IMG/VR virus record: IMGVR_UViG_3300009168_000102
Coordinates: 1 to 25,195 of that record
DNA: 25,195 nucleotides
Reading direction: 5' to 3' (one strand)
From: a virus
Shown piece by piece: positions 1 through 25,195 of this stretch (position 1 is the stretch's first letter; every line of letters begins with the position of its first letter). A program made the translations under genes and the position numbers. The notes beneath the pieces are model-generated. The model saw nothing but the letters and a program-made list of their open reading frames with translations. It was not told the origin of the DNA and made no database searches.

Positions 1-26
1 CTCTGATTTTTGATTCTGCAACCGTT

Positions 27-494
27 ATGACCGAAATGCGACGGTCGCGTAAGTGGCAATACATGGCACAAGAGGCGGGTCGACTCGCTGACTTGGGATT
101 ATCCGGCGCCGCGATTGCGAAGCGATTAGGGGTACATAAGGCGACGGTGTGCCGGTGGATGGCCGCGGGAAAAGTGCGGGATACGCGGCCAAAGCCGGGG
201 CATGTGCCGGCCGTAGAGGCCGGGTCGCTGACGTGGGCCGCGACGGTACGCCAGACCTACGCGCTCGACGCCTCTGACGAAAAGCTCGTGACGCTCGCGG
301 AGGTGGCGCTCGCCGTAGCGCTCGATCGCGAGCAACCTCCGATGGTGCAGCTCGCGGCGGCTGGGCGCTTTCAATCCCTCGTGAAGCAACTGGCATTGAT
401 TGCGCGGCAGGATGAGGCGACGCCCAAGCCGGCCGCGACGGTGGCGCATCCACACCGGGCGGATCCCCGCGCGCAACTCGCGATCGTCCGATGA
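27..494 (+). CDS. Probable terminase small subunit
   Basis: 155 aa. Residues about 20-50 form a clear helix-turn-helix (LSGAAIAKRLGVHKATVCRW), the type of DNA-recognition domain found at the N-terminus of small terminase subunits, which bind the packaging site and hand DNA to the large subunit. The rest is helical with a basic C-terminus. It sits immediately before the large terminase gene and overlaps it by 4 bases (ATGA), so the two are probably translationally coupled. No good Shine-Dalgarno precedes the ATG at 27; ATGs at 36 and 63 are alternatives. Family assignment rests on HTH plus position; a generic HTH regulator is less likely. Confidence 0.75.
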   Translation: MTEMRRSRKWQYMAQEAGRLADLGLSGAAIAKRLGVHKATVCRWMAAGKVRDTRPKPGHVPAVEAGSLTWAATVRQTYALDASDEKLVTLAEVALAVALDREQPPMVQLAAAGRFQSLVKQLALIARQDEATPKPAATVAHPHRADPRAQLAIVR

Positions 495-2098
495 TTTTGA
501 CGGTGCCCGTGGATGCGGTGCTGTATCCCACACTGGGGCCGCAAGTCTGCGATTTCGTCGAACAGAATCTCGTGTTCGGCCCGGGCGATCTCCGCGGGCA
601 GCCGGTGAAGCTCGACGACGAGAAAGCCGCGCTGATTTACCGCATGTATGAAGTGTTCCCGCAGCGGCACGATCTCGCGGGGCGGCGCCGCTTCAAGCGG
701 GTCGGGCTCTCGCTGCGCAAAGGGCTCGCGAAGACGGAACTCGCCGCGTGGCTCGCCGCGTGCGAGCTGCATCCGGAGGCGCCGGTGCGCTGCGTCGGCT
801 GGACGCCGGCGGGCGAACCGATCGGCGGGCCGGTGACCGATCCCTATATTCCGCTGATTGCCTACACCGAAGAGCAATCGGACGATCTCGCGTATACGGC
901 GTTGCGGGTGATTCTCGAATTGAGCACGCTGCGGGATGACTTCGACATCGGCCTCGAGCGGATTCTCCGCAAGAAGGGCGGCGGAAAGGCCGTGGCCCTC
1001 GCCGCGGCGCCGGATGCGCGCGACGGCGCCCGCACGACGTTTCAACACTTCGACGAAACACATCGCTTTACGTCGCGCCGGCTGCAGCGGGCGCATCGCA
1101 CGATGCTCGCGAACATTCCGAAGCGGCGGGCGGCGGACGCCTGGACGCTCGAAACGACGACGGCGCCGGAGCCGGGGATGGGATCCGTCGCGGAGGCGAC
1201 GATGGATTATGCGCGGGCCGTGCAGGTGGGGCTCGTCACCGATTCACGGCTGTTCTATTTTCACCGCGACGCCTCCGACGGGCACGATCTCACGACGCCG
1301 GAGGGCTTAAAGGCGGCGATTGTCGAGGCGTCGGGATCGGCGGCGGCCTGGTCGGATCTCGACGCGATCGCGGGCGAATGGGCGGATCCCCGCGCCGATC
1401 GCGCGTACCTCGAGCGGGTCTGGCTGAATCGGCTCGTGAAAGGCGGGACGCAAGCCTTCGACGTGCAGCGGTGGGACGAACTGAAGCAGCCGAACCCTGT
1501 GCAGCCCGGGGATGTGATTACGCTCGGCTTTGACGGCGCCATGTTCCACGATGCGACGGGCCTGGTGGCGACGCACGTCGAGACAGGCTTTCAATGGGTG
1601 CCGGGCGTGTGGGAATGTCCGCCGGGCCGCACGGACTGGCAAGTGCCGGTCGTCGAGGTCGATGCGATCGTGCGCGACTTGTTTAAGACCTACGAGGTGA
1701 GTCGGCTGTACGCGGATCCGCCGTACTGGCAATCGTGGATCGCGCAATGGGCAGGTGATCCGGCCTTGGGGCCAGAGAAAGTCCTGCAGTGGTGGACGAA
1801 TCGCCGTAAACCGATGACGTATGCGTTGAAGAATTTCGAGACGGCGATTAAAAGCGCGGATCTGTCGCACGATGGCGATGCGCGCTTACGTCGGCATCTC
1901 GCGAACAGTCGGCGCAAAGATTTGCCCGAACGTGACGAGCAAGATCAGGCCCTCTGGCTGATTCAGAAAGAGCGATCGGATTCGTTCGAGAAGATTGATT
2001 TGGCGATGGCGGCGGTGCTCAGTTGGGAAGCGCGGACGGATGCCCTCGGGGCGGGCGCGCTGTCGGGCCCCGAGTATTCCGTGGTGGTACTGCGATGA
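491..2098 (+). CDS. terL: Terminase large subunit (packaging ATPase/nuclease)
   Basis: 535 aa, a normal length for TerL. It would pump DNA into the prohead and cut it. The N-terminal ATPase has a Walker-A-like loop at residues 74-83 (SLRKGLAKTE, K81/T82), a variant seen in many siphovirus terminases, and a Walker B/catalytic Glu motif FDETH at 187-191. The C-terminal nuclease (RNase H fold) shows expected acidic residues at GFDGA (D348) and YADP (D409), followed by a conserved-looking basic stretch (RLRRHLANSRRK). The start overlaps the stop of the small subunit and the stop overlaps the next start (ATGA at 2095). Confidence 0.92.
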   Translation: MILTVPVDAVLYPTLGPQVCDFVEQNLVFGPGDLRGQPVKLDDEKAALIYRMYEVFPQRHDLAGRRRFKRVGLSLRKGLAKTELAAWLAACELHPEAPVRCVGWTPAGEPIGGPVTDPYIPLIAYTEEQSDDLAYTALRVILELSTLRDDFDIGLERILRKKGGGKAVALAAAPDARDGARTTFQHFDETHRFTSRRLQRAHRTMLANIPKRRAADAWTLETTTAPEPGMGSVAEATMDYARAVQVGLVTDSRLFYFHRDASDGHDLTTPEGLKAAIVEASGSAAAWSDLDAIAGEWADPRADRAYLERVWLNRLVKGGTQAFDVQRWDELKQPNPVQPGDVITLGFDGAMFHDATGLVATHVETGFQWVPGVWECPPGRTDWQVPVVEVDAIVRDLFKTYEVSRLYADPPYWQSWIAQWAGDPALGPEKVLQWWTNRRKPMTYALKNFETAIKSADLSHDGDARLRRHLANSRRKDLPERDEQDQALWLIQKERSDSFEKIDLAMAAVLSWEARTDALGAGALSGPEYSVVVLR

Positions 2099-2280
2099 CC
2101 GACGAGGCGCCGCCCGCGAAACCGTCGAAGGGGGGCCGGCCGCGTGTGGTGGAGGCCGGGAATACCGTGTCGGCGTGGGTACCGGCGAGCGATTACGACA
2201 AGATCATCAAAGCGGCGAAAGCGCAGGACGTGACGATCTCGGCGCTCGTGCGCCTCTGGCTGAAGCACAACATTCGGTAG
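2095..2280 (+). CDS. Small ribbon-helix-helix-like protein
   Basis: 61 aa. The ATG at 2095 overlaps the TerL stop, so this start is preferred over an in-frame ATG at 2023 inside terL. The sequence begins with a Pro/Lys/Gly-rich basic arm, followed by VSAWVPASDYDKIIKAAKAQ and DVTISALVRLWLKHNI. That is the strand-helix-helix pattern of short CopG/Arc-type DNA-binding proteins. Its place between terminase and capsid genes suggests a packaging or late-gene regulatory role, but no function is proven. The fold assignment is by pattern only. Confidence 0.7.
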   Translation: MTDEAPPAKPSKGGRPRVVEAGNTVSAWVPASDYDKIIKAAKAQDVTISALVRLWLKHNIR

Positions 2281-2322
2281 TTTCCTCACAAACAACCCTA
2301 GGCGGTCGGCACGCGGCGCAAT

Positions 2323-4206
2323 ATGGGCGCGCGCCCAATGCTGGAACGCGCGTACTCCCTGCTCGAAATCAAATCGGTTATGCCGGAGCGTCGGACGTTC
2401 TCCGGCATTGCCTCGACGCCCGAGCTCGATCGGCAGGGCGACATCGTCGATCCCGCCGGCGTGCGCTTTCGCAATCCCGTCCCGCTGCTCTTTCACCACG
2501 ACCAAACCAAACCGATCGGGACCGCCATTCTGACGGCCACGGCCGACGGCATTCTGTTCGAAGCCTCGCTGCCCGTCATCGACGAGCCGGGGCCGCTGAA
2601 GACGCGCGTCGATGATGCCTGGCAGTGCATCCGCGCCGGCATGATCACGGGCGTCTCGATCGGGCATCTGCCGGTGAAGAACGGCGCGCGGATGCACGCC
2701 GGCGCCCGCACGCTTACGAAGACGGAGATCTGCGAACTGTCGCTCGTCACGATTCCCGCCAACGCGAACGCCACGATCCGCCTCGTCAAATCGCTCGCGG
2801 CGCCGCCGCGGCAGGAGAAGAAACACATGGCCACGCAAACCGCCGCCGAACACGTCCAGAACATCGAGAACAAGCGCGCCGCCCACGTCGCCCGCATGGC
2901 GGAGATCATGAAGACGGCGGCCGACGACAATCGCACCTCCGAGGACAGCGAAGCCAGCGAACACGACGGCCTCGCGCTCGAGGTCAAGAAGTTCGACGAG
3001 GATCTGGTCCGGTGGCGGAGCCTCGAGAAACTCCAGGTGGCGACGGCGACGCCCGTCCCGCCGGTGGAGTCCAAGCATTTTTCGCACGTCACGGTCCGAT
3101 CGAACGTCGAGCCCGGGATCAAGATGGCGCGCTTCGTCATCGCGAAACTCGCGGCACGGTTTGATGGCACCGACGCGGCGACGTACGCCGAACGCCGCTG
3201 GAACGATTCGACGCCCGAGGTCGCGCTGGCGCTGAAAGCCGCCGTCCTGGCCGGCAGCACGACGGATGCGACGTGGGCGAAGCCGCTCGTCAACTCGACG
3301 GTCACCGACGACTTCCTGCCGCTCCTGCGCGCGGCGACGATCATCGGGAAGATCGCCGGGCTTCGGAAAGTCCCGTTTAACGTGAACGTCCCGGCGCAGA
3401 CCGCCGGCGGGACCGTGGCGTGGGTTGGGGAGCTGAAGCCGAAACCCGTAAGCGCGATGGCGTTCGCGATGGAAAACCTCGGCTTCAACAAAGTCGCGGC
3501 GATCGTCGTGCTCTCGCAGGAGCTCGTGCGCTTCAGCAACCCGTCCGCCGAGGCGGTCGTGCGGGATTCGCTGGTGCGCGACATCGCGGCGTACCTCGAC
3601 GCGCAGTTTATCAACCCGGCCGTCGCGGCGGTCGCGGGTATCAATCCGGCGTCGATCACGAACGGGGCACCGACCGCCGCGGCTACCGTGAATCCGCTCG
3701 CGGATATTCTCGGGCTGATCAACCACTTCGCGGCGAACAACATCCCGGTCGATGGCCTGACGTTCCTGCTCTCGCCGGCGAACGCGCTCGCGCTCTCGTT
3801 CCGCACGAACCTCGACGGCTCGCCAGAGTTTCCCGGCATCGGGATCAACGGCGGTACCTACAAGGGGCTGCAGTTCATCACGTCGAACACGCTGACGACG
3901 AACGTCGTCGCCCTGGCCCCGCAATACATTCTCATGGCCGATGATGGTGGCGTGACGATCGACGCCTCGACGGAAGCCACGCTGCAAATGGACTCGGCGC
4001 CGGCCTCGCCGCCCGATGCGACGACGGTCCTCGCGTCGATGTTCCAGATGAACGCGGTCGCGCTGCGCGCGGAGCGGTACATCTCGTGGAAGCGCGTCGG
4101 CACGAACACGGTGAAGTACCTGACCGCGACCGCCTGGCCGTCTCCGACAGGGGCGATGACGGCGACCGCCGCCTCAGAACCGAACGGCCGCACGAAGCAC
4201 GGCTAG
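2323..4206 (+). CDS. HK97-type prohead protease fused to major capsid protein
   Basis: 627 aa, about the sum of two usually separate genes. Residues 7-160 are an S21-type prohead protease: His at 58-59 (LLFHHDQ), catalytic Ser112 in GVSIGH, and LSLVTIPAN at 139-147. Residues 170-255 are a charged helical delta/scaffold-like segment. Residues about 290-610 are the HK97-fold capsid (for example KVPFNVNVPAQTAGGTVAWV and LTFLLSPANALALSFRTNLD). The protease would remove the delta domain during maturation. A strong internal ribosome site allows capsid alone to be made from ATG 2827 (459 aa). The ATG at 2323 has weak SD; ATG 2338 (MLERAYSLLE) is an alternative. It lies before, not after, the portal gene. 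Confidence 0.9.
   Translation: MGARPMLERAYSLLEIKSVMPERRTFSGIASTPELDRQGDIVDPAGVRFRNPVPLLFHHDQTKPIGTAILTATADGILFEASLPVIDEPGPLKTRVDDAWQCIRAGMITGVSIGHLPVKNGARMHAGARTLTKTEICELSLVTIPANANATIRLVKSLAAPPRQEKKHMATQTAAEHVQNIENKRAAHVARMAEIMKTAADDNRTSEDSEASEHDGLALEVKKFDEDLVRWRSLEKLQVATATPVPPVESKHFSHVTVRSNVEPGIKMARFVIAKLAARFDGTDAATYAERRWNDSTPEVALALKAAVLAGSTTDATWAKPLVNSTVTDDFLPLLRAATIIGKIAGLRKVPFNVNVPAQTAGGTVAWVGELKPKPVSAMAFAMENLGFNKVAAIVVLSQELVRFSNPSAEAVVRDSLVRDIAAYLDAQFINPAVAAVAGINPASITNGAPTAAATVNPLADILGLINHFAANNIPVDGLTFLLSPANALALSFRTNLDGSPEFPGIGINGGTYKGLQFITSNTLTTNVVALAPQYILMADDGGVTIDASTEATLQMDSAPASPPDATTVLASMFQMNAVALRAERYISWKRVGTNTVKYLTATAWPSPTGAMTATAASEPNGRTKHG
2813..2829 (+). promoter_or_regulatory. 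Internal ribosome binding site for free capsid protein
   Basis: AGGAG at 2813-2817 lies 9 nt before an in-frame ATG at 2827. This is a better initiation signal than the one at the fusion gene start, and it falls exactly at the junction between the protease domain and the delta domain. I infer that most capsid subunits are made from here and a minority as protease-capsid fusion. Confidence 0.6.
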
Positions 4207-4209
4207 GCC

Positions 4210-5499
4210 ATGCGGCTGTTCGGGTATGAACTGAGGCTCGAACGGAAAGCCATGCCCCTCCGGCCGCCCGCAGTCGGGACGGAGGGCGGCTGGTGGCCGG
4301 CCGTGCGCGAGCCGTACCAGGGCGCCTGGCAACTGAACGATCCGCTCACGACCGAAAGCGCGCTGGCGAATGCGAGCGTGTTCGGGGTCGTGAGCGGCAT
4401 CGCGCAGGACCTCAGCAAGATCGCGCCGCCGCTCCTGCTCGAGCAGGACGACAGCGGCTTCTGGTCTGAAACGCAGAACCCCGCGTATTCGCCGGTGTTG
4501 CGCCGGCCGAATCGGTACCAGACGGATCAGCAGTTTCTCGAGCAGTGGGCACTCTCGCGCTTGCTAACGGGGAACGTCTACGTGCTGAAGAATTACGACG
4601 AGCGCGGGGTCGTCAATCAGCTCGACATTCTGAACCCGGCGCGCGTGAAGACGCTCGTCGCGCCCGACGGCAGCATCTACTACGAGCTCCAGGCGGATGA
4701 TCTCGCCGGCATCGGGAACGACACGCCGCCGGTCATCGTGCCGGCGCGCGACATCATCCACGATCGGTACAACTGCCTGTATCACCGGTTGCAGGGCATC
4801 GCGCCGCTGTATGCGGCCGCCGCGGCGATCGGGCAAGCCTCGGCGATTCAGTCGAGCAGCAGCAATCACTTTGCGACGGGGGGCCGCGTCGGCGGGTTCC
4901 TCATTGCGCCGACGAAACTGGATCCGGCCTCGGCGCAACGGATTCAAGCGCAACTCGACGCGAAGGCGAAGTCCGGGAGCTCGATCATTGTCGCGGACTT
5001 CGGCATGAAGTTCGAACCGTTCTCGGCGACGGCGGTCAACTCGCAGCTAATCGAGCAGCTCGGCTGGACGGAAGAAAAGATCTGCGAAGTCTACCGGATG
5101 CCGATCTCGATCCTGAACAGCAGCAAGCAGCCGCCGTATGCGAACGCCGAAGCGTCGATGCTGCAGTACAAGTCGCTCTGTCTCGAGCCGCACATGACGG
5201 CGATCGCGAAGACGCTCGGGCATGGGCTGAACTTGCCCTCGTACCTGAAGCTCGAATTCGACGACACCTTGCTGATCTGGATGGATACGCAAACCCGCAC
5301 GCAAGCAGCCCAAGGCGCGATCACGTCGGGCATGTCGCCGAACGAAGTGCGGGAGACGTACTACGGGCTCGGGCCGGTGCCGGGCGGCGAACTGCCGTAC
5401 CTGCAGCAGCAAAACTGGCCCGTCAAGGATCTCGCCGATCGACCCGCCGAGACGCCCGCCCCGGCGCCTGAACCCGAACCGGAGCCGGTGACGCCGTGA
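4210..5499 (+). CDS. Portal protein (HK97 family)
   Basis: 429 aa, typical for HK97-family portals, the dodecameric ring at the unique capsid vertex through which DNA passes. Family features are the N-terminal ALANASVFGVVSGIAQDLSK region, then LLTGNVYVLKNYDERG, the IIHDRYNCLYHRLQGIAPLY stretch, and EEKICEVYRMPISILN followed by ANAEASMLQYKSLCLEP. The C-terminus is a Pro/Glu-rich tail (APAPEPEPEPVTP). It starts 3 bases after the capsid stop and overlaps the next gene by 4 bases. In most HK97-like phages the portal lies upstream of the protease and capsid; here it follows them. Confidence 0.9.
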   Translation: MRLFGYELRLERKAMPLRPPAVGTEGGWWPAVREPYQGAWQLNDPLTTESALANASVFGVVSGIAQDLSKIAPPLLLEQDDSGFWSETQNPAYSPVLRRPNRYQTDQQFLEQWALSRLLTGNVYVLKNYDERGVVNQLDILNPARVKTLVAPDGSIYYELQADDLAGIGNDTPPVIVPARDIIHDRYNCLYHRLQGIAPLYAAAAAIGQASAIQSSSSNHFATGGRVGGFLIAPTKLDPASAQRIQAQLDAKAKSGSSIIVADFGMKFEPFSATAVNSQLIEQLGWTEEKICEVYRMPISILNSSKQPPYANAEASMLQYKSLCLEPHMTAIAKTLGHGLNLPSYLKLEFDDTLLIWMDTQTRTQAAQGAITSGMSPNEVRETYYGLGPVPGGELPYLQQQNWPVKDLADRPAETPAPAPEPEPEPVTP

Positions 5500-5816
5500 C
5501 CGTCACGTTCTCGCGCGTCGTGCTGCCGCCGCTCTGGACGCTCGACCAGGCGAAGCTGCACCTCCGGATCACCACCACGGCGGACGATGCCGACATTGCG
5601 CAGAAGCTCGCGACGGCGCAGGAAGCGATCCTGTCGTACCTCGCTGTCGCCGCCGATCCGGCCTGGACCGCCGCGACGGCGCCGGCGGCCGTCACGCACG
5701 CGATCCACTTGCTGACGGCGTACTACTACAGCGATCGCGGCGACGGGGAGATCCCCGATCCCTGGCCGAAGATCTACGCGCTGCTCGCGGCGTATCGCGA
5801 TCCGACGGTGGCCTGA
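5496..5816 (+). CDS. Head-tail connector protein (gp6-like)
   Basis: 106 aa. The GTG start at 5496 overlaps the portal stop (GTGA). The N-terminal half, WTLDQAKLHLRITTTADDAD followed by IAQKLATAQEAILSYL, is the signature of HK97 gp6-like connectors that form the ring under the portal. Tyr-rich YYYSDRGDGEIPDPWPKIY near the end also fits. Position directly after portal supports the call. It ends with a TGATG overlap to the next connector gene. Confidence 0.8.
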   Translation: MTVTFSRVVLPPLWTLDQAKLHLRITTTADDADIAQKLATAQEAILSYLAVAADPAWTAATAPAAVTHAIHLLTAYYYSDRGDGEIPDPWPKIYALLAAYRDPTVA

Positions 5817-6139
5817 TGGCACGCGGGGATCGCCGCCATCTCGTGACGTTTCAAAACCCGGGGCCGACGGAGCCGGTGACATGGATCGATTTGGTCCCGG
5901 CGACGTGGCACGTCAGCCTGTCGCTCCTGACCGGCGATGACATCGGCTTTTTCGTCGAGCCGGCGGCGGGCACGCCAATTAGTTCCGCGACATATGCGGT
6001 GCGCGGCGATTTTCACCCGGGCGTCACGACGCAGACACGGATGATCTTGGGGAGTCAGACGTTTGCGATCACCAGCGTCGACAACGTCGAGATGCGGGGC
6101 GTCGAGATGGACTGCCGCGCAGTGCAGGTGGTCGCATGA
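5816..6139 (+). CDS. Head-tail joining protein (head closure)
   Basis: 107 aa. The short N-terminus (MARGDRRHLVTFQNPGPTEP), the beta-rich body, and a C-terminal segment ending in VDNVEMRGVEMDCRAVQVV match the pattern of phage head closure/adaptor proteins that bind below the gp6-type connector. Its start overlaps the previous stop, and its stop overlaps the next start (ATGA at 6136). The assignment relies on size, pattern and position. Confidence 0.72.
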   Translation: MARGDRRHLVTFQNPGPTEPVTWIDLVPATWHVSLSLLTGDDIGFFVEPAAGTPISSATYAVRGDFHPGVTTQTRMILGSQTFAITSVDNVEMRGVEMDCRAVQVVA

Positions 6140-6558
6140 GTGCGGCGCTGACGATACGTGGGATCGCTGAATTAAAGGACGCGCTCGGGCGCTTGCCCAC
6201 GGACCTCAAAGGCCAGGCGACGCAGATCGTGCTCGACAGCGCCTATGCGGCGCAAGCCGAGATCGTGGCGGCGTATCCGCAGGGGCCGACGGGCAAGCTC
6301 AAAAAGGGCGTCAAGGTGCGGGTGCAGGAGATCGGGCCGTATAGCGTGGCGGCGCAAGTGCGCAGTAGTGCGCCGCACGGCTGGCTCTACGAATACGGCA
6401 CAAAAGCGCGGAAGACCAAACGCGGCTGGAACCGCGGCACGATGCCGAACCCGCCGGATGTGTTCATTCCCGCGATGGTCCGCTATCGGCGCGCGATGTA
6501 TCTGAAACTGGCTGACCTGATTCGATCGACGGGGCTCATCGTCACGCTGGATGCCTGA
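6136..6558 (+). CDS. HK97 gp10-like neck/tail completion protein
   Basis: 140 aa. The gene resembles the HK97-gp10 family: an N-terminal helical GIAELKDALGRLPTDLKGQA, a GPTGKLKKGVKVR segment, SSAPHGWLYEYGTKARKTKR, then a helical C-terminus. Such proteins sit at the head-tail interface and terminate the tail tube. It overlaps the preceding gene by 4 bases. A 38-base gap follows before the tail tube gene. Confidence 0.82.
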   Translation: MSAALTIRGIAELKDALGRLPTDLKGQATQIVLDSAYAAQAEIVAAYPQGPTGKLKKGVKVRVQEIGPYSVAAQVRSSAPHGWLYEYGTKARKTKRGWNRGTMPNPPDVFIPAMVRYRRAMYLKLADLIRSTGLIVTLDA

Positions 6559-6596
6559 GCGATGACCGCGACAACCACAACGAAAGGGCGTGCAGG

Positions 6597-7193
6597 ATGG
6601 CAATTTTAACGGGGCGTTATGGGCAGGTGAAGTGGGATCAGGCGGGCGTGACGGCGGTGCCGATTATTTCGTTGAACGCCTGGACTGGGGATTTCAAAAC
6701 CGAGTTCGAGGATGTCACCTGCTTCCAAGACACCAATCGGGTCTTCGTGCCGGGCCTCCGCTCCGCGGAAGGTTCGCTGTCTGGATTCTGGAATTCTCAG
6801 GAACTCGCGCTGTTCAAAGCCGCCGAAGCGACGACGCCCGGCCTGCTCGAGCTGGTGCCGAACAGCACGGAACCCACCTACGCCTGGTCGGGCCTCGCCT
6901 ATCTCGACGCCAGCATTGACGCCAGTCTGCAAGCGCCGAAGATTACCGGCAACTGGAAAGCGGCCGGCGCTTTCGCGATGAAGCCGGTTGTGGCCGCGAC
7001 GGGCGCGACGGCCGGCGCGCCGGGCTTCTGGACGCCAGCGGGCGCCGCCGCGAAAGCGAATCTCGCCGCGATGCCGGGCGTCACGGCGAACCCCGCAACG
7101 AACTGGGTGACGGGCCAATACATGACGCTCGGCGACGGCAGCAAAGCCACCTGGAACGGCACGGCCTGGATCGCAGGGATTCACGCTGTTTGA
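6597..7193 (+). CDS. Major tail (tube) protein
   Basis: 198 aa. The N-terminal half (MAILTGRYGQVKWD, LNAWTGDFKTEFEDVTCFQD, GLRSAEGSLSGFWNSQEL) is a beta-sandwich tail tube protein of the siphovirus type, preceded by a good ribosome site (AAAGGG, about 9 nt upstream). The C-terminal 60 residues (GAPGFWTPAGAAAKANLAAM onwards, ending GSKATWNGTAWIAGIHAV) look like a small added domain on the tube surface, similar in style to the carbohydrate-binding modules often appended to tail tube proteins. Its place between neck and chaperone genes supports the call. Confidence 0.8.
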   Translation: MAILTGRYGQVKWDQAGVTAVPIISLNAWTGDFKTEFEDVTCFQDTNRVFVPGLRSAEGSLSGFWNSQELALFKAAEATTPGLLELVPNSTEPTYAWSGLAYLDASIDASLQAPKITGNWKAAGAFAMKPVVAATGATAGAPGFWTPAGAAAKANLAAMPGVTANPATNWVTGQYMTLGDGSKATWNGTAWIAGIHAV

Positions 7194-7227
7194 TTCGCTG
7201 ACGGTCACGGGCGCCGCCGGGGCGATC

Positions 7228-7461
7228 TTGTGGCACGACCGCGTGGCCGTGGAGTTGCGATCGTGGCGCGTGGCCCGCTCACAAGCCGATCCCGTGTGGA
7301 CGCTGACCGCGACGATCGCGCGCATCGATAAATTCCAAGCCCGCCAGGCGCCGCTGTTATTCACGGCGCCGCGGGCGGGCGGCTACTGGGCGTGGCCGGT
7401 CAAGGAAATCTCGATCGGTGACACGAACGTCTGGGCGCGGCTGGGATCCCCAGAACAATAG
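7228..7461 (+). CDS. Small unknown protein between tail tube and chaperone genes
   Basis: 77 aa if started at the TTG at 7228. The frame is open further upstream and the protein-like sequence FDSLTVTGAAGAIL precedes it, so the true start may be the CTG at 7186 (AGGGA 6 nt upstream) or 7198. No ATG or GTG is available. Content is beta-rich (VELRSWRVAR, LLFTAPRAGGYWAW, WPVKEISIGD). It ends at a TAG that is part of the ribosome site of the next gene. Position suggests a minor tail or tail-tube accessory protein. I do not recognise the family. Confidence 0.6.
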   Translation: MWHDRVAVELRSWRVARSQADPVWTLTATIARIDKFQARQAPLLFTAPRAGGYWAWPVKEISIGDTNVWARLGSPEQ

Positions 7462-7472
7462 GAGGCGAGTCA

Positions 7473-7829
7473 ATGGGTCGCTGTCGGATGGTCACGCCCG
7501 AATCGGTGCGATTGCCGTTGTCGGACGGCGACTTCATCACGGTCAAAAAAGAATTGAACGCGGGCGAAGGGCTGGACCTCGAAGCCGAACCGCCCCCGCG
7601 CACGTTGCCGGTCATCCTCGCGTATCTGGTCGGCTGGTCGTTTGTCGGCGCAGACCAACAGCCGATTCCCTACAGCCCGATGCAATCCGTCGACGAACGG
7701 CGCGCCACGCTGCGCAACCTCGATACGGCGACGATGGATGAGATCGTGGAAGCACTCGCGCCGCACTTGCGGGCGAATCGCCGAGCCGTCGAAGAAAAAA
7801 AAACGACCCCCGAACCCGTGAGCGCATGA
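7473..7829 (+). CDS. Tail assembly chaperone, upstream frame (gpG-like)
   Basis: 118 aa. It is preceded by a strong ribosome site (AGGAGG, 7 nt from ATG 7473). The position between the tail tube and tape measure genes, the size, the overlapping short frame after it and the slippery A9 run near its end are the hallmarks of siphovirus tail assembly chaperones, which coat the tape measure protein during tail assembly. The sequence has a conserved-looking VRLPLSDGDFITVKKELNAG start. Without frameshifting it ends VEEKKTTPEPVSA; with a -1 shift it fuses to the 7826-7957 frame. Confidence 0.72.
   Translation: MGRCRMVTPESVRLPLSDGDFITVKKELNAGEGLDLEAEPPPRTLPVILAYLVGWSFVGADQQPIPYSPMQSVDERRATLRNLDTATMDEIVEALAPHLRANRRAVEEKKTTPEPVSA
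7796..7802 (+). promoter_or_regulatory. Candidate -1 programmed ribosomal frameshift site
   Basis: A run of nine A (7795-7803) gives the slippery heptamer A AAA AAA in the zero frame of the upstream chaperone gene (codons GAA AAA AAA ACG). A -1 slip continues as AAC GAC CCC CGA ACC CGT GAG CGC into ATG 7826 without a stop, adding the 43-codon downstream frame. The product would be about 161 aa. The phase, the position and the lack of intervening stops all agree. Confidence 0.75.
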
Positions 7830-7957
7830 GAACCACGCTCGCGCTGTGCAAAATCATGGGCATGAGCTACGACGACATTCGCGCGCTGCCGCAAGCGGTG
7901 TATGAGGTGCTGATCGAAGACCTGAACGCGCGGCAGGCGGACGAGGCGCACGCCTAA
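7826..7957 (+). CDS. Tail assembly chaperone, downstream frame (T-like extension)
   Basis: 43 codons from ATG 7826, which overlaps the stop of the upstream chaperone gene (ATGA), to TAA 7955-7957. Translation begins MRTTLALCKIMGMSYDDIRA and ends NARQADEAHA. It lies in the -1 frame relative to the upstream gene and is joined to it through the A9 slippery run. In lambda and HK97-like phages the equivalent segment is made mainly as the C-terminal part of a frameshifted chaperone (gpGT). Independent initiation at ATG 7826 is also possible. Its stop overlaps the tape measure start (TAATG). Confidence 0.72.
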   Translation: MRTTLALCKIMGMSYDDIRALPQAVYEVLIEDLNARQADEAHA

Positions 7958-9408
7958 TGGCGCAACTCTCGGGCGTGATGACGGCGGACTTTTCCGACTT
8001 TCATTTCGAGATCGACAAGTCGATCACGAAGCTGAAAGGGCTCGAAGGGGCGACGGGGCACACCAACAGCTCGATGGGCGAGTTCAGCGAAGGGCTCAGC
8101 ACCGTCGATAAAACGCTGGGCGTCCTCGGGATCCGCATCGGCCCGCAGATTCAGGCGCTCCGCGAACTCGGCAGCGCGGCTGGGAAAACCGCCAGCGAGA
8201 TCGGCCTGATCGGCACCGCCGGCCTCACGGTCGCCGCGGCTGTCGGCGGTTGGCAGATCGGCCGGATGATCGCCGACTTCACCGGGCTTGATGAAATCAT
8301 CAGCAATACGACCGCCTCGTTACTCGGTTTCGGCGATGTTGCGGGCCAGCGCGCCGCGGCGGGGCTGGACGTGCTGAACCGCGCCGCACAAATCGCCGGG
8401 CGCACGGTCACGAACTTCGACGAGGCGATGCAGATTATCAAGAAGCACAACCTCGAAGTCGCCGAGAGTTTCAACACCGGGGCGCAGCGCGTCGAGCAGT
8501 GGAACCGGGAGATCGCGGCGCACCGCGACGTAATGCCGCAGATCACCGCCGAACTCAAGAATCACAGCTCCACGGTGCAGCAGCTCGCCACGCATTACGG
8601 GATTAGTAAAGAAGCGATCGAACACTACACGCGCACGCTTGACGCCAGCACGAAAGCGCAGAAGGCGTGGGCCGATGAAGCGCGCCCGCGCTATGAAGCG
8701 ATTCGAAAGGCGCAAGAGGAATTGACGCAAGCCTCGGGCGGCTGGCAGAAAACGCTGGCGACGCTGACGCCAACGGTCACGGCGGCGACGATGGCCGCCC
8801 TGAACTACGGCTTGTCACAAGATAAAGTCGCGCTCGCGCTCGGGATTTCCAGCACGCAAGTCGCGGCGGTCGATCGGCAGATGCAGCTGAACCTGGAAAC
8901 GATGGCCGCGACGGAGCCGCGGCTGGGCACGCTCGATCAGTGGATCAAGGAGAACGTCGCCGACACGAAAGCGTGGAACACCGAATGGCGCTTCACGTCG
9001 GAAGTGATTGACACCGAAGTGATCCCATCCCTCGATGCCGTGACGGCGAAAGCCGAAGCCGTGTCAAAGGCTGTGGCCGCGGTCACGGGCGTCGCGCCGG
9101 GCATGGATCAAAAGTCGCCGGGGAATGCGCCCGTCCCGATTAACACGGGGAACGTCACCTATCAGGGCGGGTTCGAGGCGGTGTTCGCGGAGTTTCTGCG
9201 GAAGAATCCCAGCGGCGGGGCGCTCGGCGGCGCGTTCACGATGACGCCGCAAAAGGACTTCCTGTCGTGGGCGCTCTCGATGGGCCTCGCCACACGGGCG
9301 CCGACGATCACCAACACCTTTAACCTCGTCGACACCCAAGACGGGCTCGCGCGGAAAGTCGGCGAGACGATTACCAGCCAGGTGCAACGCGGGTCGCTGG
9401 TGAACTGA
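7957..9408 (+). CDS. Tape measure protein
   Basis: 483 aa, alanine-rich and largely helical. It starts in overlap with the chaperone extension and stops in overlap with the tail hub gene. Residues about 65-100 form a hydrophobic segment (ASEIGLIGTAGLTVAAAVGG) typical of tape measure proteins. Long amphipathic helical stretches follow (STVDKTLGVLGIRIGPQIQA; ARPRYEAIRKAQEELTQASG). It would set tail length and leave with the DNA during infection. It is short for the family; at the usual 0.15 nm per residue it would give a tail of about 70 nm (inference). Confidence 0.85.
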   Translation: MAQLSGVMTADFSDFHFEIDKSITKLKGLEGATGHTNSSMGEFSEGLSTVDKTLGVLGIRIGPQIQALRELGSAAGKTASEIGLIGTAGLTVAAAVGGWQIGRMIADFTGLDEIISNTTASLLGFGDVAGQRAAAGLDVLNRAAQIAGRTVTNFDEAMQIIKKHNLEVAESFNTGAQRVEQWNREIAAHRDVMPQITAELKNHSSTVQQLATHYGISKEAIEHYTRTLDASTKAQKAWADEARPRYEAIRKAQEELTQASGGWQKTLATLTPTVTAATMAALNYGLSQDKVALALGISSTQVAAVDRQMQLNLETMAATEPRLGTLDQWIKENVADTKAWNTEWRFTSEVIDTEVIPSLDAVTAKAEAVSKAVAAVTGVAPGMDQKSPGNAPVPINTGNVTYQGGFEAVFAEFLRKNPSGGALGGAFTMTPQKDFLSWALSMGLATRAPTITNTFNLVDTQDGLARKVGETITSQVQRGSLVN

Positions 9409-12401
9409 TGCCGCTCCAGCCCGCCGTTCTCGGCACCGCGCGCCTGAATAACTTCCGGCTGAACTATCTGACGCCCGCGCTCGCGCACGACCGCCTGACG
9501 CACATCCGGATCATTCTCGGCGGGATCGATGTCACGCAGCCGGGCGCCCCGATGCGCGTGATCTACAAGTCGCTGTCGATTCGCGACGCGCTGTTTGATG
9601 CCCCGAACACGTGCGCGCTGACGCTGATCGGCGCGGCCCCGAATGTGGGCGCCCCGATTGAAGTCTGGGTGAACAGTAACGCGCCGCAGCTGCTCTTTAA
9701 CGGCGAACTCCAGACGGTCGACCGCACGTATAAAGGGCAGCCGTCGACCGTGCTACACCCGGTCACGGCGATCGACGATACGGCCCGCGCGAATCGCTTG
9801 CGCCCGCTGCGGCCGTTCGTCAACGAATCGGCGACGAATATCGCGCACGAACTGATCGCCCGCTGGGCGCCAGGCTTCTCGTCGGCGGGCGTGGAACCGA
9901 ACCTCCCGATCGTCACGATCACGTTCGACGGCTCCGAGGCGGGCATGAAAGGCTGCCTGACGGCGCTCGCGAAGCTGATCGGCGCCTACTGGTATTTCGA
10001 AAACAAGACGCTCTACTTCTTCGTGACGCCGCCGGGGAATCCGCCCGATCCGATTGACGAGACGCCGGGCCGGTTCCTGCACGAGCCGGCGATCACCTGG
10101 TCGATCGACAAGTCGCAAGTGCGGACGCGCGTCTATGGGAAGGGCGCGAGCACGCAGATCAGCACGGGGATCGCCGCCAGTACGGATCTGGTGCCCGTGG
10201 TCAACGCTGAGATGTTCAGCCCGACGGGGGGCCAGGCGATCGCGGGGCTCACGCCGGACGGGGCGGCCTCCCGCGTCCTGACCTATACCGGCGTGCAGCT
10301 CGGCGGCGGGGGCGGCCTCGTCGGGCCGGGCGCGTCGCCGTCTGGATCGCCCGGGCTGGCCCTCGTGGACGGCGCCGGGATCAATGATGGCGTCCACTAC
10401 TACAGCTACACGTTTGTCACGGCCGTGGGCGAATCGCTCTCGGGGCCGCTCGCGCCGATCACCGTCGGCCCGCTCGCGCCGCCCGCCGTGGCGCCGACGC
10501 CCGGCGCGGTGCAACCCGGCGGCGCGGTCGATGCGGGCACGCATTATTACGCGGTGACGTTTGTCACGGCGACGGGCGAAACCACGTCACCGCCGGTGAC
10601 GCAAGGCGTCACGACGGCGATCGGCGCGGGCGTCGCGGCGCCGGGCGTCACGACCGGCGCGCTGCGCAAGGTCGTCGGGAATCTCGCGATCGGCACCGCC
10701 TACCGGTATCAGACGACGTTTACCATTGCGGGGGGCGGCGAAACCCTGCCGGGGCCCGCCGGCACGGCGATCACCCCGACGACGATGTCCGGGCCGCCAA
10801 ACGTCTCCCAAAGTTACGCGCTGGAGACGGGCGCCCTCGTCGTCGATCAGATCTATATCTATGCGCTCGCGTTTATCGTGGGCGGATCGTATGAGACGGC
10901 CCTCAGTCCACAGCTCGTCGTGGATCTCCCGCCTGATCCGCTCTACACGCGCGTCGTCTTTCAGAATGTCGCGGTCAGTCCGGATGCGCGCACGACGGGG
11001 CGGAAGCTCTATCGCTGGGTGTCGGCGCAGTCCGCCTGGCGGCTCGTCACCACGATCCCCGACAACCTGCCGAATACCTGGTATCGCGACGACGCGAGCG
11101 ATGCGAGTTTAGGCGCAGCCCGCGCCGGAGTCGGCGCGATCGGCACGCCGCCGGGCGATCAGGCGACGGTGACCGTGCCGACCTCGGGCGATCCGCGCAC
11201 CGTGGGCCGGAAGATCTATCGCGCCGATGGGGGCGCCCCGTTTCGGCAACTCGCCACGATCAGCCATAACGCGCCGGGCACGTATACCGATAACGTCGCG
11301 AGTGTCGCGGCGAATGCGTTGGCGCCGACCGTCGATACCTCGGGCGGCACGTCGTATCAAACGGTGCCGCTCTCTGGCATCGCGATCGGGCCGGCGACGG
11401 TGACGGCGCGGCGGATCTATCGCAGCATGGGCGGCGCGTATGCGCTCGTCGACACGATCGCGAATAACACCGCCACGACCTACACCGACACGAAGGCGAA
11501 CGCGAGCCTCGGCGCCGCGCTGCCCACGGTCAACACGGCCCGCGCGAATCAGGTCCGCGTGACGTTCGCGATCGGCGGATCCGGCACGACCGCGCGCAAG
11601 CTCTATCGCTCGGCGGCGAATACCGCGACGATGCAGCACATTGGCACGATCGCGGATAACGTGACGACGTTTCTCATCGACGCCGTCACGGATGCGAACC
11701 TGGGCGGCCCGCCGCCGACCGTGGACACGTCCGGCCTGACGCAGCCCTCCGGGCAAGTGCCGGCGGGCGCGACGACGATCATCGTCGCGAACGCCGTGCC
11801 CTTTGGCGCGGCGGGCGGCTGGGCCGTCGTCGGCAATGGGGAACAGGTGATCCGCTACACCGGCAAGACGGCGAACAGTCTGACGGGGGTGCCGGCGCAG
11901 GGGCCGGGGGCCCTGGTCGCGAGCGTGGCCTACAACTCAACGATCACAGCCGCCCCGGCCCTCGTGGGCGTGACGGGCGTGCTCGAAGCGATCACGCGCA
12001 ATGCGCCGATCCATGTCTGGATCCAGCGTGACGATCTCGCCGCGCAAGCCTACATGGCGGCCCTCGATGGCAGTGGCGATGGCGTCTACGAACACATTTG
12101 GAGTGATGAACGCCGCGCGATCGCGTCACTGGTGCAGGTGTGCGATGCGCAGCTCGCGCTCTACAGCCGGCCGATCGTCACGGTGGTCTATGCCTCGCGC
12201 GATCTCAAAACGAAAAGCGGCAAGACGGTCGACATCGCGCTGTCGACGCCGGCGATCCAAGAGTCGCTGACGATCCAAGACGTCGCGATCTCGGAGCTCG
12301 GGATCCGCGGCCTCGCGCCCAAGTTCACGGTCACGGCGAGCAACGTGCGCCAGTCCTTCGAGGCGATCCTGCAGATGCTCATTCGAAAGGCGGACGCCTA
12401 A
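9408..12401 (+). CDS. Large tail tip/hub protein with inserted tandem beta modules
   Basis: 997 aa. Residues 1-290 look like a tail hub protein (MRVIYKSLSIRDALFDAPNT, LIGAYWYFENKTLYFFVTPP, ITWSIDKSQVRTRVYGKGAS), and the C-terminal part from about 840 (IHVWIQRDDLAAQAYMAALD to SNVRQSFEAILQMLIRKADA) appears to complete that hub. Between them sit two repeat families. One has four HYY-x-TFVTA-GE-like copies (near residues 330, 379, 432, 482). The other has four RK(L/I)YR...TI..N...Y.D copies (starting 532, 601, 668, 730; about 66 residues each). The insert probably makes surface-exposed, possibly host- or glycan-binding, beta modules. Start and stop overlap both neighbours. Confidence 0.72.
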   Translation: MPLQPAVLGTARLNNFRLNYLTPALAHDRLTHIRIILGGIDVTQPGAPMRVIYKSLSIRDALFDAPNTCALTLIGAAPNVGAPIEVWVNSNAPQLLFNGELQTVDRTYKGQPSTVLHPVTAIDDTARANRLRPLRPFVNESATNIAHELIARWAPGFSSAGVEPNLPIVTITFDGSEAGMKGCLTALAKLIGAYWYFENKTLYFFVTPPGNPPDPIDETPGRFLHEPAITWSIDKSQVRTRVYGKGASTQISTGIAASTDLVPVVNAEMFSPTGGQAIAGLTPDGAASRVLTYTGVQLGGGGGLVGPGASPSGSPGLALVDGAGINDGVHYYSYTFVTAVGESLSGPLAPITVGPLAPPAVAPTPGAVQPGGAVDAGTHYYAVTFVTATGETTSPPVTQGVTTAIGAGVAAPGVTTGALRKVVGNLAIGTAYRYQTTFTIAGGGETLPGPAGTAITPTTMSGPPNVSQSYALETGALVVDQIYIYALAFIVGGSYETALSPQLVVDLPPDPLYTRVVFQNVAVSPDARTTGRKLYRWVSAQSAWRLVTTIPDNLPNTWYRDDASDASLGAARAGVGAIGTPPGDQATVTVPTSGDPRTVGRKIYRADGGAPFRQLATISHNAPGTYTDNVASVAANALAPTVDTSGGTSYQTVPLSGIAIGPATVTARRIYRSMGGAYALVDTIANNTATTYTDTKANASLGAALPTVNTARANQVRVTFAIGGSGTTARKLYRSAANTATMQHIGTIADNVTTFLIDAVTDANLGGPPPTVDTSGLTQPSGQVPAGATTIIVANAVPFGAAGGWAVVGNGEQVIRYTGKTANSLTGVPAQGPGALVASVAYNSTITAAPALVGVTGVLEAITRNAPIHVWIQRDDLAAQAYMAALDGSGDGVYEHIWSDERRAIASLVQVCDAQLALYSRPIVTVVYASRDLKTKSGKTVDIALSTPAIQESLTIQDVAISELGIRGLAPKFTVTASNVRQSFEAILQMLIRKADA

Positions 12402-12874
12402 TGCCGATCAATCGCGCGCCGTGGAATGCCCTGGTCGACGACGACGGCTCCAACCTCGTCGGCACGGTCTGGAATAAAGACAAGATCAAGACGGTCATCC
12501 TGGACCCGGCCGACGTGGCGTTCGCGCCCGGCTACGCCAGCTTCACGCCGATCGATGCGAGCGGCGCCGGCCTCGCGTTCTCCTATGCGGTCGGGAACTT
12601 CGCCCAGCTCGATCGCCTGATTTTCATCTGGCTGCAAATCGTCTATCCCGCGACGAGTAACGGCACGCTCGCGGCGATCGGGGGGTTACCGGCCCTGGTG
12701 GCGCCCCCGGGCGCCGGCGGCACGCACTGCTACGGGCCGATGCGCGTGTGGAATATCGCCGGAGACACGACGGTGATCTATGCGCTCGATCCGGCGACGG
12801 GCGGGCGCGTGACAAACGCGAACCTGAGCGGCGCGAACATCATCGTGAGCGGCGTGTATCTCATCAAGCCGTAA
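12401..12874 (+). CDS. Tail tip/fibre-associated protein, unknown
   Basis: 157 aa. ATG 12401 overlaps the stop of the hub gene (TAATG), so this start is preferred over an in-frame ATG upstream. The N-terminus (MPINRAPWNALVDDDGSNLV followed by GTVWNKDKIKTVILD) resembles the short attachment segments at the start of phage tail fibre and receptor-binding proteins. The remainder is a beta-rich single domain (FAQLDRLIFIWLQIVYPATS; RVTNANLSGANIIVSGVYLI). By position it is a receptor-binding or distal tail component. No motif proves this. Confidence 0.6.
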   Translation: MPINRAPWNALVDDDGSNLVGTVWNKDKIKTVILDPADVAFAPGYASFTPIDASGAGLAFSYAVGNFAQLDRLIFIWLQIVYPATSNGTLAAIGGLPALVAPPGAGGTHCYGPMRVWNIAGDTTVIYALDPATGGRVTNANLSGANIIVSGVYLIKP

Positions 12875-12884
12875 GGGAGCAGTC

Positions 12885-13172
12885 ATGGCCGCACCGTTTC
12901 CGCCCGCCGGCAATCAGTCGCAGCACACCGAACGGCCGCTGAAGATTTACGGCGAGCAGTATGTCACCGCGGGCGCGTATCCCGTGGGCGTCGTCGTCGA
13001 TCCCGGCGAGCCGCCGATCTTCCAGGACGGCCAGGCGCGCGTCCCGCTGCCGTCGGGGTGGGTCGTCGTGCAGCTCACCGACTGGGTGATCTCGAGTCGC
13101 TACTCGGGGAAACCGATCGAGGTCATCAGCGCGGAGGAATTCGCGGAACGCTTCGGCCCCTCGGAACTCTGA
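12885..13172 (+). CDS. Small unknown protein after tail genes
   Basis: 95 aa, preceded by a good ribosome site (GGGAG, about 6 nt before ATG 12885). The sequence has no signal peptide or membrane segment. It contains YGEQYVTAGAYPVGVVVDPG and VPLPSGWVVVQLTDWVISSR, then an acidic helical end (EVISAEEFAERFGPSEL). It lies between a tail gene and a lipoprotein gene in the same rightward run. I do not recognise it; a minor virion or head/tail decoration role is possible. Confidence 0.6.
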   Translation: MAAPFPPAGNQSQHTERPLKIYGEQYVTAGAYPVGVVVDPGEPPIFQDGQARVPLPSGWVVVQLTDWVISSRYSGKPIEVISAEEFAERFGPSEL

Positions 13173-13182
13173 AGGAGTGTCT

Positions 13183-13758
13183 ATGCTGTCACGCACGCTC
13201 GTCTTCCTCGCGGCGTGCGGCGTGCTCGCCGGCTGCGATCTCCACATTACGAACCCGGCGCCGGTGACGACGACGCCCACGGCGCCCGGGGCGATCACGA
13301 TCACCAATACGAACACGAACACCGCCAGCACGGATCGCAGCGATACCGATCCGGTCACGACGCCGACGGGCGGGGGCGGCACCCCGACGCCAAGCGGGAG
13401 CGGGCTGCCGCTGCCGAGTTACGGCGAGAGCGTCGCCCGCGAGATCGCGACGCAGTTTCCCGGCGAACTCGCGGCGTCGTGCGAGATCACGCACGGGCCG
13501 AGTGCGTGGGCGTGGCTCGATCGCCTGGTGCGCACGCTGCAAGCCCGCGACGCCCGCTGGGGCTACTTGTGCAAGGACGCGGGCTGCACGAAAGTCGCGG
13601 CCGACGTCGTCGCGTACAAAGCCGGCAGCGGCGATCTTGGGATCTGGATCGTGGACGTGATCGGCAACCACTGCCCGAACCCGGGCGACGTGGTGCAAGT
13701 GCGCTGGGGCGTGCTGCCGTTCGAGACGGTGCGGCGCTGGATTGGGGTGCGGCCGTGA
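13183..13758 (+). CDS. Phage-encoded lipoprotein
   Basis: 191 aa. The start at ATG 13183 is set by AGGAG at 13173-13177 (5 nt spacing). Residues 1-18 are a lipoprotein signal with a canonical lipobox LAGC (Cys18), so the product should be lipid-anchored outside the inner membrane. A Thr/Pro/Asn/Gly-rich linker (about 25-75) precedes a compact C-terminal domain (YGESVAREIATQFPGELAAS to FETVRRWIGVRP) with four cysteines that could form disulfides. Candidate roles, all inferred: superinfection exclusion, outer spanin-like lysis partner, or virion/host surface moron. No family is recognised. Confidence 0.72.
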   Translation: MLSRTLVFLAACGVLAGCDLHITNPAPVTTTPTAPGAITITNTNTNTASTDRSDTDPVTTPTGGGGTPTPSGSGLPLPSYGESVAREIATQFPGELAASCEITHGPSAWAWLDRLVRTLQARDARWGYLCKDAGCTKVAADVVAYKAGSGDLGIWIVDVIGNHCPNPGDVVQVRWGVLPFETVRRWIGVRP

Positions 13759-13886
13759 CGCGGCTCGCGATTGCGTTGTGGGCGATCCTCGCGCTCGCGT
13801 GCGGCGTGGCGATCAGTGGGCGCGTGGAGGTCGGCGAGCACGTCGGCACGGCCGCGGCGTCACCGTGTCCCGGCGCGCATGAATAG
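13755..13886 (+). CDS. 43-aa membrane or secreted peptide
   Basis: GTG 13755 overlaps the lipoprotein stop (GTGA), so the pair is probably translationally coupled. The peptide has one N-terminal hydrophobic helix (LAIALWAILALACGVAIS) followed by a short polar tail with two more cysteine/histidine-rich ends. It could be a small membrane anchor, a holin-like or spanin-like peptide, or a secreted peptide (the ALAC site is not a canonical lipobox). Function unknown. Confidence 0.45.
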   Translation: MTRLAIALWAILALACGVAISGRVEVGEHVGTAAASPCPGAHE

Positions 13887-14199
13887 CAGCGAACAGACAG
13901 CCGGCGGGATTCGTGCGACGCTGACTGGCATGGATCCGCGGATGCTCGACTTGGTCTGCGAAGGGATCGCGGCGGGCTTGTGCCCGATCGCCGATGACGA
14001 CGATCTCCGGGAACTCTTAACGGCGCTCGAGCGCCTCACGAAAGGGAATCATGGCTCAGCAGCCCCCCACGCCGAAGCCCACGACGCCAACCACGCCCAC
14101 ACCGCCGCCGCCCGTGGCGCCAACCGACGCACCGCGGCCGCCGATCACCGATCCGCGGCAACCGCGTCCGACCGGCGACGATGGCGACGCCCGCGATAA
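13879..14199 (+). CDS. Small unknown protein, acidic helical N-terminal domain
   Basis: 106 aa from ATG 13879, which overlaps the end of the preceding peptide gene. Residues 1-60 look like a real small domain (MDPRMLDLVCEGIAAGLCPI, then ADDDDLRELLTALERLTKGN). After that the frame becomes Ala/His/Arg-rich low complexity, exactly where a second, Pro-rich reading frame begins at 14051. The tail may therefore be merely permitted by overlap with that second gene. Function unknown. Confidence 0.5.
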   Translation: MNSSEQTAGGIRATLTGMDPRMLDLVCEGIAAGLCPIADDDDLRELLTALERLTKGNHGSAAPHAEAHDANHAHTAAARGANRRTAAADHRSAATASDRRRWRRPR

Positions 14200-14212
14200 T
14201 CCGCGCGACTGA
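14051..14212 (+). CDS. Short proline-rich protein, out-of-frame overlap
   Basis: 53 aa from ATG 14051 (AAAGGGA 3-4 nt upstream, close spacing). It is almost entirely Pro/Thr-rich (MAQQPPTPKPTTPTTPTPPP) with an acidic end. It shares 149 bases with the 13879 frame in another phase and 32 bases with the zinc-ribbon gene. Disordered Pro-rich small proteins are common in phage late regions, but the low complexity makes coding status uncertain. Confidence 0.35.
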   Translation: MAQQPPTPKPTTPTTPTPPPPVAPTDAPRPPITDPRQPRPTGDDGDARDNPRD

Positions 14213-14444
14213 CGCGCCCGATCGCTGTCCCTTCTGCCTCGACGATCGCCAGCTCGAGCCGCCGGCCGCCGGCCTGACGCGCTGGTTCTGCGGGACGTGT
14301 AGCCGCACGTTCGATCCTTCACCAGAAGTACCCCGAACGCGCCACGTTGCCCTTGAGGGCTCGTTAGAGGAGTGCGAGGAGATCCTTGACGGCGGCTTCA
14401 AAGATGAGCCGCTTAATCGTGGGTGTATCCGTCAACTTCAGTAG
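14181..14444 (+). CDS. Zinc-ribbon-like small protein
   Basis: 87 aa. Residues 13-40 hold a CxxC...CxxC pair (DRCPFC and FCGTC) in a zinc-ribbon arrangement. The frame then runs on for 45 residues and ends inside the 3' end of the convergent leftward gene (81 bases of overlap). The part after RTFDPS may be read-through past an ancestral end, perhaps because the leftward cassette was acquired here. Function unknown; probably nucleic-acid or protein binding. Confidence 0.5.
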   Translation: MATPAIIRATDAPDRCPFCLDDRQLEPPAAGLTRWFCGTCSRTFDPSPEVPRTRHVALEGSLEECEEILDGGFKDEPLNRGCIRQLQ

Positions 14445-15146
14445 ATAGGCACACCGCGCGCGGAGTTGCCGTTCATCTAACGGCAAGGTCGTTAGTAAAT
14501 GGCGAAGCAAGAAGACGACGAGATGCGCCCGCGCGGCGAGATCGGCATAAGCTGGGTCGGCCATCAGTCTCGACCATTCCAGCTTCGCGAGATGGGCACG
14601 GCCCGCGAGTTGATCTTCCGCCTGTAGAAGCTGTCGGACGTCCGGGGTATACGGCAGCCGTTTCCCGTCGAGGGTGACGGTCCACGGCGCCACAGGGCCA
14701 GGGGCATAGCGTCCAGCGGTATCACGAACGAGCGATCCTCCCGTCTTCGATCCCTTTCTCTGTAGACGTTGATCAAAGACTTGTCCCATCCACCGGTGAA
14801 CGATCACCGGTAGATCGGGCGATGTTAGCTTCCGAGTCGTGGTTCTGAGGCTAACATCGCCGCCCCGCCCCCGCTGGACGTAAGTTCTAGCTAACGCCTT
14901 GTGACGCAAATACCACGCCTCGAGATATCCCACCATGTAGGGATCGAGTCGGGGTACGAGCCGTTCCACAATCTGATCTCGTGTGAGCGGTTCGCCGGCA
15001 TCGTAGAGCACGTCATAGACCCGCAAAACGAGCTGCGAGGTGCCATCGGCGGATCCATTCCGACGCTTCCAGATACGCCGATCGGATGAGGCGGCCGCGG
15101 CGCTGACCGCCTCATCCGAGAGGGGTTTAGCTGCGCTGAGTGGCAT
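14364..15146 (-). CDS. Unknown protein, possible winged helix, second gene of ParB-like operon
   Basis: 260 aa from ATG 15146. ATGs at 15161 and 15212 (282 aa) are in frame but overlap the ParB-like gene more, and none has a clear ribosome site. Near residues 38-65 a segment LVLRVYDVLYDAGEPLTRDQ followed by IVERLVPRL looks like a winged-helix DNA-binding domain. The rest is helical and basic, without a recognised family (VIVHRWMGQVFDQRLQRKGS; LAARAHLVVFLLRHLLTTLP). Leftward, directly downstream of the ParB-like gene, it is likely its partner. Partition, replication control or lysogenic regulation are possible; none is shown. Confidence 0.62.
   Translation of the reverse strand: MPLSAAKPLSDEAVSAAAASSDRRIWKRRNGSADGTSQLVLRVYDVLYDAGEPLTRDQIVERLVPRLDPYMVGYLEAWYLRHKALARTYVQRGRGGDVSLRTTTRKLTSPDLPVIVHRWMGQVFDQRLQRKGSKTGGSLVRDTAGRYAPGPVAPWTVTLDGKRLPYTPDVRQLLQAEDQLAGRAHLAKLEWSRLMADPAYADLAARAHLVVFLLRHLLTTLPLDERQLRARCAYLLKLTDTPTIKRLIFEAAVKDLLALL
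15082..15119. repeat. 13-bp perfect inverted repeat at the ParB-like/partner junction
   Basis: Arms 15082-15094 and 15107-15119 (TCGGATGAGGCGG and its exact complement) are separated by 12 bases. The leftward transcript reaches it 7 nt after the ParB-like stop codon, inside the 5' coding region of the second gene. No T-run follows, so it is not a standard terminator. It could be an RNA hairpin that tunes expression of the second gene, or an operator-like binding site. Confidence 0.6.
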
Positions 15147-16116
15147 AGACGGCGACGACATTGGTTGCGAGGCTGTTGAGTTGTTGCCAGAGTTGCGCCG
15201 CGTTGGCGTCATCCGGGATGACCAATTCCGTCGGGAGGATCCCTTCTGTCAACTCCAACAACGCCTTCACCTGGCTGAGGGCCTTCTTCGCCTTGCTCTG
15301 ATTCGCCGGTTTCCGTACGGGCGGCGGCCCGGTCACCGGTCCCCACTTCGTTTCGGTGTTCTGAATCACCGCCAGCGCATCGGCATCCGAGCGCGTCTTT
15401 TCCACGTCATTTACCAGGCGTGACACATCCTTCATCGCCGGATTGGCCCGATGCACGAGGGCGATGGCCGCCTTCAACGGTTCATCATGACTGATGCCCG
15501 CCAGCACGCGCGCCACGGCTTTTGGTAGACGGACCTTACTCAACCCAATCCGATCCGCGGATTCCCGGAACAAGCGATCACGCCGCACGTTGCGGACATG
15601 CGAGACCGACCGGCCGAGTGTCCGTGCGATCGCCTCGTCGGCGTAGCCTTCATCCATCATCGCTTCGGCGGCGATGATGATTTCGTCATCCGCCAGGCGA
15701 TCGCCCCCTAATTGATTCAGGGCGGCCCCGATCATTTTGGCGATTCCCAGATGCGGGAACTTCACCTTGTAGGTGGGAAAGGTTTTCAACTTCAGGATAC
15801 GCGCCGCGGCCAGGCGGGCATTTCCATCAATCAGCCGACCATCCGTGCTGACGACAATTGGAGGAAACACCGCCCCATGATTCATGTGCGTGGCATATTG
15901 ATCGACGGTGCCTTTGGGGGCGCGATGCGCTTCACTTCGAATCTGCGTCGTCTCTTCGACCTTGACGCGGGCGAGTGGAAAGGCCGCATCCAATTCAAAG
16001 GGCAGCTGCCACTCATTCAGTAACCCTTCCACCCGTGTGTCCCGGTTCACCGCCACGGTGTCCTCCTCCACGTCCGCGACCCCTAAGGGCACGTCAACAA
16101 CAGCCGCGTCTCGCAT
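15127..16116 (-). CDS. ParB/Spo0J-like DNA-binding protein
   Basis: 329 aa. The ATG at 16116 is chosen over an upstream GTG (16143) because AGGAGG lies about 10 nt before it and the GTG falls inside the promoter. Residues 84-108 carry the ParB N-terminal motif (PPIVVSTDGRLIDGNARLAA). Residues 158-180 form a helix-turn-helix (DEAIARTLGRSVSHVRNVRR). The canonical GERR box of chromosomal ParB is replaced by GNAR, so it is a divergent plasmid/phage type. A Lys-rich linker and helical C-terminus follow. It could maintain the phage as a plasmid, act as a lysogeny regulator, or do both; inferred from domain and location beside attP. Confidence 0.8.
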   Translation of the reverse strand: MRDAAVVDVPLGVADVEEDTVAVNRDTRVEGLLNEWQLPFELDAAFPLARVKVEETTQIRSEAHRAPKGTVDQYATHMNHGAVFPPIVVSTDGRLIDGNARLAAARILKLKTFPTYKVKFPHLGIAKMIGAALNQLGGDRLADDEIIIAAEAMMDEGYADEAIARTLGRSVSHVRNVRRDRLFRESADRIGLSKVRLPKAVARVLAGISHDEPLKAAIALVHRANPAMKDVSRLVNDVEKTRSDADALAVIQNTETKWGPVTGPPPVRKPANQSKAKKALSQVKALLELTEGILPTELVIPDDANAAQLWQQLNSLATNVVAVYATQRS

Positions 16117-16141
16117 ATACAGTAATCCTCCTACGCGAGAC

Positions 16142-16169
16142 ACTATAGGGTGTTAATGCACTGTGTCAA
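16142..16169 (-). promoter_or_regulatory. Strong sigma70-like promoter for the ParB-like operon
   Basis: On the minus strand: TTGACA (16169-16164), 16-nt spacer, TATAGT (16147-16142). The predicted start lies near 16135, right at the AGGAGG ribosome site, so the leader is only about 20 nt. Near-consensus boxes suggest steady expression, as expected of a gene active in lysogeny. Confidence 0.72.
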
Positions 16170-16317
16170 ATACAAATTGCTTTGGTTATGGAATTTATTG
16201 CAAAGTCACCACGATAGGTCGGGCTGCTCGCCCACCAACTCGAAGCACCCGCCGGACGTCGAATTTGATTGGGTTCCGAAGTCGCACGCCCTAAAATTGC
16301 ACGGGCGCGCGGCGTGG

Positions 16318-16340
16318 TGTGTCTGCGCGTTGTGTCTGCG
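16318..16340 (+). repeat. Paired repeat P1: two TGTGTCTGCG copies, 13-bp period
   Basis: Copies at 16318-16327 and 16331-16340, separated by 3 bases (cgt). The same two-copy unit occurs again at 16537 and, inverted, at 18149. P1 lies about 45 bp left of the tRNA-derived core, as expected of an integrase arm-type site. Binding by the ParB-like protein is an alternative. Confidence 0.75.
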
Positions 16341-16384
16341 TGTGAAATTCGCCCAATAATAATCGGCCCGATCGTGACGGGGGA

Positions 16385-16434
16385 CCGGTTTCCTAAACCG
16401 GGGGTCGCAGGTTCGAGACCTGCCGGGCGCACCA
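16385..16434 (+). other. attP: attP core: 3' half of tRNA-Arg(CCT)
   Basis: The bases from 16385 fold as the 3' part of a tRNA: anticodon stem CCGGT/ACCGG with loop TTCCTAA (anticodon CCT, 16392-16394), 5-nt variable region, T arm GCAGG-TTCGAGA-CCTGC (16407-16423), acceptor 3' strand CGGGCGC, then A and CCA (16432-16434). The matching 5' acceptor strand (GCGCCCG) and D arm are absent upstream. This is therefore not a functional tRNA gene but the identity block a phage carries to rebuild the host gene on integration. It is next to the integrase and flanked by phage genes on both sides, so it is an intact attP rather than attL or attR. Confidence 0.82.
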
Positions 16435-16461
16435 ATCAAATCAACACGTTACAGCCAAAAT

Positions 16462-16476
16462 AGCCCTTCAGGGGCT
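16462..16476 (-). terminator. Weak hairpin between integrase and attP core
   Basis: AGCCC/GGGCT stem (16462-16466, 16472-16476) with a 5-nt loop. Read leftward it is followed by ATTTTGG, a poor T-run. It could end the integrase transcript, or be a remnant of the host tRNA terminator carried in attP. The rest of 16170-16600 holds no supportable gene. Confidence 0.3.
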
Positions 16477-16536
16477 CAAAACACCCTCCCCAAAAATGCA
16501 CGTTTTTCGTTGATATTTTACGATCGCCCTATCGAG

Positions 16537-16559
16537 TGTGTCTGCGAAGTGTGTCTGCG
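16537..16559 (+). repeat. Paired repeat P2: two TGTGTCTGCG copies, 13-bp period
   Basis: Copies at 16537-16546 and 16550-16559 with a 3-base spacer (aag), same orientation as P1. P2 lies about 100 bp right of the tRNA-derived core and 41 bp beyond the integrase stop. P1 and P2 thus bracket the core, the expected geometry of phage arm-type integrase sites. Confidence 0.75.
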
Positions 16560-16600
16560 AATTCAAGGGGAGACACCTCCGGCTGAGTGGATTGGGGGCG

Positions 16601-17932
16601 TTAGGAACGACGGGATCGACGGGGGGAAGCCTGGGCCTTATCGACGACGTGAAAGTCGCGGGGCGGGGCCGTGGCGGCCTCAGGTGCCCAGACCGCGCGC
16701 ATGTCCGCGATCGCTTTCGACACGAGCTCGGGGACAGCGCCTTTCGTGTAGCGCTGGGTCGTTTTGATATCACGGTGCTGCGCGAGTTCCTGCACCGCAC
16801 GCAGGTTGCCGGAGCGGCGGAGGGCTTCCGTTAAGAAGCTGTGTCGCACGTCATAGGGCCGGCAGTTCTCGGGCACGCAGTTCTCGAACTGCTCGAGCAT
16901 GGTGCGATCGACGTCGGTGGCGGTCGGCGCCTGTGCCGCGGCTTCAATCTCCGCGCGCACGCGCGCCACGGCTTTGATCCACGACTTGCGCATCGAGGAT
17001 CGCGAGAAGCGTCGGCGCCACAAGTGCGCCGCGTCGTAGTCGCGCAACGCGGCGATCGCCTGGGGCAGCGCATCCGTCCACATGCCCGGCGAGCCCTTGC
17101 CCTTCTTCCGCGGCGGTAAAAAGATCCGGCCTTGATCGAAGTTCACATGTCGACGTTCGAGCCGCGCGAGCGAGGCGTGCGCCAGGCCGGTCCACGCCAT
17201 CACGGTCAGGCGGATCTTAGTTTCACTGTAGGCCGTCCGGGTGCCGCCTTTTTCGGCGCGACCGTGATCGGGGAGCGCGGCGAGAATCCGCAACACGATC
17301 GGCATGTCGATCCCGCGGGCCTCGAGCTCGCGCGGTGGGACGTTCTTAATCAACGCGGTCGGCACGATCACGTCGTCGCTCGTCGTCGATCGCCGCTTCG
17401 CGCGCTCGCGCTCGAGCTCGACGCGGAGCACATCGCCCAGCACGCGCTTCCGTGAGTTAATCGCGGAGGGCGACACGCCCGCGGCGATCCAGGCTTTGAT
17501 CTGCGTTTTGATCGCGAGCTGCGGCACATGGATCGCCGGATACGCGCCAACGGGGGAGCGCTGCCAGTGGGGCAGGAGATATTTGTAATCTTCGTTCTTG
17601 CGTGTGGGATCGTGCGGCGTGACGGGATGCTCTTCGAGGAACCGCACGATCGCCGCGGTAACGCTACCTGGTGCGCCGAGTGTGTCGCCGCCGATGCGGC
17701 CGGTGCGCAAATCTTCAACGAGCTGCGCGTAGCGCTCGACGAGCTCGCGGTTGTGTCGGGTGGAGTAGGGCACGCCGGCGCCATCCACGAGCGCGAAACG
17801 ATCGCGGGCTTCGCGAAAGGTGCCTGCTCGCTTCGATCCGATGCGCGCCAGGACCGTGATTCCGTGGGCATCGGCATAACAGCCCTTCGCAATCTTCACG
17901 GTTACGCGGCGCCGGGCGGTCGTTGCACACAT
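16601..17932 (-). CDS. int: Tyrosine recombinase (integrase)
   Basis: 443 aa. It would recombine attP with the host tRNA-Arg gene. The C-terminal catalytic domain shows RPYDVRHSF (R363, H364), QELAQHRDIKTTQRYTKG (H386, nucleophile Y395) and a beta-hairpin Lys region (RKKGKG, 275-280). At the position of the first catalytic Arg (usually TGLRxSEL) the sequence is TGLAHASL (248-255), with Ala at 251, a notable deviation. Residues 90-175 fit a core-binding SAM-like domain; the N-terminus would bind arm sites. ATG 17932 has no strong ribosome site. It is leftward, divergent from the HTH gene at 18222, and ends next to attP. Confidence 0.9.
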   Translation of the reverse strand: MCATTARRRVTVKIAKGCYADAHGITVLARIGSKRAGTFREARDRFALVDGAGVPYSTRHNRELVERYAQLVEDLRTGRIGGDTLGAPGSVTAAIVRFLEEHPVTPHDPTRKNEDYKYLLPHWQRSPVGAYPAIHVPQLAIKTQIKAWIAAGVSPSAINSRKRVLGDVLRVELERERAKRRSTTSDDVIVPTALIKNVPPRELEARGIDMPIVLRILAALPDHGRAEKGGTRTAYSETKIRLTVMAWTGLAHASLARLERRHVNFDQGRIFLPPRKKGKGSPGMWTDALPQAIAALRDYDAAHLWRRRFSRSSMRKSWIKAVARVRAEIEAAAQAPTATDVDRTMLEQFENCVPENCRPYDVRHSFLTEALRRSGNLRAVQELAQHRDIKTTQRYTKGAVPELVSKAIADMRAVWAPEAATAPPRDFHVVDKAQASPRRSRRS

Positions 17933-17970
17933 CCGTCGTGCATTTTAGTTAAAAACTCGTCGCTTTGTCG

Positions 17971-17999
17971 TTGACGCATCGCAACGAGGCGAGTATAAT
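17971..17999 (+). promoter_or_regulatory. Strong rightward sigma70-like promoter (early operon)
   Basis: TTGACG (17971-17976), 17-nt spacer, TATAAT (17994-17999): near-consensus boxes with ideal spacing. An imperfect palindrome (CGTTGaCG-cat-CGCAACG, 17969-17986) covers the -35 box and spacer and may be an operator. Transcription would start near 18006 and run into the HTH gene at 18222 and the replication/recombination genes. Confidence 0.75.
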
Positions 18000-18018
18000 G
18001 GATTTTTAGAGCGTGGAA

Positions 18019-18041
18019 CCCCTTTTTCAGTATGAAAGGGG
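18019..18041 (+). promoter_or_regulatory. Leader hairpin 1
   Basis: CCCCTTT (18019-18025) and AAAGGGG (18035-18041) form a 7-bp stem with a 9-nt loop, starting only about 13 nt after the predicted transcript start. No T-run follows, so termination is unlikely; a 5' stabilising hairpin or operator is possible. Confidence 0.45.
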
Positions 18042-18061
18042 ACAGACATTGAACGGCGTAT

Positions 18062-18109
18062 AGAGTATTCCGGATCCTTAGTCTCCCAGCTTAGGAAACC
18101 GGATACTCT
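18062..18109 (+). promoter_or_regulatory. Leader hairpin 2
   Basis: AGAGTATTCCGG (18062-18073) pairs with CCGGATACTCT (18099-18109), 11 pairs with one bulged T, around a 25-nt loop. It is part of the roughly 215-nt leader before the HTH gene. The leader has no supportable coding frame. Confidence 0.45.
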
Positions 18110-18148
18110 CGGAAGTAACGTCTTGCGCGATAAGGTGTTGCGTCCCCA

Positions 18149-18171
18149 CGCAGACACATAACGCAGACACA
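18149..18171 (-). repeat. Paired repeat P3: inverted copy of the TGTGTCTGCG pair
   Basis: Reverse-complement copies (CGCAGACACA) at 18149-18158 and 18162-18171, again with a 3-base spacer. It is the third exact instance of the unit found on both sides of attP, but in inverse orientation and about 1.7 kb away, just upstream of the HTH/excisionase-like gene. This suggests that the protein binding the att arms also controls this leader. Confidence 0.72.
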
Positions 18172-18221
18172 CTCCCCCGCCGCTGACCGTCTCCACGCTC
18201 CGTCGGCATGGGGGTGTAACG

Positions 18222-18503
18222 ATGGCTCACGCGACGTCGATCACGAATCTGGAAACTCTGCGCATCTTTGTCGACCTCGAAACAGTCGCGGATATCTATC
18301 ACCTGAGTGTGAAAACCCTTCGCCGGAAGTGCTCGGAGGGATCGTTCTATCCCCCGCCTGCTCGGAAGTATCCCTATCTCTGGCGACGCGATGACATCCT
18401 GCGCGATATCAACGGGCCAACAAAGCGCCTGGTCAAACGCGCGCACGGCTTCGCGGCCGTGAAAGCGCGGCGTCTTCGCGAGGACAAGGACGTGAGTGCG
18501 TAA
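18222..18503 (+). CDS. Small HTH protein, excisionase-like
   Basis: 93 aa. Residues about 15-70 (FVDLETVADIYHLSVKTLRR, then PYLWRRDDILRDI) form the MerR/excisionase-type helix-turn-helix with wing, as in phage Xis and DUF-type HTH_17 proteins. It is the first gene of the rightward operon, divergent from integrase, with the P3 repeat 50 bp upstream. Those features fit a recombination directionality factor or an early regulator. A G-rich ribosome site (GGGGGTG) precedes ATG 18222. Confidence 0.72.
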   Translation: MAHATSITNLETLRIFVDLETVADIYHLSVKTLRRKCSEGSFYPPPARKYPYLWRRDDILRDINGPTKRLVKRAHGFAAVKARRLREDKDVSA

Positions 18504-18719
18504 ATGGGCCGGATGCGCGCTGTTCTGCGTAGCTGGTGGGTGCGGTTGACGTGCGGCCGGGATCACGGCGAGCTAGTGATCGGGCCGGACCAGCTCTGGA
18601 TCGAATGTGCGCGCTGCGGGTATGTCTCGCCGGGGATCGTCGTGGGTGGTACGGCGATCCGCCTGGCCTGGCGCTTCGACCGGCAGCGCGCACGATTCCC
18701 GCAGCGGAGGGCGAGCTGA
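18504..18719 (+). CDS. Small putative zinc-binding protein
   Basis: 71 aa, starting directly after the stop of the HTH gene; ATG 18513 is an alternative start. The residues LTCGRDHGELVIGPDQLWIE followed by CARCGY offer C-x(n)-H and CxxC ligands for one metal. The C-terminus is basic (WRFDRQRARFPQRRAS). Similar tiny Cys-containing proteins are common in phage early operons. Function unknown. Its stop overlaps the next start (TGATG). Confidence 0.55.
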   Translation: MGRMRAVLRSWWVRLTCGRDHGELVIGPDQLWIECARCGYVSPGIVVGGTAIRLAWRFDRQRARFPQRRAS

Positions 18720-19030
18720 TGACGAGACGTGAACTCTTGAAAGTCGCGAACGCCATCGCGCTCGCGCAACTGCCCGGCACGATGTCGATTGTCACGGCGG
18801 ACTCGGCGCCGACGCTGGCGATTCTGGAAATTGAAGGCGGGATTTCAGAGAGACAGGCGGACGCGTTGAAGCAGCAATTTGAAGGCGCGTTGAAATCCCT
18901 ACCGCCATTCGACCGCATCAAATTAGTAGTGCTTGGAAACAGGCAACGGCTCACGTTCTTCGACGCGCAAGGCGATATCTGCAGCAAGGAAATCATCCGT
19001 GAGTTTTTGCAAGCCTACACGGTGAAGTAG
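18719..19030 (+). CDS. Small unknown protein upstream of RecT
   Basis: 103 aa from ATG 18719, with a GGAGG about 10 nt upstream. Mixed alpha/beta content (RRELLKVANAIALAQLPGTM, LAILEIEGGISERQADALKQ, FDRIKLVVLGNRQRLTFFDA) suggests a small folded domain. The run ERQADALKQQFEGAL is a strong amphipathic helix. Codon use is slightly less GC-rich than neighbours. No family is recognised. The gene stop lies 104 bases before the RecT start. Confidence 0.6.
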   Translation: MTRRELLKVANAIALAQLPGTMSIVTADSAPTLAILEIEGGISERQADALKQQFEGALKSLPPFDRIKLVVLGNRQRLTFFDAQGDICSKEIIREFLQAYTVK

Positions 19031-19134
19031 TGGGCCGGCGCTTCGTGGACATGCGCACGATTCAGCGCCGGATGCAGTTTAAGGACGATCGGATCAACCG
19101 GGCGCTGCAGAAGATCGCCGAGAAGGAGGAACAG

Positions 19135-20058
19135 ATGGATCGCGCACTCGCCACGATCGCCCCGACGGCGCCGACGGTGACGGAGGAGCAGCTCGAGCTC
19201 ATCACGCGCACGATCGCGAAGGATGCCACGGTCGATGAACTCAAGCTGTACCTGCACGACTGCGCCCGACAGCACGTGCACCCGCTCGACAAGCTGATCC
19301 ACTTCACGAAGCGCAACGGCAAGTACACGCCAATCACGTCGATCGACTTCTTCCGCATCCGCGCCGCGGAGACGGGCGAGTGTGTCGGCAGCGACGATGC
19401 CACCTTCACGGGCACGCCCAGCACGCCGGCCTTCGAGGCGCACGTCACGGTGTATCGCCTCGTGCAAGGGCAACGCGCGCCGTTCACCGCAACCGCGCGC
19501 TGGACGGAATACAAGCCCGATCAGGATTTCATGTGGAAGCGGATGCCGCACCTGATGCTCGCGAAGTGCGCCGAGGCGCTCGCGTTGCGGAAGGCGTTTC
19601 CGAAACAGCTCTCAGGCCTCTACGTGAAAGAGGAAATGGAGCAAGCCAGTTCGCCGGCGCCCGCGCGGAGTCACGCCCGCGCGCTTCCCCACGAAGCCCC
19701 GATACAGCCGGATCGGGCGGCGCCGGCGAATGTGAATAACCCCGCTGTGCCCGACAGCTGGCAACCGTTCATCGCGCGTGAGGAAGCGTCCCACGATCCC
19801 GATCGGCTACAAGGTCGCATCGTGGCGATCACCGACGAGACGAAGACGAACAAGAAGGGCACGCCGTTTACGAAGTGGTCGATCACGCTCGACACCGGCG
19901 AGCTCGTGACGACGCTCGATCGGGATCACGCGAGTTCCGCGATCGTGGCGAAGGATGACGAGGCGCTCGTCGAGCTCACGACGAAGACGACGCGCTGGGG
20001 AAAAGACATTCTGACGATCGGTCGGCTTCCGGAGGCGGATTCCGATGAAGCGTTTTGA
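19135..20058 (+). CDS. RecT/Bet-type single-strand annealing protein with C-terminal OB-like domain
   Basis: 307 aa. ATG 19135 is chosen because AAGGAGG lies 5 nt upstream; the frame is open to GTG 19030, but the extension looks like leader. Residues 15-165 are the RecT/Bet family core (LITRTIAKDATVDELKLYLH, LDKLIHFTKRNGKYTPITSI, LMLAKCAEALALRKAFPKQL), which anneals single strands in phage recombination and replication. After a Pro/Ala linker (170-205), residues 225-297 (LQGRIVAITDETKTNKKGTP, FTKWSITLDTGELVTTLD) look like an OB-fold nucleic-acid-binding domain. No partner exonuclease gene is recognised nearby. Confidence 0.85.
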   Translation: MDRALATIAPTAPTVTEEQLELITRTIAKDATVDELKLYLHDCARQHVHPLDKLIHFTKRNGKYTPITSIDFFRIRAAETGECVGSDDATFTGTPSTPAFEAHVTVYRLVQGQRAPFTATARWTEYKPDQDFMWKRMPHLMLAKCAEALALRKAFPKQLSGLYVKEEMEQASSPAPARSHARALPHEAPIQPDRAAPANVNNPAVPDSWQPFIAREEASHDPDRLQGRIVAITDETKTNKKGTPFTKWSITLDTGELVTTLDRDHASSAIVAKDDEALVELTTKTTRWGKDILTIGRLPEADSDEAF

Positions 20059-20299
20059 GGCAGAGTCTCGCGCAATGAAACCGCGCGACTTCGATCAGTG
20101 GTATGGCGAGCTCCGGTTACTCGCGAATAGTGAAGGACTATGGGCGGCGGTTGGGATGTTGTGGTATTCGCCGGCGGAATGTTGCGCCTATTTGCAGACG
20201 ATTCCAGGGGCCTGGGCACTGCTTGAAACTGAGGCGCGCTTTGCCGATCGCGAACGCTATAGCACGGGCGTGCGGCTCGGACGGGGTGTGGGATTGTGA
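20045..20299 (+). CDS. Small unknown protein after RecT
   Basis: 84 aa. ATG 20045 overlaps the RecT end by 14 bases; ATG 20078 is an alternative. The sequence is helical and aromatic (FDQWYGELRLLANSEGLWAA, VGMLWYSPAECCAYLQTIPG) with no zinc pattern. It ends in GTGA overlap with the next gene, so the two are coupled. Function unknown. Confidence 0.55.
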   Translation: MKRFEAESRAMKPRDFDQWYGELRLLANSEGLWAAVGMLWYSPAECCAYLQTIPGAWALLETEARFADRERYSTGVRLGRGVGL

Positions 20300-20511
20300 C
20301 AGACGACGAAGTCGATGCCGCGCTCCACGATATTGGCCGGCATCTCGGCGTGGAGTACGACGAGCACGGCTATGCGCGCCCGTCGACGACAGGCGCGCCG
20401 ATGATTTCCATCACCGAGAGCCTCGCGTTATACGCCGAGGCGCTGCGCGAAGTGCGCCGGGCGGACGAACGCGCCCGCCGACACCAGCGATTTCAGCTCG
20501 TCAAAAAATAA
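20296..20511 (+). CDS. Small unknown protein, helical C-terminus
   Basis: 71 aa from GTG 20296, overlapping the previous stop. It has an acidic N-terminus (TDDEVDAALHDIGRHLGVEY) and a long charged C-terminal helix (ALYAEALREVRRADERARRH). No recognised family. It lies between the RecT and DUF1376-like genes in the same operon. Confidence 0.5.
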   Translation: MTDDEVDAALHDIGRHLGVEYDEHGYARPSTTGAPMISITESLALYAEALREVRRADERARRHQRFQLVKK

Positions 20512-20528
20512 ACGAAAGGCGGCGGTCC

Positions 20529-21284
20529 GTGTCTGCGTCGAAGAGTCCAGCCTTTCAGTTCTACCCGAAGGATTTCCTCAGTGATGAAAAACAGATTCAG
20601 ATGTCGTTGCCGGCGGTAGGGATGTATATCCGCCTGCTCTGCCATTGCTGGATTGAGGGGTCGTTACCGACCGAGGAGCGCGCGCTCGCCCGCCTCGCCG
20701 GGGCCACCCTGCGCCAGTGGCGGCGCTCGGCAACCGCTCTCAACGGCTGCTTTCAGGTCAAAGATGGGCGCCTGTTTCATCCCCGTTTGGAACGCGAACG
20801 TGACCGTCAACTGCACTTCAAGATCAATCAACGGACGCGTTCTGGTCGGCGATGGTCTGAAAATCCTAAGGAAAACGCGGATTGCACTCCATCCGGGCAT
20901 CCCAATGCCCGCATTCCCAATACCCCGCATTCCTCTTCATCTTCTTCTTCTTCTTCTACTGCAGATAAAGACAAATACACGCCTCCGGCGAATTTGTCTG
21001 TCTCGCAAGAAATCGCGGAGAAGGCCGCCCGGTTCCTCGAGCGGTATGTCTTGGTCTACGCCGAAGAACGGCGGGGCGCCCACTTCGCTCTGAAGCCCGT
21101 GTTGCATTTTCAAACGGCGTGCGAGCTCGTGCAGGGCTGGCCCGATCTCCCGCGGCTCGAGCTGATGCTGCGCACGTTCTGTAAACTGCCGGCGTCCGAG
21201 AAAATGGCCTGGCCGGGCACGCCGGCGCAATTCAAACATCTCGCACCGTCGATTGATGCGCGGCTGCGGCAGGCGGGTGTATGA
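20529..21284 (+). CDS. DUF1376-like phage replication protein
   Basis: 251 aa. GTG 20529 is chosen because the family motif starts right there (SPAFQFYPKDFLSDEKQIQM, then GMYIRLLCHCWIEGSLP) and AAAGG lies upstream; the frame extends further 5' but overlaps two other genes. The N-terminal winged-helix domain (about 5-100) is DUF1376-like, found in phage replication initiation proteins analogous to lambda O. A linker with nine serines (135-143) follows, then a C-terminal helical domain (150-251). It would act at the phage origin or as a replisome adaptor. The stop overlaps the next start (ATGA). Confidence 0.75.
   Translation: MSASKSPAFQFYPKDFLSDEKQIQMSLPAVGMYIRLLCHCWIEGSLPTEERALARLAGATLRQWRRSATALNGCFQVKDGRLFHPRLERERDRQLHFKINQRTRSGRRWSENPKENADCTPSGHPNARIPNTPHSSSSSSSSSTADKDKYTPPANLSVSQEIAEKAARFLERYVLVYAEERRGAHFALKPVLHFQTACELVQGWPDLPRLELMLRTFCKLPASEKMAWPGTPAQFKHLAPSIDARLRQAGV
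20940..20957 (+). repeat. (TCT)6 microsatellite coding for a serine tract
   Basis: Six perfect TCT codons, extended 5' by TCC TCT TCA, encode nine serines in the linker of the DUF1376-like protein. Slippage would change linker length in frame. Confidence 0.85.
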
Positions 21285-21604
21285 CCTTGGCGGATTTTGT
21301 CTTCGGCATTATGGGTGAGGCGCAGCAGATGCTAAGGGGCGGTGTCAGCCTCGAGGACGTACAACGCGGGCTCCGGATCAGCCTGATTGACTATGCCCGA
21401 GAGCACGGGCTGATTCAGCACGAACGCGACATGCCGTATTCCCAACTGCACCGGTGCACGGTCTGTCGCGATAACGGCTGGGAACCAACAACGCGGATGG
21501 TGCGCGGCGTCGAGGTGGAAGCCTATAAGCGCTGTCCCTGTCAGGCGAACAATCGGAAGCCGTCGATGGATGCGGCTGCTGAAGTCGCGCAAGGATGGCG
21601 ATGA
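21281..21604 (+). CDS. Small zinc-binding protein next to replication gene
   Basis: 107 aa. ATG 21281 overlaps the previous stop. It has an N-terminal helical part (LADFVFGIMGEAQQMLRGGV) and a metal site HRCTVCRDNGWE...YKRCPCQ (CxxC and CxC, residues 58-83) of the type seen in helicase-loader or DnaJ-like zinc segments. Coupling to the DUF1376-like gene suggests a role in replication, possibly as a loader accessory. No ATPase motif is present. Confidence 0.6.
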   Translation: MTLADFVFGIMGEAQQMLRGGVSLEDVQRGLRISLIDYAREHGLIQHERDMPYSQLHRCTVCRDNGWEPTTRMVRGVEVEAYKRCPCQANNRKPSMDAAAEVAQGWR

Positions 21605-21620
21605 AAGGGGAGATCGGATC

Positions 21621-21767
21621 ATGCCACTCACGCTTGCGTTGATCTGTGCGGTGCTCGGCCTGGTGTGCTTAGTCGGCGCCGCGTTCGGCGTGGCGTCCCG
21701 GATCAACCTCCAGGCGGCCGGCCTCGCCCTCTGGCTACTCTCGGCGATCCTGCGAGGGTTCGCCTAA
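21621..21767 (+). CDS. 48-aa membrane protein
   Basis: ATG 21621 with GGGGAG 8 nt upstream. Two hydrophobic segments (LALICAVLGLVCLVGAAFGV and LQAAGLALWLLSAILRGFA) separated by SRIN make a helical hairpin. The size and topology allow a small holin-like or early membrane protein, but it lies in the early region, away from tail genes. The stop overlaps the next start (TAATG). Confidence 0.55.
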   Translation: MPLTLALICAVLGLVCLVGAAFGVASRINLQAAGLALWLLSAILRGFA

Positions 21768-21994
21768 TGTGGCGCCTCTGGACGCGCGGCTTCGGCGTGC
21801 GGGACTGGTGGCACTGGTTTCGCGTGACCGGGTTCCCGGTGTGGGTCGCGTTTCATCTGCCGCCGCGGTGGGTGTACTGGTGCGCGATTCGTGTCGCGAC
21901 GCACGAACCGGCGAGCCTATCGCTGGAGGAATTCGCGACGTGGGAGGCGGTCCCCGATCGCCGGTCATGCAACAGGTGGCGGCTGTGCTACTGA
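21767..21994 (+). CDS. Small Trp-rich unknown protein
   Basis: 75 aa from ATG 21767, overlapping the stop of the membrane protein gene. It is very rich in tryptophan and aromatics (MWRLWTRGFGVRDWWHWFRV, WVAFHLPPRWVYWCAIRVAT), suggesting membrane-interface association, followed by an acidic segment (LSLEEFATWEAV). Pairing with the preceding membrane protein suggests they act together. Function unknown. Confidence 0.5.
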   Translation: MWRLWTRGFGVRDWWHWFRVTGFPVWVAFHLPPRWVYWCAIRVATHEPASLSLEEFATWEAVPDRRSCNRWRLCY

Positions 21995-22289
21995 GAGGAT
22001 GAACAGATGAGCGACACGAGGACCCTGCGAGAGCAGATTGAGAAGTTGCCGCGATATTACACCGATGACGAACGGCCAGCAGGACCGTTGCTGAAATTAG
22101 AAGACCTACTCGCCCTCCTCCCGGTGGAGTCCGCCCCCTCGACGCCGCAGATTCAGGAGCGTCTGAAAGCGTTGACGCGAGACATCGGGAATGTTGGGTG
22201 TGTTGCGGAACGTCGGCAGGTCTTCGACAAGGAGCATGAGCGCATAGAGCATCAGCAAATGCTCGCCCGTTTGCGTCAGTGGCAATCTG

Positions 22290-22297
22290 AAATCTAC
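22290..22297. repeat. Left target site duplication AAATCTAC
   Basis: The 8 bases before the left IS end are identical to 23927-23934 after the right end. Eight-base duplications are characteristic of IS1595-family insertion. Confidence 0.93.
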
Positions 22298-22319
22298 GGG
22301 AATTATATACTTGACTCCC
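22298..22319 (+). repeat. IS left terminal inverted repeat
   Basis: 22 bp identical to the reverse complement of 23905-23926. It contains the TTGACT used as the -35 box of the transposase promoter. Confidence 0.95.
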
Positions 22320-22339
22320 GTAGCTGTTTGGGCCATAAT
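22311..22339 (+). promoter_or_regulatory. Transposase promoter with -35 in the IS end
   Basis: TTGACT (22311-22316, inside the terminal repeat), 17-nt spacer, CATAAT (22334-22339). The predicted start falls at about 22346, which is the A of the transposase ATG, and no Shine-Dalgarno is present. This suggests a leaderless transposase message. Confidence 0.55.
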
Positions 22340-22345
22340 TGACTC

Positions 22346-23281
22346 ATGTCGAAGAGCACAATCTCCACCTTCCAACTGTTTGAGCGGTTCCCCGATAAGG
22401 AATCCGCCCGCGTTTATTTCGAGCAGCGGCGTTGGCCGAACGGTGTCGTTTGCCCGGTCTGCAAGAGCGACGGGCGGATCACTGTCAGGAAGGGCGGTTA
22501 TTACCGCTGTAACGCCTGTGCTGAGGACTTCACCGTCCGGACGGGCACGGTCATGGAGCGGAGTCACATCCCGCTGCACAAGTGGCTGTATGCGATGTAT
22601 CTGCTCGTCACGGCCCGTAAGGGGATCTCTAGTCTGCAACTGTCGAAGCAAATAGGCGTTACACAGAAAACCGCGTGGTTCCTGCTGCACCGCCTTCGCG
22701 AAGCCTGTGGCGGGCGCAACCTGCGGAAACTCAAGGGCATCATCGAAATTGACGAGTGCTTCGTCGGCGGGTTGGAGGGCAACAAGCACGCGAACAAGAA
22801 GCTTCACGCCGGACGCGGGCCAGTTGGCAAGACGGCCGTTTTGGGGATGAAGGAACGCGGCGGCCGGGTGCAGGCTCGCCCATCGGGTCAGATGACCTTC
22901 GACGAAATCCACGGCGAGATTCACGCTAACGTCGAAGCTGGATCGCAACTCTACACCGACGACAGCGCCATCTTCGAGGGTCTGGACGGGTTGTTCTTCC
23001 GGCACGACACGATCAACCACAGCATCGGGGAATACGCCCGTGGCGCAGCGCACACGAACAGCGTCGAAAGCGTGTGGGCTGTTCTGAAACGCGGCATCAT
23101 CGGCGTCTACCATCACGCCAGCCCGAAGCATCTTCCACGCTATATGGACGAGTTCACCTTCCGCCTGAACGAAGGCAACTGTAAGCGCCAGACGCTGAAT
23201 CGGCTGGACAGCTTCGTGGACGGTATGGCTAATAAGAGACTGACTTATACGGACTTGATCGCGAAGCCGGAGGGTAACTAG
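22346..23281 (+). CDS. tnp: IS1595-family (ISXO2-like) DDE transposase
   Basis: 311 aa, normal for the family. It has an N-terminal helical segment, then a zinc ribbon with C36, C39, C55 and C58 (CPVC...CNAC) and an HTH (LQLSKQIGVTQKTAWFLLHR, 98-117). The catalytic domain has first Asp in IEIDECFVGG (D136), second Asp in LYTDDSAIF (D205) and final Glu in HTNSVESVWAVLK (E241). No frame damage is visible, so it should be active. The first passenger ATG directly follows its TAG stop. Confidence 0.93.
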   Translation: MSKSTISTFQLFERFPDKESARVYFEQRRWPNGVVCPVCKSDGRITVRKGGYYRCNACAEDFTVRTGTVMERSHIPLHKWLYAMYLLVTARKGISSLQLSKQIGVTQKTAWFLLHRLREACGGRNLRKLKGIIEIDECFVGGLEGNKHANKKLHAGRGPVGKTAVLGMKERGGRVQARPSGQMTFDEIHGEIHANVEAGSQLYTDDSAIFEGLDGLFFRHDTINHSIGEYARGAAHTNSVESVWAVLKRGIIGVYHHASPKHLPRYMDEFTFRLNEGNCKRQTLNRLDSFVDGMANKRLTYTDLIAKPEGN

Positions 23282-23437
23282 ATGGCTGAGCCGATCACCG
23301 TGTGTCCGAAGTGCCAGAAGCCTGCGTTTGTGATTACCTGCAACGCCTGTGGGCACCGTGGTTGTCACAACGATTGTGAGCGCCACGACTGCTACTGGGT
23401 CTTTCGTGAGCGATTCGCAAAGGCTGAGAGCAAATGA
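23282..23437 (+). CDS. IS passenger 1: 51-aa cysteine-rich zinc-binding peptide
   Basis: ATG 23282 immediately follows the transposase stop (TAGATG). The peptide has seven Cys and four His: CPKC (8-11), CNAC (20-23), then CHNDCERHDC (28-37), the pattern of a double zinc site. Start-stop coupling implies co-expression with the transposase. It is too short for most gene finders. Function unknown; it could bind DNA or the transposase. Confidence 0.6.
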   Translation: MAEPITVCPKCQKPAFVITCNACGHRGCHNDCERHDCYWVFRERFAKAESK

Positions 23438-23727
23438 GTGCCTGCGAAATTTGCGGCAGTCCGGCCGAATATTGCTGCTCTGGGTTGGACGTGCCTGCCG
23501 TGAAGTTCTGCGGCGGTTGCGCGAGGATTCACGAAATGGAATGCCTAGATGTTCGCGCTGGCGATGCTGTTGTTGTGCGGATGGGAGAGTCGATGACAAA
23601 ACCCAAGGTTCCAAAGGCGTTGGACGCGATGGTTGATACGGTTCTGGCCTACCGCCCGAAGGCACGGAGCAAGCCAGCCGTTCAGCGCAAGCGCCGCGCC
23701 ACGAAAATCGCGAAGGGGAAGAAATGA
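23434..23727 (+). CDS. IS passenger 2: Cys-rich protein with basic tail
   Basis: 97 aa from ATG 23434, overlapping the previous stop (ATGA). The N-terminal half is Cys-rich (MSACEICGSPAEYCCSG, KFCGGCARIH), a zinc-finger-like arrangement. The C-terminus is strongly basic (SKPAVQRKRRATKIAKGKK), suggesting nucleic-acid binding. Together with passenger 1 it looks like an accessory DNA-binding pair in the transposon. No family is recognised. Confidence 0.65.
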   Translation: MSACEICGSPAEYCCSGLDVPAVKFCGGCARIHEMECLDVRAGDAVVVRMGESMTKPKVPKALDAMVDTVLAYRPKARSKPAVQRKRRATKIAKGKK

Positions 23728-23879
23728 CCGCACCACCAAAGGAGATCACGGTTTGTCACCTTGAAGTGATAGTGATGCCCAACGGCGAAGTGATTTGTGC
23801 AGGCAGGTCACTCGGTTGGGTGAGCACTCTCGGTAAGTTTCTGACTGTTGTTGACCAATGTAGAGAAAGGAATCCATGA
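23724..23879 (+). CDS. IS passenger 3: 51-aa unknown peptide
   Basis: ATG 23724 overlaps the previous stop (ATGA); stop TGA ends at 23879. The peptide (MTAPPKEITVCHLEVIVMPN, then GRSLGWVSTLGKFLTVVDQC) is beta-rich with three cysteines and no obvious zinc site. It belongs to the coupled chain inside the element. Function unknown. Confidence 0.5.
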   Translation: MTAPPKEITVCHLEVIVMPNGEVICAGRSLGWVSTLGKFLTVVDQCRERNP

Positions 23880-23953
23880 GCGCACCATCCGACTCGCTAT
23901 GCATGGGAGTCAAGTATATAATTCCCAAATCTACGCAGCCATCGATTCGTTAG
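23876..23953 (+). CDS. IS passenger 4: short frame running out through the IS end
   Basis: 25 codons from ATG 23876 (ATGA overlap with passenger 3). The frame reads through the right terminal repeat (GVKYIIP) and stops 27 bases outside the element, so its C-terminus depends on the insertion site. It may be a chance frame; it is listed because the overlap continues the chain. Confidence 0.25.
   Translation: MSAPSDSLCMGVKYIIPKSTQPSIR
23905..23926 (-). repeat. IS right terminal inverted repeat
   Basis: Exact reverse complement of 22298-22319 over 22 bp; similarity stops immediately inside the element. Confidence 0.95.
23927..23934. repeat. Right target site duplication AAATCTAC
   Basis: Second copy of the 8-bp duplication made on insertion. 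Confidence 0.93.
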
Positions 23954-24000
23954 CAGGCCCGCCCGTCGCGCCCGCCCCACCCCAGAAACGAAAGGAGTAG
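23935..24000 (+). pseudogene. 3' part of the IS-interrupted gene
   Basis: Twenty-two codons including the stop: AAIDSLAGPPVAPAPPQKRK, then E and TAG at 23998-24000. They continue in phase from codon 97 of the 22007 gene when the IS and one duplication copy are removed. The end contains AAAGGAG (23990-23996), the ribosome site of the next gene, so this segment also had a regulatory role that survives. Confidence 0.8.
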
Positions 24001-24005
24001 TGAGC

Positions 24006-24227
24006 ATGTTCAATAATAATGAACAGCGAATAACCGTGACACGTCTGTCGTCTGATTATATTCACATTCGTGGTGTCGGCCCGTGTAATTGGGCGCAACC
24101 GAAATACTGGCCGTGCAGCGAAGAACACTTGCGACAGTCCGCGTTTCCGCAGGCGTCAGAGGATTTTATTCGTGCGGCACTCCGCATGGTCGGCCCCGCC
24201 CTCCTCTCCGGGAGGGAAGTGAGATGA
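24006..24227 (+). CDS. Small unknown protein
   Basis: 73 aa. ATG 24006 is chosen (AAAGGAG 9 nt upstream) over GTG 24000, which is too close to the ribosome site. The sequence begins MFNNNEQRITVTRLSSDYIH and includes CNWAQPKYWPCSEEHLRQSA, a compact mixed fold. Codon use is less GC-rich at its 5' end. The stop overlaps the next ATG (ATGA). Function unknown. Confidence 0.55.
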   Translation: MFNNNEQRITVTRLSSDYIHIRGVGPCNWAQPKYWPCSEEHLRQSAFPQASEDFIRAALRMVGPALLSGREVR

Positions 24228-24409
24228 GCCGCGCGGACGCCGAGAACCAGGCGATCCTGAAAGCCGCCTTTGCCGACTACTGGCGGGAGTATGCGGCGCT
24301 CTGTGCATCGATCCCCGTGCGCGACGGGCCGCCGCGCTGCCCGCGTTGCGGCTCCTACCAGTGGGTGTATAAGGGCGATCGGCAAGTGTGTAGCGACTGC
24401 GGGCAGTAA
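24224..24409 (+). CDS. Small zinc-ribbon protein
   Basis: 61 aa from ATG 24224, overlapping the previous stop. It has an N-terminal amphipathic helix (AENQAILKAAFADYWREYAA) and a C-terminal zinc ribbon CPRC-x13-CSDC (residues 39-59). Likely nucleic-acid or protein binding. Function unknown. Confidence 0.6.
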   Translation: MSRADAENQAILKAAFADYWREYAALCASIPVRDGPPRCPRCGSYQWVYKGDRQVCSDCGQ

Positions 24410-24439
24410 CCACGACAGGATGACAGGAGAGGTCACAGC

Positions 24440-24799
24440 ATGAACTCAAAGATCGCAATGATCACATTTCTCGACGGTAGCGGCGGGCAGATCGACAATA
24501 CGCTCCCGGGCGGCGGCTATCCGTCCGGACAGCCGATCATCCCCCCAGGCGGCGCGCTGCTACCCGTGTATCCCTTCGATCCCACGCGCCCCGATAACAG
24601 CTTGCCGCCGTCAGCCGGCCGACCGGACAACAGCTTGCCCACGCAACCGGGGCATCCGGATAACAGCCTGCCCGGTGGTGGCCACGTCTCCGGGCAGCCG
24701 ATCGTCCCCGGCAAGCGCTTCGTCGTGAAGTGGCTGGCGTGCAGTGGGCTGATCCTCGTGCCCGACAACGAGCTCCCGGCCACGCCGGAACCGAAGTAG
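24440..24799 (+). CDS. PDNSLP-repeat protein
   Basis: 119 aa with a good ribosome site (AGGAGAGG about 9 nt before ATG 24440). The hexapeptide (P/I)DN(S/T/E)LP occurs five times (residues 18, 51, 62, 73, 108), three of them at exact 11-residue spacing, and LPGGG..SGQPI occurs twice (22-33, 77-88). The C-terminal part KRFVVKWLACSGLILV is hydrophobic enough to associate with a membrane or pack as a strand. Such Pro/Gly/Asn repeat proteins recur in environmental phages with no known role. Function unknown. Confidence 0.62.
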   Translation: MNSKIAMITFLDGSGGQIDNTLPGGGYPSGQPIIPPGGALLPVYPFDPTRPDNSLPPSAGRPDNSLPTQPGHPDNSLPGGGHVSGQPIVPGKRFVVKWLACSGLILVPDNELPATPEPK

Positions 24800-24803
24800 C
24801 CCG

Positions 24804-25136
24804 ATGCCACAGCGGCCCTTGCAGGCGTGCGCGGTGCCCGGATGTGGTACCCGTGTGCCCGCGGGCCGCTGTGCCCCCCATGCCGTGCAGCTCGAGCACA
24901 CCCGCAGGAACCGGGACGTCCGGAAGTGGTACTACACGAGCGCCTGGATCCACTTACGCCGACAGGTGCTCGTGGACGCCGGCTTTACCTGTGCGCAGTG
25001 TGGACAGGTACGAGTGGACCTCGACGTCGACCACATCGTGAAACATGAGGGAGATCCCGAGAGGTTCTGGAATCGCGCGAACCTCCAAGCGCTGTGTTCA
25101 AGCTGTCACACGAAGAAAACCGGTCGAGGCGAATGA
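24804..25136 (+). CDS. HNH endonuclease (packaging-associated type)
   Basis: 110 aa. It has an HNH/McrA-type zinc-bound nuclease core: CAQC (63-66), DVDHIVKHEGDPERFWNRAN with catalytic His77 and Asn (90/93), and CSSCHTKK (98-105). A second small zinc site is possible at the N-terminus (C9, C14, C23, H26). In HK97-like cos phages a small HNH gene lies just before the terminase genes and helps cos cleavage; here it is the last gene of the window, 59 bases from its right end, while the terminase genes open the left end. That fits the two ends being adjacent on the circular genome. Confidence 0.88.
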   Translation: MPQRPLQACAVPGCGTRVPAGRCAPHAVQLEHTRRNRDVRKWYYTSAWIHLRRQVLVDAGFTCAQCGQVRVDLDVDHIVKHEGDPERFWNRANLQALCSSCHTKKTGRGE

Positions 25137-25195
25137 ATCAGAATCGAATTGAACGGGGGGCGGTCGAAATGTTCGTAACCCTAGGTGCCCCAAAC
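25137..25195. other. Possible cos-side region after HNH gene
   Basis: No gene is visible. It includes a G-run (ACGGGGGGCGG near 25154) and ends GTGCCCCAAAC. If the genome is circular, these 59 bases plus 1-26 would be the HNH-terminase junction where cos is expected. No terminal direct repeat is visible between the two window ends. Confidence 0.3.

Follow-up and report, generated by a model that had tools for sequence, protein, structure and literature searches.

In phage lambda, the core of the attachment site lies between a P and a P' arm with repeated arm-type sites, int is oriented toward attP, and xis is found nearby. A direct influence of an attachment site on integrase expression is known from KplE1 intS, where the integrase represses int in those layouts (STI and OD) in which attL overlaps the promoter (Panis et al. 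2010, PMC2951348). For integrase genes in the convergent (OC) layout, no self-regulation was predicted, and none was found in two cases (Panis et al. 2010, PMC2951348). A search of open-access papers for integrase sites in the interval from int to xis yielded KplE1-type cases only.

The DNA analysed here (referred to as the window) comprises 25,195 nucleotides, positions 1 to 25,195 of the phage record IMGVR_UViG_3300009168_000102, which stems from a soil virus. Its segment 16318-16559 is a lambda-type attP of a temperate phage and as an attP is ordinary (Table 1): like lambda, it has a core and two arms with repeated sites, an int gene pointing toward it and a xis-like gene nearby; its P' arm also contains a match to the IHF consensus. 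Unlike in lambda, the arm sites are exact pairs with a period of 12-13 bp and fixed offsets, int and the xis-like gene are divergent, and a second arm pair with a core lies between them. With this second site, the phage has more than an ordinary attP, since half of it is present again as a displaced copy.

Table 1. Elements of the attP, the second site and the neighbouring genes in the window
Feature	Position	Strand	Remarks
P-arm pair, TGTGTCTGCG-N3-TGTGTCTGCG	16318..16340	+	both copies exact; -67/-54 from core; offset kept in relatives
attP core, anticodon stem-loop CCGGTTTCCTAAACCGG of tRNA-Arg(CCT)	16385..16401	+	sequence; matches tRNA of the likely host
3' half of tRNA-Arg(CCT), block identical to the likely host's gene	16385..16434	+	
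IHF-consensus-like site AATCAACACGTTA, P' arm	16439..16451	+	consensus WATCAANNNNTTR; kept in L003-L006
P'-arm pair of putative arm-type sites	16537..16559	+	exact; offset +152/+165
Tyrosine integrase gene (int), 443 aa, convergent with tRNA half	16601..17932	-	PF00589 E=1.5e-10; PHROG 1; structure model
Weak int promoter-like sequence, ACGACA-18-TAAAAT	17942..17971	-	9/12 consensus; conserved in L003
Promoter-like sequence toward xis-like gene, TTGACG-17-TATAAT	17971..17999	+	11/12 consensus
Second core, CCGGTTTCCTAAGCTGG	18086..18102	-	no more than one comparable match per shuffle (100 shuffles); conserved in L003
Third arm pair, TGTGTCTGCG-N3-TGTGTCTGCG	18149..18171	-	-69/-56 from second core
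xis-like helix-turn-helix gene (93 aa), running divergently from int	18222..18503	+	weak: HTH_17 E=0.002, Exc E=0.043, PHROG 66 excisionase E=0.0047

An initial sequence-only reading had interpreted the segment as an attP with a tRNA core between two paired repeats, next to an integrase gene. Its four exact 10-bp copies are indeed present (16318-16327, 16331-16340, 16537-16546 and 16550-16559), separated within the pairs by 3-bp spacers that differ, and the adjoining gene is a PF00589 integrase gene. With up to three mismatches allowed, the window contains three matches to the pair pattern, as compared to none in 100 dinucleotide shuffles. The tRNA portion likewise is as described, a 3' half that consists of the anticodon arm (CCGGT-TTCCTAA-ACCGG) followed by the T arm, the acceptor and CCA; a complete tRNA was looked for and none was detected, the 5' half being absent. 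The 7-bp anticodon loop TTCCTAA is likely the crossover region. The attP interpretation gains support from the fact that a tRNA half serves as att core in about 40 relatives, and that an exact 42-bp segment of the tRNA is found in Acidobacteriota. On the P side, L004-L006 have an IHF-like site of which the window has a degenerate version; the window matches the consensus only in the P' arm. The annotated attP core of the Streptomyces rimosus actinophage RP3 (X80661) lies in the same kind of tRNA-Arg (loop CTCCTAA) and also has a short repeat pair upstream, but its arm sequence and period are different. On the P side of the attP, the window carries a ParB-like gene (15127-16143, minus strand) with a strong promoter-like sequence, TTGACA-16-TATAGT, at 16142-16169.

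A profile search for related phages yielded 78 loci, approximately 60 of which were near enough for analysis. The tRNA 3' half found near int in about 40 of them belongs to Arg-CCT (in several sequences), Arg-TCT or Val-CAC. Of 37 distinct loci, 31 have a direct repeat of 7 bp, with a period of 12-14, that starts 61-70 bp ahead of the anticodon stem, with the P-arm pair staying near -67/-54. Position bins outside the two arm positions contain at most one locus each. P' pairs are found at +150 to +190 in relatives, many of which have an extra inverted single site near +90. The arm motif itself varies by integrase lineage (TGTGTCTGCG, TGTGTACCC, GCGTGGAA, GGGATGGCCCC, GGGGCGNCCCC, GGGGGAACCCC and others). 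A constant place combined with a changing sequence is what is expected of sites that are read by a diverging protein domain, and this supports the proposal, already made in the sequence-only reading, that the TGTGTCTGCG pairs are arm-type sites, with the N-terminal domain of the integrase as their putative reader. By eye, the core of L018 had been taken for tRNA-Gly(TCC), an assignment that was dropped since this loop, where it occurs in relatives, is called Arg(CCT) by ARAGORN.

The predicted structure of the integrase is in keeping with such a role. The AlphaFold model shows four strands and a helix at the N-terminus, followed by core-binding and catalytic parts, and its structural matches include full-length lambda integrase; the modelled N-terminal sheet plus helix resembles what arm-binding domains have. 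The catalytic lysine K277, the second arginine R363 and the catalytic tyrosine Y395 are present in all 62 family members. The first catalytic arginine is missing: the window has TGLA (A251), whereas XerA and XerD have TG-x-R, and most members carry P, T, A or S at position 251, with R in only 3 of 62. An arginine two residues before the catalytic lysine, R275, is found in 59 of 62 members, and the three with R251 carry T275; these three form one clade and thus count as a single event. In addition, the first catalytic histidine is replaced by a tyrosine (PYDxRH, Y360 in 62 of 62). The arginine pattern is suggestive of a relocation of the catalytic arginine to R275, like in IntDes or CTnDOT integrases, of which CTnDOT is a proven case of a substitute arginine. 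The IntDes subgroup, whose description comes from Desulfovibrio alone, is of the arm-binding type and has a shifted first catalytic arginine as well as a tyrosine for the first histidine (Smyshlyaev et al. 2021, PMC8138268). The window integrase shares both catalytic traits of this description.

With respect to the integration target, the sequence-only reading had predicted a bacterial tRNA-Arg(CCT) gene whose 3' end matches the tRNA half, and such genes exist. The exact 46-bp tRNA segment occurs once in GTDB contigs, in the tRNA-Arg(CCT) gene of an Acidobacteria MAG, and the exact 42-bp segment (without CCA) is found in 6 of 193 genomes, all of them from the class of that MAG, which is itself included. 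Each of the six sites holds a tRNA-Arg(CCT) gene that ARAGORN identifies as complete. Since the exact segment is present in these six genomes, Acidobacteriota are the likely hosts. The integrase would recombine within the anticodon loop of tRNA-Arg(CCT), probably that of an acidobacterial gene, and the phage-borne 3' half would restore the gene that is split by the integration. Five of the Acidobacteriota sites with the exact segment were inspected, and these are empty: neither an integrated copy of the phage nor, by tblastn, an integrase relative was found beside them. Among 396 Acidobacteriota genomes, there was one, weaker, relative of the integrase, and a tblastn search of the phage collection with the window integrase gave no match. 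Two loci may contain traces of integrative elements. In the Acidobacteria MAG (L011), a partial tyrosine-integrase-like frame (1376-1699, minus strand) lies just upstream of tRNA-Arg(CCT) and perhaps is the trace of an older insertion. In L104 (genome G148), a tRNA-Val(CAC) gene is followed by an arm-like pair, GGTGGTGCTC-N2-GGTGGTGCTC, possibly reflecting an integrated element with a different integrase.

The sequence-only reading overlooked a third arm pair and a second core, both on the minus strand, within the 290 bp that separate int from the xis-like gene. The distance between arm pair and core agrees with that at the attP within 2 bp. A copy of the phage's own core upstream of int is present in eight records (the window, L003/L015, L018, L019, L034, L035, L036 and L038), with match scores of 12-15 as compared to control maxima of 8-10, and in every case it is located 142-182 bp before the int start codon and runs in the same direction as int. 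The arms of the second site lie at -69/-56 in the window, at -68/-55 in L003/L015, L019, L034 and L036, and at -66/-54 in L018, and the attP spacing of these copy-bearing phages is -67/-54 or -66/-53. The site consists of the arm pair and the core; the remainder of the P arm and of the tRNA half is absent, as is the P' arm. Between the window and L003, conservation is 91% for the pair and 100% for the core, against 56-57% for the flanks.

The second site follows the attP of its own phage. L018 has the arm GGGATGGCCCC and a different Arg-CCT core, and its second site repeats both; the second sites of the Val-CAC clade (L019, L034, L036 and L038), which has the arm GGGGCGNCCCC, likewise repeat their own arm motif and core. 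The correspondence extends to single arms, since L019, L034 and L036 have GGGGCGACCCC as the proximal arm of both sites and L038 has GGGGCGGCCCC, GGGGCGA having changed to GGGGCGG at its attP and its second site alike; with one mismatch allowed, the second site of L038 yields the proximal copy of the pair and not the other. The sequences, their spacing and the matched change with the attP are thus found in three lineages. In the integrase tree, the second site appears at three separate places, which requires at least three gains or losses. It is absent from L005, whose int runs away from the attP, and also from convergent relatives such as L004/L016, L020, L042 and L048. Weak second-core candidates in L060 and L032 were set aside, being near the control level and without arm pairs, and matches to the Val core plus flank in L111-L113, which came without an integrase match, were taken as chance. 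Judged by its sequence, the new element is a conserved second half-site that co-varies with the attP.

Inverted repeats flank the second core, GAGTAT..ATACTC in the window (18070-18115) and GGGTTTTTCGTT..AACGAAAAACCC in L034 (3765-3875), with an apparently compensatory change in L003. An RNA structure around the second core was rejected, as most folds were only about 1 sd better than shuffles (z approximately -1.2, one value positive). Regarding the neighbouring genes, a homologue of the xis-like gene adjoins int in L003 and L004. The start codon of the xis-like gene follows the arm pair of the second site after about 51 bp in the window and after about 40-50 bp in L003 and L018. Further downstream, the phage genome contains an IS1595-family transposase gene (22346-23281), for which no flanking inverted repeats of at least 14 bp were found.

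What might such a site be for? We consider it probable that it is an integrase-binding control site for int, xis or both. The main rival to this is an invertible int cassette, in which the cores facing each other across int would let the integrase invert the int segment, such that each orientation has one full attP and one half site. In every phage with the copy, the two cores do lie in opposite orientation on either side of int; their 7-bp loops are the same, and their stems differ at one or two positions (window, L003, L018). However, all eight copy-bearing records share one arrangement, and pattern scans revealed no flipped record; furthermore, the stretch from arm to core is not the same at the two sites and remains site-specific from phage to phage, and a P' arm is lacking at the second site, so that we regard inversion as rather improbable. 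It also is unlikely that the repeats bind a protein other than the integrase, be it the xis-like protein or a repressor. Directionality factors can bind direct repeats, as reported for Apl of phage 186 (PMC7498355), and the third pair is just upstream of the xis-like gene, but the presence of pairs on both attP arms, their constant distance to the core and the inverted single site in many relatives are the pattern of integrase arm sites, and the copied core would be hard to account for. A functionless relic of a duplication or an old tandem integration, as the partial attP sequence and the many relatives without a copy might suggest, is a very improbable explanation of the third pair and the second core, because the second site always matches the attP of its own phage, across three lineages that differ in arm motif or tRNA core, because pair and core are better conserved than the flanks, and because the tRNA 3' half that an integration scar should contain is missing.

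If the second site is a control site, the integrase would bind the displaced half-attP in addition to the attP and bridge arm and core there, as on the P side of the attP, thereby controlling the transcription of xis, int or both. Transcripts from the strong promoter-like sequence that faces the xis-like gene would pass the second site on their way into that gene, and integrase on arm and core would act as a roadblock or repressor on xis, close to the int promoter. The outcome would be a feedback for an int gene whose promoter is far from the attP. Integrase binding, repression rather than activation, and the choice of int or xis as the target are parts of this scheme that we infer from the sequence. 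Some observations speak against it. Convergent relatives exist without the copy, which thus is not essential; the site is upstream of the predicted int promoter and not on it, and the promoters are consensus matches only; also, the 7-bp loop is the same in the copy and the attP, which recombination needs, but regulation does not.

The comparison to KplE1 intS is instructive in this regard. In both cases, an att-type sequence, predicted to be bound by integrase in the window, lies by the int promoter. Unlike intS, the int gene of the window is convergent, and the sequence near its promoter is a separate partial att copy and not a real attL; the attP itself is found where int ends (3'), with about 1.5 kb separating it from the int promoter.

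The published view is that int genes convergent with the tRNA lack self-regulation, on account of the long distance from att to promoter. The phages described here appear to overcome this distance by copying part of att to a place between int and xis, and to have done so at three places in the tree. We lean slightly toward the more general idea that this phage family places a working half-attP between int and xis as an integrase sensor, which would be renewed with each change of target or arm specificity; the strongest version of this idea has a second core that would also be recombinogenic, such that int could flip. The arm motif, the tRNA core and the second site, which change together, constitute a natural series for how arm-binding domains choose their DNA, and such series would be useful for predicting the sites of new integrases.
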